Program-made: the position numbers and the translations under genes | DNA from: Verrucomicrobiia bacterium | GTDB lineage: Bacteria > Verrucomicrobiota > Verrucomicrobiia > Limisphaerales > Pedosphaeraceae | Assembly (NCBI GenBank): GCA_036268055.1 | Contig: DATAUW010000013.1 | Location: forward strand, 248,001-312,000 | Direction: 5' to 3' | DNA length: 64,000 nt | Part shown: positions 1 through 64,000 of the stretch, in pieces | Numbering within the stretch: position 1 is the first letter of the stretch | Layout: every line of letters starts with the position of its first letter | Notes under the pieces: generated by a model | The model's input: only the letters and a program-made list of their open reading frames with translations | Told to the model about the DNA's origin: nothing | The model's database searches: none

Positions 1-1
1 C

Positions 2-676
2 AGTCTCAAGACCCGCATCGTCGCGCATCAGCAACAAGTCGTCCGCCTCGACCGCGAAACCAAAGTGACCCTCGACGATAAAGCCACCGACCGCCTCTTA
101 AATTCTCTCGCCGCCAAACTCGATGGCGCTGCCGCCGTCATCGTCGGCGATTACGGCAAAGGCGTCGTCTCCCAGGTCCTGCTCGACGAACTCAAGCAAC
201 TCTGCCACGACCGCGGCGTTTGGCTCAGCCTCGATCCCAAGCCCGTCCATCATCTCACTTTGAGCGGCCTCTCCCTAATCACACCCAACCGCCGCGAAGC
301 CTTTGAACTCGCCGATATCCCCGACGAAACGCGCCACGCCAATCCCCTCGCCGACCATAATTTGATGCAAGTCGTCGAAAAATTATTGCGCGAACTCAAA
401 CCCGTTCTCCTCCTCATCACCCTCGGCGAACTCGGCATGCTCCTCTGCCGCTCCGGCCAAAAACCCTTTCACATCCCCACGCGCGCCAAGGAAGTTTTCG
501 ATGTCTCCGGCGCGGGCGATACCGTCATCGCGTCCTTCACCCTCGCCATCGCGGCCGGAGCCTCGCCCGTCGAAGCCGCCATCCTTTCCAACCACGCCGC
601 CGGAATTGTCGTCGGCAAAGTCGGCACCGCCATCGTCACCCCCGCCGAGTTGATCGAGAGCTTTCAAAATTCATGA
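2..676 (+). CDS. D-glycero-beta-D-manno-heptose-7-phosphate kinase (RfaE1/HldE kinase domain), 5' partial
   Basis: PfkB-family sugar kinase entering from the left edge; the reading frame is open from base 2, so the N-terminus lies outside. The visible 224 residues hold the family's late features: KTRIVAHQQQVVRLDRE near the edge (the RfaE1-type substrate and dimer region), a VIVGDYGKGVVS segment, and the anion-hole/catalytic motif FDVSGAGDT. The family phosphorylates heptose-7-phosphate on the way to ADP-heptose for LPS inner core. No nucleotidyltransferase domain follows, so this is the kinase-only form. It overlaps panB by four bases (ATGA), implying translational coupling. Another PfkB sugar kinase is possible, but the HQQ-VRLDRE signature favours RfaE1. 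Confidence 0.85.
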   Translation, partial: SLKTRIVAHQQQVVRLDRETKVTLDDKATDRLLNSLAAKLDGAAAVIVGDYGKGVVSQVLLDELKQLCHDRGVWLSLDPKPVHHLTLSGLSLITPNRREAFELADIPDETRHANPLADHNLMQVVEKLLRELKPVLLLITLGELGMLLCRSGQKPFHIPTRAKEVFDVSGAGDTVIASFTLAIAAGASPVEAAILSNHAAGIVVGKVGTAIVTPAELIESFQNS

Positions 677-1443
677 CGTCCATGCCCTCCGTAAAAATCA
701 CCGCCCCCGCCATCCTTGCGATGAAAGGGCGCCAGGAAAAAATCCCCGCGCTCACCGCCTACGATTTTCCCATGACCCGCCTGCTTGATGAAGTCGGCGT
801 GCCGCTCATCCTCGTCGGCGATTCCGTCGGCATGGTCGTGCTCGGCTACAGCGATACCACTCTCGTCACCATGGCCGAGATGGAACACCACGTCCGCGCC
901 GCCGCGCGCGCCAAACCCAGCGCCCTCCTCGTCGCCGACCTGCCCTATCACACTTATCAAAATGTGAACGACGCCTTGGAAAACGCCCGCCGCCTCGTCG
1001 CCGCTGGTGCCGAAGCCGTCAAAGCCGAAGGCGGCCGCTCCATCATCCCGCAAGTCCGCGCGATCATCGAAGCCGGCATTCCCTTTCTCGGCCACCTCGG
1101 CATGCTCCCCCAAAGCGTCCGTGAAGAAGGCGGCTACCACGTCAAAGGCCGGGACGAAACCGAACACCAGGCCCTCCTCGCCGATGCCCAGGCCCTCGCC
1201 GAAGCCGGCGCCTTCGCCGTCGTTCTCGAACTCGTCACCCCGCCCGTCGCCGCCGAACTCACCAAAAAAATTTCCATCCCCACCATCGGCATCGGCTCCG
1301 GCCCCGATTGCGACGGCCAAATCCTCGTCACCCCCGACCTGCTCGGCACCTTTCCCTGGTTCACCCCCAAATTCGTGAAACCCAAACTCAACGCCGCCGA
1401 GCAAATGCGCAAAGTCATCGTCGAATGGCGCAAATCCATCTAA
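673..1443 (+). CDS. panB: 3-methyl-2-oxobutanoate hydroxymethyltransferase (ketopantoate hydroxymethyltransferase)
   Basis: First step of pantothenate and CoA synthesis: it adds a hydroxymethyl group from methylene-THF to 2-oxoisovalerate. At 256 residues it matches the family length. Visible signatures are ALTAYDFPMTRLLDE, the metal/substrate region ILVGDSVGMVVLGY, ADLPYHTY, VKAEGG, GHLGMLPQS and the C-terminal IGIGSGPDCDGQILV. The start is taken at the ATG that overlaps the kinase stop; a second ATG three codons later (682) would also fit. No panC or panD lies in the window. The gene is followed by a long repeat-filled gap. Confidence 0.95.
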   Translation: MTSMPSVKITAPAILAMKGRQEKIPALTAYDFPMTRLLDEVGVPLILVGDSVGMVVLGYSDTTLVTMAEMEHHVRAAARAKPSALLVADLPYHTYQNVNDALENARRLVAAGAEAVKAEGGRSIIPQVRAIIEAGIPFLGHLGMLPQSVREEGGYHVKGRDETEHQALLADAQALAEAGAFAVVLELVTPPVAAELTKKISIPTIGIGSGPDCDGQILVTPDLLGTFPWFTPKFVKPKLNAAEQMRKVIVEWRKSI

Positions 1444-1520
1444 AAAATATTTTCCTGCTCCCAACGGATCGCGCGTCTGCGACCCGCAGCCATGTCCATA
1501 AAGTCAAACTGCCGCCAAAT

Positions 1521-1690
1521 GCAATCGCCAGCCAAACGCACTCCGTCCCTCTCGCCCCGCGACCGCGCGGGGAGAGAGCCGGAGAGAGGGGCGTCCTATC
1601 TCAAATAACCACAAAGTCTAAATCGCACCCTCCAAGTCCCGCAACAACGACCAACAATCTAAACATGGTAGGGCGGAGCTGCCGCTCCGC
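1521..1690 (+). repeat. Repeat unit A, copy 1 (170 bp)
   Basis: Aligns without gaps to 1821-1990, exactly 300 bases downstream, with about 147 of 170 positions identical by hand count. It contains a hairpin at 1549-1578 (stems 1549-1561 and 1566-1578, loop ACCG, one G.A mismatch at 1554/1573) and the start of a second hairpin at 1672-1691 (8 bp stem, loop TGCC). Confidence 0.9.
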
Positions 1691-1790
1691 CGTCCGCAGT
1701 CCCGCAGGGACGACAGAAATTTGCCCAGCAATTTATTGCTGGGTTGGATTCTCCTTCAATCCAAGTCCCGCCAGGGACAAAAGAAATCAG
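1664..1790 (+). repeat. Repeat unit B, copy 1 (about 127 bp, four hairpins)
   Basis: Nearly identical to 2025-2151, offset 361 bases. In order it carries GGCGGAGC-TGCC-GCTCCGCC (1672-1691), GTCCC-GCA-GGGAC (1699-1711) with a CGACAGAAAT tail, CCCAGCAA-TTTA-TTGCTGGG (1724-1743) and GTCCC-GCCA-GGGAC (1765-1778) with an AAAAGAAAT tail. Only the 25 bases between the third and fourth hairpins have diverged. Confidence 0.9.
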
Positions 1791-1820
1791 CGATTTAACA
1801 AAACGTCATCCTCGTCACCT

Positions 1821-1990
1821 GCAATCGCCACCCCAACGCACTCTGTCCCTCTCTCTCCACGACAACGTGGGGAGAGAGCCGGAGAGAGGGGCGTCCTATC
1901 TCAAACAACCACGCAGTTTAAATCGCACCCTCCAAGTCCCCCAACAACGACTAACCATCTAGGCATGGCGGGGCGGATCTGCTGCTCCGT
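1821..1990 (+). repeat. Repeat unit A, copy 2 (170 bp)
   Basis: Ungapped partner of 1521-1690. Its hairpin at 1849-1878 pairs all 13 stem positions: the G.A mismatch of copy 1 has become T-A (1854/1873), a G-C pair has become A-T (1859/1868), and a C-G pair has become T.G (1856/1871). The second hairpin (about 1972-1991) has decayed slightly. Confidence 0.9.
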
Positions 1991-2024
1991 CCGAAGTCCC
2001 ACAGGAATAACTTATATCCCATCG

Positions 2025-2151
2025 CATGGTAGGGCGGAGCTGCCGCTCCGCCGTCCGAAGTCCCGCAGGGACGACAGAAATTTGCCCAGCAATTTATTGC
2101 TGGGTTTTTATCGCCCTTCAAACCAAGTCCCGCCAGGGACGAAAGAAATCC
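2025..2151 (+). repeat. Repeat unit B, copy 2
   Basis: Partner of 1664-1790 with hairpins at 2033-2052, 2060-2072, 2085-2104 and 2127-2140. The first 80 or so bases differ at only one position; the linker before the last hairpin differs most. All four stems are intact in both copies. Confidence 0.9.
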
Positions 2152-2175
2152 TCACATGGACCGAACGCCCTCCCG

Positions 2176-2267
2176 CTCGTCCAACGCTTCTCATTAACCC
2201 CCGGCTTCAGCCGGGGGAACCGCGCATCTCAAAAAAATCTATCCCGAGCGCAGCGAGGCAAGCCCGC
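2176..2267 (+). repeat. Repeat unit C, copy 1 (about 90 bp)
   Basis: Direct repeat of 4432-4520. It has a central 9 bp hairpin with a two-base loop at 2198-2217, then an A-rich stretch and an ATCCCGAGCGCAGCGAGGC segment. The two copies bracket moaC to mog in the same orientation. Confidence 0.85.
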
Positions 2268-2363
2268 TCCCTGGAACCAACTCCCACGAACCTGACTTCG
2301 TCCTCCATACAAACACGAAATCTTTTTCCCCGTGATTTTGGACTGATGTAAACCCTCCTCTTT

Positions 2364-2828
2364 ATGAAACCCCTCACCCACCTCACCCCTCGTGGCGAAG
2401 CCCGCATGGTTGACGTTTCCACCAAACCCATCGTCCTCCGCCACGCCATCGCCACCGGCGAAATCCGTCTGCAACCCGCGACCCTCAAGCAAATCCAATC
2501 ACACGCCATCGCCAAGGGAAATGTCCTCGCCACCGCGCGCCTCGCCGGGATTCTCGCCGCCAAAAAAACCGGCGAACTCATCCCCCTCTGCCACCCGCTG
2601 CCGATCAACCATTGCGAAGTGGATTTTGAATTTCCCAAAAGCAACGACCGCATCCTCATCACCGCGAGCGCAAAAATCGCCGCCCAAACCGGCGTCGAGA
2701 TGGAAGCCCTCACCGCCGTCAGCATTGCCGCTTTGACCATCTACGATATGTGCAAAGCCGTGGACAAAAAAATGCGCATCACCAACATCCGTCTCCTCTC
2801 CAAAACCAAAACCCCGCTTCAGCCTTAA
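2364..2828 (+). CDS. moaC: Cyclic pyranopterin monophosphate synthase MoaC
   Basis: Molybdenum cofactor synthesis: converts the GTP-derived cyclic intermediate made by MoaA into cyclic pyranopterin monophosphate. At 154 residues it has the normal family length. Signatures are MVDVSTKP, the KGNVLATARLAGI helix, the strongly conserved LIPLCHPLPI, GVEMEALTAV and YDMCKAVDK. It is read from the ATG after the repeat region. Its stop overlaps the stop of the convergent monooxygenase-like gene. moaA, moaD and moaE are not in the window; mog lies 0.9 kb downstream, so the region is a partial Moco locus. Confidence 0.96.
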   Translation: MKPLTHLTPRGEARMVDVSTKPIVLRHAIATGEIRLQPATLKQIQSHAIAKGNVLATARLAGILAAKKTGELIPLCHPLPINHCEVDFEFPKSNDRILITASAKIAAQTGVEMEALTAVSIAALTIYDMCKAVDKKMRITNIRLLSKTKTPLQP

Positions 2829-3187
2829 CGCCGAAACCCTACTTCGAGCGTAAAATATTGCACCTTCAGCGCACTCAACGGCCCACGCAACTTCGCCAAT
2901 TCCCCCTCCGGCCCGTGAATCTCCAGCCGCGTGATATCCGCGAGCGCGCCCGATTCCTCCAGCAACGTCCCCACATTTTTTAAATGCGCCAGCGCCGCCT
3001 CCGCATTCACATAACCTTCGCGGCAATGCACAACCTCCCCGTCAAAAGAAAACCCATAATAAAGACACCCCGCTTCCGTTTGCGACTTCTCCACAAACCG
3101 TTCGCATAAATTTTTAAACGCCGGAAGCTGCCCCGCCTTCACCTTGAAATAAGGCACAATCGTGCAACACGTATCATTCGTAGTCAT
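2825..3187 (-). CDS. Antibiotic biosynthesis monooxygenase (ABM)-domain protein
   Basis: A 120-residue protein with the dimeric ferredoxin-like ABM fold pattern: an opening strand (TIVPYFKVKAGQLPAFKNL), a helix with the usual ...TEAGCLYYGFSF strand, a CREGYVNAEAALAHLKN segment typical of YgiN-like quinol monooxygenases, and a closing strand. The family includes quinol monooxygenases and many proteins of unknown substrate; the sequence does not reveal which. It converges on moaC with overlapping stops, so it probably belongs to a different transcript. Confidence 0.65.
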   Translation of the reverse strand: MTTNDTCCTIVPYFKVKAGQLPAFKNLCERFVEKSQTEAGCLYYGFSFDGEVVHCREGYVNAEAALAHLKNVGTLLEESGALADITRLEIHGPEGELAKLRGPLSALKVQYFTLEVGFRR

Positions 3188-3215
3188 AAAAATTTTCGCC
3201 GTATCTCCAACGCGC

Positions 3216-3641
3216 TCACTTTACCCGCTTGCAAGTGACCATCTCGTTTCGGTCATCCTGATAAACGAATTCCTTGTCATCAATCCGCACCACTTTGTCA
3301 TTCGTCACCAGCCCAATCGGCGGATATTCCGGGTTGCTCGATTTCGTGATCGTCTCCTTCAGCATCCCGTCTTTCACTTCCCATTTTCCCTCCACACTGA
3401 TCGTCACATGCCGCACGCCGATTTCCAATTCCGCCGTGGACGAATATTTCCCTTCCGCCTCAAATTTATCTGACGCATGCGCCGAAAAATTCGTTTTCGT
3501 GATATCCGCGTGCCATTCGCCAACGATCTTCTTGCGGATATCCTCATCCGGCGGCCGCCCGTCGCCAGTTGGCGCCGCCATCGCCGAAGCGACGCCCAAA
3601 ATCATCGCCACAAAAAGTACCGCCCAAATTTGTTTTCTCAT
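3216..3641 (-). CDS. Secreted protein of unknown function
   Basis: 141 residues with a clear signal peptide (MRKQIWAVLFVAMILGVASAMA, cleavage likely after ASAMA). The mature part is short, charged and strand-rich, with IVGEWHADITKT near the start and a closing strand MVTCKRVK. The pattern of short strands beginning with a GxW-like motif recalls lipocalin-like or small secreted domains, but I do not recognise a family. It lies upstream of, and codirectional with, the ABM gene (28-base gap), so the two may be cotranscribed. Confidence 0.6.
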   Translation of the reverse strand: MRKQIWAVLFVAMILGVASAMAAPTGDGRPPDEDIRKKIVGEWHADITKTNFSAHASDKFEAEGKYSSTAELEIGVRHVTISVEGKWEVKDGMLKETITKSSNPEYPPIGLVTNDKVVRIDDKEFVYQDDRNEMVTCKRVK

Positions 3642-3747
3642 AATGTGTTAAAGCTTGCCGCCATACTACTCTCCGAAATTCGCCGTGGCAACTTCCCGCT
3701 CTTCAATTCAAGCTTTCGTTTTCGACTCGTTCACCGATAATTCTCCC

Positions 3748-4230
3748 ATGCAAATTCAAGCTGGCATCATCACCATTTCCGACCGTGCATCCCGCGGCCT
3801 TTACGACGACCTTGGCGGCCCCGCATTGAAAAAAGCCGCCGCAAGCTACGGCTGGCAAGTCCTGGCCGACGCCCTCGTCCCCGACGAAAAGCGCGACATC
3901 CAGCGCGCCATTCGCGAGCACATCGCGCGCGGCTGCCAGCTCGTCCTCACCACCGGCGGCACCGGCGTCGCCTTGCGTGACATCACTCCCGAAGCCGTCC
4001 GCGAAATCGCTCTCCGCGAACTGCCCGGCTTCGGCGAAGTCATGCGCAGCGAATCCATGAAGATCACCAAAAACGCCATCCTCTCCCGCAACCTCGCCGT
4101 CGTCGTGGACAAGTCTCTCGTAATATGTTTGCCCGGCAAACCCAGCGGCGCCGTCGAGTGCCTCAGCTTCGTCATCGGCGCGATTCCCCATTGCCTCGAA
4201 GTCTTGCAAGAAGTCCCAACCAGTTGCTGA
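3748..4230 (+). CDS. mog: Molybdopterin adenylyltransferase (MogA/MoaB family)
   Basis: Adenylylates molybdopterin before molybdate insertion. 160 residues, the usual size for a single-domain MogA/MoaB protein. Signatures: GIITISDRASRGLYDD at the N-terminus, the LVLTTGGTGVALRDITPEAV substrate loop, and LPGKPSGAVECL near the end. The frame is open 31 codons further upstream, but only the ATG at 3748 places the conserved GIITISD strand at the family's usual position. With moaC it makes a partial molybdenum cofactor set split by two convergent small genes. Confidence 0.92.
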   Translation: MQIQAGIITISDRASRGLYDDLGGPALKKAAASYGWQVLADALVPDEKRDIQRAIREHIARGCQLVLTTGGTGVALRDITPEAVREIALRELPGFGEVMRSESMKITKNAILSRNLAVVVDKSLVICLPGKPSGAVECLSFVIGAIPHCLEVLQEVPTSC

Positions 4231-4328
4231 CCGTAAAAAAATTCCGAGTTTTTAAACCAAGATGCTCTGTAGAAAACATGGAACCCTCAATTCGTCCGGG
4301 CTTGAAACAGAAGTGGGTTTTGGGGAGC

Positions 4329-4369
4329 GCGCGCGTCCCGCGTGCAGTGTTTGGCATCCCGCCAAACAC
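4329..4369 (+). repeat. Double-hairpin repeat-like element
   Basis: Two hairpins back to back: GCGCGCG-TCC-CGCGTGC (4329-4345, 7 bp with one G.T pair) and GTGTTTGGC-ATCCC-GCCAAACAC (4347-4369, perfect 9 bp). Read as protein it gives GSARVPRAVFGIPPNT, a peptide I recall from spurious ORFs of verrucomicrobial genomes, which would mean a high-copy family. That recollection is not tested here. Confidence 0.6.
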
Positions 4370-4431
4370 ATTTTCCGTATTTATTTCTGATGTCACCCTG
4401 ATTTCTATAAAGCAAAACCAAAACTAACACA

Positions 4432-4520
4432 CTCGTCCCACGCTTCTCATTAACCCCCGACTTCAGTCGGAGGAACCGCAACTCCATCAAAAAAACTATC
4501 CCGAGCGCGAGGCAAGCCCG
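4432..4520 (+). repeat. Repeat unit C, copy 2
   Basis: Partner of 2176-2267. The hairpin at 4454-4473 keeps its shape: one G-C pair of copy 1 (2204/2211) is A-T here (4460/4467), and one C-G pair has become a C.A mismatch (4456/4471). Confidence 0.85.
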
Positions 4521-4629
4521 TGCATCTCCACGCGAGCGTCCATATTCCCCTATGCTCAAGCCCCACATTCTTCGAATTGAAAACTTGAAACTTGGAAACT
4601 CTCCCCCTCATGTTAAAAAATCTCCAGGC

Positions 4630-4995
4630 ATGAAAAATTTCATCCTGATCGCTTTGCTATTTTCCGTCGCGCTCTCGGGTTGCGTCAGCAAATCCAAGTC
4701 GAACGCCAAAGCGCGCGCCGCCTTCTTCGCCGGCCAGAAACAAGGCGCCGCGATGCAAAACACCTCCAATTCCGTCTGGATCGTCGGCAACGTCCGCACG
4801 CCGCTCATTCCCTGGACCGAAGACCTTACCCTCACCAAAGCCCTCATCGCCGCCGAATATCTGGGCGCGGGCGACCCCAGCCAAATCGTCCTCTTGCGCA
4901 CCGGCCAGCCCACGGTTTTCGTCAGCCCCAAGCAATTATTGAACGGCTTCGACCTCCCCTTGCTCGCCGGCGACCGCATCGAAATCCGGCCCTGA
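4630..4995 (+). CDS. SLBB-domain lipoprotein
   Basis: 121 residues. The lipobox LSGC follows a short hydrophobic signal (MKNFILIALLFSVALSGC), so the mature protein should be lipid-anchored. After a basic linker the rest looks like one soluble-ligand-binding beta-grasp (SLBB) domain: VWIVGNVRTPLIPWTEDLTL, a helix (KALIAAEYLGAGD), then IVLLRTG and a closing LLAGDRIEIRP. SLBB domains are common in polysaccharide export proteins such as Wza; here the poly-export half is missing. The frame is open upstream to 4552, but the signal peptide fixes the start at 4630. Confidence 0.75.
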   Translation: MKNFILIALLFSVALSGCVSKSKSNAKARAAFFAGQKQGAAMQNTSNSVWIVGNVRTPLIPWTEDLTLTKALIAAEYLGAGDPSQIVLLRTGQPTVFVSPKQLLNGFDLPLLAGDRIEIRP

Positions 4996-5048
4996 ACGCT
5001 TTAAACCATGCGTCCGTATTAAAAACAATTAATGTTTAAAAACGCGCT

Positions 5049-5076
5049 TTGACTTTGTTACAGAAATTTGTATAAA
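5049..5076 (+). promoter_or_regulatory. Candidate sigma-70-type promoter
   Basis: TTGACT (5049-5054), a 16-base spacer ending in TTTG, then TATAAA (5071-5076). The 40 bases upstream are rich in A and T tracts, like an UP element. The expected start is near 5083, a few bases before the long hairpin. It is one of the best -35/-10 matches I found in the window's gaps. Confidence 0.5.
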
Positions 5077-5082
5077 TACTTT

Positions 5083-5167
5083 AGATTTTGGATTCGGGTG
5101 GCAGTACGTTTCTTCAGCGGGATTCCCCATCCCCACCTCCTTGGCGTCTGCTGCCCGAATCTTTTTT
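5083..5167 (+). ncRNA. Candidate small RNA / intrinsic terminator hairpin
   Basis: Bases 5091-5104 pair with 5148-5161 (12 Watson-Crick and two G.T pairs). After one bulge (5105), 5106-5110 pair with 5143-5147. An inner hairpin GGGAT/ATCCC sits at 5119-5133. T6 follows at 5162-5167. With the promoter at 5049-5076 the predicted transcript is about 85 nt, almost all stem and ending in a U tail. The simplest alternative is a terminator for the SLBB lipoprotein gene, whose stop is 95 bases upstream. No known RNA family was recognised. Confidence 0.45.
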
Positions 5168-5262
5168 AAATCCTCCATTCCCGTCATCAAAAAAATTTCC
5201 AAATAAATTATACAAATTCTCCGCCCCGTGGTGTTCATCAAGTAAACCGGCAGCAGACGCCA
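5142..5262. repeat. 14 bp perfect inverted repeat
   Basis: TGGCGTCTGCTGCC at 5142-5155 and its exact complement at 5249-5262, 93 bases apart. The left arm lies inside the 3' strand of the long hairpin at 5091-5161, so the two pairings exclude each other. Confidence 0.7.
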
Positions 5263-5315
5263 GGGAGTTGGATAAAATGATCAAGCCACGGATGGAACCC
5301 GGACGTTATTTTAAT

Positions 5316-6917
5316 TCATCGCTGTTCAAACGGCTTTATTTTTGCCGTTATATTGGTTCCAAAATTACCTTTGCCATTCCCATTCACGTAGGCTGTTCCC
5401 GTGCCTTGATAAGAAAAGCCGGTCGCGCTGATGGTGAAAAGCGAGTCGTATTGATCGTCCACCGGCGCCTTTTCTCCAATCAACGGCGCATTGGCCGGAA
5501 TGTCGCTCAAATTTCCCGTCTGTAAAAGTTGGTATCGCTGAAGCATGGCTCCATCAATCGGCGGATTCGCGTAAGGTTCCAGTTGTGAAATGTCCCCGGG
5601 TAATTGCCCGTTATTGCCCGCGATATAATTTGCCAAAGCTTCGCCGATCGCATTGGCAGACTTTCGTTTGGCATCGCGTCTTAATTGGCTTGTAGCCCGG
5701 TCAAAATCATCGTCTGTTTTCAAATCAGCGGTGTAATTCGCGCTTCGCAGCCACTCTTGGGCGGTTAGATATTGAAGTTCTGGAATTTTGTTATTGGGAT
5801 TTTGCTCCAGCCATTGTTTCAACTGTTTCACTTTTGTCGCAGCAACTTTGGCGGCTTGGTCTGCTGGGTCATTTGAATCACTTTGAGCGTTCGCAGTTCT
5901 TAAATGCGTCACTTCGCCGCGCAATTTCAAAAGCTCATGTTCATTCGCATTTGATTTCAATCGCGCATTTTCCGCGATCAATCCACCCACCAGGTTGGTC
6001 GCGTTATCCCGCTCGCGCTGCGATTGTTCAAGCTGGCCGTTCAATGAATTTTGCTGCTGCTGCAAACTTTGAATTTGTTTTTGCGATTCGGAATTTTGCT
6101 GCGCCTCAAAAATTCCCGCGCCGGCGATTACGGCCAGCGCGGCGGTGATGATTGTTTTTTGGAGTGTCGTCATGGCCAGGGTTTTGGTTGCGGTAATAAC
6201 TGCCGTTGTGGTGAAAGCTGTTCCTGAAAATAAGCTGGCAGAAATAGTCGCGGCCAATCCGGCGGGCGCGGCTTGAATGGAATTTGCCGACACCGCTTCC
6301 GCAATCGCCGCGCCGGAAATGGCCACGCCGCGTTTCATAAAAAACTGCCGCAGCTTTTCCATCGCGCGTTCAACCCGTTTGCGCGCCGCCCACTCTTGAA
6401 TGCCCAGCAGGGTCGCGGTTTCTGCCGCGCTTTTGTTTTCAAAGTAGCGCAAAGCCACCAGGGTGCGTTCCTTCTCGCTCAATCGCGCCATGGCTTCCTC
6501 CAAAAGCGGTGCGAGCCGTCGCCAGACACTTTCGGAATTGGAATCGTTTACAGTGGACATATACGCCTCCTGTTCGCGAAGTTGGCGGCTGGCCCTGGTT
6601 CGCATAAATTTCATGGCCGTAAACCGAGTGGTTTCGTAAAGCCAGCCGGTAAGAATGGTCGTTGCCCGCAAGCCCCCGGCCTTTTGGGCCAGAATGACGA
6701 AGACCGCCTGCGTCACGTCCTGCGCGTCCTGCGTATGGCTGGTGAACCGCAGCGCAACCGAATAGACAAGATTGATGTGCCGGCGAACCATTTCGGCAAA
6801 GGCCGGTTCCGAATTACGGTCGGCATATTCGCGCACCAAATCCATGTCGCTCACATCGGCCATTTGTTTATTATCCCAGCCGACCGTGGAAATTGGACAT
6901 TTATTTTCATTCTTCAC
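5316..6917 (-). CDS. ECF-type RNA polymerase sigma factor with membrane-anchored C-terminal extension
   Basis: 533 residues, about three times a normal ECF sigma. Residues 22-105 are sigma region 2 (DLVREYADRNSEPAFAEMVRRH, then DAQDVTQAVFVILAQKA) and about 133-190 are region 4 (LSEKERTLVALRYFE, ETATLLGIQEWAARKRVERA). An Ala/Ser/Thr-rich segment (198-245) leads to a transmembrane helix at about 252-270, a Gln-rich coiled coil (about 273-325) and a globular tail ending at 533. The tail should lie outside the membrane, if the topology is as expected. No anti-sigma gene is adjacent, so the tail may act as sensor or anchor. ATG 6863 is an alternative start. Confidence 0.85.
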   Translation of the reverse strand: MKNENKCPISTVGWDNKQMADVSDMDLVREYADRNSEPAFAEMVRRHINLVYSVALRFTSHTQDAQDVTQAVFVILAQKAGGLRATTILTGWLYETTRFTAMKFMRTRASRQLREQEAYMSTVNDSNSESVWRRLAPLLEEAMARLSEKERTLVALRYFENKSAAETATLLGIQEWAARKRVERAMEKLRQFFMKRGVAISGAAIAEAVSANSIQAAPAGLAATISASLFSGTAFTTTAVITATKTLAMTTLQKTIITAALAVIAGAGIFEAQQNSESQKQIQSLQQQQNSLNGQLEQSQRERDNATNLVGGLIAENARLKSNANEHELLKLRGEVTHLRTANAQSDSNDPADQAAKVAATKVKQLKQWLEQNPNNKIPELQYLTAQEWLRSANYTADLKTDDDFDRATSQLRRDAKRKSANAIGEALANYIAGNNGQLPGDISQLEPYANPPIDGAMLQRYQLLQTGNLSDIPANAPLIGEKAPVDDQYDSLFTISATGFSYQGTGTAYVNGNGKGNFGTNITAKIKPFEQR

Positions 6918-7056
6918 TTATCCACAATGTTTTGCTGTCTCCCTGGCATCTGAACCGGCAACCCAGCCCGTGTCCATCTGTGACTCATTTTCCCCCTCTG
7001 CGTGTCTGCGCCTCTGCGTCAAAATCCCAATTTCAAGATGTCCGCAAAATTGCTTC

Positions 7057-7078
7057 TTGCAACTAAGTCTCAATTAGC
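7057..7078 (+). promoter_or_regulatory. Possible Fur-type operator upstream of feo genes
   Basis: TTGCAACTAAGTCTCAATTAGC resembles Fur boxes of the form TTGCAAnTnATTCTCAnTTGC, with an imperfect dyad (CTAA...TTAG). It lies immediately before the first feoA, where iron repression is expected. The match is partial and was judged by eye. Confidence 0.35.
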
Positions 7079-7092
7079 CTACCTTGCCGCCA

Positions 7093-7389
7093 GTGAATAA
7101 ACGAGTTTCATCGGATGTCGTGCGCGAAGGCGAATGCGCCCAGCCCACCGTCTGTCCGTTGAGCAAAGTGCGCGCCGGAACCGTCGTTTGCATCAAGCAA
7201 CTCGCCGCTTCCGCCGAGATGACCGACCGCCTCCGCGAAATGGGCTTCTGCGAAGAACAGCAAATCAAGCTCCTCAGTCGCGAAGGCAATCTCATTTGCC
7301 TCGTCTGCAATGCCCGGCTCGGCATCAGCGCCCAACTCGCCGAGACCATTCTCGTCACTCCCCTGCCCAACCGCTTAAAGGTGGCCTGA
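7093..7389 (+). CDS. feoA: FeoA-domain protein, first copy (cysteine-rich)
   Basis: SH3-like FeoA domain of about 75 residues after a short N-terminal tail: PLSKVRAGTVVCIKQL, DRLREMGFCEEQQIKLL, then LVCNARLGISAQLAETILV. FeoA is a small cytoplasmic partner of the FeoB ferrous-iron transporter. This copy has seven cysteines (ECAQPTVC, VVC, GFC, LICLVC), unlike the second copy. The start is uncertain: GTG 7093, TTG 7084 or GTG 7120 are all possible and there is no clear ribosome site. It is followed after two bases by the second feoA and then feoB. Confidence 0.85.
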   Translation: MNKRVSSDVVREGECAQPTVCPLSKVRAGTVVCIKQLAASAEMTDRLREMGFCEEQQIKLLSREGNLICLVCNARLGISAQLAETILVTPLPNRLKVA

Positions 7390-7391
7390 TT

Positions 7392-7646
7392 ATGGCCGCC
7401 GAAACGCTGCCGCTCACTTCGGTTTCTCTCGGAGCCACCGCCACCGTCACCGAAATCAAACTGCCGCCCGCCAGCCGCCCGCGCCTCATGGAAATGGGTT
7501 TGCTCGTCGGCACCTCGGTCGAACTTGTGCGTTTCGCCCCAATGGGCGACCCCGTCGAAATCAAAGTCCGCGGTTACAATCTCACTCTGCGCCGCCAGGA
7601 GGCCGAACAAATTTGGGTGCGGCCTACCGTCCCCGACGCGCCTTAG
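7392..7646 (+). CDS. feoA: FeoA-domain protein, second copy
   Basis: 84 residues forming one FeoA/SH3-like domain: LGATATVTEIKLPPASRPRLMEMGLLVGTSVELV, then GDPVEIKVRGYNLTLRRQEAEQIWV. It has no cysteines and the more typical FeoA sequence of the two. ATG 7392 starts two bases after the stop of the first copy and feoB begins 14 bases after its stop, so the three genes form an operon. The longer open frame upstream is a shadow of the first feoA. Confidence 0.92.
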   Translation: MAAETLPLTSVSLGATATVTEIKLPPASRPRLMEMGLLVGTSVELVRFAPMGDPVEIKVRGYNLTLRRQEAEQIWVRPTVPDAP

Positions 7647-7660
7647 CCGCCGAGCCGCAA

Positions 7661-10024
7661 ATGAGTCCCGGAACTCCTCATACGGAAGCGGGTGTGTCGC
7701 AATCGCCCGAGACGACTCCCGCCACTCGCACGACCGCGCCCTACGTCGTCCTCACGGGCAATCCGAATTGCGGCAAAACCACTTTGTTCAACGCCCTCAC
7801 AGGCTTGCGCGCCAAGGTCGGCAATTACGCCGGCGTAACTGTCGAACGCAAGGAAGGCCGTCTCCTCGGTGCGGCTGCCGGTTCGGAAATCAAAGTCCTC
7901 GACCTGCCCGGCACTTACAGCCTCAGCCCTCAATCGCTCGACGAACAAATCTCCCGCGACGTTTTGTTGAATCGCCTCACCGAATTGCCCGCGCCCTCGC
8001 TGGTCGTCGTCGTCGCGGACGCCTCGAATCTTCAGCGCAATCTTTACTACGCTACTCAGATCATCGAATTGGGCTACCTCACTGTCGTAGCGCTGAACAT
8101 GGTGGATGTCGCCGAAGCCAACGGCCACGATATTGATGTCGAAAAACTCGCGCGCGCCTTGGGCGTGCCGGTTTTGCCCATCGTCGCCAGCAGCGGCCAG
8201 GGCGTGCCTGCGCTGCGTCAACAAATCTTTGAATCGCTTAAAAACAAAACCAGCCCCGCAAATCCGCGGCAATTTTGCGAGTTGCCCGCCACTTTTTCCA
8301 CGGAAGTTGCCGCCATCTCCGAGCTTCTCGCCAAACAATTTCACGAACGCCGCCAGCAGGCCACCGCGGAAGCGCAATTAATCCTGAGCAACGAAAAAGC
8401 CGTCGCTTCCAGCGCGCAACATTATCCCGCCGCGATCCTGCTCGCCGTCGAAGCCGCGCGCAAACGGCTCGAAACCGCCGGGGTGGAGTGGTCGAGCGCT
8501 GCCATCGAGGCGCGTTACGCCAGCGTAACTGCCATCCACGAAAACGCCGTCACCGAAACACATTCTCACGAGGAAAGTTTCAGCGACAAAGTGGACCGCC
8601 TGGTGACACACAAAATTTGGGGCACGCTGATTTTCGTCGCCATCATGGCGCTCATGTTCCAAAGCATTTTCAGCTTTGCAAAATGGCCGATGGACGCTCT
8701 GCAAAATACCGTCGCCGCCTTCGGCGATTTTGTCGGCGGCGCGATTCCTCCCGGCGAATTGAACAGCTTGCTCGTCGGCGGCGTGATTGCCGGTGTCGGC
8801 GCGGTGGTGGTTTTTCTCCCGCAAATTTTGTTGCTCTTCTTTTTCATCGGACTGCTCGAAGACACCGGCTACATGGCGCGCGCCGCGTTCCTGATGGACC
8901 GTTTGATGAGCAAAGTCGGCCTGCACGGAAAAAGTTTTATTCCCATGCTCAGTTCGTTCGCCTGCGCGATTCCCGGCATCATGGCCACCCGCACGATTGA
9001 AAGCCCCAAGGATCGCCTCGTGACCATCCTCGTCGCGCCGCTGATGAGTTGCTCCGCGCGCCTGCCGGTTTACACGCTCCTCATCGCCGCGTGCATTCCC
9101 GATATTCGCGTGCTCGGCATTTTCAAACTCGCCGGAATCATGATGCTCATCATGTATCTCCTCGGCATCATCGTCGCGCTGCTGATGGCGTGGCTCTTCA
9201 AAAAAACTTTGCTCAAGGGCGAAACTCCCATGCTCATCATGGAACTGCCGCCTTACAAACGCCCGCTCGTTCGCATTGTCCTTCGCCACATGTGGGACCG
9301 CTCGCGCCTTTTTCTCCGGCGCGCGGGCACGGTGATTTTGGGTATCAACATTCTCCTCTGGTTCGTCGCGACGTATCCAAAAAATTCCACCCAGGAAAAA
9401 CAATTCATCGCCGAACGTCACGATGCCATCGCCAGTTACTATCACAATGCCGGCACAACTCCCGCTGCCGACGCCGAGATTGATTCCAAACTCGCCGCCG
9501 CGCTGGCCAAACCTGGCGCGGAAACCAACTCCCCCGCCGAATTCGCGCTCGACCAGCGCCTCCGCGAAATTGACAAGGAACGCGCCGGTGAACAGCTTCG
9601 CTACAGTTTCGCCGGGCACATGGGTCGCCTGATCGAACCCGTCATCCGTCCACTCGGCTACGATTGGAAAATCGGCATCGGCGTCATCACTTCATTCGCC
9701 GCCCGCGAAGTGTTCGTGAGCACCATGTCCACCGTTTATAATCTCGGCGAAGGCCAGGATTCCGAAGCCATCACCCCCAGCCTCGCGAAAACTTTGCGCC
9801 AGCAAAAACGCGCCGACGGCACTCTCGTTTACACTCCTCTCACCGCCATTTCGCTGATGGTCTTCTACGTGTTCGCGCTCCAATGCGTCAGCACCGTGGC
9901 CATCGTCCGCCGCGAAACCAACTCGTGGAAATGGCCGATCTTCCAATGGCTCTACATGGCCGCCCTCGCCTGGGGCCTCGCCTTCATCACCTATCAAGGC
10001 GGCCGCCTCCTCGGCTGGAGTTAA
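7661..10024 (+). CDS. feoB: Ferrous iron transport protein B
   Basis: 787-residue inner-membrane Fe(II) transporter. The N-terminal G domain shows G1 GNPNCGKTT (about 33-41), G2 NYAGVTVERKEG, G3 DLPGTYSLSPQS and G4 ALNMVDVAE. The membrane domain has the two Gate regions, with FIGLLEDTGYMARAAFLMD, the conserved IPGIMATRTIESPKDR and a later FAAREVFVSTMSTVYNL. A soluble loop (about 585-645) interrupts the second half, as in many FeoB proteins. ATG 7661 is chosen over an upstream TTG (7613) because it avoids overlap with feoA. It probably shares feoA's iron regulation. Confidence 0.97.
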   Translation: MSPGTPHTEAGVSQSPETTPATRTTAPYVVLTGNPNCGKTTLFNALTGLRAKVGNYAGVTVERKEGRLLGAAAGSEIKVLDLPGTYSLSPQSLDEQISRDVLLNRLTELPAPSLVVVVADASNLQRNLYYATQIIELGYLTVVALNMVDVAEANGHDIDVEKLARALGVPVLPIVASSGQGVPALRQQIFESLKNKTSPANPRQFCELPATFSTEVAAISELLAKQFHERRQQATAEAQLILSNEKAVASSAQHYPAAILLAVEAARKRLETAGVEWSSAAIEARYASVTAIHENAVTETHSHEESFSDKVDRLVTHKIWGTLIFVAIMALMFQSIFSFAKWPMDALQNTVAAFGDFVGGAIPPGELNSLLVGGVIAGVGAVVVFLPQILLLFFFIGLLEDTGYMARAAFLMDRLMSKVGLHGKSFIPMLSSFACAIPGIMATRTIESPKDRLVTILVAPLMSCSARLPVYTLLIAACIPDIRVLGIFKLAGIMMLIMYLLGIIVALLMAWLFKKTLLKGETPMLIMELPPYKRPLVRIVLRHMWDRSRLFLRRAGTVILGINILLWFVATYPKNSTQEKQFIAERHDAIASYYHNAGTTPAADAEIDSKLAAALAKPGAETNSPAEFALDQRLREIDKERAGEQLRYSFAGHMGRLIEPVIRPLGYDWKIGIGVITSFAAREVFVSTMSTVYNLGEGQDSEAITPSLAKTLRQQKRADGTLVYTPLTAISLMVFYVFALQCVSTVAIVRRETNSWKWPIFQWLYMAALAWGLAFITYQGGRLLGWS

Positions 10025-10066
10025 AATTAATCCCCTCTCTCCGTCCTCCGCGGTTAATTTCAATTC

Positions 10067-11110
10067 TCACTGCTGCATCTCACCCATCTGCCACTTCACC
10101 AGATTCCGCATCATCTGAACTTCCCCCGGCGACACATCCGCCGTTCGCATGTCCACCGCAAACGCCGTCAGCCAAATATCATCCGTGGGCCGATAATCCA
10201 ATTCGCTCGTCAACCGCTTCTCCATATCGTCCATGTGTCCCGTGCCGTAAAACACCGCAATCGAACCCTTCTTCGGCACCAATTTAACTTCGGTCTTCAA
10301 ATCCTTGATGACATTTTCATTGCGCGCCTGAATCAACACATCGAGCAATTTTTTCAAATCCGGCGGCACACCGCGCAACGAAGAAAAATCTCCCTTCAAC
10401 TGTCCCACCGCCTCAATCAGCGTGAGTTTCGTCAACGCCTGCAACTTTGGATTCGCGCCGATGAATTGGATTCCCATCTTGAACATAGAACCTAGAAACG
10501 AACTTCCATCCATGATCTGCAACAGCGCATCGAACGTCGGATTGCTCCGCGTCGGTTCGCCCGGCTGTGCTAATTCCGCCGTCGGATCGTCCAGCATCAA
10601 CCGCTGGATTTGCAAAATCGAAAGATCGCTGTTGAGAAAATTCGTGCGGTCATAGTCAATCACATCCAACTGAAACACCAAACCCAGCGAGCGCGCCAGT
10701 TGCGATTGCATTGAAAAACCCGCGTTCGTGCTGGACATTTCCGGCGGCGGCGAAGACTCCGTTTTGATGTCAACCTTCGCGCCCGGCACATGATTTTTGT
10801 GCGATCCCGTATTGACGCCCTCGTAAAGCACCACCGTTTGCTTATCGAGAAATTTCTGTACCTCATGGTAATAAGCCGGTTCACCGACGTGCATGGTTCC
10901 CGCCAGCCAGATCGCCGGGCCGCGTTGATGCGCCGGCACAAATTTGCGCAGGGCAATTTGAAGTTGCACGGTATTGGTATCGGGATTAGCCACGCGCGTG
11001 TAAGGCGCGGGCGGTGCCAGCGGCTGCGCGGCGATGGGTTTAGCAACCGGCCTCGTGGCACAACCTCCGGCCGCGAGCGCGGCGAGAACAAACAATAACA
11101 ACTTCCGCAT
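10067..11110 (-). CDS. TraB/GumN (Tiki-like) family lipoprotein
   Basis: 347 residues with a lipoprotein signal: MRKLLLFVLAALAAGGC. The family's two GxxH motifs are present, AIWLAGTMHVGE near the N-terminus and VFYGTGHMDDM near the C-terminus, together with an early acidic motif VVLYEGVN. In the TraB/PrgY/GumN/Tiki family these residues are thought to bind a metal in a protease-like fold; the bacterial function is mostly unknown. Anchoring in the periplasm or outer membrane is inferred from the lipobox. The frame is open 28 codons further upstream, but the signal peptide decides the start. It converges on feoB. Confidence 0.75.
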   Translation of the reverse strand: MRKLLLFVLAALAAGGCATRPVAKPIAAQPLAPPAPYTRVANPDTNTVQLQIALRKFVPAHQRGPAIWLAGTMHVGEPAYYHEVQKFLDKQTVVLYEGVNTGSHKNHVPGAKVDIKTESSPPPEMSSTNAGFSMQSQLARSLGLVFQLDVIDYDRTNFLNSDLSILQIQRLMLDDPTAELAQPGEPTRSNPTFDALLQIMDGSSFLGSMFKMGIQFIGANPKLQALTKLTLIEAVGQLKGDFSSLRGVPPDLKKLLDVLIQARNENVIKDLKTEVKLVPKKGSIAVFYGTGHMDDMEKRLTSELDYRPTDDIWLTAFAVDMRTADVSPGEVQMMRNLVKWQMGEMQQ

Positions 11111-11219
11111 GGCTGATGTTAAGGGTAGCACAACTCGCCGGGCAAGCGAGGATGCGGCGCACACTTTTTTGGCGGGGTGGACATCATTGCGCATCGCGGA
11201 ATCTCTGTTACGTTAGACA

Positions 11220-11504
11220 ATGGAACAATCTGCTGATGCCCGGCGTCGCTTGTTCGGCGCCATCTGCCTCACCACCGCCACACTAATGCTCGCCCTCGGA
11301 ATGACCGTGCTGAAGTCCCAGTTGCAAGGCGAAGTCTTCGTTTATTATTGGCTCTCCTGTACACTTTTCACCGGCCTGACCATGATAGTCGCCCTGCTCG
11401 ACCTGCGCGCCGTCCGCCGCCGCTCGCAACAGGAAGAAACCGAACTGGTCCGAACCGTCCTCCGCGAATTCGCCCGCGGCGAAAAAGAAAAATTGGAAGA
11501 ATAA
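11220..11504 (+). CDS. Small membrane protein with two transmembrane helices
   Basis: 94 residues: a short charged N-terminus, two hydrophobic segments (about 14-30 and 42-62, FVYYWLSCTLFTGLTMIVALL), then a highly charged cytoplasmic tail (RRRSQQEETELVRTVLREFARGEKEKLEE) likely to be helical. No family recognised. It is divergent from the TraB-like gene and 206 bases from the SirB1-like gene. Confidence 0.6.
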   Translation: MEQSADARRRLFGAICLTTATLMLALGMTVLKSQLQGEVFVYYWLSCTLFTGLTMIVALLDLRAVRRRSQQEETELVRTVLREFARGEKEKLEE

Positions 11505-11592
11505 TTTGGCCCCTGGTTTTTTCACGCGTCAGCCGATTTCAATTTGATGCAGAGAAAACAAAAACTCGAAGCCATGTACGAAATACAGATTG

Positions 11593-11621
11593 AACACTGA
11601 AAAAAAATCCTGCTCAGTGTT
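11593..11621. repeat. Hairpin in intergenic region
   Basis: AACACTGA (11593-11600) and TCAGTGTT (11614-11621) form a perfect 8 bp stem around a 13-base loop, followed by a TTAGTCCGTGTTCCATCCGTGG stretch of the sort common in gaps of these genomes. It could act as a terminator of the small membrane protein gene, but no T run follows. Confidence 0.4.
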
Positions 11622-11710
11622 TAGTCCGTGTTCCATCCGTGGCTAAGATTTCGTCCTTCCGATTCTGATTGTAATTCACCAAATTTTATGCCACCTTTTT
11701 GGCGTCAACT

Positions 11711-12586
11711 ATGGATTCCAGCGGCGCCATCAAGACTCCCGGTACGCTCTCCGAGGGCGAGAAGGCCGCGTTAATCACCCTCCTCAGTGACGAAAGTCCC
11801 GGCGTTTATCACGCCGTTCGCGACAAAATTATTTCCTCCGGCCAATCCGCCATCGAATGGCTTCGCCCGCACGCCCGCAGCCGCGAACCCGCCTTGCGCC
11901 GTCGCGCCCAGGAAATCATCCAGTATTTTTCCCGCCGCAATGCCGACGACCGCTTTCTCGCCTATTGCCTTACCGAAGGGCACGAATTGAACCTCGAACA
12001 AGCCTGCTGGCTGCTCGCCCAGACTCAATATCCCGACATCAGCGTCGAAGCCTATCAGGCCATCCTTGACAGCTACGCGGGTGAACTCCTCGAACGCATT
12101 GATCTCCGCGCCGACGCGCAACAGATTCTCGCCGCGTTCAACGAATACATTTTCGACGTCTTGGGTTTCAAGGGCAACGAGCAAAATTATTACGATCCCG
12201 AGAACAGTTACCTCAATCGCGTCGTGGACCGCCGCACCGGCAATCCCATCAATCTTTGCCTCGTCTATCTTTTGCTCGCGCGCCGTTTGCGGCTGCCCAT
12301 CTCCGGCATCGGCCTGCCCGGCCATTTCATCTGCCGCTTTCAATCCTCCACCGAGGAATATTACATTGATGTCTTCAACCGCGGAAAACTTTGGACCAAG
12401 GCGAACTGCATCCAATATCTCCTCTCGCGCAATTACACCGTGCAGGACGATTATCTCGCGCCCGTCAGTGCCCGCAAAATGCTTCTCCGCATTTGCAGCA
12501 ACCTGCACCAAATCTATCAGCACCTCGACCTCACCGAGGACGCCACCCGCCTGCAACGCTACCTGATCGCGCTCGCCAAATCGTGA
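11711..12586 (+). CDS. SirB1/transglutaminase-like protein
   Basis: 291 residues. The first 100 are helical with HEAT-like character (WLRPHARSREPALRRRAQEIIQYF). The second part is the SirB1/transglutaminase-like domain with a candidate triad: Cys in NPINLCLVYLLLARRL, His in GIGLPGHFICRF and Asp in YYIDVFNRGKLW. Family members are cytoplasmic and poorly characterised; catalytic activity is inferred only. ATG 11711 is preferred to the upstream TTG (11699). The stop lies three bases from the end of the convergent cardiolipin synthase-like gene. Confidence 0.8.
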   Translation: MDSSGAIKTPGTLSEGEKAALITLLSDESPGVYHAVRDKIISSGQSAIEWLRPHARSREPALRRRAQEIIQYFSRRNADDRFLAYCLTEGHELNLEQACWLLAQTQYPDISVEAYQAILDSYAGELLERIDLRADAQQILAAFNEYIFDVLGFKGNEQNYYDPENSYLNRVVDRRTGNPINLCLVYLLLARRLRLPISGIGLPGHFICRFQSSTEEYYIDVFNRGKLWTKANCIQYLLSRNYTVQDDYLAPVSARKMLLRICSNLHQIYQHLDLTEDATRLQRYLIALAKS

Positions 12587-12589
12587 GCC

Positions 12590-13729
12590 CTATCGCCGCG
12601 CGCGCCGGTAATCCCATCGCGCAATCAGCGGATCAATCCGCGCGATGATAAAATAGGCCCAGCGTTCCTTCATCCGGTTCCACCACGTCCGCGATTTTTT
12701 CCACTCCGCTCGTTCGACCCGTTTGGCGTATTTCAAGTCGCGCGCAAACATCTCCCGCGCTTCCGCTACCAGCTTCGGGTTCTTCACGCGCACCATCAAT
12801 TCGTAATTGAGATACAGGCTGCGCGGGTCGAGATTCGACGAACCCGCATACACCAGATCATCCACCAGCATCAGCTTCGCGTGAAGCACCTGCGGTTCAT
12901 ATTCATAAATCTCCACGCCCGCCTTGAGCATTCGCCGGTAAAGACTCTGTGCCGCCAGCCGCGAGACGAACACGTCTGACTTGCCGGGGAAAAGCACTTG
13001 TACCTTGCCGCCCTTGCGCGCGATGCGGTTGAGATGCCGCCGGATGCGCCGCCCCGGCAAAAAATACGCGCAGATGATTTGCACGTTTTGCGCCTGTGAC
13101 AGGTCGCGGCGAAAATATCGCAGAAAGAGGCTGCGCCCGCGGCTCGGTCCGCTCAACAGCAGTTTACCCGCGTCCGTCGTGACATCGCGCTTGACTGAGG
13201 AATGCGTCGTGCGCAGGAAAAGTTGATGCGGCGAATCCGCGTGCGAAAACATTTCGTCAAAAGCCGCCGCCAGTTGCACCGCAAGCGGACTGGAAATTTC
13301 CAACCCCACGTCGTACCAGCCTTTGGTGATCCCATCGCCATTATATTCTTCCGCCACGTTGAAGCCGCCGATGTAGGCGATGTCTTCATCGCACACGAGC
13401 ATTTTGCGGTGATCACGAAAACCCAGGCGGCGATAGAAAACTGGATTGAAAACCCGCACCTCGCCTTCCACCGCGCGCAAAGGTTCCCAGAAACTATCCG
13501 GCAAAGTGGTCGAACCAAAGGCATCAATCAATACCTGCACCCGCACGCCGCGAACGCGCGCCGCAATGAGGGCATCGCGAAATTTCCGGCCCAATTCGTC
13601 ATTCGCGAAAATATAAATTTCGAGGCGGATCGTCTTTTGCGCATTTTCCATCGCGGCGAAGAGCGCGGGAAAAATCTCCACCCCGCTCGACAACCAGCGA
13701 TACCCATTTGTTTTCTGCGAACGTGGCAT
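12590..13729 (-). CDS. Phospholipase D-family cardiolipin synthase-like protein (ClsB type)
   Basis: 379 residues with two PLD catalytic motifs: HRKMLVCDEDIAYIGGFN (H107, K109, D114) and HAKLMLVDDLVYAGSSN (H about 283). Each is followed by the usual Gly-Gly/Ser-Asn segment. The family makes cardiolipin from phosphatidylglycerol or phosphatidylethanolamine. There are no N-terminal membrane helices, as in ClsB rather than ClsA; the basic, Trp-rich C-terminus could bind membrane. ATG 13729 is used; the open frame upstream lacks family sequence. Confidence 0.88.
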   Translation of the reverse strand: MPRSQKTNGYRWLSSGVEIFPALFAAMENAQKTIRLEIYIFANDELGRKFRDALIAARVRGVRVQVLIDAFGSTTLPDSFWEPLRAVEGEVRVFNPVFYRRLGFRDHRKMLVCDEDIAYIGGFNVAEEYNGDGITKGWYDVGLEISSPLAVQLAAAFDEMFSHADSPHQLFLRTTHSSVKRDVTTDAGKLLLSGPSRGRSLFLRYFRRDLSQAQNVQIICAYFLPGRRIRRHLNRIARKGGKVQVLFPGKSDVFVSRLAAQSLYRRMLKAGVEIYEYEPQVLHAKLMLVDDLVYAGSSNLDPRSLYLNYELMVRVKNPKLVAEAREMFARDLKYAKRVERAEWKKSRTWWNRMKERWAYFIIARIDPLIARWDYRRARR

Positions 13730-13764
13730 TCGCCACAGCTTAGAATGAATGAAACAATTTTGCA

Positions 13765-16047
13765 ATGAATCGCCGTTTTGCGCGACTAACCGGTGTGGAC
13801 TATATTTGGCGAACATGTGGCGTCGCGAATTGCATTTTAAAATCGAACCGGACAGGGCATGTTTATCTTGTGAAATGGCTTAGGTTTCTTCTCGCGGCAA
13901 TTTTGATAACGTGGCTGGCGCCATCCGCGCACGCCGCCGCGACGGACGTTTCGTTATTGCTGTCCGCCGATACCGCGCGTCCCGGCGATACCATCACAGC
14001 GGGCATTCACTTGAAGATGAAGCCGGGCTGGCACACCTATTGGCGAAACCCCGGCGGCTCCGGCATGGCCACCACCATCGCCTGGCAACTTCCCACAGGC
14101 ATCACCGCCGGCGCAGTCGAATGGCCCGTCCCCGAAAAATTGCCCGCCGCAGATTTGACGACTTACGTTTACGAAAATGAAGTCGTGCTGCTCGTCCCCT
14201 TAAAAATAGCCACCAACGCTCCCGCCGGCCCGCTCGATCTCAAAGCCAAAGTCAGTTGGCTAGAATGCAGTACCGAATGCGTCCTCGGCAGCGGCAAGGT
14301 GCAAGGTCTCGTTACCATCGGCAGCGAATTAAAGCCTTCCGCTGATGCCGGAACCATTGCGATGTGGCAGGCGAAGTTGCCGTTGAATCAGCCGGGACTC
14401 GCGGCGCGTGCGTGGTGGGAAAAACCCGCGAAAGATGATTTGCGCCCGGTCGTTCTCGAATGGCCATCCGTCACCAACGGGCACGATGCTGATTTCCTCC
14501 CTTACACCAGCGATAAATTTGAAGTGCAAGCCACGAACGAATTTCTCACTACGAACACCAATAAAATTCGTCTGCGCAAAATGGTCAAAAAATTCGAGGG
14601 CGATTGGCCCTCGCAAATCTCCGGTGTGCTGCTGCAACAAACCGGCGATGGCCTCCTTGCTTACGAAGTGACTTTGCCCATCGCCGCTGATGCAAATCTA
14701 TCCACTGTATCCGCGACGCCGGCATCTGCGAACAACAGCGCCGCCCAACCACCCGTCAAATCGCTCGGCTTGATGTTGCTCTACGCCTTTCTCGGCGGCC
14801 TTATCCTGAATATTTTTCCCTGCGTCCTGCCGGTGATCGCGCTCAAGATTCTAGGCTTCGTGAACCAGGGCCGCGACCATCCCGGACAAGTCCGCAAGCT
14901 CGGCTTGATTTACGCCTGCGGCGTGCTGTTTTCGTTTCTCGTTCTCGCCGCGCTCGTCATCGGCATCAAGCTCGCCGGTCATCAAGCCGGTTGGGGTTTG
15001 CAATTTGGCAACCCCGTATTCCTCGTCATAATGACCGTGCTCGTCACGCTGGTCGCGTTGAACTTGTTCGGCTTGTTTGAAGTGAATCTCAGCGGACGCG
15101 TCATGGGCGCGGCGGGCGATCTCAGCGCGCGCGAAGGCAACGCCGGCGCCTTCTTCAACGGCGTGCTCGCCACGATTTTGGCGACCCCCTGCTCCGCCCC
15201 GTTCCTCGGCATCGCGCTCGGTTTCGCTTTTACCCAACCCGCCGCGATCATCATTTTGATATTCCTCACCATCGGCGTCGGATTGTCCGCGCCATATGTC
15301 ATACTCAGTTTCAATCCCGCGCTGTTGAAATTGCTGCCCAAGCCCGGCGCGTGGATGGAAAAATTCAAGATCGCCATGGGCTTCCCGATGCTCGCGACCG
15401 CCTTCTGGCTTTATGACCTCACGACCGTGCATTACGGCGACCGCGTTTTGTGGCTCGCATTTTTTCTCGTAATGGTCGCCTTGTGTGCGTGGATTTACGG
15501 TGAGTTCATCCAGCGTGGTCGCTCGCGCAAAGGTCTTGCGGCGATCGTCATCGTGGTCATCCTCACCAGCGGCTATTTTTATGCGCTCGAAGATAATTTA
15601 AAATGGCGCACGCCCATCATCGAAACCGCCGCCACCACTTCACTATCCACTGATCCCGACGCTATCGTCTGGCAACCGTGGAGTGCCAAAGCCGTCGCCG
15701 ATGCCACCGCCGCCGGCCATCCCGTCCTCGTGGATTTCACCGCGCAATGGTGTACGGTCTGCCAGATCAACAGCCGCACGAGCATTAAAATCGCCAGCGT
15801 GCGCAAAAAATTGAAAGACATCCACGCCGTCGCGTTGAAAGGTGATTACACTCGCCTGCCCGAAGACATCACCGTTGAGTTAGGCCGCTTCGGCCGCGGT
15901 GCGGTGCCGCTGGTTTTGGTTTATCCCGGCAATCCAGCCGCCGCGCCCGAAGTTTTGCCCGACGGTTTCCTCACACCAACCATTGTGCTCGATGCCTTGG
16001 ATAAAGCCGCGAAACAAACTCCCGCAAACGTGGCGTCGGCAAATTAA
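13765..16047 (+). CDS. DsbD-like thiol:disulfide interchange protein
   Basis: 760 residues as annotated. Order: signal region, a periplasmic DsbC-like domain (GIHLKMKPGWHTYWRNPGGS), then a membrane domain with about eight helices carrying the paired cysteines (ILNIFPCVLPVIALK and ILATPCSAPFLGIAL), and a C-terminal thioredoxin-like domain with the active site DFTAQWCTVCQ. It moves electrons from cytoplasmic thioredoxin to the periplasm, as DsbD and ScsB do. The start is uncertain: GTG 13870 would begin directly at a good signal peptide (KWLRFLLAAILITWLAPSAHA), whereas ATG 13765 adds 35 residues. Confidence 0.9.
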   Translation: MNRRFARLTGVDYIWRTCGVANCILKSNRTGHVYLVKWLRFLLAAILITWLAPSAHAAATDVSLLLSADTARPGDTITAGIHLKMKPGWHTYWRNPGGSGMATTIAWQLPTGITAGAVEWPVPEKLPAADLTTYVYENEVVLLVPLKIATNAPAGPLDLKAKVSWLECSTECVLGSGKVQGLVTIGSELKPSADAGTIAMWQAKLPLNQPGLAARAWWEKPAKDDLRPVVLEWPSVTNGHDADFLPYTSDKFEVQATNEFLTTNTNKIRLRKMVKKFEGDWPSQISGVLLQQTGDGLLAYEVTLPIAADANLSTVSATPASANNSAAQPPVKSLGLMLLYAFLGGLILNIFPCVLPVIALKILGFVNQGRDHPGQVRKLGLIYACGVLFSFLVLAALVIGIKLAGHQAGWGLQFGNPVFLVIMTVLVTLVALNLFGLFEVNLSGRVMGAAGDLSAREGNAGAFFNGVLATILATPCSAPFLGIALGFAFTQPAAIIILIFLTIGVGLSAPYVILSFNPALLKLLPKPGAWMEKFKIAMGFPMLATAFWLYDLTTVHYGDRVLWLAFFLVMVALCAWIYGEFIQRGRSRKGLAAIVIVVILTSGYFYALEDNLKWRTPIIETAATTSLSTDPDAIVWQPWSAKAVADATAAGHPVLVDFTAQWCTVCQINSRTSIKIASVRKKLKDIHAVALKGDYTRLPEDITVELGRFGRGAVPLVLVYPGNPAAAPEVLPDGFLTPTIVLDALDKAAKQTPANVASAN

Positions 16048-16131
16048 TCGGCGTTCGCAATTTCCGCTTCATTCGCAAAATAACATGGACGCTTCGCACG
16101 GCCCTTGTTAGACATTCGCGCAGCCCAAACT

Positions 16132-17400
16132 ATGACGTCTCAACGCTGGCTGCGCATCATTCCCGTCGCGCTCATCATGTACACGATTTCGTACGTGGAC
16201 CGCACCAACATCTCCCTCGCGCTCGATCCGAAAATCTCGAACATGATGCGCGACTTGGCGATGAACGATGAACTCAAAGGCCAGGCCGCCGGAATTTTCT
16301 TTCTTGGTTACGTGCTCCTGCAAATTCCCGGCGGTTACCTCGCAAGCCATTGGAGCGCCAAAAAACTTATCAGCATCCTCCTCGTCGCGTGGGGCGCGTG
16401 CGCCATCGGCTGCGGCCTCACCCACACCTTCAAGCAATTCGAAGTCATGCGTTTCTTTCTCGGCGTCGCGGAAAGCGGCGTCTTCCCCGCAACCACCGTG
16501 CTTCTTGCGAATTGGTTTCCCCGCCACGAACGCGCCCGCGCCAATGCCTTTTGGAATCTCTGCCAACCGCTTGCCGTCGTCGCCTCCGCGCCGTTCACCG
16601 GCTATCTGCTCGGTGCCTATGGCTGGAAGCAAATGCTCATCATGGAAGGCGCGCTCCCCTTCATCTGGCTTCCCCTCTGGTGGTTCTTCATCAGCGATCA
16701 TCCGCGCGACGCCAAATGGATTTTGCCCGACGAAAAAGAATATTTGGAAACTACCCTGCTCCGCGAAGTGACCCATCTCGAACCGCCGAAAAAAATCGCG
16801 CTTTGGCGGCGCTTCATCCGTGTCGAAGTCGCCGTGATGATCGCCATCTATTTTTTCCATAACGCCGCCGCGTACGGTTGCATGACTTTCTTTACCTCGC
16901 GCCTCGGCGGACACGGTTTCAACGCTGTCGAATACGGATTTCTTTTTTCCATCCCTTATGCCGTCACCGCCATCATCATGGTCATCAATTCCTGGCACTC
17001 GGACAAAACCCACGAGCGCCGTTTCCACGTCGCCGCTGTCTATACCTTGAGCGGCGTCTGCCTCATCGCGAGCGTGTTATTGACGCAACACTTCTGGCTT
17101 TCCTACGCGCTGATGTGCCTGGCAATTCCCGGTCCCTTTGCCGCGATGGCCCCCTTCTGGTCCATTCCCAGCGAGACTTTGCCTCGCAACGTCCTTGGCC
17201 CTATCGTAGGCATCGTCAATGCCGTCGGAAATATTGGTGGATACGCCGGGCCAAAAATCACCGGCATGTTGAAAGACCTCTACGGGAACGTCACCGTCCC
17301 ATTTTGCGTCCTCGGAGCGGGCATGTTGATCGCGGCAATGCTCTCTCTGCTATTGCCAAAAGCAAAGCCGCACACCATTACTGACGCCCCGGCGAACTGA
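16132..17400 (+). CDS. MFS transporter, anion:cation symporter (ACS) family-like
   Basis: 422 residues, twelve predicted membrane helices. ACS-type signatures: YVDRTNISLAL in helix 1, FFLGYVLLQIPGG with SHWSAKK in the loop 2-3 motif, and FFLGVAESGVFPATTVLLANWFP in helix 4. The family takes up organic anions such as hexuronates, tartrate, phthalate or nicotinate; the substrate cannot be read here. ATG 16132 is chosen over an upstream TTG (16105). No catabolic gene adjoins it; the next gene is convergent peroxiredoxin. Confidence 0.88.
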   Translation: MTSQRWLRIIPVALIMYTISYVDRTNISLALDPKISNMMRDLAMNDELKGQAAGIFFLGYVLLQIPGGYLASHWSAKKLISILLVAWGACAIGCGLTHTFKQFEVMRFFLGVAESGVFPATTVLLANWFPRHERARANAFWNLCQPLAVVASAPFTGYLLGAYGWKQMLIMEGALPFIWLPLWWFFISDHPRDAKWILPDEKEYLETTLLREVTHLEPPKKIALWRRFIRVEVAVMIAIYFFHNAAAYGCMTFFTSRLGGHGFNAVEYGFLFSIPYAVTAIIMVINSWHSDKTHERRFHVAAVYTLSGVCLIASVLLTQHFWLSYALMCLAIPGPFAAMAPFWSIPSETLPRNVLGPIVGIVNAVGNIGGYAGPKITGMLKDLYGNVTVPFCVLGAGMLIAAMLSLLLPKAKPHTITDAPAN

Positions 17401-17414
17401 CTTAGCCCGCCAAA

Positions 17415-18050
17415 TTATTTATTCGGCTGCGGCGTATAACGCAAATACGGCTTCACTCGGCGGTGCCCCTTCGGAAAATTCGCGGGAATATCCTCGTCTT
17501 TCACCGCGGGCGAGATGATGCAATCCTGGCCGTCTTCCCAATTCGCTGGCGTCGCGACCTTATGCTTCGCCGTCAACTGCAACGAATCAACCACGCGCAG
17601 CAATTCGAGAAAATTGCGTCCCGTCGAAGCCGGATAAGTCAGCGTGAGCTTGATCTTTTTATCGGGCCCAATGATGAACACCGAGCGCACCGTGAACGTA
17701 TCGTCGGCATTCGGATGAATCATGTCATACAAACCCGCGACTTTTTTGTCCGGGTCGGCGATGATCGGGAAATTCATCGTCGTATGCTGCGTTTCGTTGA
17801 TGTCATTGATCCAGCCCTTGTGCGAATCCAGCGGGTCCACGCTGATGGCGACGACCTTCACGTTGCGCTTGTCGAATTCGCCTTTCATCTTCGCGACCGC
17901 GCCCAATTCCGTCGTGCAAACCGGCGTATAATCGCGCGGATGGGAAAAAAGAATCCCCCATCCAGTGCCGAGCCATTGGTGAAAATCAAATTTGCCTTCC
18001 GTCGTCTCCGCCGAAAAATTCGGCGCTTCATCGCCTAAACGCAGTGCCAT
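17415..18050 (-). CDS. 1-Cys peroxiredoxin (Prx6 type)
   Basis: 211 residues, the Prx6-type length. The peroxidatic cysteine C45 lies in SHPRDYTPVCTTELG; residues from about 160 form the long C-terminal extension (KHKVATPANWEDGQDCII) typical of 1-Cys enzymes. It reduces hydrogen peroxide and organic peroxides in the cytoplasm. ATG 18050 puts LGDEAPNF at the normal distance; the upstream open frame is not peroxiredoxin. It is divergent from the Tm-1-like gene across 197 bases. Confidence 0.94.
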   Translation of the reverse strand: MALRLGDEAPNFSAETTEGKFDFHQWLGTGWGILFSHPRDYTPVCTTELGAVAKMKGEFDKRNVKVVAISVDPLDSHKGWINDINETQHTTMNFPIIADPDKKVAGLYDMIHPNADDTFTVRSVFIIGPDKKIKLTLTYPASTGRNFLELLRVVDSLQLTAKHKVATPANWEDGQDCIISPAVKDEDIPANFPKGHRRVKPYLRYTPQPNK

Positions 18051-18205
18051 AAGCCAGATATTTATTTCGTTACAATTCGTGTTTTCCGCCCCGCGGGCAG
18101 AACGGACGATGAACCTAACCCAGGCGTCCCAATGTTTCAATGCCATTCCTCTTTTCTGCGAAGCTTGATTTAAATGGCATTTGCCGGTCGCGATTCGGAA
18201 AACCT

Positions 18206-18235
18206 TTTAAACTCTTCGCCAGCGTGTTTAAACTC
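18206..18235 (+). promoter_or_regulatory. Phased 9 bp direct repeat before the Tm-1-like gene
   Basis: TTTAAACTC occurs at 18206-18214 and 18227-18235, 21 bases apart start to start (two helical turns), ending 12 bases before the ATG. A pair of half-sites for a regulator is possible but not shown. Confidence 0.3.
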
Positions 18236-18247
18236 GCCTCACCACCT

Positions 18248-19474
18248 ATGGCCACCATCGCACTTCTCGGCACAATGGATACCAAGGGCGACGAACACGC
18301 CTTTGTCGCCCGGCAAATTCGCGCACGCGGCCATGATGTGCTGGTCATTGACACCGGCATTTTAGACGAACCCTCTTTGCGGCCTGACGTTGCGCGCGAG
18401 GAAGTCGCCGCCGCCGCCGGTCACGACCTCGCCGCCGCCATTCAAACCCGCGACCGCGGCGCGGCCGTGCAAATCATGGTTGAAGGTGCGCCGATCATCC
18501 TCGCGCGCCTTGCCGCTGAAAAAAAAATCTCCGGTGTCATTTCTCTCGGCGGCGGTGGCGGCACGGCCATCGGGACCGCCGCGATGCGCGCCCTGCCCAT
18601 CGGTTTTCCCAAAGTCATGGTGTCCACCCTCGCGTGCGGCAACACCGCGCAATATGTCGGCGTCAAAGACATCGTGATGTTTCCCAGCATCGTGGACATC
18701 GCGGGACTCAATCGCATTTCGCGCCAGATCCTGACCCGCGCTGCCGGGGCGATTTGTGGGATGGTTGAGTCGGTTCATTCGGACGATGCTTCCACCGCCG
18801 ACAAACCCATTATCGCCGCCAGCATGTTCGGCAACACCACCGACTGCGTCCAGGCCGCGCGAAAAATTCTCGAGCAAGCCGGATATGAAGTGCTCGTTTT
18901 CCACGCCACGGGAACTGGTGGTCGCACGATGGAATCGCTCATTGAAACCGGACTCGTCGCGGGCGTGCTCGATGTCACGACGACTGAATGGGCGGATGAA
19001 TTGGTCGGCGGCGTATTGAGCGCGGGCTCGCAACGCCTCGAAGCCGCTGCAAAAAATGGCGTGCCTGCTGTCGTCGCGCCCGGCTGCCTCGACATGGTGA
19101 ATTTTCACGGGCCCGAAACCATTCCCGCCAAATTCAAAGGCCGCAAATTTTATCCGCACAACCCGCAAGTCACCCTAATGCGCACCACCGCCGACGAATG
19201 CGCTCAACTCGGCTTGATCATCGCAAATAAATTAAACATCTCCACCGGCCCCGTGACTGTATTGTTGCCCCACGGCGGCATCAGCGTGATCAGTCAGCCG
19301 AGTCAGCCGTTTGCGGACACCGATGCCGATCAAAAATTATTCGGTGCCCTCAAGCGCGGACTCCGGCCGGACATCGAAGTCATTGAAATGGATTGTGCGA
19401 TAAATGATCCCGCCTTTGCCGAAGCCTGCGCCGGCGCCCTGCTAAAAAATATCGCCGCCGCAAAAGCGCATTAG
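18248..19474 (+). CDS. Tm-1-like ATP-binding domain protein (UPF0261)
   Basis: 408 residues matching the UPF0261/Tm-1-like family: IALLGTMDTKGDEHAFVARQI at the start, SLGGGGGTAIGTAAMRALPIG, VSTLACGNTAQYVGVKDI, and MVNFHGPETIPAKFKGR later. The plant Tm-1 homologue inhibits viral RNA replication and binds ATP; the bacterial role is unknown. In many genomes the domain is fused or adjacent to a PEP-hydrolase-like TIM barrel. Here that partner lies immediately downstream on the other strand with a four-base 3' overlap. The start at 18248 gives the normal N-terminus. Confidence 0.9.
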   Translation: MATIALLGTMDTKGDEHAFVARQIRARGHDVLVIDTGILDEPSLRPDVAREEVAAAAGHDLAAAIQTRDRGAAVQIMVEGAPIILARLAAEKKISGVISLGGGGGTAIGTAAMRALPIGFPKVMVSTLACGNTAQYVGVKDIVMFPSIVDIAGLNRISRQILTRAAGAICGMVESVHSDDASTADKPIIAASMFGNTTDCVQAARKILEQAGYEVLVFHATGTGGRTMESLIETGLVAGVLDVTTTEWADELVGGVLSAGSQRLEAAAKNGVPAVVAPGCLDMVNFHGPETIPAKFKGRKFYPHNPQVTLMRTTADECAQLGLIIANKLNISTGPVTVLLPHGGISVISQPSQPFADTDADQKLFGALKRGLRPDIEVIEMDCAINDPAFAEACAGALLKNIAAAKAH

Positions 19475-20361
19475 CTTTTTCCAAACGCCCTCAGTGATTT
19501 TTTTTGCACCGGGATTTTTTTGAACTCCCGCGTCAGGTCCGTCAGCGATTTTTCCACGGCCAATCTTTCCAAACTCGACGCGCCGACGAAGCCAACGCAA
19601 TCCGTGTGTTCATTGATATAAGCCGCATTCGCCGGGGTGCTGATCGGCCCGCCGTGCGACAGAAAAATAATATCTTTGCGAACCTTGCGCGCGCCTTCGA
19701 TGATGCTCTGCGTCCGGTCCACCGCGTCGTCCATCGTGCAAGTCGCCCCACGCACGCCAATCGAGCCGCCAACCGTCGTCCCCACGTGCGCAATGATCGC
19801 ATCCGCGCCCGCCTTCGCCATCTCCTTCGCCTCGTCCGGCGTCGCCACATAAACGATGCTGAACAAATCCATCTTTCGCGCGAGCGCAACCATCTCAAAT
19901 TCCTTCTCCACGCTCATGCCGGTTTCTTCAAGCACTTGGCGAAAATGCCCATCCACAATCGTGTGCGTCGGAAAATTATTCACGCCGGAAAATCCCATCG
20001 CTTTCACCTGCAACAGCCAATGCCACATCCGGCGGCGCGGGTCGGTGGCATGCACGCCGCAAATCACCGGAATTTCTTCCACCACCGGCAGCACTTCGTG
20101 TTCGCCGATTTCCATCGCGACGGCATTTGCATCGCCATAAGCCATCAAGCCCGCCGTCGAACCGTGGCCCGCCATGCGGAAGCGCCCGGAATTATAAATG
20201 ATGATCAGGTCCGCCCCGCCGCGCTCGATGAATTTGGCGCTGATGCCCGTGCCCGCGCCCGCCGCGATCACCGGTTCGCCTCGCTTCAACGTCGCCCGCA
20301 GCCGGGCGATGACTTCCTTGCGCGTGTAAGGATTTCCTTTTCCAGTCCAGGGATTTGGCAT
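19471..20361 (-). CDS. PEP hydrolase-like TIM-barrel protein (Tm-1 partner family)
   Basis: 296 residues. Begins with NPYTRKEVIARLRATLKRGEPVIAAGAGTGISAKF and continues as a TIM barrel: GGADLIIIYNSGRFRMAGHG, VICGVHATDPRR, AGADAIIAHVGTTVGG and IFLSHGGPISTP. This is the family often named phosphoenolpyruvate hydrolase or TIM-barrel signal protein, fused to Tm-1-like domains in plants and fungi. The true reaction is unknown. It is last in a codirectional set of three (aldo-keto reductase, agmatine deiminase, this gene; gaps 31 and 38 bases). Confidence 0.88.
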   Translation of the reverse strand: MPNPWTGKGNPYTRKEVIARLRATLKRGEPVIAAGAGTGISAKFIERGGADLIIIYNSGRFRMAGHGSTAGLMAYGDANAVAMEIGEHEVLPVVEEIPVICGVHATDPRRRMWHWLLQVKAMGFSGVNNFPTHTIVDGHFRQVLEETGMSVEKEFEMVALARKMDLFSIVYVATPDEAKEMAKAGADAIIAHVGTTVGGSIGVRGATCTMDDAVDRTQSIIEGARKVRKDIIFLSHGGPISTPANAAYINEHTDCVGFVGASSLERLAVEKSLTDLTREFKKIPVQKKSLRAFGKS

Positions 20362-20399
20362 GCGTTAAAATGAAATAAAGTCTGGAGCGTTACAAGATT

Positions 20400-21443
20400 T
20401 TACCTCGGCTCCTGCTGGCTGATGCAATGAAACGATCCCAGTCCCCAAATCAATTCCGTCGAATCCACGCCCACCATGCGCCGCCCGGGAAATTCCTTTT
20501 GCAAAATCTCCAGCGTCTTCACGTCGTTCGCATGGCGGTAGGTTGGCACAAGCACCATTTCGTTCGCGATATAAAAATTCGCGTAGCTCGCGGCCAGACG
20601 CTGCCCGTCGTATTCCACCACCCCGGGCATCGGCAATTCCACGATGCGAAATAATTTCCCATCCTGGTCGCGCAACTCGCGCAAGCGCCGCAAATTTTCC
20701 TGCAACAGTTCGTAATTCTCATCCGCCGGGTCTTCCTCCACCACCGTGACAATCGTCGTCGGATTCACGAAACGCGAAATATCATCAATGTGCCCGTCGG
20801 TATCGTCGCCCACGATCCCCTCGCCCAGCCAAAGCACATTTGAAACCCCCAGGTAATCGCAAAGATATTTCTCGATCTGCGTTTTGGTAAGCTGCGGATT
20901 GCGATTTGGATTCAGCAAACATGCTTCCGTCGTCAAAACCGTGCCGCAGCCGTTCACTTCAATCGAGCCGCCTTCCATGACGATGTCAGGCGAGAACAGC
21001 GGCAACTCGCGCAGCTTCGCGACGTGTTGCGGAATTGCGTCGTCCAAATCAAACGGCGGATATTTTCCACCCCACGCATTATAATCCCAATCCACCACCG
21101 CGCGCTCACGCTGCCCATTTTTCTCGCGCACCAAAAAAATTGGCCCGTGATCGCGGCACCACGGTTCATACGCCGGAAAATGATGGAAGCGCACACGCTC
21201 CAGCGGCGTTTTATTTTCGCGCAACAAATCCCGCACCCACGCTTCCATCTTCGCGTCCCACACGTTGATGTTCACGTCCTCAACCTGAACCAGATGCCGG
21301 ATCAACTCCGCATACACGGGCGGCACAGTGTCGTATTTATCGGGAAAGCTGATGCCTTCGGGACGCGGCCAGGTGAACCATGTCCCCGTGTGCGGTTCCC
21401 ATTCCGCGGGCATGCGATATCCAAGTTCTTTGGGAGATTGCAA
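20400..21443 (-). CDS. aguA: Agmatine deiminase
   Basis: 347 residues of the Porphyromonas-type peptidylarginine deiminase fold; converts agmatine to N-carbamoylputrescine and ammonia. Signatures: RMPAEWEPHTGTWFTWP, the WCRDHGPIF loop, DIVMEGGSIEVNG, the catalytic acid/His region GIVGDDTDGHIDD, and catalytic Cys340 in GLGSFHCISQQEP. No N-carbamoylputrescine amidase (aguB) lies next to it, which is its usual neighbour. It sits between the aldo-keto reductase and the TIM-barrel gene on one transcript. Confidence 0.94.
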   Translation of the reverse strand: MQSPKELGYRMPAEWEPHTGTWFTWPRPEGISFPDKYDTVPPVYAELIRHLVQVEDVNINVWDAKMEAWVRDLLRENKTPLERVRFHHFPAYEPWCRDHGPIFLVREKNGQRERAVVDWDYNAWGGKYPPFDLDDAIPQHVAKLRELPLFSPDIVMEGGSIEVNGCGTVLTTEACLLNPNRNPQLTKTQIEKYLCDYLGVSNVLWLGEGIVGDDTDGHIDDISRFVNPTTIVTVVEEDPADENYELLQENLRRLRELRDQDGKLFRIVELPMPGVVEYDGQRLAASYANFYIANEMVLVPTYRHANDVKTLEILQKEFPGRRMVGVDSTELIWGLGSFHCISQQEPR

Positions 21444-21474
21444 AGTGATTTCGAAATTAAATTATTTTTCAAAC

Positions 21475-22425
21475 CTACGGCAAAGGTACTCCCCGCGCCG
21501 CGACCAGCAGCTGATACCATTCTTCGCGCGAAAGTTCTACCTCCACCGCGCGCGCCGCTTCGCGAATTCTCTCCGGATTGATCGAGCCCACAATCGGAAC
21601 GATGCCGCTCGGATGTTTCAGCAACCACGACAACGCAATCACCGTTCGGCTCACCCCGTGGGCAGACGCCGTCGCGTCCAGCACCGCCAGAATTTTTTCC
21701 TGCCCTTCGACCGGCTTGAGATTAGGCGTCACGCTTCCGCCGCCGTCGCCCAATATTCCTCGCGCCAGCGGACTCCACGCCAGCGGCGTTATCTTTTCGG
21801 CCAGACACTGGTCAAGCGTTCCGTCTGTGAAACAATCCAATTTTCCTAAACTGATCTCGACTTGATTTACCACCAGCCGCATCGGGCATGCTGCTTGCAA
21901 CGCCGTGACCAAAGAAGGCCGGAAATTACTTACGCCGAAAAACCGCGCCTTGCCCGCTTTTTCTAATTTCACGAACGCCGACGCGATTTCCTCCGGGTCC
22001 GCCAAAAAGTCCGGCCGATGCAACTGATAGAGATCAATCGTCTCGATCCGCAGCCGCTTCAAAGAGCCTTCGCAAGACTTGATGATATGTTCTTCCGAAA
22101 AATCATAACGATGCGGACTCGCCGGCTCCGGCTCGCCGGGGAAACGGATTCCGCATTTCGTCGCGATCAAAATCTTTTCGCGCACGCCCGGCATGTCCTT
22201 TAGCGCCTCGCCAAAAATCCGCTCCGCCTCGCCGCGGCAATAAATATCGGCGTGGTCGAACAGCGTGTATCCCGCCTCGTATGCGGCAACCACCGCGCGC
22301 CGCCCCTGCACCACCGCCTCGGCTGTCACCTCCGCCGGATTCCACGTTCCCGCCAATCGCCAGCAGCCATAAGCCAGTCGGCTGCTGACCAACGGGCTAT
22401 TTCCCAAAACAATCGTTCGCATCAT
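21475..22425 (-). CDS. Aldo/keto reductase
   Basis: 316-residue TIM-barrel NADPH-dependent oxidoreductase. Catalytic tetrad residues are visible: Asp in TLFDHADIYCRGEAE with the following Tyr, Lys in KILIATKCGIR and His in DLYQLHRPDF. The C-terminal cofactor segment is SGIVPIVGSINPERI. It resembles the YdhF-like group of aldo-keto reductases; substrate unknown. Two adjacent ATGs (22425 and 22422) can serve as the start. It heads the codirectional set with agmatine deiminase and the TIM-barrel gene. Confidence 0.92.
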   Translation of the reverse strand: MMRTIVLGNSPLVSSRLAYGCWRLAGTWNPAEVTAEAVVQGRRAVVAAYEAGYTLFDHADIYCRGEAERIFGEALKDMPGVREKILIATKCGIRFPGEPEPASPHRYDFSEEHIIKSCEGSLKRLRIETIDLYQLHRPDFLADPEEIASAFVKLEKAGKARFFGVSNFRPSLVTALQAACPMRLVVNQVEISLGKLDCFTDGTLDQCLAEKITPLAWSPLARGILGDGGGSVTPNLKPVEGQEKILAVLDATASAHGVSRTVIALSWLLKHPSGIVPIVGSINPERIREAARAVEVELSREEWYQLLVAARGVPLP

Positions 22426-22625
22426 ACGCCGCAGATTAAACCAGAACGCGGGCCACGCAATTAAATATTGGTCCTGGCGTTCGCTTTCATTCGTTACCTG
22501 CACGGCAAAAGGCAAATGTCACTTTCCCCGTTAAAATTTCGCCTTGCTTCTTTGCCATTAAAGAACGATGACAATATTCCGGACTGCGGAAGTGATCTAA
22601 AAATTTAACCAACGGAATCAAAACC

Positions 22626-23147
22626 ATGAAAAGAAATAACGGAACCCAAACCGCCGCGCGCGTCTCTAAAGCCCTCGCCACGCCCACTGACCTCAGCGAA
22701 TCCGGTGTCGCCGAAATCTGCGGCGTTTTGCGCCAGCTCCTCGCCGATGTTTTCGCGCTTTATATGAAGACAAAAAATTTCCATTGGCACATGAGCGGCC
22801 CGCATTTCCGCGATTACCATTTGCTGCTCGATGAGCATTCCGACCAAATTTTTGCCATGACCGACGACATCGCCGAACGCGCTCGCAAGATCGGCGGCAA
22901 TACGCTTCATTCCATCAGCGACATTGCGAAATACCAGCGCCTCAAAGATAACAACGCTGAATTCGTTGCTCCGTCCGACATGCTCGCCGAACTTCGCGAT
23001 GACAATCTTTCATTGATCAAATATTTCCGTTTTGCCCACGAAGTTTGCGAGGAACACAAAGACATCGCGACTGCGAGCTTGATCGAAGTGTGGGTGGACC
23101 AGACGGAGCGGCGCACCTGGTTTCTCTCTGAAGCCGCGCGCGCCTGA
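22626..23147 (+). CDS. dps: Dps/ferritin-like DNA-protection protein
   Basis: 173 residues. The ferroxidase signature is intact: KTKNFHWHMSGPHFRDYHLL followed by DEHSDQIFAMTDDIAERAR, giving the intersubunit His, Asp and Glu ligands. Dps proteins oxidise Fe(II) with hydrogen peroxide, store iron and coat DNA under stress. The basic N-terminus (MKRNNGTQTAARVSKA) could contact DNA. It starts at ATG 22626 with a purine-rich leader and is divergent from the aldo-keto reductase gene. Confidence 0.94.
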   Translation: MKRNNGTQTAARVSKALATPTDLSESGVAEICGVLRQLLADVFALYMKTKNFHWHMSGPHFRDYHLLLDEHSDQIFAMTDDIAERARKIGGNTLHSISDIAKYQRLKDNNAEFVAPSDMLAELRDDNLSLIKYFRFAHEVCEEHKDIATASLIEVWVDQTERRTWFLSEAARA

Positions 23148-23154
23148 CGCAAAT

Positions 23155-24708
23155 TTATTTCACGTCCTGCCAGGTAAGCGTGACGATCACAGGCGCCCAC
23201 GAAATGTGTTGCACAACTTTCTGAAGCGCCTCATAGGAATCCGGCGAGCGCACGCGCGCCGCGTTTTCTATTTCTATGTTCTTTAGGCTTGGGTCCATTT
23301 TTGCCTTTTTAAGAACTTCCTGATAACGCCGGAAATAATCGTATTGCGTTAAAATAATTTTCTTCGGCTTCAACGCCACGAGCGCCGCCGTATCCGAATA
23401 AAGCGAATCCCCGTCCGCCCGCGCCATCCAATCTGAATGGATAAACTGTACGTCGTCGTGCGCGGCTGCGCCGTAGAGAAATGCAGCCGACATCACCACT
23501 TTTGCGCCGTGCGGCTGGCCTGCCAATTCAGTTTCAACACGCCGCAATGAATCCCGATAGCCAAAGTCGCGCGCACAAACCACGCCCCACGTCGTCATGC
23601 CGAAGCTTCGCGCTGAAACCAGCAGCATCGCCGGTATCAGCAGGATAACCTGCCAGCGCCTCCATGTTTCACTGACGCGCAATGATACCGTCAGTGCCAG
23701 GTAACACGCCACGATCAGCGGTTGCAGATAGTTTGGGATGCCGACCGTGTTCGGCGAAATCACCGATACGCTCGCGACCACAATGCCCAACGCCGGCAGC
23801 AACGCCGCCAGCAGAATTATTTCTTCGCGCCGGCCAGTATCTGACTCAAAATCATAATGCTGTTTGAACCACGACATCACGAGCAGTGCCGCCACCAGCA
23901 GCAATCCCGGAACCGAGCGCAGGATTTTTGCCACTTCGCCAAAACGCGGTTTGTGAAATCCGATGATAAACGGTGTCTGATGCACATTTTCCATGAAGCC
24001 CGCCCACGCTTGTGGCAACGCCGCCTTCACCAGTAATACCAGCATTACAGGAATCACCACCATCAGCGCTAGTGAAATCAGCGGAACCGGTTCCTTTCCA
24101 AAATAACTGGCGGCAAGTGTCGCGATGAATATCAAACCGAAATACGTGGTGCCGATTTGCAAACTGGTGCAAATCGCGAGCACGATCAACAATAGCATCA
24201 ACCACGTCCACAACCCCGTTGCCCCGGTTCCGCCAAATATTTTTCGCGAACGAATACAGCAATAAACCGCGAACATTCCCAGCACATGCGCGCAACCATC
24301 CGGACGATCATGGAATGACAGCGACAACAGGAACACACCAGCTACATTCACACACCACGGCGGTATTTGCAGACGCCGCAAAATCAAAAGCAGCGCCACC
24401 AAATAAAGTCCGAAGAAAGTTAATTGCAGGGCCATTGCCGAAAGCGCCGACGTTCCAAATACGGACATCCATAATAGTAATGGCAACTGATACCCTGGCG
24501 GATAGGCGCTGAAAATTTCGGCGCCCGAAATCGGAAATGCCAGCGCAATGCAGGGATTGTAATATCCGCCGTGCAGCAAATGATGAATTACCGCTCCGTC
24601 ATAAAAAAAAGAGTCGTTTGCCGGAACGGGTTGGGCCGTGAAAATATAAAGCGCAATCTTCCACGTGAAGACCAGCGAAAACACCAGCCAAAACCGTTTA
24701 CGCATCAT
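23155..24708 (-). CDS. Polytopic membrane protein, GT-C glycosyltransferase-like
   Basis: 517 residues with about ten hydrophobic segments. The first loop contains VPANDSFFYDGAVIHHLLHGG, an acidic motif between helices 1 and 2 as in GT-C (ArnT/PMT-like) transferases, followed by FSAYPPGYQLPLLLW. A soluble C-terminal portion follows the last helix (about 390 onward). GT-C enzymes transfer sugars from polyprenyl-phosphate carriers outside the inner membrane; assignment rests on topology and the loop motif only. It runs away from the neighbouring HAD gene, separated by 151 bases. Confidence 0.6.
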   Translation of the reverse strand: MMRKRFWLVFSLVFTWKIALYIFTAQPVPANDSFFYDGAVIHHLLHGGYYNPCIALAFPISGAEIFSAYPPGYQLPLLLWMSVFGTSALSAMALQLTFFGLYLVALLLILRRLQIPPWCVNVAGVFLLSLSFHDRPDGCAHVLGMFAVYCCIRSRKIFGGTGATGLWTWLMLLLIVLAICTSLQIGTTYFGLIFIATLAASYFGKEPVPLISLALMVVIPVMLVLLVKAALPQAWAGFMENVHQTPFIIGFHKPRFGEVAKILRSVPGLLLVAALLVMSWFKQHYDFESDTGRREEIILLAALLPALGIVVASVSVISPNTVGIPNYLQPLIVACYLALTVSLRVSETWRRWQVILLIPAMLLVSARSFGMTTWGVVCARDFGYRDSLRRVETELAGQPHGAKVVMSAAFLYGAAAHDDVQFIHSDWMARADGDSLYSDTAALVALKPKKIILTQYDYFRRYQEVLKKAKMDPSLKNIEIENAARVRSPDSYEALQKVVQHISWAPVIVTLTWQDVK

Positions 24709-24859
24709 GACACTCGGCGGAATTGCGGAAAGCGCAGAAAAATCAGTGCGAAGGCAGGTTGGCTATGGAAAAGGAAATGCACGGCGCACGCTATAAAATG
24801 CGTTCCGTCTTGTCAATCGCCAACCCTCCCGGCTAAGTTGGCCGGCCTAAATTAATTAC

Positions 24860-25423
24860 ATGCCCTCCGCGCCCGCCAACTCGCAAGCCTCTACGGTCCC
24901 GCTCTGCGTGGACCTCGACGGCACGTTGATTCGCACGGATGTCCTGTGGGTCTCCATGCGACTGCTGCTCAAACGCAATCCGTTTTATCTGTTTTTGATC
25001 GGCGGTTGGTTCCTGCGCGGCCGGGCTTTGATGAAAATGAAAATTGCCGAACGCGTCGAATTAAATGCCGCATTGCTTCCCTATCATCAGCCGTTTTTCG
25101 AATATTTAAAATCGGAAAAAAGCCAGGGACGCATGCTCGTGCTGGCGACCGCTGCGGATTTTCGACTCGCGAAAACAGTTGCGGATCATGTCGGCCTCTT
25201 TGACGAAGTCGTCGCCAGCGATGGCAAAACCAACCAGCGCGGGCGAAATAAAGGCCACACGCTCTCCGCAAAATTTGGCAGGAAAAATTTTGATTACGCG
25301 GGAAATTCCACAGTTGACCTTCCGGTGTGGGAACAGTCGCGTTGCGCCATCGTCGTCAATGCCGACGAAAGTCTCGTGGCCCGCGCGCGCCGCATCGCTG
25401 AAGTAAGCCTGGTCTTTCCGTAA
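24860..25423 (+). CDS. Standalone HAD phosphatase of the UbiA-fused type
   Basis: 187-residue HAD hydrolase. Motif I is CVDLDGTLIRTDVLW, motif II lies around LVLATAADFRLAKTVADHVGLFDEVVASDG, and motif III/IV is RGRNKGHTL then FDYAGNSTVDLPVWEQS. The YAGN-S-xD-pVW form is characteristic of HAD domains fused to UbiA prenyltransferases (decaprenyl-phosphoribose synthase-like). Here the frame stops after the HAD part and no UbiA gene is near. Substrate unknown; it may act on a prenyl-linked sugar phosphate. The stop is six bases from the end of the convergent ThuA-like gene. Confidence 0.8.
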   Translation: MPSAPANSQASTVPLCVDLDGTLIRTDVLWVSMRLLLKRNPFYLFLIGGWFLRGRALMKMKIAERVELNAALLPYHQPFFEYLKSEKSQGRMLVLATAADFRLAKTVADHVGLFDEVVASDGKTNQRGRNKGHTLSAKFGRKNFDYAGNSTVDLPVWEQSRCAIVVNADESLVARARRIAEVSLVFP

Positions 25424-25429
25424 TCCAGG

Positions 25430-26143
25430 TTACCGCTTGGCTGCCCAGTGGATGCTTTGTTGAAGCAACTTTCGGAAATTCGGGTCTTCGTAGCAGCCAT
25501 GACCGACGATGATTCCGACCAGGCGTGAATTGATTTCTTTGCGCGACCACGCGACGACCTGGTCTCCGCTTTTGAGCAGCGGCGTGAAATTATCCCGCAT
25601 GTGCATATTGAAATAGCGCTCGTCGTGCAGCGTGAAATCGGACAGCCCGGCAGTGATGGGATTGTCTTTGTCCACCACCGTGATGGGAATATCTACGTCG
25701 CCTTTATAAGTGGATGACTGGATTCCATTCGTCATCTGTTCTTTTTGATAAATATAACGGCCACCCGTGATGCGCTCGAACTCGGGCCACATCGGATATG
25801 ACAGATACGCATGATGCAGCACGATCACACCTATGCCGTGGTCGAACAAAGCGAGAAATCGCGCGCGCTGCGCATCGGTCATGTTCACCGGGGAATCATA
25901 AAGCACCACCACATCATAACTAAACAAGTCTGCGCGATCATAGGGCTCGGCCGTTTTGATGTCCTTGTCGGTCGTCCATGTGATCTCGGGATTATCATCG
26001 AACATCTTGAAAAAAGGCTCCGCTTTAAACGCGTGGCCGCCCGTGAGGATGAGCACCTTGATTTTTTGCTCGGCTTGTTTTTGTGGCGCAGCGCAGCCGG
26101 CGATTACAATCAGCAAAAAAATATAGAAGTTTTTTATTTTCAT
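25430..26143 (-). CDS. ThuA-like domain lipoprotein
   Basis: 237 residues. A lipoprotein signal MKIKNFYIFLLIVIAGC is followed by a ThuA (trehalose-utilisation, glutamine amidotransferase-like) domain: KVLILTGGHAFKAEPFFKMF, YDVVVLYDSPV, LDHGIGVIVLHHAYLSYP-like region, and HDERYFNMHM. In Verrucomicrobiota and Planctomycetota such proteins are common and probably bind or process sugars, but no reaction is established. The catalytic Cys of true amidotransferases is not evident. The signal peptide fixes the start at 26143. It is divergent from lnt. Confidence 0.8.
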   Translation of the reverse strand: MKIKNFYIFLLIVIAGCAAPQKQAEQKIKVLILTGGHAFKAEPFFKMFDDNPEITWTTDKDIKTAEPYDRADLFSYDVVVLYDSPVNMTDAQRARFLALFDHGIGVIVLHHAYLSYPMWPEFERITGGRYIYQKEQMTNGIQSSTYKGDVDIPITVVDKDNPITAGLSDFTLHDERYFNMHMRDNFTPLLKSGDQVVAWSRKEINSRLVGIIVGHGCYEDPNFRKLLQQSIHWAAKR

Positions 26144-26211
26144 ATTTCCGCTTTCAAACCTTGCGTTAGATTGGCCCGACACTCCGTAAAAGGCAAGACC
26201 CGCTTGCGTTT

Positions 26212-27891
26212 GTGAAAATTTTGGGCAAGCTGCCACGATTGAAATTGCTGTCCTGCATCCGAAGCCGCTATCCGTGGGCGATTCTCGCCGGCCTGCTGCT
26301 TGCTGCGTCGCTGCCGAAAATAAGCGTCGCCGGGTTGGCGTGGGTCGCGCCGGGATTGATCCTGCTCGCCGCCGTTGGCACTAATGGCCGGCAAACTTTC
26401 CGCATCGGTTACGCCGCCGGTCTGGCGCACTATCTCGCATCGCTCTATTGGCTGCTGCTGATTCCCGTGCGCGGATTTCCTATTCTTGGCTGGGCGGCTC
26501 TGAGTGCATTTATGGCGCTCTATCCCGCCACCTGGACGTGGCTTTGCTGGAAATTATTCCCGGCGAAAATGGACGGCAAAGGTTCCGCATCATCTGTCGA
26601 AAACCTGGCCGAACAATTCTTCACCGTGCCCTGGGCGAGCCGCATGCTCTGGACAATCACCGGTGCCGCCTCCTGGGTGGCACTGGAAATGATCGCCGCC
26701 CGTTTTCTCGGTGGATTTCCCTGGAACATCCTGGGTAGCTCGCAATACAAACTCGTCCCGCTGATCCAAATTGCTTCGATCACTGGCATCTACGGCCTGT
26801 CCTTCCTTGTCGTGTGGAGTGCGCTTTCGATTTTGTGCGCAGCGGCTATCGTGGTTCGCCGCCCGGCCAAACGCTCGGCTTGGGTCGCCGAAATTATTTT
26901 GCCGATGTTCGCGGTCGCGGCCCTTTGCTTCACCGGCTCTCAAAAATTGTTGCGTTCAAAAACAAATTCGCCCGAAGTCACCGTCGCGCTCATCCAGCCG
27001 AGCATTCCGCAAAGCTTGATTTGGGACCCGCTGGAGGATTCGCATCGCTTCAACGAATTGCTGCAACTTTCCACGACGGCGGCAAAAGAAAAACCCGACA
27101 TCATCCTCTGGCCTGAAGCCGCGTTGCCGCGCATGCTCCGCTACGATCGCGAAATTTATGAAGCCACTACCGGTCTCGCACGCTCCAATCACGCTTGGAT
27201 GATTATCGGTTCCGATGATGAAGAGCCCAAACCGCACGCCACCTCGCCGCGCGATGCCGATCATTTCAACGCCAGCTTTCTCATCAGCCCCGACGGCCGG
27301 CTCGTGGAGCGTTATAAAAAGCGCAACCTCGTTATATTCGGCGAATACGTTCCCTTCAGTGGATGGATGCCGTTTTTAAAATATTTCACGCCGATTGATG
27401 GTTTCTTCACGCCGGGCGACCGCATCACTCCTTTTCAACTCGAAGATCCGCACGTGAAAATTTCCGTGCTCATCTGTTTCGAGGATGTCTTCCCTCATTT
27501 CGCGCGGGAATACGTGGATGACGATACCGACTTCCTCGTGAACCTCACCAATGACGGCTGGTTCGGCGACGGCGCGGCCCAATGGCAGCAGGGCGCAGCC
27601 GGAATTTTTCGCGCCGTGGAAAATGGCGTGCCGCTCGTCTGCTGCTCGAACAATGGCCTCACCTGTTGGATAGATGCCAATGGCCGCCTCCGCCAGATTT
27701 TTGAAAGCAAAGAACACGGTATTTACGGCGAAGGATTTTTGGTCGCGCACATACCCGCATTGGCTATTGGCGAGAAGCGGGCCGCGACTTTTTACCGCGC
27801 TCACGGGGACGTTTTTGGTTGGAGTTGCGTGGCCTTCGTCCTGTTGCAATTCATACGCACGGTTGCCGCAAATAGACTTCATAAAACCTAA
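26212..27891 (+). CDS. lnt: Apolipoprotein N-acyltransferase
   Basis: 559 residues. About six N-terminal membrane helices precede a nitrilase-type domain with the catalytic Glu in DIILWPEAALPRML, the Lys in ERYKKRNLVIFGEYVPF and the Cys in VLICFEDVFPHF. It adds the third acyl chain to lipoproteins at the periplasmic face of the inner membrane. Several lipoproteins in this window would be its substrates. The start is GTG 26212. A 60-base gap separates it from the following nucleotidyltransferase gene, so it may lead the glycan set. Confidence 0.94.
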   Translation: MKILGKLPRLKLLSCIRSRYPWAILAGLLLAASLPKISVAGLAWVAPGLILLAAVGTNGRQTFRIGYAAGLAHYLASLYWLLLIPVRGFPILGWAALSAFMALYPATWTWLCWKLFPAKMDGKGSASSVENLAEQFFTVPWASRMLWTITGAASWVALEMIAARFLGGFPWNILGSSQYKLVPLIQIASITGIYGLSFLVVWSALSILCAAAIVVRRPAKRSAWVAEIILPMFAVAALCFTGSQKLLRSKTNSPEVTVALIQPSIPQSLIWDPLEDSHRFNELLQLSTTAAKEKPDIILWPEAALPRMLRYDREIYEATTGLARSNHAWMIIGSDDEEPKPHATSPRDADHFNASFLISPDGRLVERYKKRNLVIFGEYVPFSGWMPFLKYFTPIDGFFTPGDRITPFQLEDPHVKISVLICFEDVFPHFAREYVDDDTDFLVNLTNDGWFGDGAAQWQQGAAGIFRAVENGVPLVCCSNNGLTCWIDANGRLRQIFESKEHGIYGEGFLVAHIPALAIGEKRAATFYRAHGDVFGWSCVAFVLLQFIRTVAANRLHKT

Positions 27892-27951
27892 GCAGTTAGG
27901 TTTATGGCTTGTCATCCAATCGCCGAATCCACAAGTATAGGCGCGGATTTG

Positions 27952-28725
27952 ATGAGCACATTACAAATTGTCATACCGATGGCCGGACGCGGCTCCCGCT
28001 TCGCCAATGCGGGTTACACGACTCCCAAACCACTCATCCCACTGGGCGGCCGCCCGATGATTCAATGGGTCATTGATAATATCCGCCCGAATCGGCCGCA
28101 TCGTTTTATTTTCCTCTGCCTCGCCGAGCATCTTACGGCTTATCCCGAAGTGCCTGCTGAACTCCGCCGCCTCTGTCCCGGTTGCGAAATTGTTCCTGTC
28201 GCGCAAGTCACCGAAGGCGCGGCTTGCACGGTGTTGCTCGCACGCAAATTTATTGATTCGACCGATCCGCTCATGATCGCGAACAGCGATCAACTCGTGG
28301 AACTCAACGTCAACGACTATCTCGCCGCTGCCGATGCTCCCAACGTCGGCGGATTGATCATGACATTCTGGTCGGATCATCCCAAGTGGTCGTATTGCCG
28401 ATTGGATAAAAACGAGGCCGTCACCGAGGTCGTGGAAAAAAAAGTCGTGAGCAATGAAGCGACCGTGGGCATTTATAATTTTCGCGCGGGACACGATTAC
28501 GTCCGCGCCGCCGATGCCATGATCGCCGCCAACCTGCGCGTGAACAATGAATTTTACGTCGCGCCCACCTACAATCAACTGATCGGCGAAGGCGCAAAAA
28601 TCATCACCATGAAAACCGGCCGCGAATACGCCGGGATGCACGGCGTCGGGACGCCCGAAGACATGGAGCTTTTTAAAAAGACCGAATTTTTCCGGCAACA
28701 TGCCGCGCCCTTAACCCGCCATTGA
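27952..28725 (+). CDS. Sugar nucleotidyltransferase-like protein
   Basis: 257 residues with a nucleotidyltransferase N-terminus: IVIPMAGRGSRFANAGYTTPKPLIPLGGRPMI, where GxGxRF and the KP lysine bind the nucleotide and sugar phosphate. A metal-binding Asp lies in MIANSDQLVEL. The C-terminus carries MHGVGTPEDMELF. The family makes NDP-sugars for surface glycans; the sugar is unknown. ATG 27952 is chosen over 27904, which would add 16 residues unlike the family. The stop overlaps the next gene by four bases. Confidence 0.85.
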   Translation: MSTLQIVIPMAGRGSRFANAGYTTPKPLIPLGGRPMIQWVIDNIRPNRPHRFIFLCLAEHLTAYPEVPAELRRLCPGCEIVPVAQVTEGAACTVLLARKFIDSTDPLMIANSDQLVELNVNDYLAAADAPNVGGLIMTFWSDHPKWSYCRLDKNEAVTEVVEKKVVSNEATVGIYNFRAGHDYVRAADAMIAANLRVNNEFYVAPTYNQLIGEGAKIITMKTGREYAGMHGVGTPEDMELFKKTEFFRQHAAPLTRH

Positions 28726-29537
28726 ACACGCTCGAAATCATTTTGCCGCTGCGCAATCCCACTGCGGTCATCGAGGGAACGGTGAAATCGCTCGCGGCCC
28801 AAACGGACCGGCGGTTCTCGGTTTTGCTCAGCGATAATTTTTCCACGTCGGGCGGCGAATTCTTTTCCAGCGCTGAAAAACAATTTGAAGCAGCAGGCAT
28901 TTCCGTCCGGCGCGTTCGACCGCCTTTCGAGATCGGCCGGGTTGAGCATTGGAACTGGGCGCACCACGAGGCGCACGCCGAATGGCTCAAGCCCGTCTTT
29001 GCCGGTGACTGGCTCGAACCGGATTATATTGCAAAGCTTCGTCTCGCGAGCTTGACCAATCCCACCTGTCGTTATGTCTATTCGAGTTACGTTTTGCATC
29101 GCGTGGGTTATCTGCCATTGACGGTCAAAAGCGTTTGGTCCGGCGGATTCCGTTCGGCGCGCGAGATGCAAGAGGTCGTGCTGCGTTATGGCATGCAATT
29201 CGGGCCGCCCAGTGCGGCGGCTTACGAAAAATCCGTGTTTGTCACTTGCGGCGGCTACGCCACTTCGTTTCCCATCTGCGCCGATAGTTTGCTTTTTTGC
29301 GCGATCGCGTCGCATTTTGGCGCGCTGGGCCTGGCCGAACCGCTTTGTAATTTTAATATCCACGGCGCGCGTTTCTCAACCGGCCTTGGGGAAAAACGCC
29401 GGGACACTTTTCGCGAAACCCTGACCTATCATTCGATGATCGCTTATCGCGCCTGGGCGGAACGCGCCGGATTTGCGTGGAGTTCCTTTGCGCGTGTGCT
29501 GCTGCGTGAGACGCGGAGTTACCTGCGAGGACGCTGA
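28722..29537 (+). CDS. Family 2 glycosyltransferase, copy 1
   Basis: 271 residues, GT-A fold: LEIILPLRNPTAVIEGTVKSLAAQ, then VLLSDNFSTSGG at the nucleotide-binding position and WLKPVFAGDWLEPDY at the DxD position. The C-terminal part forms the acceptor domain (YEKSVFVTCGGYATSFPICADSL). It starts at TTG 28722, overlapping the nucleotidyltransferase stop, and is followed after two bases by a paralogue. Together with the flippase downstream, this argues for assembly of a lipid-linked surface glycan repeat unit. Confidence 0.88.
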   Translation: MNTLEIILPLRNPTAVIEGTVKSLAAQTDRRFSVLLSDNFSTSGGEFFSSAEKQFEAAGISVRRVRPPFEIGRVEHWNWAHHEAHAEWLKPVFAGDWLEPDYIAKLRLASLTNPTCRYVYSSYVLHRVGYLPLTVKSVWSGGFRSAREMQEVVLRYGMQFGPPSAAAYEKSVFVTCGGYATSFPICADSLLFCAIASHFGALGLAEPLCNFNIHGARFSTGLGEKRRDTFRETLTYHSMIAYRAWAERAGFAWSSFARVLLRETRSYLRGR

Positions 29538-29539
29538 CG

Positions 29540-30343
29540 ATGGAACACGAATTGGAAATCATCCTGCCTGTACGCGAATGCGGGGCCGCATTGTCACAGA
29601 CAGTGGCTTCGCTCCTGGCACAGACGGATCGCAATTTCGCCGTCGTGCTCGCTGATAAATTTTCTCGAACGAATGGCAATTCCGTTGACGCAACGCAACG
29701 CCAGCTTTCCGCCGGAGGCATTTCCACGCGCCGCATCAAAGCTCCATTTCAAATGAACGAAATTGAGCATTTGAATTGGGCCTGCGCGCGATCCGAGGCT
29801 GCGTGGCTCAAGCCGCTTTTTCCCGGCGAACAGTTAAAACCCGGCTACACCGCCCGTCTCAAACAACGCATTGCCGCACGGCCAAACGCGCGAATCATTT
29901 CCTGCGATTGGACCCGCGAAACCGAATGGGGAACCGAGACCATCACCGCAAATTTTTCCCGCGACAGTTTGACGGCTGCAGAATTCTCAAATTATTTTCC
30001 GGCCGGTTTCAGTTTTTTTTCACGCCCAATTAATTTTGCGTACCACCGAACCGCCTGGCAGGCGATGGGCGGTTACTCCACCGAATTGCCCCACTACGCC
30101 GCGCTGAATCTTCACCTGTTGCTGGTGCTTCATTACGGGTTGGAAAACCTCCATGAAATCCTCGCCCACGGTTCGCCTACGAAACAATGTTTGAACGAAA
30201 GCGGCGGCGCGAAGGTCAACCATTGGCTGGAGTTGTGGCTCGTGCTGAAGCAGTCCGCTATTTACTGCCGCGCCGCGGGAAAACCGTGGCCCACGAAATG
30301 GCTTTTTGTAAAAGCATTCACCGCCGCCCTGGGACGCCGGTGA
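29540..30343 (+). CDS. Family 2 glycosyltransferase paralogue, copy 2 (altered active-site motifs)
   Basis: 267 residues, clearly paralogous to copy 1 along its first 130 residues (ELEIILPVRECGAALSQTVASLLAQTDRNF). The nucleotide-binding motif SDNFST is here ADKFSR, and GDWLEPDY is GEQLKPGY, so two acidic residues of the GT-A site are replaced. It may have lost activity, changed donor, or serve as partner of copy 1. It is packed two bases after copy 1 and 15 bases before the flippase. Confidence 0.82.
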   Translation: MEHELEIILPVRECGAALSQTVASLLAQTDRNFAVVLADKFSRTNGNSVDATQRQLSAGGISTRRIKAPFQMNEIEHLNWACARSEAAWLKPLFPGEQLKPGYTARLKQRIAARPNARIISCDWTRETEWGTETITANFSRDSLTAAEFSNYFPAGFSFFSRPINFAYHRTAWQAMGGYSTELPHYAALNLHLLLVLHYGLENLHEILAHGSPTKQCLNESGGAKVNHWLELWLVLKQSAIYCRAAGKPWPTKWLFVKAFTAALGRR

Positions 30344-30358
30344 TGCGCTGACTTCGAT

Positions 30359-31936
30359 ATGTCCACCAAACTGGGTTTGCGCCAATGGCTGATCAAGCAA
30401 CGCAGCGCCTCGCGGCTCGCGTTGCTGCTGCAAATCAGCGCGCGCGTGCTGACCAGCGCGACGAACCTGATCTGGATCCGCCTCCTCGTCGGCGCGATGG
30501 GCCAGCAGATGAACAGTCTTTTCCTCGCGTTTCAAAATGTGCTTTCGTTCGGCGGGCTCGGAGATCTCGGCATGGGCGGCGCGGTCGGCGTGCGCCTTGG
30601 ACAATATCTCGGCATGGGCAAGGAGAAGGAAGCCGAGATGCAAAAATTCCTCGCAGCGGCGCGAACGGTTTTTTTGATTCTTGCCATTTTCGTCGGTGGA
30701 ACGGTTCTCATCTCTTCACCGTGGCTGCCGCAGTGGCTTCACTTTCGCGACACGCCGGGCGCGGGGTCACTCTCGGCCGTGTTTCGCGTCGGAGCCTTTC
30801 TGATGGCGGGAGTGTTGCTCAACAGCTACATCAGCAACATCAATTACGCGTGCGGCAACGTCACCTGGCCGATCCTGCCGGCCTTCGTGCTGTTGCAACT
30901 TTCGCTGATGGGCCACTACCTTTTGGCGGCGCACCGTCAGCCGCTTTGGATCCAATACCTGCCCTACCTCGCGGCTTCCATCACCGGCCTTTGCCTGTTC
31001 AGATTTTACGTGCGCGTATCTCATCCGGTGCTAAGCCGGCTGTGGCCGATCAGTTTTGACTGGCGCATGGCCGGTTCGCTTTTTGAAAGCAGCGTTTGGG
31101 TTTATCTCTCGGTTCTCGGAAATTCAATTTACCGCAACACGGACGGCCTGCTGATCAATGCGCATTCCGGCTTCGTTCTGGGCACGCTCGACTATTATCA
31201 ATTCAATTATAAATTCTGCGAGATCGTCGTGTTCGTCGCCTTGACCGCAAGTTTTGTCGCGCTGCCAAAAATTACGCGCTGGATGGCCTCCGAGGATCCC
31301 AAAGACCACGAACGAGTGCGGGTGGAGATGCGCAAGCTCAATCAATTCCAGGCGTTGTTCGGCTGCGGCGCGGCTCTCGCCTATCTCGCCGGAAATAATT
31401 TATTCATGCACGTTTGGTGGGCGCATCACCCGCATCCGATTTCGCCGGCGACCTTGCCTTTGCAACTCGCATTTGCCTTGAACATGGCGGTGACCACGAG
31501 TGGCGACGCTGGAATTCAACTGGCAATTCGCTCCGGCAAAGGCGGTTTGCGCGCGATGGGCCTCGTTATCGGCGGCACCGGATTCATCAATTTCGGCTTG
31601 TCGCTCGTGGCGATGAGATTTGATTCGCTCACCGGCATTGCGATGGCTACGGTCATTGCCCAATCGCTGTTGAGCTTGTTCGCAAGCCGCTACGTCTGCC
31701 GCCATCTTCAAATGGCGTGGCTGCCGTGGGTATTGAAAGGCTGGCTCGCGCCGTTTGTGGGCATCATCCTCGCGGCGTGGTTGCGGCACATCTGGCCGAT
31801 GGATTCGGCGATGCACATTTTCCTGTTGCTTGGCTCGTACGCTATCATGTTCATCGCCGCCATGTGGGCATTTGGAATTAATATCACGTTGATCAAGGAA
31901 GAGTTGAAGATTGTGCGGAACCTTTTTGGAAAATGA
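30359..31936 (+). CDS. Wzx-like polysaccharide flippase
   Basis: 525 residues with about twelve to fourteen membrane helices in the MOP/Wzx pattern: the first helix pair after LALLLQISARVLTSATNLIWIR, an amphipathic region with FGGLGDLGMGGAVGVRLGQYLG, and charged loops in the middle (WMASEDPKDHERVRVEMRKL). Such proteins move lipid-linked glycans across the inner membrane. It is last in the run nucleotidyltransferase, two GT2 enzymes, flippase. Its 3' end overlaps the convergent small membrane protein gene by 44 bases. Confidence 0.85.
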   Translation: MSTKLGLRQWLIKQRSASRLALLLQISARVLTSATNLIWIRLLVGAMGQQMNSLFLAFQNVLSFGGLGDLGMGGAVGVRLGQYLGMGKEKEAEMQKFLAAARTVFLILAIFVGGTVLISSPWLPQWLHFRDTPGAGSLSAVFRVGAFLMAGVLLNSYISNINYACGNVTWPILPAFVLLQLSLMGHYLLAAHRQPLWIQYLPYLAASITGLCLFRFYVRVSHPVLSRLWPISFDWRMAGSLFESSVWVYLSVLGNSIYRNTDGLLINAHSGFVLGTLDYYQFNYKFCEIVVFVALTASFVALPKITRWMASEDPKDHERVRVEMRKLNQFQALFGCGAALAYLAGNNLFMHVWWAHHPHPISPATLPLQLAFALNMAVTTSGDAGIQLAIRSGKGGLRAMGLVIGGTGFINFGLSLVAMRFDSLTGIAMATVIAQSLLSLFASRYVCRHLQMAWLPWVLKGWLAPFVGIILAAWLRHIWPMDSAMHIFLLLGSYAIMFIAAMWAFGINITLIKEELKIVRNLFGK

Positions 31937-32384
31937 CCGGTGTTCTGTTGGTTTCCCTGGGCGCATTCAAATAATCGTGGATCATCGCATTGGGTTCCCC
32001 GTCTTGCCAAACAATAGGAAATCTTTTTCCATCCATTCGCGTCACGGGCCAATTCGTATTCCCGGGTGTTGGCTTAAAGCTCCAATCAATCGCGACTTTA
32101 TTTGAAAGTGTGAATATATAGTTAGGGCCGTTTGCGCCTCTAAGCACAAAACCTCCTCCAGAATTTGTTTTCGCAAGCGTGGATAGCTCCGACCACGAAG
32201 CCGGCCAGGAGTTGGTATGGGTTTTCATATATTCAACGAGAAATGTCCCTGTGTCCCATGCCGCATACGCCTCGGGAATGCGGCGAATCGTGTAAATCAA
32301 CGAAATGACACAGCAAATGACATACATTATCGCACCCGCGGTCGCTACGCCCAGGACGATCATGATTTTTTTGCGGAGCGACAT
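31893..32384 (-). CDS. Single-pass membrane protein of unknown function
   Basis: 163 residues: a basic start (MSLRKKIMIV), one hydrophobic segment (about 8-32), then a soluble part with EYMKTHTNSWPASWSELSTL and IFTLSNKVAIDWSFKP. The ...SWPxSWxxL phrase recurs, from memory, in verrucomicrobial hypothetical proteins with pilin-like N-termini; that is not verified. Lower GC than its neighbours. It follows the uracil-DNA glycosylase gene by five bases, so the two are probably cotranscribed. Confidence 0.6.
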   Translation of the reverse strand: MSLRKKIMIVLGVATAGAIMYVICCVISLIYTIRRIPEAYAAWDTGTFLVEYMKTHTNSWPASWSELSTLAKTNSGGGFVLRGANGPNYIFTLSNKVAIDWSFKPTPGNTNWPVTRMDGKRFPIVWQDGEPNAMIHDYLNAPRETNRTPVIFQKGSAQSSTLP

Positions 32385-32389
32385 TCGGG

Positions 32390-33055
32390 CTAGGTTGCGG
32401 CTGTGGATTTTACCATCGCCTTGTTCGCACTCGGCAATTTCCGAAACGCCGGGTGCTGCGCGATCAATCCTAGCGCTTTATTCAGTAGCGTCTTGCCCGG
32501 CTCCATGCGATGCCACGGCGAAGCACCTGACGGATGCGGCAACGGTATTAGGTCAAACGCGTGTCCCGAATACGTGACGGACATTTGATTGCCGATGACG
32601 TGGTCGAGCTTTTGCAACGGAATGAATTGCGCGATGGCGAGTTTGCCGACGGGAATGACGAGGTGCGGCTGAAGGATTTCTATCTCGCGCTTGAACCAGA
32701 CTGAACAATTTTGAATTTCATTGGGCGCTGGCACGCGGTCGCCGCCCGTGGCTTTCTTGCCCGGAAAACAACGGCATACCGCCGCCATATATACCGCCGC
32801 TCGAAATGTTTCCTCACTCATGCCCGCCGCTTCGTTGAACCAGCGGAACAAGGTTTTCCCCGCCGTCCAAGCAAACGGACGACCCAGCACCGGTTCCTTA
32901 TCACCGGGCGCCTGTCCCACCAGAATCACGCGGCTGACTACCGCGCCGCCGCTCACCACGGGCGGATGCATATCGGGGCATTTTCGACAGGCAAGCAATC
33001 GTTGAACGTGCTGTTGCAGCAGGCGTTCGGTCGCGGGAAGTTTTGTGACGGCCAT
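32390..33055 (-). CDS. Uracil-DNA glycosylase family protein (family 4-like)
   Basis: 221 residues. The active-site region resembles family 4 enzymes: VILVGQAPGDKEPVLGRPFAWTAGKTL near the N-terminus and the late IPLPHPSGASPWH motif. Cysteines in LLACRKCPDM (N-terminal) and AAVCRCFPG and QNCSVWF (middle) could ligate an iron-sulfur cluster, as in family 4. The first motif departs from the typical GEAPGxxE...GxPFVGxAG form (GQAPG, AWTAG), so substrate range may differ. The role would be removal of uracil or other deaminated bases. Confidence 0.8.
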   Translation of the reverse strand: MAVTKLPATERLLQQHVQRLLACRKCPDMHPPVVSGGAVVSRVILVGQAPGDKEPVLGRPFAWTAGKTLFRWFNEAAGMSEETFRAAVYMAAVCRCFPGKKATGGDRVPAPNEIQNCSVWFKREIEILQPHLVIPVGKLAIAQFIPLQKLDHVIGNQMSVTYSGHAFDLIPLPHPSGASPWHRMEPGKTLLNKALGLIAQHPAFRKLPSANKAMVKSTAAT

Positions 33056-33147
33056 GTTTTAATAAATTGTGCGGCGCGCCGAAACGGAAGGAAAGCAGGA
33101 AGTGATACTTGGCTTCCAACGCGCATTTTTTTCGATTAGGTTCAGGC

Positions 33148-33363
33148 ATGGACAAAGAATTGGCTGAACGCCTGGAAAAGTTGGAATCGAATCTGGCGCA
33201 CCTCGAACACCAGTATGATCAATTAAACCAGGTCGTTTTGGAGCAGGCGCGCGCTCTTTCCAAGTTGCAACTTGTCCAACAGCAGGTGTCGCAAACCGTC
33301 GAGAGCATGGAAATGGAACGGATAAAATCCACGAATCCGAAGCCGCCTCATTATCATGGATGA
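33148..33363 (+). CDS. slyX: SlyX-family protein
   Basis: 71 residues: a continuous coiled coil with heptad Leu pattern (LAERLEKLESNLAHLEHQYDQL) and the family's short C-terminal PKPPHYHG. SlyX proteins are small, of unknown function, and often lie near slyD or peptidyl-prolyl isomerases; no such neighbour is present. The frame is open to 33109, but ATG 33148 gives the normal start. It converges on recN. Confidence 0.8.
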   Translation: MDKELAERLEKLESNLAHLEHQYDQLNQVVLEQARALSKLQLVQQQVSQTVESMEMERIKSTNPKPPHYHG

Positions 33364-33378
33364 TGCCGCTTGCCTTCG

Positions 33379-35079
33379 CTACGCCGCCGCGTGGGCTGCG
33401 GAGTTTTTCAAAAGTTCCTCGGCATGTTTGCGCGCGGCATCTGATTGGCCGCCCAGCATGCGCGCGAGTTCAGTAACGCGGTCCTTGCGATTGAGCAACG
33501 TGATTTCGGAAATGGTGCGACCTTCCTTGAGTTGTTTGCTGACCAGATAATGAGCCGACGCGCTCGCCGCAACCGGCGCGAGGTGCGTGATGCAAAGAAC
33601 CTGTCGCTGCCGCGCGATCTGCTGCATCTTTTCGCCGACCGCGCCCGCCGTCTCACCGCCGACATTCGCATCCACTTCGTCGAACACCAGCACGGGAATT
33701 TCGTCCACCTGCGCCAGCACCGTTTTCAGCGCGAGCATCACCCGCGCCATTTCGCCGGACGAAGCAATCGCCCGCAGCGGACGCGGCGGTTCGCCGACAT
33801 TCGGCGCAAATTGAAATTCAATCGTGTCCAACCCCCACGCCGATAACGGCTTTGCCGCGGTCGAACCACGTTCCGCCGTGCTGATGCTAATGTCGAAATG
33901 ACACTGCGCAAACCCCAGGTCTTTGAGTTGTTTTACAACAGACTTGGCAAGTTGCGGAATCACTTTACGCCGTTGTATGGAAAGCTCCTGCCCAACGCGC
34001 CAAAGTTCGGCGTCCAGTTTTTTAAGTTCACCGTTGATGCGCGCCAGTTCGGCGTCGCGTTGCTCAAGCTGCTGTAATTTCGTTTGCGCGGTTTCGCCGA
34101 AGGCGATGACTTCTGCAACCGAGCCGCCATATTTCCGCTTGAGCGAATGAATCAGGTTCAACCGCTCCTCCAATTCCTGCAACCGCCCCGGGTCGAGATC
34201 AACTTTATCCGCGTAATGTCCAAGGCTCTCCTGAAGCTCGCGCAAATGGATTACCATTTGTTCGTGCTCCGACAGCAAATCAGTGGCGCTCGCGTCAATG
34301 CGTTGAAGCTCCTGCAAAAGCCGGCCGAGCAGCCCCGCGCTGGTGAGCAGCGAGGTTTCATTTTCACTGAGCAGGTCGAGCGCGCCCTGGCTGAGTTCGA
34401 GAAGTTTTTGCGCGTTGCTCGCACGCTGGTAGTCCTGCTGGACTTGCGCTTCTTCGTCCGGATGCAAGCGCGCCGCATTGATTTCGTTTACCTGAAAGTG
34501 CAGCAAATCGAGTTGTTGAGCATAGGTTTTTTCGTCAACAATCAGGCTGGCTTTTTCACCTTCGAGCATCGCCCGGTGTTTCACTAATTCGCCAAAGGCA
34601 GTTCGCCGCGCCGACAAATTTCCGAACGCATCGAGAATGGAAAGCTGCCGTGCCGCGTGAAGCAGCGATTGATGATCGTGCGGGCCGTGCATATCCACCA
34701 GCCATTCGCCCAGCGTGGCCAGCGTGCCCAGCGTCGTCGGCGAACCGTTGATGAATTGCCGGTTCGCGCCCGCCGCGGTAAAAGTGCGCTTAAGGACAAT
34801 TTGATTTTCTTCACAAGGCTCAAGCCCGTTCTCCTCGAGAAAATCTTTCAGCGGCACGCGCAAATGTGTGACCTCGAATACCGCCTCGACCGAGCAACTC
34901 TCGCTGCCGCTGCGGATCAACGTCCGGTCGGCGCGTTCACCCAGCACGAGGTTCAGCGCGCCGATGATGATGGACTTGCCCGCGCCCGTTTCGCCGGTGA
35001 TCGCGTTGTAGCCCGGCTGCAACTCGAGCGTCAGGTCGGGCACCAGCGCGAGGTTTTTGATGCGAAGTATCGTCAACAT
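33379..35079 (-). CDS. recN: DNA repair protein RecN
   Basis: 566-residue SMC-like ATPase of double-strand break repair. Walker A GETGAGKS at 29-36, long coiled-coil arms (about 150-370), the ABC signature ASSGEMARVMLALK and Walker B VLVFDEVDANVGG near the C-terminus, then ITHLAPVAASA. Length and order match the family. The gene is divergent from the PhnP-like hydrolase, separated by 62 bases. Confidence 0.97.
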   Translation of the reverse strand: MLTILRIKNLALVPDLTLELQPGYNAITGETGAGKSIIIGALNLVLGERADRTLIRSGSESCSVEAVFEVTHLRVPLKDFLEENGLEPCEENQIVLKRTFTAAGANRQFINGSPTTLGTLATLGEWLVDMHGPHDHQSLLHAARQLSILDAFGNLSARRTAFGELVKHRAMLEGEKASLIVDEKTYAQQLDLLHFQVNEINAARLHPDEEAQVQQDYQRASNAQKLLELSQGALDLLSENETSLLTSAGLLGRLLQELQRIDASATDLLSEHEQMVIHLRELQESLGHYADKVDLDPGRLQELEERLNLIHSLKRKYGGSVAEVIAFGETAQTKLQQLEQRDAELARINGELKKLDAELWRVGQELSIQRRKVIPQLAKSVVKQLKDLGFAQCHFDISISTAERGSTAAKPLSAWGLDTIEFQFAPNVGEPPRPLRAIASSGEMARVMLALKTVLAQVDEIPVLVFDEVDANVGGETAGAVGEKMQQIARQRQVLCITHLAPVAASASAHYLVSKQLKEGRTISEITLLNRKDRVTELARMLGGQSDAARKHAEELLKNSAAHAAA

Positions 35080-35141
35080 GTTAAATTTGCCGTGTTCAAT
35101 TTGGCGATTATGTTATCGTTCGGCAAAATAAAAGTTTAGCA

Positions 35142-35924
35142 ATGTCATTCTCGTTTATCTTTCTGGGTTCGGGCACGTCGCAAGGCGTCCCGATGATCGG
35201 GATGGATTACCCGCCAGAATTTCTCGCCAACCCAAAAAACCACCGGACCCGCCCGTCCATTTATGTGGCAACGGACCAAGTCAAAATCTCCGTGGATACC
35301 ACCCCGGATTTTCGCACTCAAATGCTGCGCGAAAATATCCGCTGGCTGGATGCCGTGGTCTTCACGCATCCCCATGCCGACCATGTCATGGGACTGGACG
35401 ATTGCCGCCGGTTCTGCGACTTGCGCGACGGGCGCGCCCTGCCGATCTATGCGAATGCCGAAACGATGAATGCGTTGCGACGCGTTTTCAACTACGCGTT
35501 TCACGACGGCCCGTGGCCCAAAGGATATTTCATTCCCGAACCGCACATTGTCGAAGGGCCCTTCACCTTGGGCGATCTGGAAATCACTCCCCTGCCCGTT
35601 CCTCACGGGCGCATCCATACGAATGGTTACTTGTTCGTTCAAGCCGGGATAAAACGACTCGCGTATCTCAGCGATTGCAAGGAAGTGCCGCCCGAAATCG
35701 TCAAACTGATCGCCGGAGTGGAAGTCGTCGTGCTGGATGCCCTGCGGCGAATGCCACACCCGACTCACATGTGCCTCGATGAAGCGTTGACCGCCGCCCG
35801 GCGCATCGGAGCGGGGCGAACTTATTTCACGCACCTGACGCAGGACTATGACCACGATATGTCGCAAGCGGAATTGCCGCCGGGCGTCACGCTGGCCTAC
35901 GATGGACTGAAAGTTGACTGTTAG
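35142..35924 (+). CDS. Metallo-beta-lactamase-fold phosphodiesterase (PhnP-like)
   Basis: 260 residues. MBL metal motifs are [14 protein letters not shown], a later His in [25 protein letters not shown] and [11 protein letters not shown]. The N-terminal [17 protein letters not shown] is typical of the PhnP/YcbX-like branch, which hydrolyses cyclic phosphodiesters. No phosphonate gene is near. It is followed after a few bases by the TIGR03790-type gene, so they are likely cotranscribed. Confidence 0.9.
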
Positions 35925-35963
35925 CAAAACGTGAGCAAGGCTAATTTTAGTGTGAAAAGTGCA

Positions 35964-37661
35964 ATGAAACGACTGCTGATTCTTTTAAGCCTGCTCACGT
36001 GGCTGATGCCGGGAATGCGCATTTATGCCGCCGGCCAAGGGGACCAGGTGGTGGTCATTTACAATACGCGCGTTCCTGAATCCAGGGACGTCGCGGAACA
36101 TTACGCCGCGATGCGTCATGTGCCGGGATGGCAGGTATTCGGAATGGACTTGCCCGAGCGCGAAACCATCAGCCGCGCGGAATTTCAAGACATGTTGCAA
36201 AAGCCGCTGGAAAAGAAACTCGAAGCCAGAAATTTCATGCGCTTCGGTTCGATAACCATCCCCGCCACCAACGGACAGCCTCGCAAGGTGGTTCGCGCGG
36301 TGATCTCGGCTAGCATCCGTTACCTCGTGCTTTGTTATGGCGTGCCGCTGACGATTGTCAAAGATCCAAGCCTCAAGGAAGACGATGGCCAAGTGCCTCC
36401 CGCATTTCGCCGGAACGAAGCTGCGGTGGACAGTGAACTTGCCTGTCTACCGGTTCTTGATCACATGCTGCTTGCGGGGCCGCGCCAGAATTTTTTTTAC
36501 GGATGCACCAATGCCGCTCTTTTTAATCCGACCAACGGAATTTTACTCGTGGCGCGCTTGGATGGCCCGACGGCGGCGATCGCGCGCGCGCTCGTGGACA
36601 AAGCCATGGAAGCAGAAACCAACGGCTTGTGGGGCCGCGCTTATTTCGATACGCGCGGATTGCCTGTCGGAAGTGCGTACCGGCTTGGCGACGATTGGAT
36701 AAACCTCGCGGCGGAAGTTGCCCACGCGGCCGGCTACGACACGATTGTGGATTCCAATTACAGCACGTTCCCGCCAGGTTTTCCCATGAGTCAGACGGCG
36801 CTTTACGCTGGCTGGTATGAGGAAAATCCGACGGGCCCATTTGCCCGTCAAACGGTGGAATTCATGCCGGGCGCTTTTGCGTATCACTTGCAATCGTTCA
36901 GCGCAGCCACCTTGCGCACGACCAAGCGTCAATGGGTTGGCCCTCTGCTTGCGCTGGGTGCCACAGCGACGATGGGCTGTGTGGATGAACCTTACCTCGG
37001 CGGCACACCTAATATTGGCATTTTCTTTGCGCGTTTTATTTACTCGGCGTTTAGTTTTGGCGAAGCCGCCTACGCCTGCCAAAATTATGTCTCGTGGCAA
37101 ACGACCGTCGTCGGCGACCCGCTCTATCGTCCGTTCGGCACCTCGCCGCTGGATTTGCAAAAAGATCTGGAACGGCGGCACGATCCGCTGGTCGAATGGT
37201 CTTATCTGCGCACGATCAATGTGGACATCCTGCGCGGCAAACCAGTCGCGGAATTGGTGGCCGCGCTGGAACAGTTGGACTTGCTCAAAACCAGTGCGGT
37301 GCTTCAGGAAAAACTCGCCGAATTATACACCGACCAAGGCAAGCCCTCCTCTTCGGTCTTCGCGTTGCAAAAGGCACTTGAACTTAACCCCACGCCGGAG
37401 CAGCGAGTCCGCCTCATGCTGAATCTGGCCAAACAATTACAGCCGCTGGGGCGCGATCAGGACGCGTATGAAGTCTATCAACAATTTCTACAAAAAATTC
37501 CTGATTATCCCGATCAGCTGGCCATCTATAAATCACTCGTCGAATTGGCCCACAAGTTGAACCACGGCGAAGCGGCCGCCAAGTATCAGCATCAAATTGA
37601 TGTTTTAACTTTCGTCCCGCCGCCAGCCGCCAAGGGCGCGCCGCAACGCCACGGGATTTAA
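35964..37661 (+). CDS. TIGR03790-family protein with C-terminal TPR region
   Basis: 565 residues from ATG 35964 (GTG 35931 would add 11). A signal peptide (MKRLLILLSLLTWLMPGMRIYA) is followed by the TIGR03790 domain: VVIYNTRVPESRDVAEHYAA, YLVLCYGVPL, FDTRGL and LGATATMGCVDEPYLGGTPN, ending with WQTTVVGDPLYRPFG at about 400. From about 420 a TPR-like helical region follows. The domain is known mainly from Planctomycetota, Verrucomicrobiota and some Myxococcota and has no established function. The conserved Cys/Asp/Gly motifs look enzymatic, but that is inference. It is secreted. Confidence 0.85.
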   Translation: MKRLLILLSLLTWLMPGMRIYAAGQGDQVVVIYNTRVPESRDVAEHYAAMRHVPGWQVFGMDLPERETISRAEFQDMLQKPLEKKLEARNFMRFGSITIPATNGQPRKVVRAVISASIRYLVLCYGVPLTIVKDPSLKEDDGQVPPAFRRNEAAVDSELACLPVLDHMLLAGPRQNFFYGCTNAALFNPTNGILLVARLDGPTAAIARALVDKAMEAETNGLWGRAYFDTRGLPVGSAYRLGDDWINLAAEVAHAAGYDTIVDSNYSTFPPGFPMSQTALYAGWYEENPTGPFARQTVEFMPGAFAYHLQSFSAATLRTTKRQWVGPLLALGATATMGCVDEPYLGGTPNIGIFFARFIYSAFSFGEAAYACQNYVSWQTTVVGDPLYRPFGTSPLDLQKDLERRHDPLVEWSYLRTINVDILRGKPVAELVAALEQLDLLKTSAVLQEKLAELYTDQGKPSSSVFALQKALELNPTPEQRVRLMLNLAKQLQPLGRDQDAYEVYQQFLQKIPDYPDQLAIYKSLVELAHKLNHGEAAAKYQHQIDVLTFVPPPAAKGAPQRHGI

Positions 37662-37681
37662 ACAGCAAGTTTTGAACCGGC

Positions 37682-37710
37682 GCGAAAATTTATTTCGCTT
37701 GCGATTTTTT
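37682..37710 (+). terminator. Possible terminator after the TIGR03790 gene
   Basis: GCGAAA (37682-37687) and TTTCGC (37693-37698) form a 6 bp stem with a five-base loop; T6 follows at 37705-37710 after six bases. The spacing is longer than ideal and the element overlaps the 3' end of the convergent isomerase gene. Confidence 0.3.
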
Positions 37711-38700
37711 ATCGAACGCCGCGTCGAACGCCACTTTACTGGGCGCGAAATCCACCCGTTTCACGAACGCCGCCGCTTCGGTCGCTCCATGTTCACGGTC
37801 CATTCCGATGTCTTCCCACTCGACCGATAGCGGCCCTTGATAGTTGGCATCGTTAAGGGCACGGATGATGCGTTCGAAATTAATCGAGCCGCGGCCGAGC
37901 GAACGGAATTCCCAAGAACGGCGCGGGTCGCCGAATTTTGTGTGACCGCCAAAGACGCCGGCTTCAGTCGGAGTGTTCGACCAATAAACGTCCTTCATGT
38001 GAACGTGATAAATGCGGTCGGCAAACTTGCGGATGAAGCCCACATAATCCACCCCCTGATAACCGAGGTGTGAGGGATCATAATTGAAACCAAACTCAGG
38101 CCGCCGTCCAATGGCCGCAAGCGCACGCTCGGCGCTGACGATGTCAAAAGCGATCTCCGTCGGATGCACCTCGAGCGCGTATTTCACCTTGCATTTTTTG
38201 AATTCGTCCAGAATCGGATTCCAGCGCGCGGCAAAATCCGCAAAACCGTCCTGAATTTGCGCGTCGCTGACCGGCGGAAAACTGTAGAGCAAACTCCAAA
38301 TCTTCGACCCAGTAAAACCATTGACCACTTTCACGCCCAAATTTTTTGCCGCATGCGCCGCGCGGATGACTTCTTCCGCCGCGCGTTTGCGGACGTCTTC
38401 CGGTTTGCCATTTCCCCACACGTGCGGCGGGAGGATGGATTTATGGCGTTCATCAATATTATCACACACGGCCTGGCCGACGAGATGCGTCGAAATCGCC
38501 CAGGTTTTCAGCCCGTGTTTGGCCAGCAACGCGTGGCGGTCATCGCAATATTTTTTGTCCTGCGCCTTGATGACGTCGAAATGATCTCCCCAGCACGCAA
38601 GCTCCACGCCGTCGTAACCAAAGGACTTGGCTTTTTGAGCGACGGTGTCGAGCGTTAAATCGGCCCATTGGCCAGTGAACAGTGTAACGGGGCGTGCCAT
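37690..38700 (-). CDS. Sugar phosphate isomerase/epimerase (AP-endonuclease-2 TIM barrel)
   Basis: 336 residues of the xylose-isomerase-like TIM-barrel family. Features: [28 protein letters not shown], the metal-ligand regions [13 protein letters not shown] and [10 protein letters not shown], and [11 protein letters not shown] near the end. These enzymes isomerise or epimerise sugars, inositols or hydroxypyruvate; the substrate here is unknown. Verrucomicrobiota carry many such genes. ATG 38700 is chosen because the barrel's first strand follows it directly. Confidence 0.88.
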
Positions 38701-38863
38701 AAAATTAAGATTGCGTTTAGTTGATCTTGGTCTCCGCAAAATCTATTGAAAGCATGCGGTCACTGGCAAGCCGTTTATTTGCCCCGCTTAAAATCACGAA
38801 TTGCGGATTTCGCCAAACCACATCACATTATCGCGCCGGCCCGGCGCCGGACATCATATACAC

Positions 38864-39673
38864 ATGGCAATTTTTTACGATACCCACGCGCACTTGGATT
38901 ATCCCGATTATGCGGAAGACTTGCCGCAGGTGATTGAACGCGCCGCGGCGGCTGGCATCACCAAAATCATCGCCATCGGCACGGACCTTGAAAGCAGCGC
39001 GCGCGCGGTCAAACTTGCCGAACAATTTCCCGCGATTTATGCGGCGGTCGGCTGGCATCCGACCAATGTGCTCGAAGCTCCTGACGACATTCGGCCCGCG
39101 CTCCGCAAATACGCGAAACATCCGCGAGTCGTCGCCATCGGCGAAACCGGGCTCGACTATCATCATCTGCCCAGCGAAAACCCCGAGGCCACCACTGCCA
39201 ATGACGCCCATTATAAACAAAAGCAGGCCGCGATTTTTCAGCAACAACTCGAAGTGGCTGCGGAGTTCGGTTTGAATTGCGTCGTGCATCAGCGCAGCGC
39301 GCTCGAAGACACGCTTTCACAAATGCAGCCGTTCGCCGGGCGCGTGCGGGGAGTTTTTCACTGCTTCGTGGATGACGCGGTGGCGATGCGGCGCATCGTC
39401 GCGATGGGTTCGCTGGTGAGTTTCACGGGAATCATCACTTTCAAAAATGCGCAGAGCGTTCGCGATACCGCCGCCGTCACGCCGCTCGATCAATTCATGC
39501 TGGAAACCGACGCGCCCTATCTTGCACCCGTGCCATATCGCGGCAAACGCTGTGAATCCGGTTACGTGAAAGAAATCGCGGAAGTCGTGGCCAAGGCCAA
39601 AGGATGTTCGCTGGAAGAATTAAGCGCGGCTACGTGCGCAACGGCGCAAAAGTTTTTTCCAAAGCTCCGCTGA
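38864..39673 (+). CDS. tatD: TatD-family metal-dependent hydrolase
   Basis: 269 residues. Metal ligands appear in order: YDTHAHLDYPDY (HxH), AIGETGLDYHH (Glu), CVVHQRS (His), GVFHCFVDD (His) and MLETDAPYLAPVPYRGKR (Asp). TatD proteins are Mg-dependent deoxyribonucleases implicated in DNA repair and D-Tyr-tRNA quality. ATG 38864 is used; the frame is open 21 codons upstream without family sequence. It converges on the cyclase gene. Confidence 0.95.
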   Translation: MAIFYDTHAHLDYPDYAEDLPQVIERAAAAGITKIIAIGTDLESSARAVKLAEQFPAIYAAVGWHPTNVLEAPDDIRPALRKYAKHPRVVAIGETGLDYHHLPSENPEATTANDAHYKQKQAAIFQQQLEVAAEFGLNCVVHQRSALEDTLSQMQPFAGRVRGVFHCFVDDAVAMRRIVAMGSLVSFTGIITFKNAQSVRDTAAVTPLDQFMLETDAPYLAPVPYRGKRCESGYVKEIAEVVAKAKGCSLEELSAATCATAQKFFPKLR

Positions 39674-39691
39674 TGCGCGATTCGGCGGTAA

Positions 39692-41710
39692 TTATTTTTC
39701 CTTCAGTTCGATTTCGCCCTTCCAATCATCCGGCAGCGGATGATCCCGAATTTCGGCGATAAACTTCAAATAGAATTTCGATGGCCCGTCCTTTGGGTTG
39801 ATTTCCAGCACGCGATGAAACGCCATTTCAGCCGCAACGAAATCCTTTTTCACAAATAGTTCCAACGCTTTCGCGAACGCGTCATCCAGCGTTTTGTGAG
39901 CTTCGGCCACGCTGACCTGCCCGACCAATTCGTAAACGGCCACCGTTTTCTCGAAACCCTTCAGTTGAAAATCGCCGAGGAACCGCGTGTGCAATCGCCC
40001 GGAAATTCCGCTTTGAGTATCCGCGGTAATCAACACCTCAGTGCCCAGGTATTTATTCAAGCCTTCCATGCGGGCAGCGAGATTGATGTTTTCGCCAATA
40101 GCGGTGTAGTCCACGCGCGCCGTGCTGCCGAAGTTGCCGACGTTCGAGACACCCGTATGCAAACCGATGCGCGTGATCAGCGGATGTTCCTTGATGTATT
40201 GCTTGGGCTGGTCGCGAAAACGCAACGCCGCCTCGCACGCGCGCATGGCGTGATCCACCTGCGAGTCTGGCGCATTCCAAAAAGCAAAAATCGCGTCGCC
40301 GATGTATTTGACAATCGTCCCATCGGTTTTGTGAATGCAGTCAGAAACCGCCGATTCAAAATACCGGTTCATCAACGCCGCAAGGTCATCTGAATCCATC
40401 CCTTCCGAGATGGAAGTAAAACCCGCGATGTCGCTAAACAAGGCCGTGAGTAATTGCTTTTTCGCGCCCGGTTTCAAAATGTCCTTCTCGCTGGAAAATT
40501 TCTTCACCAGCTTTGGTGAGAGATACATGCGGAGAGATTCCTCAAAGAGACGGTTCTGGACGTAGAGTTGGACGGAGTTGTAAACAACCGAAGATAAAAG
40601 AGCGATTGGGATTTGCACGCCTACGATGACCAGCCAAAAAACGAGCAGGTGTTGGCGTGAAAATAAAAAATAACTGATCGCGAGAACAATTACCGAAATT
40701 ACTGCGGCCATTCCAACCGCCGGGAGAGGACGATACTGGGCAAGTCCAAATCCAATTATAAGACCTAGAATAATGACTAACCATTCCTGATACGGAACGG
40801 TCGAAATCCAGTCCCCACGAATCAGGTTTAAGCAAGCCGTCGCTTGAATTTCAACTCCTGGGATGAAACGGTTATTGGCTAACCAAAAGGAATACGGGGT
40901 CGAGTATTCATCTTTCCGATCACCACCAAATTTTGTCGAAACCCGCGAACCGACGAATACGACTTTATTGCTGAAATATCCTCTCGGCACGGCGTCATCA
41001 AGTGTTTGCGGGTCGAGGACACGAAAATAGCTGACGCTCGGAATTGTCAATGGTGGGCCGTAATAATTGATCCAACGATCCCGGTCGGAAGCTTTTTCTT
41101 TTTTAGTAACCGCTGCTCCAGCCATATTGGCGGTGACCCAACTTATTCCCAAAATTTGCTCATCAGGATCCACCCGGAGATGCTTTCGAACCACCAGATC
41201 ATCATCCGCCGGAATTTCTGCTGACCCAATCGCCGAGTTCGTTTTAGAAAACATGTCGTATGGCGGGACATAACTCCTTCCATACACACTTCTGCCCACT
41301 GCCGTGATGACACAATCTGCGGCTAATACAACTTTGCCATTAGATTCAATCGCGTCGGCAAAACTTTGGTCAGCCGCAGGATCCCGGCCCGGATCGCTAA
41401 AGACAATGTCAAAGGTAACCGCTTTCGCATGATCAGCTTTCAAGTAATCGAGCAATTTTGCGTGAAGTGCGCGATTCCATGGCGCGTTTTCTGGCTGTTT
41501 TAAGTTCGCGTAAGACTCATCATCCATGTAAATCATGCGCATCTCGTCCGTTGCGATATATGGACGCAAGGCAATGAGAAAATCGTAACTCCGATTTTTG
41601 AGTCCCTGTCCGATTTGAAAATGCTCGAACAATAGTCCAAACAGCACTGCCAACACGGCTCCCACAACACCACCCAGACGAAGCTGCCGAAGTTTGTCAA
41701 AAAGATTCAC
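39692..41710 (-). CDS. CHASE2-domain adenylate/guanylate cyclase
   Basis: 672 residues. N-terminal helix, an extracytoplasmic CHASE2 domain (about 35-310; PYIATDEMRMIYMDDESYANL, VTFDIVFSDPGRDPAADQSFADAI), three membrane helices (about 315-400), then a class III cyclase domain: metal-binding Asp427 in LFSDIAGFTSISE, IVKYIGDAIFAFWNAP, and the transition-state region YTAIGENINLAARMEGL. A TPR-like tail ends the protein. It makes cAMP or cGMP in response to an outside signal; the Lys in IVKYIGD favours ATP. The 5' half is visibly more AT-rich than the surroundings. Confidence 0.93.
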   Translation of the reverse strand: MNLFDKLRQLRLGGVVGAVLAVLFGLLFEHFQIGQGLKNRSYDFLIALRPYIATDEMRMIYMDDESYANLKQPENAPWNRALHAKLLDYLKADHAKAVTFDIVFSDPGRDPAADQSFADAIESNGKVVLAADCVITAVGRSVYGRSYVPPYDMFSKTNSAIGSAEIPADDDLVVRKHLRVDPDEQILGISWVTANMAGAAVTKKEKASDRDRWINYYGPPLTIPSVSYFRVLDPQTLDDAVPRGYFSNKVVFVGSRVSTKFGGDRKDEYSTPYSFWLANNRFIPGVEIQATACLNLIRGDWISTVPYQEWLVIILGLIIGFGLAQYRPLPAVGMAAVISVIVLAISYFLFSRQHLLVFWLVIVGVQIPIALLSSVVYNSVQLYVQNRLFEESLRMYLSPKLVKKFSSEKDILKPGAKKQLLTALFSDIAGFTSISEGMDSDDLAALMNRYFESAVSDCIHKTDGTIVKYIGDAIFAFWNAPDSQVDHAMRACEAALRFRDQPKQYIKEHPLITRIGLHTGVSNVGNFGSTARVDYTAIGENINLAARMEGLNKYLGTEVLITADTQSGISGRLHTRFLGDFQLKGFEKTVAVYELVGQVSVAEAHKTLDDAFAKALELFVKKDFVAAEMAFHRVLEINPKDGPSKFYLKFIAEIRDHPLPDDWKGEIELKEK

Positions 41711-41830
41711 AAGTTGGATTGGAATTTATTGCTCAGCAATTCGAGAACGATAGTTAATCCAGTTTGATAATAGAAGCTTAGAATAATCCCCCTTGCCCTC
41801 CCCTTCCCTCGCTCGTTACGCTGCCGCGCA

Positions 41831-43333
41831 TTGAAAACGGATTTGCCAGCCAGCGACCCGTCCGGCAGCCCTGCCGATTCTCGCGCTGCCAACGCCGGTT
41901 TGGTTCCCGCGCTCGGTTTGTTTACCACTACGATGATGGTCATCGGCGGCGTCATTGGGTCGGGGATTTTTCGCAAGGCGGGTGTCATGGCGGGCGAAGT
42001 GGGCTCGCCGACGCTGTTGCTCGGCGTCTGGTTTATCGCGGGCATCATCACTTTGTTCGGCGCGCTGACGAATGCCGAGATCGCGAGCATCATTCCCGAG
42101 ACCGGCGGCCAATATATTTATTTCGAGCGAATGTTCGGTTCGTTCTTTGCGTATCTTTACGGGTGGGCGGTTTTCGCGGTGATTCAAACCGGTTCCATCG
42201 CGGCGGTCGCCTATGTGTTTGCGGAATATGCGACTCAATTTGTTAAACTCCCCGAATTCACGCCAGCGGTCGCGGCTTTCTCGATTCATTTTCCGTTTAT
42301 CGGTGACGTCGCGCCGCTCGCGGATATTGGCGTCAAAGGCGTCGCAGCTGCTCTCGTCATTGGGCTTACGGCAATCAATTACATCGGCGTGCGTTTTGGC
42401 GGCGCGGTACAAAATATTTTTACCGTGGCGAAAGTTGCCGCGATGGCCGTGCTTTTTCTTGGCGCATTCCTGCTGCCCACCGGCGGCAGCGTCGCGAACC
42501 TCACCACTAATAGCGTCATCATTCATCCACGCGGAGTCGAATTGGCCGCCGCCATCGCCGCCGCGATGCAGGGAGCGTTTTGGGCTTATGACGGCTGGAA
42601 TAAAATCACCTACATCGCCGGAGAAGTGAAACAACCGCAACGAAATATTCCGCTAAGTCTGGGCATCGGCATGCTGGCCGTCATGGGCATCTACATGTTG
42701 ATCAACCTCGCGTATTCGTATGTGCTACCCATTGACGTGATGGCGCATTCCAAACTCGTCGCGGCGGACGTCGCTGAAAAATGTTTTGTGAGCGGCGGAC
42801 GCTGGATTGCCGCGGCGGTCATGGTCTCGACCTTTGGCACCGCCAACGCCACCATCCTGGCCAGCGCGCGGGTTTATTTTTCGATGTCGCGGCGAAATGT
42901 TTTCCCGAAATTTTTAGGCAATGCGCATCCGAAATTTCACACACCCGCCGCGTCGCTGGTCATCCAGGGCGTTTGGAGCGTGCTGCTGCTTTTCAGCGGC
43001 ACGTTTGACACCCTTACGGACACGCTGATTTTTGTGAGTTGGATTTTCTACGCGGTGGGCGCATACGGAGTTTTTGTCATGCGCCGCAAGCTGCCGAATA
43101 CCCCGCGTCCCTATCGCGTGCCGGGCTACCCGTGGGTTCCGTGGATTTTTATTATCTTCGCAACGGTCTATCTGATCTTCACGGTTATCAATGACGTGGC
43201 GAATTACAACGCCGCCGTCGCTGCAGGCAAACCCGCAATCATCAATTCCGCTTTCGGGCTCGTGCTCGTGCTGATCGGCACGCCGATTTATTGGTTCTAC
43301 CGCTCAAAATCGGCGTCCGCTCGAAGCAAATGA
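41831..43333 (+). CDS. APC-superfamily amino acid permease
   Basis: 500 residues, about twelve to fourteen membrane helices. The first helix holds the substrate-binding glycines MMVIGGVIGSGIFRKAGVMAG, followed by ITLFGALTNAEIASIIPETGGQYIYFE. The pattern fits the LAT/cationic-amino-acid branch of APC transporters. Substrate not determinable. The start is TTG 41831, weakly supported; there is no better codon near. It ends base to base against the convergent OB-fold gene. Confidence 0.9.
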   Translation: MKTDLPASDPSGSPADSRAANAGLVPALGLFTTTMMVIGGVIGSGIFRKAGVMAGEVGSPTLLLGVWFIAGIITLFGALTNAEIASIIPETGGQYIYFERMFGSFFAYLYGWAVFAVIQTGSIAAVAYVFAEYATQFVKLPEFTPAVAAFSIHFPFIGDVAPLADIGVKGVAAALVIGLTAINYIGVRFGGAVQNIFTVAKVAAMAVLFLGAFLLPTGGSVANLTTNSVIIHPRGVELAAAIAAAMQGAFWAYDGWNKITYIAGEVKQPQRNIPLSLGIGMLAVMGIYMLINLAYSYVLPIDVMAHSKLVAADVAEKCFVSGGRWIAAAVMVSTFGTANATILASARVYFSMSRRNVFPKFLGNAHPKFHTPAASLVIQGVWSVLLLFSGTFDTLTDTLIFVSWIFYAVGAYGVFVMRRKLPNTPRPYRVPGYPWVPWIFIIFATVYLIFTVINDVANYNAAVAAGKPAIINSAFGLVLVLIGTPIYWFYRSKSASARSK

Positions 43334-43861
43334 TTACTGGACGATTTTTACCTGCTCAGGTTTATCGAGAACGATTTCGGCGGAGTCGCGATACTTAATG
43401 AATTTGCCCGTCACGACGACTTCTTTGCCAACGAGATTTGTGAGTGCAGGAAAATTGGTAAAATTCGCACCCTTTAAAATAGCGGTCAACGCGGTGCGAT
43501 AGTTCTCATCAAACTCGACAATCGCCAACCCGCGTGGCTCAAATACTTTTGCCACCATGCCTTTGAACGCACCGTCCTTGTCCACCATTTTCAAAGCGTC
43601 AGCCAGCGCATGTGCGTCAACTGCCGATTTATATTGATCATCCGTTTTCGCAATTTTGCCGAAACTGGCGGTGGTTGAGGCCACATCCGCCTGGGTAGGC
43701 TTTGCGGGCTTCTTCGGTGCGCTGTCAGCTTTGTCAGAGGTGTTAGTTTTACTTTGAGTGGTTGAACTTGCCGCAGGTTCATCGGCAAATGAAATCGTCA
43801 CCGCTGCCATCAATGTTGCCACGCCCAGCGCGAGAGTTTTAACCTTAATATTGGTCATCAT
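43334..43861 (-). CDS. Secreted protein with OB-fold-like C-terminus
   Basis: 175 residues: a signal peptide (TLALGVATLMAAVTISFADE), a low-complexity Thr/Ser/Lys/Pro linker (about 28-60), a helical segment, and a C-terminal stretch GKEVVVTGKFIKYRDSAEIVLDKPEQVKIV that matches the closing strands of small OB-fold nucleic-acid-binding-like domains. Function unknown. It is divergent from the peptide transporter gene. Confidence 0.6.
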   Translation of the reverse strand: MMTNIKVKTLALGVATLMAAVTISFADEPAASSTTQSKTNTSDKADSAPKKPAKPTQADVASTTASFGKIAKTDDQYKSAVDAHALADALKMVDKDGAFKGMVAKVFEPRGLAIVEFDENYRTALTAILKGANFTNFPALTNLVGKEVVVTGKFIKYRDSAEIVLDKPEQVKIVQ

Positions 43862-43976
43862 CGTATGTTATTAGACCCGCGCAGTTAGTAATTCAAGCCC
43901 GATTGCCTTGGCATGCGACTTCGTTGTGCGCAAATATAGCTGACGTCGCCGAGCTTTCCTGCTAACAACAAGCCGC

Positions 43977-45359
43977 GTGAGCACAACCGAATCAACCGTC
44001 CCCTCTGGCACAAAATCCAAATATCTCACCGCGCCGGTTCCAACTACGAAAATGCCGCCGGGCATTCCGTACATCATCGGCAACGAAGCCGCAGAGCGTT
44101 TCAGCTTCTACGGCATGCGCACGATTCTCGTCATTTTCATGACGAAATATCTGGTGGACGCGCAGGGCCACGCCGATCGCATGACCGACACGCAGGCGCG
44201 CGAGTGGTTTCACTTGTTCGTGGCGGCGGTGTATTTTTTCCCACTGATTGGCTCCATCGTTGCGGATGTTTTCTTTGGAAAATATCTCACGATTCTCTGG
44301 CTCTCGATTGTTTACTGCCTCGGGCATTTCGCGCTTTCGCTCAACGACACTCGACTGGGATTGATGATCGGCCTTTCACTCATCGCCATTGGCTCCGGCG
44401 GCATCAAGCCGTGTGTCTCCGCCAATGTCGGAGACCAATTTGGTGAGCATAACCGGTATTTGCTGGCGCGTGTTTACATGTGGTTTTATCTGGCGATCAA
44501 TATCGGTTCCGCGATCTCGATGTATTGGGTACCGATTGAATTGCGGACCGCCGGCTCGCATGTCGCCTTTGGCATTCCGGGAATTTTGATGCTGATCGCA
44601 ACCATCATTTTTTGGATGGGACGGAAAAAATTCGTGCATGTTCCTCCTGCGGGAATCAGGAAGCTCGGCGAAGTTTTCAGTTTGGAGAATCTAAAGGCGC
44701 TCGCTGGCTTGATGCCGATTTATGTGGTGATCGCGGTATTTTGGTCGCTCTACGACCAATGCAGTTCAGCGTGGGTGCAGCAGGCCGAGCACATGGACTT
44801 GCATTTCTTTGGACTCAAATGGACGGCGGACCAGTTCCAGATTCTTAATCCGATTCTCGTTCTGATTTACGTGCCGCTGTTTTCGTCGGTCATTTATCCA
44901 ACGGTGAATCGTTTTTACAAACTGACGCCGCTGCGCAAGATGTCCATCGGTTTCTTTTTTACTTTTTGTTCGTTTGTGGTTCCCGCTTACGTCGAGATGT
45001 TGATCAGCGCGGGACAGAAGCCGACGATTGGCTGGCAAGTGCTTGCTTACATGTTTCTGATGGCGTCGGAGGTCATGGTATATGCCACCGGACTGGAATT
45101 TTCCTACACGCAAGCGCCGAAGAAAATGAAATCCATGATCATGGCATTATTTTTAGCGACCAACACGGCCGGGAATTTGTTCACTGCCGCGGTGAATCAC
45201 TTCATCCAAAATCCCGACGGCAGCAGCAAACTGACCGGGGCGAATTACTATTTATTTTTCGCGGGATTGATGTTTATCGCGGCGATTGCCTTCATTTTTA
45301 TCGCGATGACTTATCGGGGAAAGACGTTCATTCAGGACGAAAAACCAGCGGCGGCATAA
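43977..45359 (+). CDS. POT/PTR-family peptide transporter
   Basis: 460 residues, proton-coupled oligopeptide transporter. The ExxERFxxY motif of helix 1 is complete (IIGNEAAERFSFYGMR), followed by LVDAQGHAD..., GSIVADVFFGKYLTI and GSGGIKPCVSANVGDQF. A long periplasmic or cytoplasmic insertion is absent. It takes up di- and tripeptides. The start is GTG 43977. A short gene (45484) follows after 124 bases and is probably separate because a hairpin lies between. Confidence 0.93.
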   Translation: MSTTESTVPSGTKSKYLTAPVPTTKMPPGIPYIIGNEAAERFSFYGMRTILVIFMTKYLVDAQGHADRMTDTQAREWFHLFVAAVYFFPLIGSIVADVFFGKYLTILWLSIVYCLGHFALSLNDTRLGLMIGLSLIAIGSGGIKPCVSANVGDQFGEHNRYLLARVYMWFYLAINIGSAISMYWVPIELRTAGSHVAFGIPGILMLIATIIFWMGRKKFVHVPPAGIRKLGEVFSLENLKALAGLMPIYVVIAVFWSLYDQCSSAWVQQAEHMDLHFFGLKWTADQFQILNPILVLIYVPLFSSVIYPTVNRFYKLTPLRKMSIGFFFTFCSFVVPAYVEMLISAGQKPTIGWQVLAYMFLMASEVMVYATGLEFSYTQAPKKMKSMIMALFLATNTAGNLFTAAVNHFIQNPDGSSKLTGANYYLFFAGLMFIAAIAFIFIAMTYRGKTFIQDEKPAAA

Positions 45360-45447
45360 ACGAGATCATCGGGGAATTGTAAGCTTTTTCAGTAAAAATG
45401 CGCCATCATTGAATATTTTTGCAATTAATGTGTCATATATACAGAAG

Positions 45448-45465
45448 CGCGGCTAAAATGCCGCG
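45448..45465 (+). repeat. Hairpin in leader of the small basic protein gene
   Basis: CGCGGC-TAAAAT-GCCGCG at 45448-45465, a perfect 6 bp stem with a six-base loop. It lies in the probable 5' leader of the 79-residue protein gene, upstream of an AGGA that could act as ribosome site. Confidence 0.5.
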
Positions 45466-45483
45466 AACAGGATTTCTAAATCT

Positions 45484-45723
45484 ATGAAGTTAAAGACCAC
45501 CACACCATTGACGACGCTGGTCAAGGGCCAGCTCTGGAAAACTGAAAAAGGCCATGTGGAAATCATGGAAGTCGGCAAAACCCTCACGCATTATCGGTTA
45601 TTTCAAAATCAAAAACGCGTGCCTACGAGCCTGGGACGCATTCAAATGGTCCAGGATTATTTGAAAAATAACCAGGCCAAGCTGGTCAAGAATACGCGGC
45701 TGGTGAAGGCGAAGGCGGCTTAA
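45484..45723 (+). CDS. Small basic protein of unknown function
   Basis: 79 residues, lysine-rich (KLKTTTPLTTLVKGQLWKT, VKNTRLVKAKAA) with a central strand-like core KGHVEIMEVGKTLTHYRLF followed by RVPTSLGRIQMVQDYL. The high charge suggests nucleic-acid or ribosome binding, but no family is recognised. The gene sits alone between hairpins at 45448-45465 and 45729-45756, between the peptide transporter and yebC. Confidence 0.6.
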   Translation: MKLKTTTPLTTLVKGQLWKTEKGHVEIMEVGKTLTHYRLFQNQKRVPTSLGRIQMVQDYLKNNQAKLVKNTRLVKAKAA

Positions 45724-45728
45724 AAATG

Positions 45729-45756
45729 ATAGCCCGCGGTCATAAACCGCCGCTAT
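45729..45756. terminator. Hairpin between convergent genes
   Basis: ATAGC/GCTAT (45729-45733, 45752-45756) encloses GCGGT/ACCGC (45736-45740, 45746-45750) with a five-base loop. It lies between the small basic gene and convergent yebC and could terminate both, although no T run follows. It may instead be another interspersed palindrome. Confidence 0.45.
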
Positions 45757-45786
45757 AGTTGGGACTGAGACCCTAAACAGACGCGA

Positions 45787-46509
45787 TTACTTGATTGCTG
45801 CGTACACACGATGAACGTCATCGTGTTCGTCCAATGCGTTCAGAAAGTCCCCGACTTCCTTCTTTTGAGCTTCGTTGAGTTCCACGTAGTTTTTGGCAAG
45901 GTAACTCATTTCGGAAGCGGTCACGGTCCATTGGGCGGCCTTCAAATATTTTGAGACGGCATCGAGGCTCGTGGGGTGGCAAAGGAAACGCGCGCCGATG
46001 CGGCCTTCGGGGACGTCTTCGCCAGTCAAGGGTTGAACCTCCTCCGCGCCGGCCTCGATTGCGGCGGCTTCGATGTCCTGCGTCGTGTCAGCGTGATTGG
46101 CTTCCACGATTCCCCAGCGGTCGAACATGAAAGCGACGCTTCCCGGAGCGCCGAATTGTCCGGCCTTGAATAATTGCCGGATTTCCGGCGCGGTGCGATT
46201 GCGGTTGTCCGTCAGGCATTCGACAATGACCGGCACTTTTCCCGGCGCAAAACCCTCGTACGCCACCGTCTCGTAAGTCACTTTCTCGTCGAGCAATCCC
46301 GCGCCCTTTTTGATTGCGCGCTCGATGGTATCCCGCGGCACGGAATGTTTTTTTGCGGCTTCAACGGCCACCCAAAGCCGCGCGTTGTTCTCGGGATGCG
46401 GATCCCCGAGTTTCGCCGCGACCAAAATTTCTTTGACCAGTTTGCCGATCATCGCGCCGCGCTTGGTGGAGTTTGCCACCCGCCCGGCCTGTTTCCATTG
46501 TGCGCCCAT
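45787..46509 (-). CDS. yebC: YebC/PmpR-family regulatory or translation factor
   Basis: 240 residues. Begins GAQWKQAGRVANSTKRGAMIGKLVKEI, a variant of the family's GHSKWxxIKH...GKLF opening, continues with GGDP-type loop LGDPHPENNARLWVAVEAAK and GYAPGGV-equivalent YEGFAPGKVPVIVECLTDNRNRT. The family includes PmpR-like regulators and factors that relieve ribosome stalling. The N-terminus is somewhat diverged. It is divergent from rnr. Confidence 0.9.
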   Translation of the reverse strand: MGAQWKQAGRVANSTKRGAMIGKLVKEILVAAKLGDPHPENNARLWVAVEAAKKHSVPRDTIERAIKKGAGLLDEKVTYETVAYEGFAPGKVPVIVECLTDNRNRTAPEIRQLFKAGQFGAPGSVAFMFDRWGIVEANHADTTQDIEAAAIEAGAEEVQPLTGEDVPEGRIGARFLCHPTSLDAVSKYLKAAQWTVTASEMSYLAKNYVELNEAQKKEVGDFLNALDEHDDVHRVYAAIK

Positions 46510-46617
46510 AGGACGGGTAATTTATCGCGAACGCGGCGTGAGTTCAAGGAGAGCTTCGATTTACTGCATGCTTTTTATCGTGTGATTTCGCGGTTCGCGG
46601 GTTAGCGTAATGGCGAC

Positions 46618-48780
46618 ATGGAAGACAAGGTCTTGAAATTACTCAGCCAGCCGCAATACACGCCACTCAACGTGCCGGAGTTATTGCGCGCACTCGGGTT
46701 GGCTCGCAATCAGCAGCAGGCCCTTCAAAAAACTCTCGCCGCACTCGAACGCTCCGGACGCATCGCCCGCATGAAAGGCAATCGCTTCGGGCGCGCCACG
46801 GATGCCGATCTAGTGCCCGGATGCATCCGCATCAATCGCCAGGGCAAAGGTTTTTTGGAAGCCGATGATCCCAAGGCGCCGGAAATTGTCGTGCCCGGTT
46901 TTGCCACGTCCACGGCGATGAACGGCGACCGCGTGCTCGTGCGGCGAGATGTGCCGCGGCAAGGTCGTGGATCGCAGCCACCGGGAGAAGTCACGGGCAA
47001 GGTGATTCGCATCCTTGAACGCCAGCGTACCCAACTTGTCGGCACGTTGCAGCGTGGCGCACAATTTCTCTACGTGATCCCCGATGACCCGCGCCTTCCG
47101 CACGATATTTACGTGCCGACACCCAAGGATGTTGGCCGTCAGCCAAATTTGGGCGACAAGGTGGTGGTGGAATTGCATGAATGGAAATCGCCGAATACAA
47201 ATCCCGAAGGTGAAATCATTGAAGTGCTCGGCGCGCCGGATGAAGAAGGCGTGGACATGCTGTCCGTCCTGCGTCAATACAATCTGCCGCTGCATTTTCC
47301 GAAAAAAGTTTTGCAGGAAGCACGCGCGAATGGCACAGAGGTAAGCGCGCAGGATTTAACTGGCCGCACTGATTGTCGTACGCATCAAGTGGTGACGATT
47401 GATCCTGATGACGCCAAGGATTTTGACGATGCCATTTGCCTCCGGCCCGCGCCCAATCAGCAATGGAAACTCTGGGTGCACATCGCCGACGTTTCTCATT
47501 ACGTCAAACCCGGTACGCCGCTCGACGCGGAGGCCCTCAAACGCGGCAATTCCACGTATCTTGTTGACCGCGTCATTCCGATGCTGCCTGAAGCCTTGAG
47601 CAATGAACTTTGTTCGCTCAAGCCGAACGTGGATCGCCTGACCAAGTGCGTCGAATTTCTTTTGTCCGCCGAAGGCCAGGTATTGCGGGCAAATTTTTAC
47701 CCGGCAGTCATTCGCTCGCAATGCCGCTTTACTTATCGCGAAGTTCTGGCGGTTCTACAACGCGCGCCGGTTGGCCCCGTCGAAAAAATGGTTCACGATG
47801 CCAATCAGATGGCGCAACGCATCCGCCGCGCCCGCATGAAGGCCGGCTCGTTGGAACTGGATTTTCCTGAAAGCAAGATTCGCCTCGATGAAAGCGGAAA
47901 GGTCACCCGCATCGAAAAAATAGAGAATGATATTTCACATCAACTTATCGAGGAATACATGCTCCTCGCTAATGAGGCGGTCGCGGGACGCTTGATGGCG
48001 CTGAATCGCCCGGCAGTCTATCGCATCCACGAACCGCCCGATGACAAACGGCTTCAGGAATATCGCCAGGACGTGCTCAGTCATCACATTGCTTGTGGAA
48101 ATTTGAGCAACCGGCTCGAAGTCCAAAAACTGTTGCAAAAGCTTTCCACACTGCCTATCGGCCAGGCTTTGAAAATCGGGTTTTTGAAATCGCTCATGCG
48201 GGCGCGCTATGCGGTGGAACCACTCGGGCATTACGGTCTCGCGAAAAAGAAATATACGCATTTCACTTCACCGATTCGCCGTTACGCGGACCTGGTGGTG
48301 CATCGGGCACTTTTTCAAAAGCCCGGACAGCCGATTGCAAGTCAATCGCTCGCGGAAGTTACGGCGCGCATTTCGGATACTGAGCGCAATTCCGCCGATG
48401 CCGAGCGCGACAGCAAAGACGTCAAGTTGTTTGCCTTTTTGAGCAAGCAACTGGAATCCGGCCAGCCGCTGCGTTATCCCGCGCTGGTCACGGACGTCCG
48501 CAATTTCGGTTTTTTCGTGGATGTGAGCGGACTGGCCATGAGCGGATTGGTTCCGCTTTCGACCCTGGCGGACGATTTCTTTCAATTCGACACGAACCGG
48601 AATCAGTTGGTCGGGCGGCGGACGCGCCGCGTTATCAAGCTCGGAGACCAGGTCGAAGTGCAGGTTGCCAAAGTGGATCGTTTCAAGAAGCAGGTGGATT
48701 TCCGGCTCGCGGGAACGGCGAGGGCTTCGACGGAATCTTTTTCAAAACCGCGCCGGGATAAATTTCAGCGGCGTCGTTAA
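46618..48780 (+). CDS. rnr: Ribonuclease R
   Basis: 720 residues, 3'-5' exoribonuclease. Order: N-terminal winged helix (about 1-60, LLRALGLARNQQQALQKTLAALE), cold-shock-like domains (about 65-230), the RNB domain with catalytic aspartates in TIDPDDAKDFDDAICL, then FTSPIRRYADLVVHRAL, and a C-terminal S1 domain (about 620-700, NFGFFVDVSGLAMSGLVPLS). A basic tail (KPRRDKFQRRR) ends it. It degrades structured RNA and defective mRNA, and is often linked with tmRNA. Confidence 0.96.
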   Translation: MEDKVLKLLSQPQYTPLNVPELLRALGLARNQQQALQKTLAALERSGRIARMKGNRFGRATDADLVPGCIRINRQGKGFLEADDPKAPEIVVPGFATSTAMNGDRVLVRRDVPRQGRGSQPPGEVTGKVIRILERQRTQLVGTLQRGAQFLYVIPDDPRLPHDIYVPTPKDVGRQPNLGDKVVVELHEWKSPNTNPEGEIIEVLGAPDEEGVDMLSVLRQYNLPLHFPKKVLQEARANGTEVSAQDLTGRTDCRTHQVVTIDPDDAKDFDDAICLRPAPNQQWKLWVHIADVSHYVKPGTPLDAEALKRGNSTYLVDRVIPMLPEALSNELCSLKPNVDRLTKCVEFLLSAEGQVLRANFYPAVIRSQCRFTYREVLAVLQRAPVGPVEKMVHDANQMAQRIRRARMKAGSLELDFPESKIRLDESGKVTRIEKIENDISHQLIEEYMLLANEAVAGRLMALNRPAVYRIHEPPDDKRLQEYRQDVLSHHIACGNLSNRLEVQKLLQKLSTLPIGQALKIGFLKSLMRARYAVEPLGHYGLAKKKYTHFTSPIRRYADLVVHRALFQKPGQPIASQSLAEVTARISDTERNSADAERDSKDVKLFAFLSKQLESGQPLRYPALVTDVRNFGFFVDVSGLAMSGLVPLSTLADDFFQFDTNRNQLVGRRTRRVIKLGDQVEVQVAKVDRFKKQVDFRLAGTARASTESFSKPRRDKFQRRR

Positions 48781-48799
48781 GCCAAAGACCTGTCTGAAG

Positions 48800-49195
48800 T
48801 TACATATGAAACACATTCCACTTGTGCCCATCCGGGTCGGCAAACACAAAGCCATAATAACCTTCACCAAATGCTTCCGGCTTGCCAAATATCCGGCCGC
48901 CGGCGTGCTTCACTTCCATGGCCCATTGGTCTGCCTCTTCCCGGCTGTCGGCCCAAAGAGTAAAGATGATCTCATTTCCTTTGCTCAAGTCAGCCAGGTT
49001 GCCTTTAAGGGCTTGCTTTAAGGATTCATTTAAAAAGAAATTGATCACAAACTCATCATCGCCAAACAGAAAACTGGTAAGCTCTGGTGAACGGTCATAA
49101 CCTCTATTGGGCTTAAATCCCAGTGTCTCATAAAATTTCCGGGTTATGTTCACATCCTTCACGGCGAAATTGCCCCATATTTTTTTCGGTCTCAT
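48800..49195 (-). CDS. Glyoxalase/VOC-domain protein
   Basis: 131 residues: KIWGNFAVKDVNITRKFYETLGF at the start and GYYGFVFADPDGHKWNVFHM at the end match the VOC fold of bleomycin-resistance and glyoxalase-like proteins. Substrate unknown. The gene is visibly AT-richer than its surroundings, so recent transfer is possible. It follows the AlkA-like gene on the same strand by 59 bases. Confidence 0.85.
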   Translation of the reverse strand: MRPKKIWGNFAVKDVNITRKFYETLGFKPNRGYDRSPELTSFLFGDDEFVINFFLNESLKQALKGNLADLSKGNEIIFTLWADSREEADQWAMEVKHAGGRIFGKPEAFGEGYYGFVFADPDGHKWNVFHM

Positions 49196-49254
49196 GATCT
49201 GGTTTAGTTTATGTTTATGTTAAAGTCGGGCCAAAAGAATTGAACCACATCCTC

Positions 49255-49860
49255 TCAATCCAGGGAACGCCACAAATACCATGCGGCGAACGAACGATAC
49301 GGACGCCATTTTTCGCCGTGCTTCAATAGTTCGGCAGCGCTGGGCAAATCTTTTAGATTGTACGTAACCGCAAAACCCTTGCGCACGCCGTAATCCGTCA
49401 CCGGCAAAATATCCTGCCGGCCCAGCTTGAACATCAGCAGCATCTCAACGGTCCACGGGCCAACGCCGCGAATGGTGGTAAGTCGCTCGATGATGGCGGC
49501 ATCTTCCATCCGTGCAATCGCGCGCGAGGTGGGAACCACGCCGCCGAGAGTTTTGGCGGCGATGTCTTTGATCGCGGCAATCTTGGCGCGCGACAATCCG
49601 GCTCCGCGCAATTTTTCATCGGAGGTGGCGATCAAATCCTCGGGAGACGGAAAGCGTTTGCCGGGATAAAGCGCTTTCACGCGGCCAAAAATCGTCGCGG
49701 CGGCTGTGCCGTTGAGCTGTTGATGCGTCACTGAACGCACAAGGGCTTCAAAAGGACTGCGGCGTTTGTCGGGTTTCCACAGGCAGGGGCCGATTTTTTT
49801 TATCAGGCGCGCGAGAACCTTGTCGGCCTGGGAAAGATGTTGGATGGCGGCTTCGCTCAC
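49255..49860 (-). CDS. DNA-3-methyladenine glycosylase II-like (AlkA family)
   Basis: 201 residues of the HhH-GPD superfamily: SPFEALVRSVTHQQLNGTAAATI, the helix-hairpin-helix LTTIRGVGPWTVEMLLMF, and a catalytic Asp in ILPVTDYGVRKG. It excises alkylated purines. No C-terminal iron-sulfur cysteines are present, as expected for AlkA rather than Nth. The gene is third in the run lepB, NTF2-like gene, this gene (gaps 27 and 9 bases). Confidence 0.9.
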   Translation of the reverse strand: MSEAAIQHLSQADKVLARLIKKIGPCLWKPDKRRSPFEALVRSVTHQQLNGTAAATIFGRVKALYPGKRFPSPEDLIATSDEKLRGAGLSRAKIAAIKDIAAKTLGGVVPTSRAIARMEDAAIIERLTTIRGVGPWTVEMLLMFKLGRQDILPVTDYGVRKGFAVTYNLKDLPSAAELLKHGEKWRPYRSFAAWYLWRSLD

Positions 49861-49869
49861 GGAAAACTT

Positions 49870-50373
49870 TCAGGGCTTCAAAGTTTTGATCGTTTCCACG
49901 CGCGTGATGAGCCACGAGCCGCCATCGCTTTTTTTCAAAGTGAATTTAAGTTCCTGCACGATCAAGTCACTCTCAGTGGAGACTTTGGCCTTCAATGTCA
50001 GGTCCACCAGCGCCGAGTCATTTCCCGCGCCCATCTCAATGTTCATGTCCAAAAACTCGGCCTTGAGACCACCGGCAAAACGCTTGGTCAGAGCCGCGGC
50101 CTGCATCAGTTCTTCGCGATTGCTAAAAGTGTGGGATTCGTAACCGGGAATATCCACGACCACTTGCACGTCCCGCGCGAACAATGTTCCGAGCCGTTCC
50201 ACATTGGCCATGCGGCTGAGGTTGCCGTCACTCGGCGAAAATGAAGCGAGCCGCGCGACTTTATTAAGGTGATTGCGGACGGCTTGTTGGGGATTGGGAA
50301 AGAGAACCGTGTAAAGCCAGAAACCGGCGCCGACAGCAATCAGCAGCACCACGAGCGAAAAAACTTTTTTCAT
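49870..50373 (-). CDS. Membrane-anchored NTF2/SnoaL-like protein
   Basis: 167 residues: an N-terminal hydrophobic anchor (MKKVFSLVVLLIAVGAGFWLYTVLF), then an NTF2-like pattern with NPQQAVRNHLNKVARLASF, TFSNREELMQAAALTKRF, and alternating strands ending KKSDGGSWLITRVETI. The domain often binds small molecules or acts as a scaffold; function unknown. It sits between lepB and the alkA-like gene in one operon. Confidence 0.65.
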   Translation of the reverse strand: MKKVFSLVVLLIAVGAGFWLYTVLFPNPQQAVRNHLNKVARLASFSPSDGNLSRMANVERLGTLFARDVQVVVDIPGYESHTFSNREELMQAAALTKRFAGGLKAEFLDMNIEMGAGNDSALVDLTLKAKVSTESDLIVQELKFTLKKSDGGSWLITRVETIKTLKP

Positions 50374-50400
50374 AGCAAAGCTGCCGCGGCAATCCCCAAT

Positions 50401-50961
50401 TTATGTTGCTCCTGGCAACAGAATTTTCCCAATGATGCGTTCACGTTGCGCAGCGCCTTTTTCGTGGTACTCGAAGGGCATGGAACGATTATCGCCGACG
50501 ACGTAATATTCCCGGGGGCCAAGCTGCTTAGGCGGCGACTCCCAATCGGTGCTCGGAAATTTGAGATACGGTTCATCAAGTGGCTTGCCATTAATGTAGA
50601 TAGTGCCGCCGGAAAAAGCAATGGATTCACCCGGCATCCCGACGATGCGCTTCACATACATGACGTGATTTCCCGAAAAACGGATGCCCACGACATCGCC
50701 CCGCTTTGGCTCGCTGCGAAGATAGGCAAGGCGATTGATGAAGTTGATCTGGCCGTTGCGATAGGTCGGATACATGCTCGGGCCGGTGATGCGGACCGGG
50801 TAGAGCACGAAGCTGAAAATTAAAAATGCCACCAGCGCGAAACCAATCAATAGGCCCAGCCTTATCAAGGTCCGGTCCGGGCGCCGGCCGATAACGATGG
50901 CCAGCAGCCACCCTGAAATTCCCCTCGTGTTTGTTTCGCCTGCCATAGTAGCCTGACTCAA
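50401..50961 (-). CDS. lepB: Signal peptidase I
   Basis: 186 residues. One membrane helix (about 34-52), catalytic Ser in RITGPSMYPTYRNGQ, general-base Lys in NHVMYVKRIVGMPGESI and the GDNR box in YYVVGDNRSMPFE. It removes signal peptides of secreted proteins. Short for the family: a single-anchor, Gram-positive-like layout. The start may be ATG 50961 or 50946. Divergent from the rhomboid gene; a dyad lies between them. Confidence 0.93.
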   Translation of the reverse strand: MSQATMAGETNTRGISGWLLAIVIGRRPDRTLIRLGLLIGFALVAFLIFSFVLYPVRITGPSMYPTYRNGQINFINRLAYLRSEPKRGDVVGIRFSGNHVMYVKRIVGMPGESIAFSGGTIYINGKPLDEPYLKFPSTDWESPPKQLGPREYYVVGDNRSMPFEYHEKGAAQRERIIGKILLPGAT

Positions 50962-51019
50962 TGCCAGCGCCTAAGATAGCTAACCGTGAATCCCGCCAAA
51001 AGCAAGCCGCCATATAAGT

Positions 51020-51045
51020 AATATGTCAGTTTGAACTGATACATT
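51020..51045. promoter_or_regulatory. Dyad between lepB and the rhomboid gene
   Basis: AATATGTCAGT-TTGA-ACTGATACATT: 9 of 11 positions in each arm are complementary. It lies in the divergent promoter region, 59 bases from each start codon, and could be an operator shared by both protease genes. Confidence 0.3.
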
Positions 51046-51104
51046 TCCCGCCGGAAAGTGTTTATTGTTTCGCCGGATTCAATTTGCGTTTAGTGTGAGC
51101 CGAT

Positions 51105-52052
51105 ATGCGAATGATCGGTCATGTGGACGGGGAAGCGAAGGCGCGCACGTTCAGCGATTACCTGTACGCGCAGGGAATCGAGAATCAAATCGAAGCGGAA
51201 AAAGAAAATTCGTGGTCCGTGTGGATCCACGCCGAGGAGCAACTGGCCCAGTCTCGCGAATTATTGCAGCGGTTCACCGAACAACCTTCCGACCCAGTCT
51301 TCCAGACGGTTGCCCGCGGCGCGAAGGGTTTGCGCGATCAGAAACAGAAGGAGCAAGCCGCGTGGGAAAAGCGTCTCAAACAGCGCCGGGATCTTTTTCG
51401 TCCCATGGCGGCTTACGGATTTGGCCCGGTGACGTTCATTCTTATCGTCATGTGCGTGATCGTGATGATTGCCAGTTATACTCGCGGCAGTTTTGTTTTG
51501 AATGCGCTGACGATCAGTGAACAGGACATCGTTGATGCCCACGTCATTGGGATTTGGGCGGCGCTCCACGAACGGCTTCAATTAATCACGGTGGTGCTGC
51601 CGGAAATCCGGCATGGACAAATCTGGCGATTGGTCACACCGATTTTTATTCACTTCGGCATCCTGCACATTTTTTTCAACATGCTTTGGCTGCGCGATCT
51701 GGGCAGCATGGTCGAAGGGCGGCAAAGCAGTTTGGTATTGGTGGCGCTGGTTTTGGGGATCGCGATTCTTTCCAATCTTGCGCAATACTTCGTCAGCGGA
51801 ATCGGATTTGGCGGGATGTCGGGGGTCGTTTACGGACTGCTCGGGTATATTTGGATAAGAGGAAAATTGGACCCCGGTTCGGGACTTTTTTTGCATCCAA
51901 GCACGGTGACCTTGATGCTGATTTGGTTTGTGGCTTGTTACACCGGACTGCTTGGCTCGGTTGCCAATACCTGCCATGCGGCTGGTCTGCTGGCCGGGAT
52001 GGCGTGGGGTTATCTATCGAGTCTGCGCCATAACCCGGGCGGGCGGCGCTGA
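51105..52052 (+). CDS. Rhomboid-family intramembrane serine protease
   Basis: 315 residues. Residues 1-70 resemble the cytoplasmic N-terminal domain of GlpG (HVDGEAKARTFSDYLYAQGI). Six membrane helices follow, with HFGILHIFFNMLWLRDLG, the catalytic Ser in GFGGMSGVVYGLLGY and catalytic His in NTCHAAGLLAGMAWG. It cleaves membrane proteins within the bilayer. ATG 51105 gives the family start; another Met lies two codons later. Confidence 0.95.
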   Translation: MRMIGHVDGEAKARTFSDYLYAQGIENQIEAEKENSWSVWIHAEEQLAQSRELLQRFTEQPSDPVFQTVARGAKGLRDQKQKEQAAWEKRLKQRRDLFRPMAAYGFGPVTFILIVMCVIVMIASYTRGSFVLNALTISEQDIVDAHVIGIWAALHERLQLITVVLPEIRHGQIWRLVTPIFIHFGILHIFFNMLWLRDLGSMVEGRQSSLVLVALVLGIAILSNLAQYFVSGIGFGGMSGVVYGLLGYIWIRGKLDPGSGLFLHPSTVTLMLIWFVACYTGLLGSVANTCHAAGLLAGMAWGYLSSLRHNPGGRR

Positions 52053-52497
52053 TCTTTGGCGGCCAAGGAACTGGCTCAGAACGAGACAGTCACTGGAAAC
52101 ATTTTGAGGCAGACGGCGGACTTTAATTGAGCGATGGTTGCCATCAGCCGCGGCAACAGATTGCCACGGACACCATCGGCCCGCTTTGGCCTGCGCGCCA
52201 AATTGCCTTAGCGGCTGGAATCGCGGTTCACCAACTGGTTAAGCCAGTGGAAAGCCGGTTGCTTGGATTGCTTCCAATCATTCGCCGGGGCATGGACTTG
52301 CATACGCAAGGTCTGACCGGGAGTGACGGTGTTAACTTGCCAGAGTTCGCGCCAGTTGCGCAACGGATGGAGTGGTTCAGGACTAATTTTCATAATTTTT
52401 CAGATGAAATGCGGCTTGTCCTTCGGACGTTCGCCCCGCGGCCCTCGTCGCATTACCTGTCCTCATGAAACCATTTTTTGTGCCACGCCTTTGTAGG
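52053..52497. other. Gap without a supported gene
   Basis: 445 bases between the rhomboid gene and the convergent response regulator gene. Open frames exist on both strands (for example 52208-52393 minus, 61 codons) but have no ribosome site or recognised motif. No obvious repeat was found. It may hold a small orphan gene or decayed sequence. Confidence 0.5.
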
Positions 52498-53130
52498 CTA
52501 TTTGCGCAAATATTTTACCACTGCGTCCGTCCGGGAATGGACCTGAAGCTTGCTGTAAATATTCTTCAAATGCTTGCGCACCGTATCAATGCTGATGGAA
52601 AGCCGGTCGGCGATTTCCTTGTAAAGGCAGCCTTGTGATAGATGGTGCAACACCTCTTCTTCACGTTTGGAAAGCGTTGCCATCTCGTCCATTGGCGACA
52701 GTTGGTGAAAATGTTTTACCACCTTCCGCGCGATGTGGCTCGACATCGGCGAGCCGCCGGTATGCACCTCGCGGATGGCTTCGAGGACTTTTTCCGGCGG
52801 CGTGCTTTTTACCATATAACCGCAGGCGCCGGCCACGAGCGCTTCAAAAACCTGGTCACTGTCCTCGTACACTGTAAACATTAAGACCAGTATGCCCGGT
52901 TGCAGCGCCTTCAATTTTCCCATGCACTGGATTCCATTCATCGCGGGCAGGTTGATGTCCATGAGCACCACCGAAGGCTGGCGGTCGGGGATTTCTTTCA
53001 AGGCTTCCTCGGCCGACCCGTAGGCGCCGAGGCAGGCGAATCCCGGCGCGTCCTGCAAATAGTTGAACACGCTTTCACGCAGCTCCGTATCGTCCTCGAC
53101 GACGCAGACCGTTATGTTGGTTTCGCTCAT
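52498..53130 (-). CDS. LuxR/FixJ-type response regulator
   Basis: 210 residues. Receiver domain (1-125) with acidic pocket VVEDDTE, phosphoacceptor Asp58 in VVLMDINLPAMNG and the switch Lys in YMVKSTPPEKVLEA. A LuxR-type HTH (about 145-208) follows: LSKREEEVLHHLSQGCLYKEIADRLSISIDTVRKHL. It is a NarL-class transcription regulator. It lies 77 bases downstream of the propeller sensor kinase on the same strand, and the two certainly form a pair. Confidence 0.95.
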   Translation of the reverse strand: MSETNITVCVVEDDTELRESVFNYLQDAPGFACLGAYGSAEEALKEIPDRQPSVVLMDINLPAMNGIQCMGKLKALQPGILVLMFTVYEDSDQVFEALVAGACGYMVKSTPPEKVLEAIREVHTGGSPMSSHIARKVVKHFHQLSPMDEMATLSKREEEVLHHLSQGCLYKEIADRLSISIDTVRKHLKNIYSKLQVHSRTDAVVKYLRK

Positions 53131-53207
53131 TGCCCATTGAAATTAATTAACTGCGCCCCGGCACGCAACTACATGGATTGGGGACAAGCTGGCGATTTGT
53201 TTTCGTT

Positions 53208-56200
53208 TCACGATTCCACCCCGCCTTTCAGATAGACGGTAAAGGTGATCTTCGTCCCCCGCCCTGCTCCGCTTTCGACCGCGCAACGTCCACCAATGGA
53301 ATTCAATCGGTGCTCCATGTTGGTCAAGCCATTGCCGATGCGGGCAGTTCGTTCGGCCGTTGCCTGGCGGTCAAATCCGCGCCCATTATCCAAAATGGTC
53401 ACCTCAAAAACTTCAGGCTGAACGGAGATTTTTACGGCAACGGTTGACGCGCCGGAATGCTTGAGAATGTTGTTCATAGCTTCCTTCGCCGCCAAAAGAA
53501 TATTGTGGCGTACGTCAGTTCCGAGGCGGCATGGTGGCAGTTCATCGGGAATGTCGAACTGGCAAAGTATCGGGCTGTTGTCAAAAAACTCGGTGGCATT
53601 GCGGCAAAGATACGTGGCGAGATGTTCCAGCGAATCGTTCGCCGGATTCACGGCCCACACGATTTCATCCAGGGCGCGGATCACGTCACGGGCGGTTTGC
53701 GACATTTTATCAATCTGCGGACCTGCTTCTTCTGGCAAAGCCAGTTTGCGTTTGGCCACGGCGCCCAGAAAAGAAATCTTGGTGAGCTTCGCGCCAATCT
53801 CATCGTGCATATCGCGCGCAATGCGGATACGTTCCTCCTCAATGGCGTGCTGCTTCTCCAGGCGTTGCACTTCGCGCTGCAAATTCCGCCGGGTAATTTG
53901 TTGCACCGTGCCGCCCGCCGCCGCAATCGCGAGAAACACGATGGCGCCCTTGAACCACCACGTTTGCCAAAAATGTGGCAGTAAAATAATAGCCACCGCC
54001 GCGCCGGTTTTGTTCCATACACCGTCATTGTTGCACGCCACCACGTCGAACTGATAAGTGCCCGGCGCAAGATTGTTATAATACGCAACGCGCCGCGTCA
54101 CTTCAGTCCAGTCTGAATCAACTCCTTCCAGTTTGTATTTGAAAAGATTTTTCTCCGGCGCTTGCAGGCTGAGCGCCGTGTAATGGAATTCCAAGTCGCC
54201 GTGTCCCGGGGGAATTTGCAACTTCTGTGGTGATATCCGCGCATGCCGGTTCGCCGCCCGCACTGCGAAGGAATGTTTGTCGGCAATCACTTCTTCGATC
54301 AAGACCGCGGGAGGTTTGTCGTTGACCGTCAGGTCTTGGCTGGGGTCAGTGACCGTCAGCCCCTTTGCGGTGGCAAACCACAGACGGCCATCACGCCCTT
54401 TCCAACCAGACGGCTTCGCGATGCCGTTGCATTGTGCCGTCTCCATGCCGTCAGCTTTGTCGTAGGCGATGCAGGTGATGGGAGTTCCGTTTTTGCCGCA
54501 CGCTTCGAGGTTTTGTTTGCTTACGCGATAGATTCCCCGGGAACAACTGATCCACAACCAACCGTGGTCGTCCTCGAGAATTTCAAACATCTCATCGCTG
54601 AACATTCCTTGCTTCGTAGTGTAAGTTGTAAGCTGGCCGTCTCGATATCGGCTCAAGCCCCTGCCGCCGGTGCCAATCCACAGATTATTTTCCGCGTCCT
54701 CGTAGAGTGAAATGATCGTTCGGTGCGACAGGTTTTGCTGCGCCGTCCAATTAACGAATTGGCCGTTCGTGCAATAATACAATCCATCGTTCGCGCCAAC
54801 CCACAAAGTTCCGCTGTGATCTTCAAGGATGCAGCGAATGACATTTGTCTCCATCAGGCGTTCGTTCTTATTCCAAAGAATCAGTCCCGGGCTCGCGCCG
54901 AACCAAAGATCTCCCTCGCGGTCGCGATAGATCACACGCACGACGCGATCCATCAGCGCCTGTTCCTGGCTCCAGACGCGAGAGAACTCGCCGTCCGCCA
55001 GTCGAAAGGTCCCGCCCTCGTAATCCGTGCCGATCAAAAGACTGCCGTCGCGGTCTTCGTAAAGCGCAAGAATCAAATTGGACGTCAACCCATTCGAGTC
55101 GCCATTTTCCGAGGTGTGATTGATGATTTTATCGCCCTGCAGTTGTGACAATCCCCCGCCCCACGTGCTGATCCACACATTGCCTTTTTTATCTTCCAGC
55201 ACGGACATGATATTATTATGCGCCAGACCCTGCTGGCGGGTGTAAGTAGTGAAACGCTTGATGCGTAATTGCTGCAACCCGTCGCGCGCGCCGATCCACA
55301 TATCCCCCTCCGCATCCTCGGTGATGGCATTGACTTGATCGTAAAAACTTCCCTGGCTGTCCTTCTCCACAATGAATTTCCCATTCACCCATCGGCTCAA
55401 CCCGCCGTAGGTTCCCACCCATAATTGCCCGCGGCGATCTTCAAAAAGCGTGGTGATATAATTATCCGCCAGCCCGTCCTTTTTTTGGTAGAGCGTCAAT
55501 TCACCATTCTTCAGGCAATACAAACCTTCCGATAATCCCACCCACAAATTGCTCTGGCTGTCCTGAAAAATCACACGCACGGATTTATCAGCAAAACTAT
55601 TTTCCATCGCGATGACGCCCTTGCGCCACACGTTCACTCCCCCGGCCGTGCCGATCATGACGCCGCCGTCCACTTCACAAAGCGAGCGCACCACATTGGT
55701 GCATAGCCCGTCCTTTTGCGTGAAGTGCGACCAGTTTCCATTTTGCCAGCGGAACAAACCGTCGAGAGTGCCGACCCAAAGCGAGCCGTCGTGCGTCTGC
55801 AAAATAGTGCGCACGGTATTGCCGCGCGTCTCGTTGCTTGGCCCGAAAAAAGTGAAAATGCCGTCGCGAAAAACCGTCAAGCCGCCGCCCGAAGTGCCGA
55901 TCCACAGCGAGCCGTCACTGCTCTCGCATAACGCGGAAATGGAAGAGCTTTTCAGGCCGGGAGTATTTTGCGGATTGAAGACAGTAAACTGCGCGCCGTC
56001 GAATCGAGACAAACCTTTTAATGTGCCGACCCACAAATAGCCGTCGCGGGTTTGCGTCAAGGCTTGCACGGCATTTTGCGGCAGGCCTTCTTCCATCAGC
56101 CACGCGCGCGAACTGTATTGGACATTCGTGTTGGTTGATTCCTCACCCTGCGCCGAATGGGAAAACAGCGCCAGTATGACGATGGCCGCCAGCCAAAGGA

Positions 56201-56264
56201 TGGAAGCCAGCCGACGCGCTCGGGAAAACAAATCATTGCCGACAAACCTCATGCCGTCATTCAT
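53208..56264 (-). CDS. Two-component sensor histidine kinase with beta-propeller sensor
   Basis: 1018 residues. A signal/anchor (about 15-40) precedes many propeller blades (about 50-690) with the repeat GxLWVGTxxGLxRxxxG (for example DGYLWVGTLKGLSRFDG). A Y_Y_Y-type domain (about 690-760) is followed by a membrane helix (about 772-792). The cytoplasmic kinase has the HisKA_3 phosphorylated His820 in RIARDMHDEIGAKL and an ATP-binding domain with KEAMNNILKHSGAS and ILDNGRGFD. This architecture resembles periplasmic polysaccharide sensors of Bacteroidota but without a fused regulator; the regulator is the next gene. Confidence 0.94.
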   Translation of the reverse strand: MNDGMRFVGNDLFSRARRLASILWLAAIVILALFSHSAQGEESTNTNVQYSSRAWLMEEGLPQNAVQALTQTRDGYLWVGTLKGLSRFDGAQFTVFNPQNTPGLKSSSISALCESSDGSLWIGTSGGGLTVFRDGIFTFFGPSNETRGNTVRTILQTHDGSLWVGTLDGLFRWQNGNWSHFTQKDGLCTNVVRSLCEVDGGVMIGTAGGVNVWRKGVIAMENSFADKSVRVIFQDSQSNLWVGLSEGLYCLKNGELTLYQKKDGLADNYITTLFEDRRGQLWVGTYGGLSRWVNGKFIVEKDSQGSFYDQVNAITEDAEGDMWIGARDGLQQLRIKRFTTYTRQQGLAHNNIMSVLEDKKGNVWISTWGGGLSQLQGDKIINHTSENGDSNGLTSNLILALYEDRDGSLLIGTDYEGGTFRLADGEFSRVWSQEQALMDRVVRVIYRDREGDLWFGASPGLILWNKNERLMETNVIRCILEDHSGTLWVGANDGLYYCTNGQFVNWTAQQNLSHRTIISLYEDAENNLWIGTGGRGLSRYRDGQLTTYTTKQGMFSDEMFEILEDDHGWLWISCSRGIYRVSKQNLEACGKNGTPITCIAYDKADGMETAQCNGIAKPSGWKGRDGRLWFATAKGLTVTDPSQDLTVNDKPPAVLIEEVIADKHSFAVRAANRHARISPQKLQIPPGHGDLEFHYTALSLQAPEKNLFKYKLEGVDSDWTEVTRRVAYYNNLAPGTYQFDVVACNNDGVWNKTGAAVAIILLPHFWQTWWFKGAIVFLAIAAAGGTVQQITRRNLQREVQRLEKQHAIEEERIRIARDMHDEIGAKLTKISFLGAVAKRKLALPEEAGPQIDKMSQTARDVIRALDEIVWAVNPANDSLEHLATYLCRNATEFFDNSPILCQFDIPDELPPCRLGTDVRHNILLAAKEAMNNILKHSGASTVAVKISVQPEVFEVTILDNGRGFDRQATAERTARIGNGLTNMEHRLNSIGGRCAVESGAGRGTKITFTVYLKGGVES

Positions 56265-56348
56265 CTAACCATTTTCGCGAGCGATAGGAAGCGGGAATTT
56301 TCCTTTGCCTTTGACCGCGCCGCAGGTTCTCAAATATTCTACCGACGA

Positions 56349-56828
56349 ATGAACAAAGCCCAGTTGCTCAAGCGCATTGTCGCCAGCCTGACCGATAACC
56401 TCAATGTGCTGGAAAAGGCCGCCCGCGCCTCGCATGCCGAAGCCACTCATGAAAGCAGCAAAGCCGAGAATAAATACGACACGCGCGGACTGGAGGCCGC
56501 CTATCTTGCTGGTGGCCAAGCGCGGCAGGCGCGCGAGATTCTCGATGCCATCAGAATTTACGAGAATATGGTAGCGAGAAAATTTGCCGCCGATGAACCG
56601 ATAGATTTGACCGCTCTGGTCGAGCTTGAAATGGACAAGTCGCGTTCGAGCTATTTTATCGGCCCCAAAAGCGGCGGCTTGGAAATCGAATATCAAGGCA
56701 AGGAAATCCTGGTCATCACGCCACAATCGCCGCTCGGCCAAAACTTGATGGGGAAACACAGCGGCGAGCGTTGGACGGCAAAAATGGGCGCGGCACAGGT
56801 TAAGTATCATATTGTGTCGGTAGAATAA
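56349..56828 (+). CDS. GreA/GreB-family elongation factor-like protein
   Basis: 159 residues. An N-terminal coiled coil contains SHAEATHESSKAENKYDTRGLEAAYLAGG, followed by a FKBP-like C-terminal domain (FIGPKSGGLEIEYQGKEILVITPQSPLGQNLMGKHSGE). This form, with ENKYDTRGLEA in the coil, belongs to a GreA-like branch distinct from canonical GreA. The role in rescuing backtracked polymerase is inferred. ATG 56349 is used; the long upstream frame overlaps the sensor gene and is spurious. Confidence 0.85.
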   Translation: MNKAQLLKRIVASLTDNLNVLEKAARASHAEATHESSKAENKYDTRGLEAAYLAGGQARQAREILDAIRIYENMVARKFAADEPIDLTALVELEMDKSRSSYFIGPKSGGLEIEYQGKEILVITPQSPLGQNLMGKHSGERWTAKMGAAQVKYHIVSVE

Positions 56829-56889
56829 CTTTGTTGGCTTGGCGTTGAATCGCAAATCTCTTGTCCAACCGGGCGACATTGAGTATGTG

Positions 56890-59541
56890 ATGGCGATGGA
56901 ACATCAAGGCAACCGGCGGTTGGTTCTTAAAACGGTAATCGGCCTATGGTTTTTTCTCTTCCTCGCCGCGCCGCTCGCGTTTGCGAACAGCCCTTTTATT
57001 TTTGCGTCCACTCCCGGAAAACTCCCCAAGGAGGTTGTGCCGCACCGTTACGAGATTCGTATCCAGCCGGATTTGGACAAACTCACGACTACTGGTTCTG
57101 TGATCGTGGATCTGGAATTCCTTCATCCGGCTAGGGAAATTGTTTTCAACGTCAACGACCTTAAAATTACTAAAGCCACTTTGCTCGATCCGGAACCGGT
57201 CAACCTCCTGCCTCACGCCAATACCAATAACCAGACCGTAGCGCTCAAACTTCCGCAGAAACATGCCGCCGGAAAAAGCCGCCTCGCGCTTGAGTTTACT
57301 GGTCGGATCGGTGAACAGGCTCAGGGTCTTTTCTATGTCAAATACAACGCGCCTTCCGGCAAAAAAATCATGCTCGGCACGCAGATGGAACCGACGGATG
57401 CCCGGCGCATGTTTCCGTGCTGGGATGAACCGGCATTTCGCGCCACGTATCAACTCACCGCTGTGCTTCCGGAAAAATTCAAAGCGTTTTCCAATCTCCC
57501 GATTGAACAGGAAACGCCGGTTGCCAGCGGCTTGAAGGAAACTCGTTTTGCAACCACTCCGCCCATGTCGAGTTATCTGGTCGTGCTCGTGGCCGGTGAG
57601 TTGGAATCCATCAGCGATGAAGTGGATGGAGTGAAGATTCGCGTCGTCACCACCGAAGGGAAATCGGAGCAAGGCCGTTACGCTCTCGATGCCACAAAGA
57701 AATTGCTGCATTATTATAATGATTACTTTGGCATCAAATATCCGCTGCCCAAGCTTGACCAAATCGCTATTCCCGGCGGCTTCGATGGCGCGATGGAAAA
57801 TTGGGGCGCGATCACTTACAACGAAAGCGTTTTGCTCTTCGATCCTAAAACCAGTTCACCCGAAACGCAGCGCGGCATCTTCGTGGATGTCGCTCATGAA
57901 ATGGCGCATCAATGGTTCGGCAATCTGGTCACAACCGCGTGGTGGGACGATCTCTGGCTCAACGAAGGTTTTGCTTCATGGATGGAAAACAAGGCGACCG
58001 ACCATTTCAATCCCGATTGGCAGATGTGGCTCGCCGCTGCTTCGGATAAAACCGCCGTGATGAGCGGCGACGCGCACAGCACGACGCATCCCATCCAGCA
58101 GGCGGTCGCAAATGAAAGCGAGGCGAACGATGCCTTTGACAGCATCACTTACGAAAAAGGTTCGGCGTTCCTGCGGATGCTCGAAGCGTATCTCGGTCCC
58201 GATGAATTTCGCCGCGGCATTCAACATTATCTTTCCGGACATCTTTATTCCAATGCCACCACGGCGGACCTTTGGGATGCCCTCGAAAATATTTCCGGCA
58301 AACCTATTCGCGCTATTTCCACCGGCTGGACGGAACAACCCGGCTTGCCGCTTGTGAGTGTGAAAGCAAAATGTTCCGATGGCCGCCAGGTTGTTTCTTT
58401 GGAGCAGCGCCGTTTTACTGTTCAGGATCCACATTCGTATCCGCTGCGTTGGGAAATTCCGATGACTCTCGTTTCCTCTGGCACCACGAACAAATATCTT
58501 CTCAAAGATAAAAGTGCCGAACTGCCGCTCGGTGATTGTTTGGCGCTGGTGAAAGCGAACGCCGGCGACACCGGCTATTACCGCGTCCAATATTCGCCCG
58601 CGCTCAACGAAAAGCTTTTGCAAAATCTCAATTCATTCTCGGCGGCGGATCGGCTCAATCTTTTGAATGATTCCTGGGCGCTGGTAGAAGCAGGCAAAGC
58701 TAGTTCCGCTGATTATTTTGCGTTCGTCGGTGCATTGCGTGATGAACAAACTTTTGCGATCTGGGACGAAATTATTTCCACTTGTTACCTGATTGATGAT
58801 TTGGAACAGGGACAACCGGGACGCAAGGCGTTCCAACAATTTGTTTGCTCGCTGCTGCGGCAGCCGTTTCAGGAAATTGGCTGGATGCCAAAAACGGGCG
58901 AGCCTTTCAATCAATCGCTGCTTCGCGGAAAAGTGATCGGCGCGTTGGGACACTTCGGCGATGCCCCGGTGATCGTCGAGGCCAAAAATCGGTTTGCGCA
59001 ATTTGTCGCGACCCCCGATTCGCTGCCGCCATCGCTGCGGCCCGCCGTGTTGCGCATCGGCGGTCGTTACGCGGACAAACCCATTTATGATCATCTCCAT
59101 GAGCTTGCCCGCAATGCCACCGGGACGGAGGAACGCGAACTTTATTATGGCGCGATGGGCAATGCCCTGGACCCCGAACTCGCGCGTGAAACTCTCGCAT
59201 TGTCCCTGACAAACGAAACCATTCCGCAGGAGGCAACATATTTTGTCATCATGGTCGCCACGCAAGGTGAACACAAAGAACTGGCCTGGAACTTCGCCCG
59301 CGACCACATGCCCGCGCTGCTGGCCAAGGTGGACGGGTTTAATCGCGATAATTATGTGCCATCTATTTTTGGCGCGTTCTCGGATGATTCGCGGGCGGAA
59401 GAGTTGCTGGCTTACGTCAAACATCACGTCTCAGCGGACGCAGTCATGAAGGCGCGCGAGGCCGCCGAGGAAATCCGTTTCAAGGCGATGCTCAAAAAAC
59501 GCGAACTGCCCGTCATTGATAATTGGGTCGCGACGCACTAA
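56890..59541 (+). CDS. M1-family metallopeptidase (aminopeptidase N-like)
   Basis: 883 residues, with a signal peptide (GLWFFLFLAAPLAFA), so exported. N-terminal beta domain (about 25-210) with substrate motif GGFDGAMENWGAITY; zinc site HEMAHQWFGNLVTT plus the distal Glu in WLNEGFASWMENKAT. A long helical C-terminal ERAP1-like domain (about 520-860) completes the enzyme. It trims N-terminal residues from peptides. Starts ATG 56890 or 56896 both fit; the TTG at 56839 is less likely. FKBP follows after 18 bases. Confidence 0.95.
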   Translation: MAMEHQGNRRLVLKTVIGLWFFLFLAAPLAFANSPFIFASTPGKLPKEVVPHRYEIRIQPDLDKLTTTGSVIVDLEFLHPAREIVFNVNDLKITKATLLDPEPVNLLPHANTNNQTVALKLPQKHAAGKSRLALEFTGRIGEQAQGLFYVKYNAPSGKKIMLGTQMEPTDARRMFPCWDEPAFRATYQLTAVLPEKFKAFSNLPIEQETPVASGLKETRFATTPPMSSYLVVLVAGELESISDEVDGVKIRVVTTEGKSEQGRYALDATKKLLHYYNDYFGIKYPLPKLDQIAIPGGFDGAMENWGAITYNESVLLFDPKTSSPETQRGIFVDVAHEMAHQWFGNLVTTAWWDDLWLNEGFASWMENKATDHFNPDWQMWLAAASDKTAVMSGDAHSTTHPIQQAVANESEANDAFDSITYEKGSAFLRMLEAYLGPDEFRRGIQHYLSGHLYSNATTADLWDALENISGKPIRAISTGWTEQPGLPLVSVKAKCSDGRQVVSLEQRRFTVQDPHSYPLRWEIPMTLVSSGTTNKYLLKDKSAELPLGDCLALVKANAGDTGYYRVQYSPALNEKLLQNLNSFSAADRLNLLNDSWALVEAGKASSADYFAFVGALRDEQTFAIWDEIISTCYLIDDLEQGQPGRKAFQQFVCSLLRQPFQEIGWMPKTGEPFNQSLLRGKVIGALGHFGDAPVIVEAKNRFAQFVATPDSLPPSLRPAVLRIGGRYADKPIYDHLHELARNATGTEERELYYGAMGNALDPELARETLALSLTNETIPQEATYFVIMVATQGEHKELAWNFARDHMPALLAKVDGFNRDNYVPSIFGAFSDDSRAEELLAYVKHHVSADAVMKAREAAEEIRFKAMLKKRELPVIDNWVATH

Positions 59542-59559
59542 ACTTATCCAAAATTATTT

Positions 59560-59877
59560 ATGAAAATTGAAAAACTTGCTACCGGCAACGGCGCCGCTCC
59601 CAAAATCGGCGATACCGTCACAGTTCATTATACGGGCTGGCTTACCGACGGCTCGAAATTTGACAGCTCGGTGGATCGCAATGATCCGTTCGCGTTTGTG
59701 CTCGGCACCGGCCAGGTTATTCAAGGCTGGGATGAAGGTGTGGCCACGATGAAGATCGGCGACAAAGTCCGCCTGACGATTCCTCCGGAAAAAGCCTACG
59801 GCCCCGATGGTTATCCGGGCGCGATTCCGCCGAATGCCACGCTCGTCTTTGAAGTCGAACTGCTCGAAATTTCCTGA
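59560..59877 (+). CDS. FKBP-type peptidyl-prolyl cis-trans isomerase
   Basis: 105 residues, one FKBP domain without signal: [50 protein letters not shown] and the closing [14 protein letters not shown]. All active-site aromatic and Asp residues of the family are present. It probably acts in the cytoplasm and may be cotranscribed with the M1 peptidase gene upstream. It converges on the alcohol dehydrogenase gene. Confidence 0.96.
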
Positions 59878-59879
59878 AC

Positions 59880-59902
59880 GATCACTCGCTCAAGGAGTGA
59901 TC
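59880..59902. terminator. Hairpin between FKBP and alcohol dehydrogenase genes
   Basis: GATCACTC (59880-59887) and GAGTGATC (59895-59902) form a perfect 8 bp stem with a seven-base loop between two convergent genes, overlapping the dehydrogenase stop. No T run follows, so it would be a partial or factor-aided terminator. Confidence 0.5.
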
Positions 59903-60918
59903 ACAACGCGCACGGCGTCACCGAACTGTTCGAGGCGATCGAGCGTGTCGTTGATGGCTTTGGCGCTCAGCGGGACGGTTTGCGTGATGGCGCCGGACAG
60001 GTTCAATCGCCCGCGCGTGACCCATTCCATCAGCCGGGGAATCTCCTGCGCCAGATGGTCCGAGACACCGATGATCTCTGCTTCCTTGTTCAAAATTTCG
60101 CCATAGGGCGCGATTTCAAGTTTCTGGTCGGTGATTCCCACCAGCAACGCGCGTCCCTTGATCGCAAGCGAACGCACAGCCTGTTGCATCGTCACGGGCA
60201 AGCCTATCAATTCCAGCGCCACGTCCACACCGCGACCATTAGTGAGCCGTTTGATTTCATTCACGGCATCAACACGCGACGCGTCCACGGGAATGGCGTC
60301 GAGTTTTTTAGCGATTTCCAATTTCGCGGGTTTGATGTCTACGGCGTAGATGGATGACGCTCCGTAAGCTCGCGCCAACTGCAATGCCGAAATTCCCAAG
60401 CCGCCCACGCCAAAAATCGCGACGGATTCGCCGGCCTTGAGACGCGCCTTGTTCAATGCGTGCAACGATGTTGCCGAAGAACACATAAGAATCGCGCCCT
60501 GTTCGTAGGGAATTTCATCCGGCAAACGAAAAACACTGCGCGCCGGGACGCTGATGAATTCCGCGTAGCCGCCGTCGCGATGTTTGCCGATCATTTGGCC
60601 AGTCGTGCAAAATTGTTCGTTGCCTTCGTTGCAATAGGCGCATTCTCCGCAGGTGACGAGATAATGCACGCAGACGCGATCGCCCGCTTTGAAGCGTGCG
60701 ACACCCGCGCCGACCCATTCGACCACACCCGCGACTTCGTGACCCAAAGTGAGCGGCAACGGTTGAACACTGGATCGGCCCGCGCGATAATGCGCATCCG
60801 AATGGCAAATGCCCGCCGCTTTGACGCGCACGAGGACGTCTTGCGCGCCAACTTGTGGCAAGGGAATTTCCCGCTCCTCCAACGGCCTGCCGGGTGCAAC
60901 GAGTCGGACTGCTTTCAT
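59890..60918 (-). CDS. Zinc-dependent alcohol dehydrogenase (MDR family)
   Basis: 342 residues. Catalytic zinc ligands in GICHSDAHYRAG and TLGHEVAGVVE, structural zinc cysteines in VTCGECAYCNEGNEQFC, and the NAD(P)-binding loop VAIFGVGGLGISALQLAR. The group resembles AdhP-type or cinnamyl-alcohol-like dehydrogenases; substrate unknown. It follows folB by six bases on the same strand. Confidence 0.95.
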   Translation of the reverse strand: MKAVRLVAPGRPLEEREIPLPQVGAQDVLVRVKAAGICHSDAHYRAGRSSVQPLPLTLGHEVAGVVEWVGAGVARFKAGDRVCVHYLVTCGECAYCNEGNEQFCTTGQMIGKHRDGGYAEFISVPARSVFRLPDEIPYEQGAILMCSSATSLHALNKARLKAGESVAIFGVGGLGISALQLARAYGASSIYAVDIKPAKLEIAKKLDAIPVDASRVDAVNEIKRLTNGRGVDVALELIGLPVTMQQAVRSLAIKGRALLVGITDQKLEIAPYGEILNKEAEIIGVSDHLAQEIPRLMEWVTRGRLNLSGAITQTVPLSAKAINDTLDRLEQFGDAVRVVITP

Positions 60919-60924
60919 GCCGCG

Positions 60925-61269
60925 TTAGCTTTGAGTCCAACTCACCGAAACGTAACCCGGTTGTGGCAGGACAAACTTTTTCACTTCGATTGTCACACTC
61001 TCAGGATGAAATTCCGACTTCACCAGTTCGGCGACCGACACGGCGACCTTCTCGACGAGCTTCCAGTTTCTGCCATTGCCGTACTTCAAAATTTCCTGGG
61101 CCACCGCAAAATAATCTATCGTTTTGTTCAGCCGGTCACCCTGCGCCGCCATGTTGAAGTCGAATTCCATGTCCACCGTAATCAGCAGCCGCTGGGGTTT
61201 CGCGCGCTCGGCGTCGCTTATGCCGACACAGTAGTGAACTTCAAGATCAACGATTTTTATTCGGGACAT
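60925..61269 (-). CDS. folB: Dihydroneopterin aldolase
   Basis: 114 residues, normal for the tunnelling-fold enzyme of folate synthesis: IKIVDLEVHYCVGISDAERAKPQ, TIDYFAVAQEILKY and KLVEKVAVSVAELV with the catalytic Tyr and Lys regions. It splits dihydroneopterin to hydroxymethyldihydropterin and glycolaldehyde. The Glu of the usual GVxxxER motif is displaced (ISDAER), as in diverged members. Order on this strand: HAD-Nudix fusion, folB, alcohol dehydrogenase. Confidence 0.85.
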   Translation of the reverse strand: MSRIKIVDLEVHYCVGISDAERAKPQRLLITVDMEFDFNMAAQGDRLNKTIDYFAVAQEILKYGNGRNWKLVEKVAVSVAELVKSEFHPESVTIEVKKFVLPQPGYVSVSWTQS

Positions 61270-61329
61270 CGGATTACAATGAGTGAGTGCCGGAGAAATT
61301 CAAGCGCGGAAAAATTTCACGCGCGCTCG

Positions 61330-62394
61330 TCACGACATTTTCTGAAACGCTTCGAGCAAAATGCGCGTCGGCTGGTTGATCGGCATCTTTAACGCATCCG
61401 TGACTGTGAGCCATTTGAACTCGCGGGCTTCGTCGTTCAATTTGACATCAGGATGGCCGACACATTTTACGCTGTAATTGAGCAGCACGAAATGGGCATC
61501 GCGATAAAACTCCGGCGAATGGATGCAATCCTGCACCAGCACGAAACGAATATCGGTGATTTCGAGATTCGTTTCTTCCTTGATCTCGCGACGCAGAGCG
61601 GCAAGGGAATCCTCGCCCCATTTGATTTTTCCACCGGGAATACCCCAAAGGTTCGACCATTTATGCGTCCGCACCAGGATTACTTGTCCGGATTCGTTTA
61701 AAATCAACGCGCCCACCGTCACGATGGGCATTAAATCCGCGCCACTCGGATGCACGGATTTCAAATTGCCGTTGTTGCGCTCAAGAATCGTTTGCAATTC
61801 GCCCAGATGTTCCACAATCAAATCGGGGGCGCTGGCGCGCAGTTGTTCCAGGTTATTGTATCCGGTCAGCACGGCGCATGAACCAATTCCGCCGTGTTTG
61901 GCCGTGTCAATATCATGCTGCATGTCACCGATAAATACAGTTTCTTCCGGGCGCAAATTATTTTCTTCCAGGATGCGATGAATCATCTTCGTCTTGTCCA
62001 ACACCCCGACATAAGCGCGTTCAAGGTATTCTCCAAAACCCGTCGTCGCCGCTTGAACTTGGTAATGATCCTCATGCACCGTGCTTAGCAAAAAAGTGCG
62101 CCAGCCGTTTCGACGGCAAAACTCGAGAAACTCCCGCGCGTGCGGCAGCGCGACGACCGATTCCTGCGCCTGCCGGAAAGAACCGTGAAACCACACTTCC
62201 AATTCCGGGAGCGGAACGCCCGGCACATGCCGATCGTAAAAAATCTTGAAGGGCAGGCAAAACTCCGCGCGAAATTGTTCCAGCGTCATCGGCTCGCGTC
62301 GGGCCTGCTCCAAAACATAATTGGTCGCGCGCCAGACCGCGGGCAAATCGTCCACGAGCGTTCCCGACCAATCAAAAATTATGTTACGAATCAT
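61330..62394 (-). CDS. HAD hydrolase fused to Nudix hydrolase
   Basis: 354 residues. Residues 1-205 are a HAD phosphatase: IIFDWSGTLVDDLPAVW (motif I), LLSTVHEDHYQ (motif II), DKTKMIHRIL (Lys) and VFIGDMQHDIDTAKHGG (motif IV). Residues about 225-354 are a Nudix domain with the box GKIKWGEDSLAALRREIKEE. The pair may dephosphorylate successive steps of a nucleotide pathway, for example dihydroneopterin triphosphate removal before folB, which lies 60 bases downstream. That link is inference. ATG 62394 begins the HAD motif. Confidence 0.9.
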   Translation of the reverse strand: MIRNIIFDWSGTLVDDLPAVWRATNYVLEQARREPMTLEQFRAEFCLPFKIFYDRHVPGVPLPELEVWFHGSFRQAQESVVALPHAREFLEFCRRNGWRTFLLSTVHEDHYQVQAATTGFGEYLERAYVGVLDKTKMIHRILEENNLRPEETVFIGDMQHDIDTAKHGGIGSCAVLTGYNNLEQLRASAPDLIVEHLGELQTILERNNGNLKSVHPSGADLMPIVTVGALILNESGQVILVRTHKWSNLWGIPGGKIKWGEDSLAALRREIKEETNLEITDIRFVLVQDCIHSPEFYRDAHFVLLNYSVKCVGHPDVKLNDEAREFKWLTVTDALKMPINQPTRILLEAFQKMS

Positions 62395-62482
62395 CGCGAA
62401 GAGTGTAGCGACGCCGCCTCGCGGAGCAACACCGAGAATTTTCACGCCTTGTCATCGCGCATGGTTTGACGTTCCCTAAGTT

Positions 62483-63049
62483 GTGCTCATTGCATTTAAT
62501 AAACCTTACGGTGTACTCTCACAGTTTACGCCCGACGGTTCACCGAATCGTCCGCTGGCGGAATTTGGTTTTCCGAAAAATATTTATCCGATTGGGCGAT
62601 TGGACGCCGATTCCGAGGGCCTGCTTTTGTTAAGTGATGAGGCCGCGTTGAATCAGAAGCTGCTTCATCCCACTCAGGCGCACGAGCGTGAATACTGGGT
62701 TCAAGTGGAAAACCTTCCCAATCCCGAAAGCCTGGCGCAGTTGCAAAAAGGATTAATCATCCAAGGCCATAAAACCCTCCCCTGCACCGCCCGCCTGCTC
62801 GAACCGCAACCGGAAATACCTGCGCGCATCCCGCCGATTCGCGAGCGCAAGACCATTCCAACCGCGTGGATTTCGATGGAACTGGTGGAAGGGAAAAACC
62901 GACAGGTGCGGCGCATGACGGCGGCCATTGGGCATCCCACACTGCGGCTGCTGCGGGTTCGCATTGGGAATTTTATTCTGGAAGATCTGCCGGTTGGAAA
63001 ATGGAAACTGCTCTCAGATGCAGAACGTAATGCGGTTCTTGGGCAGTGA
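62483..63049 (+). CDS. rluE: rRNA large-subunit pseudouridine synthase E-like
   Basis: 188 residues of the RsuA/RluE family without an S4 domain. Signatures: IAFNKPYGVLSQFTPDG, catalytic Asp in YPIGRLDADSEGLLLLS, and GKNRQVRRMTAAIGHPTLRLLRVRIG. RluE modifies U2457 of 23S rRNA in E. coli; the homologue's site is assumed. The start is GTG 62483. It is divergent from the HAD-Nudix gene. Confidence 0.9.
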   Translation: MLIAFNKPYGVLSQFTPDGSPNRPLAEFGFPKNIYPIGRLDADSEGLLLLSDEAALNQKLLHPTQAHEREYWVQVENLPNPESLAQLQKGLIIQGHKTLPCTARLLEPQPEIPARIPPIRERKTIPTAWISMELVEGKNRQVRRMTAAIGHPTLRLLRVRIGNFILEDLPVGKWKLLSDAERNAVLGQ

Positions 63050-63204
63050 TTTCGATCTAAGAAGCAAGGCGGATAAAAACCATCGCTGCGCTCGTTTTAA
63101 CATCGGAGGCGTTACAGCAGCACCACCCGCCCGGCAACCGTTCACCATTATAAACTTTCCCGAAGATTTTAGTTGCCATCGCCTACAAATGAAGTCATAT
63201 TGAC

Positions 63205-63214
63205 TACAGTTGTA
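63205..63214 (+). promoter_or_regulatory. Possible cop-box/BlaI-type operator
   Basis: TACAGTTGTA exactly matches the TACAnnTGTA consensus bound by CopY/BlaI regulators, 13 bases before the GspE-like start codon. By chance, about one such match is expected in a window of this size, so this is weak. Confidence 0.25.
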
Positions 63215-63226
63215 ATTAACTGGAGT

Positions 63227-64000
63227 ATGCAGGAGCAAATTAATCACGGGTTCAATGGCGGAACGACGGGGGAATCCGCGCCGGAGGTTTTGGAGGACAT
63301 CGTCCGCCGGGCTGAAAAAGCCTCAGCCAGCGATATTCATTTGCAAATGATGGGCCGCACCGCTCAGTTGTCCTTCCGTCTCGATGGGGTGATGGTTCCG
63401 GTAAGTTCGCTGGCCGAGCCGCTGGCGGACCGGGTCTTTGGCCGGATCAAATTTCTCGCACGGCTTAAAACCTATCAGGAGTCCCTGCCGCAGGAAGGCC
63501 GCATAGACAAGTCGGCCTTGAATTCTCGTAATGAGATTCGCGTCGCCACTTATCCGACTGTCACCGGGGAAAAGATCGTTTTGCGCCTGTTCGAGGCTTC
63601 GAGTGAAAAATCGTTTGCGGATTTGCGCATGCCGCCGGGCGTTTGCGCGGAACTCGAACGCTTTCTCAGGCAGATGTCCGGGCTGTTGCTGCTGACGGGG
63701 CCGGCGGGCAGCGGAAAGACCACGACCATTTACGCGTGCCTGCGCCACCTGGCAAAGAGCGGCGGACGGCATGTCATCACGGTTGAAGATCCGGTGGAGC
63801 AAATCGTTCCCGGCATCATGCAGACCGAGGTCAATGAAGCGCGCGGGCTGACGTTCGCGGTCGCCGCGCGGCATCTACTCCGGCAGGACCCGCAGGTTCT
63901 CGTCATCGGCGAAATTCGTGACGAAGAAACCGCGAACATCTCCATCCGCGCGGCGCTCACCGGGCATCTGGTCATCGCCACGCTGCACGCGGGTTCCTGT
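63227..64000 (+). CDS. GspE/PilB-family secretion or pilus ATPase, 3' partial
   Basis: 258 codons visible, open to the window edge. After a short start, residues 20-130 form the N2 domain (ASDIHLQMM, LSFRLDGVM, ATYPTVTGEKIVLRL). Walker A is GPAGSGKTT (158-166), followed by the Asp box VITVEDPVEQ, VLVIGEIRDEETAN and the His box LTGHLVIATLHAGS. It lacks the N1 domain of full-length GspE, so it is closer to short GspE/PilB or a PilT-like protein. ATG 63227 has GGAG six bases upstream. It powers type II secretion or type IV pilus assembly. Confidence 0.9.
   Translation, partial: MQEQINHGFNGGTTGESAPEVLEDIVRRAEKASASDIHLQMMGRTAQLSFRLDGVMVPVSSLAEPLADRVFGRIKFLARLKTYQESLPQEGRIDKSALNSRNEIRVATYPTVTGEKIVLRLFEASSEKSFADLRMPPGVCAELERFLRQMSGLLLLTGPAGSGKTTTIYACLRHLAKSGGRHVITVEDPVEQIVPGIMQTEVNEARGLTFAVAARHLLRQDPQVLVIGEIRDEETANISIRAALTGHLVIATLHAGSC

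Follow-up and report, generated by a model that had tools for sequence, protein, structure and literature searches.

A predicted small RNA gene with anti-Shine-Dalgarno letters in its loop in Limisphaerales and other Verrucomicrobiota

The hairpin and its surroundings

The hairpin described here lies in a 64-kb stretch of DNA on contig C13, referred to below as the window, in a genome of the order Limisphaerales (class Verrucomicrobiia, phylum Verrucomicrobiota; "order", "class" and "phylum" are used in this sense throughout). It stands between a putative lipoprotein gene and the convergent gene of a sigma-70 family protein, and consists of a promoter, a long stem interrupted by an internal loop, and a run of six T (Table 1). 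The promoter TTGACT-N16-TATAAA, the two helices of the long stem, the inner GGGAT/ATCCC hairpin and the T6 run had been proposed in a first-pass annotation; all of them can be read in the sequence at the coordinates of Table 1, and the stems and the inner hairpin also appear in the predicted fold. The anti-Shine-Dalgarno loop was absent from that annotation. The promoter carries 10 of the 12 consensus bases, and hexamer pairs with up to one mismatch per hexamer and a spacing of 16-18 occur three times on the two strands of the window, 5049-5076 included. A stock promoter scan did not list it because the scan requires T at the last -10 position. The ends of the predicted RNA were set 7 bases past the -10 element and at the T6 run, and the fold energy in Table 1 was computed for 5083-5170, where none of 200 shuffles folded as well.

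Table 1. Coordinates of the hairpin and of its neighbours in the window.
Feature	Position	Strand	Basis
-35 element TTGACT	5049..5054	+	sequence
-10 element TATAAA, spacer 16 bases	5071..5076	+	sequence
Predicted small RNA, about 85 nt	5083..5167	+	fold -36.7 kcal/mol, z -4.86; model matches
Outer stem, 5' arm (partner 5148-5161)	5091..5104	+	fold, covariation
Lower stem, continuing the outer stem, 5' arm (partner 5143-5147)	5106..5110	+	fold, covariation
Inner hairpin GGGAU-UCCCC-AUCCC (5119-5123/5129-5133)	5119..5133	+	fold, order alignment
Apical loop UCCCC	5124..5128	+	unpaired probability 0.99-1.0
Internal loop, 3' side, CACCUCCUU (anti-Shine-Dalgarno letters)	5134..5142	+	unpaired probability 0.66-1.0
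Lower and outer stem, 3' arms	5143..5161	+	fold, order alignment
T6 run, intrinsic terminator tail	5162..5167	+	sequence
Inverted half copy of the hairpin's 3' half	5249..5271	-	23 bases, 91%
Upstream neighbour, putative lipoprotein	4630..4995	+	no Pfam family above cut-off
Downstream convergent neighbour, sigma-70 family protein, regions 2 and 4	5316..6917	-	

The genome itself contains three full copies of the hairpin, one each on contigs C13 (the window's), C6 and C17. The earlier claim that the combination is not repeated elsewhere in the window needs correcting for the inverted half copy, which is probably a decayed remnant of the hairpin and had no covariance-model match when the genome was searched. 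Rfam, suggested at first pass as a check, did not place the hairpin: Rfam 15 gave nothing credible for it at either gathering or permissive thresholds, and no family reached its gathering cut-off in six loci from outside the order. The only gathering-level Rfam matches in the window are two of Acido-Lenti-1 (RF01687, 48.1 bits each), away from the hairpin at 1698-1743 (-) and 2059-2104 (-) and about 400 bases apart.

Distribution and conservation of the fold

A BLAST search with the 73-base hairpin as the query (E <= 0.001, some matches partial) found a match in 57 of 58 genomes, our own included; 32 genomes had one match and 25 had two or more, with a maximum of 11. A first covariance model, built from 89 order copies, had matches in 21 of the 288 phylum genomes searched, some of them from other classes. 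The refined model R2 detected the family in 168 of 196 order genomes (104 of 111 when only good-quality assemblies were counted). In a draw of 387 genomes from the phylum it matched 32: 27 from other classes, three from the class (two of these weak), a single order member and our own genome; the remaining 355 gave no match with filters that can lose weak matches. The hairpin RNA family is thus nearly universal within the order, with a patchy occurrence elsewhere. When 84,980 genomes, one per named species, were scanned for an exact 20-mer, 117 stretches were returned, and a simple motif test found the 5' half of the hairpin in 113 of them. Among the 80 stretches listed, 67 were titled Verrucomicrobia, Limisphaerales or Pedosphaera, four Akkermansia, four plain "bacterium" and five other phyla. 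We suspect that the titles from other phyla are mostly naming errors, with the exception of a beta-proteobacterial record (L093), in which, as in L103, the 20-mer is present and the hairpin absent. Viral contigs held no exact match to two hairpin patterns, and BLAST detected no match in plasmid and phage records.

A homologue of the lipoprotein (E <= 0.01) was not found beside the other copies in the 3-8 kb loci searched, nor was the MoCF_biosynth protein (E <= 1e-6) beside any other copy among the loci searched, and recognition of an orthologous locus by these flanking genes was rejected on these grounds. The neighbouring sigma factor recurred in 6 loci only, at 25-29% identity, and ScpA was rejected as a general flanking gene as it occurred in 16 of 146 loci.

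Covariation of the stems in relatives, which the first-pass annotation had named as a check, was observed at two depths. In the 89 order copies, 98.4% of the pairing cells hold a pair and double changes are seen at 9 of the 24 pairs; the double-change cells number 53, where shuffles give 16.2 (none of 500 as good). The fourth pair of the inner hairpin is G-C in 78 copies and A-U in 11. In 39 near and distant rows, aligned by fitting to the covariance model and hence leaning towards it, double changes occur in 17 of 24 pairs, with 140 cells against 38.8 in shuffles (0 of 500) and at most 42 in slid controls. Independently of any alignment, 18 other-class copies folded singly into the same long-stem architecture, with z from -3.85 to -7.33 and no more than 1 of 200 shuffles as good. 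A structure-free MAFFT alignment of these 18 copies, passed to RNAalifold, gave the inner hairpin, together with a two-pair helix that is doubtful; the outer stem was not recovered and the covariation term was almost nil, probably because the stem length varies among the copies. The variant L172 was left out of this set, as it has CUCCUUGGCG without ACCUCCUU.

Several copies depart from the common form. Tandem pairs, about 105-140 bases apart, occur in L144, L147, L126 and L174, and in the first three of these the second copy has a diverged yet compensated stem and a loop that reads UCCUCCUU. In the same class as the window, L172:1501-1565 (-) has a similar outer stem and keeps CUCCUUGGCG, with the C-rich inner hairpin replaced; it is without ACCUCCUU and has kept CUCCUU. 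A conserved small peptide as the reason for the conservation was rejected by inspection, as loop-length changes in copies of 72-74 nt shift the frame and the stem changes are compensatory.

Loop letters, promoter and tRNA-Asp

The 3' side of the internal loop, CACCUCCUU (in DNA letters CACCTCCTT), is present in all 30 order loci analysed, which are the best-scoring BLAST matches and no random draw, and the apical-loop pattern TTCC[CT]C in 28 of these 30. The shorter ACCUCCUU (in DNA letters ACCTCCTT) is found in 28 of 28 loci (18 + 10) from 27 other-class genomes, a constancy that the model and BLAST themselves favour. The loop's invariance in the 20-mer-scan loci is uninformative, since the loop is part of the search pattern. 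The loop letters stay constant while the stem letters change, and conservation extends beyond the pairing stretch to GGCG and UUCCYCA in most copies. The mean unpaired probability of ACCUCCUU is about 0.9 in the 30 near copies and 0.88-1.0 in the 18 distant ones, and the lowest-energy fold leaves the loop wholly open in 9 of 30 near and 16 of 18 distant copies.

These are also the letters of a 16S rRNA end. The 16S rRNA of an order member (G011) ends in GGATCACCTCCTTTCT, and CACCUCCUU has the letters of this tail. The tail pattern was seen in 1 of 13 genomes searched; a search of our own genome's contigs did not find it, and this assembly may lack it. The computed duplex with the site AAGGAGGUG is -14.8 kcal/mol for the RNA loop and -14.0 for the 16S tail, and for the longer site GAAGGAGGUGAUC the 16S tail (-21.1) beats the RNA (-16.5).

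Signals for the start and the end of a transcript accompany the hairpin. TTGAC stands 60-20 nt upstream of 23 of 30 order copies, the window's included, compared with 43 of 948 control segments (4.5%). The promoter, whose conservation in relatives had also been named as a check, recurs beside copies in unrelated surroundings. Four T at the 3' end were found in 20 of 30 order copies and in 109 of 3011 control 12-mers (3.6%). For the 18 other-class copies, the corresponding counts are 12 with TTGA[AC] upstream (controls 72 of 828, 8.7%) and 12 with four T (controls 99 of 4140, 2.4%). Among the marks of a gene for a trans-acting small RNA, the hairpin has a promoter of its own, as judged by its sequence, an intrinsic terminator at its 3' end (T6 in the window, T4 in the 20 near copies) and a conserved secondary structure with compensatory changes.

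The location of the copies was recorded at 134 distinct places, after L064 (cut by a contig end), L093 and L103 (20-mer only), and L001 and L004 (the window's place) had been dropped. At 79 of these, a tRNA-Asp gene lies downstream on the same strand, no more than 450 nt away and in 71 cases at 50-100 nt. At 78 of the 79 linked places a second TTGAC lies between the hairpin and tRNA-Asp, and therefore tRNA-Asp seems to have its own promoter. At 47 places, the window's among them, there is room and no tRNA-Asp, and a further 8 lack the room; the 19 loci scanned from outside the order contained no tRNA gene. In our own genome the C6 copy is linked to tRNA-Asp and the window copy is a paralogue lacking this linkage. 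The copy upstream of tRNA-Asp is the usual one, and probably the ancestral one. TTGAC within 45 nt is rarer at unlinked places (22 of 47) than at linked ones (66 of 79), and a group of unlinked paralogues (L117, L097, L116, L085, L077, L048 and L053) has no TTGACA and carries upstream a shared block resembling CCTAATTTC..CAGTTATTTGAAGCTTTT, which a different sigma factor might use as its promoter. These two observations suggest that the unlinked copies are sibling RNAs under different control.

Proposed function and alternatives

The gene-like anatomy, the conserved fold, the loop conservation and the distribution were all computed, and the hairpin is very likely an RNA gene; from these results we infer transcription, action in trans and pairing with mRNA. 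We favour, with moderate confidence, a small RNA gene whose loop pairs in trans with Shine-Dalgarno (SD)-like sites. A sigma-70-type promoter would drive an RNA of about 85 nt, formed by one long stem that ends in its own terminator. The stem would serve as a frame presenting two C-rich unpaired stretches, the internal-loop CACCUCCUU and the apical UCCCC. Of these, CACCUCCUU would pair with the SD stretch in those few mRNAs where one is present, thereby blocking ribosome access.

SD sites are scarce in the host. In 1.8 Mb of our own genome, GGAG precedes 66 of 1188 starts and 87 of 2773 positions inside genes, where the same script applied to 100 kb of E. coli gave 23 of 88 and 3 of 182; GGAGG shows a small real excess (29 of 1188 against 16 of 2773). 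The order loci pooled have no excess of GGAG (3.7% of 546 starts, 5.8% of 1202 inside genes), and the other-class loci may have one (14.8% of 54 starts, 5.8% of 139), few starts having been counted there. A minimum ORF length of 120 aa (150 in one scan) and a crude choice of start underlie all these statistics. Some Verrucomicrobia are named, in a passage of PMC10783764, among SD-scarce organisms that keep CCUCC. Pairing energies of -14 or lower with the loop were computed for 156 of 1273 segments at starts and 176 of 1271 inside genes, which is no enrichment, so that any target set must be small; the top match of the scan was the antisense strand of the genome's own C6 copy. A global SD blocker was rejected in view of this result. 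With an SD-scarce host and no target enrichment, the RNA may have few targets, or may act as a decoy for the factors that hold the 16S tail. A dependence on Hfq was rejected as well, our own genome being without a PF17209 match where 5 of 14 control genomes had one.

Two genes were compared across the order. Upstream of actD (alternative complex III), chosen because the copies in our own genome carry AAGGAGG, an SD-like site of -6 kcal/mol or lower is present in 20 of 25 order loci (L318-L342) and sits near the end of the upstream gene. A strong SD-like site also precedes rpsU (bS21), mostly with a TTG start, in 20 of 27 order loci, 3 of 30 having been incomplete, and several starts in the actD/rpsU comparison are plainly miscalled. 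The rpsU block, like GGAGAGGAAGTGA (L288, L289-L317, near base 1480-1500 on the gene's strand), comes close to matching the 16S tail's complement, in a setting where SD sites are scarce. bS21 was found in 28 of 28 order genomes.

The main rival to pairing with mRNA, which we regard as unlikely, is that the RNA acts as a putative decoy for proteins or 30S parts that hold the 16S tail and so tunes how free the anti-SD is; candidate partners might be the bS21-bS18-bS6 pocket, as in Bacteroidia, or tail-maturation factors. This would agree with an SD-scarce genome in whose order the 16S tail is nevertheless intact in one member, with loop letters equal to that tail, with conservation outside the stretch that would pair (GGCG and UUCCYCA in most copies), and with bS21 in all 28 order genomes and an SD-like block kept before rpsU. 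Sequestration of the tail has a precedent in the passages on Bacteroidia in PMC9976891 and PMC8710568; the main text of both, however, does not mention Verrucomicrobia, and tail occlusion in Verrucomicrobiota is for this reason an extrapolation. Equally doubtful is the idea that, in bacteria which have largely abandoned SD initiation, an old Verrucomicrobiota small RNA supplies free copies of the 16S tail, which would rival the ribosome's tail for mRNA or protein partners and thereby set the level of SD-dependent translation, with rpsU and actD among the last responders.

The linkage of 79 of 134 places to tRNA-Asp, 71 of them at 50-100 nt, would suit a leader or processing element of the tRNA-Asp transcript, which seems improbable given the second TTGAC at 78 of these 79 places, the 47 places with room and no tRNA-Asp (the window's included) and the 19 scanned loci outside the order without a tRNA. 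That the hairpin merely terminates the lipoprotein gene is very improbable: hairpin and T6 do lie on that gene's strand, about 95 bases past its stop, yet a promoter stands in between, the same hairpin and loop recur before tRNA-Asp or elsewhere in other genomes, no lipoprotein homologue (E <= 0.01) accompanies the other copies in their 3-8 kb loci, and the conserved loop letters are needless for termination. The preference for an independent small RNA over a terminator, already expressed at first pass, is borne out by covariation, by the promoter and T-run, and by the distribution. We give just as little credence to a mobile palindromic repeat (REP, MITE or cassette-like site) with no RNA function. 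One to 11 matches per genome, some partial, the tandem pairs in L144, L147, L126 and L174, the half copy at 5249-5271 and the 47 of 134 places away from tRNA-Asp are what such an element might leave behind; a single match in 32 of 58 genomes, 79 places fixed by tRNA-Asp, a promoter retained with the hairpin, compensated stem changes and no match in viral contigs (two exact patterns) or in plasmid or phage records speak against it.

Among known systems, the closest working likeness to the hairpin RNA is found in NfeR1 and AbcR, as the passages concerned in PMC10746234 and PMC8844928 portray them. These alpha-r14 "cuckoo" RNAs (NfeR1) and AbcR1/2 of alphaproteobacteria are described there as short structured RNAs with anti-SD motifs left unpaired, and in alpha-r14 the motif is called ultraconserved and the stem letters highly different; the AbcR motif types CUCCUCCC and UUCCCCUC resemble CACCUCCUU and UUCCCC of the hairpin RNA. 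In contrast, alpha-r14 RNAs, as depicted in those passages, have three hairpins each with CCUCCUCCC, whereas the hairpin RNA has one, with an internal-loop motif CACCUCCUU that equals the 16S tail, belongs to another phylum, has no Rfam match and resides in an SD-poor host. Membership in alpha-r14 was rejected owing to the number of hairpins, the other motif letters and the lack of an Rfam match. The RsaE/RoxS small RNAs of Firmicutes, in the descriptions considered here, are likewise C-rich and aimed at ribosome binding sites. Their C-rich motifs are single-stranded, and their fold is unlike that of the hairpin RNA. They also belong to another phylum, and no Rfam family, RsaE's included, matched the window hairpin.

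No description of the family was found in the open-licence literature searched by listings, nor in Rfam 15. Few small RNAs are known in the PVC part of the tree, a 2022 census giving 8 for the whole PVC group compared with 345 for Proteobacteria (PMC9029176), and this one is kept in most order genomes examined. It offers a handle on why SD-scarce lineages keep the anti-SD and on what still reads it, and the search model allows isolates and RNA-seq data to be screened. Bacteroidia also ignore SD sites yet keep the anti-SD, according to sections of PMC9976891, and their rpsU has an extended SD, with bS21 helping to hide the 16S tail (sections of PMC9976891 and PMC8710568). The control of rpsU is exerted there by the 16S tail itself together with bS21, and the main text of PMC9976891 nowhere uses the term "small RNA", which sets the Bacteroidia system apart from the hairpin RNA. 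As a separate observation, the SD-like block before rpsU in the order recalls the extended SD of Bacteroidia, as presented in parts of these two papers (PMC9976891, PMC8710568).
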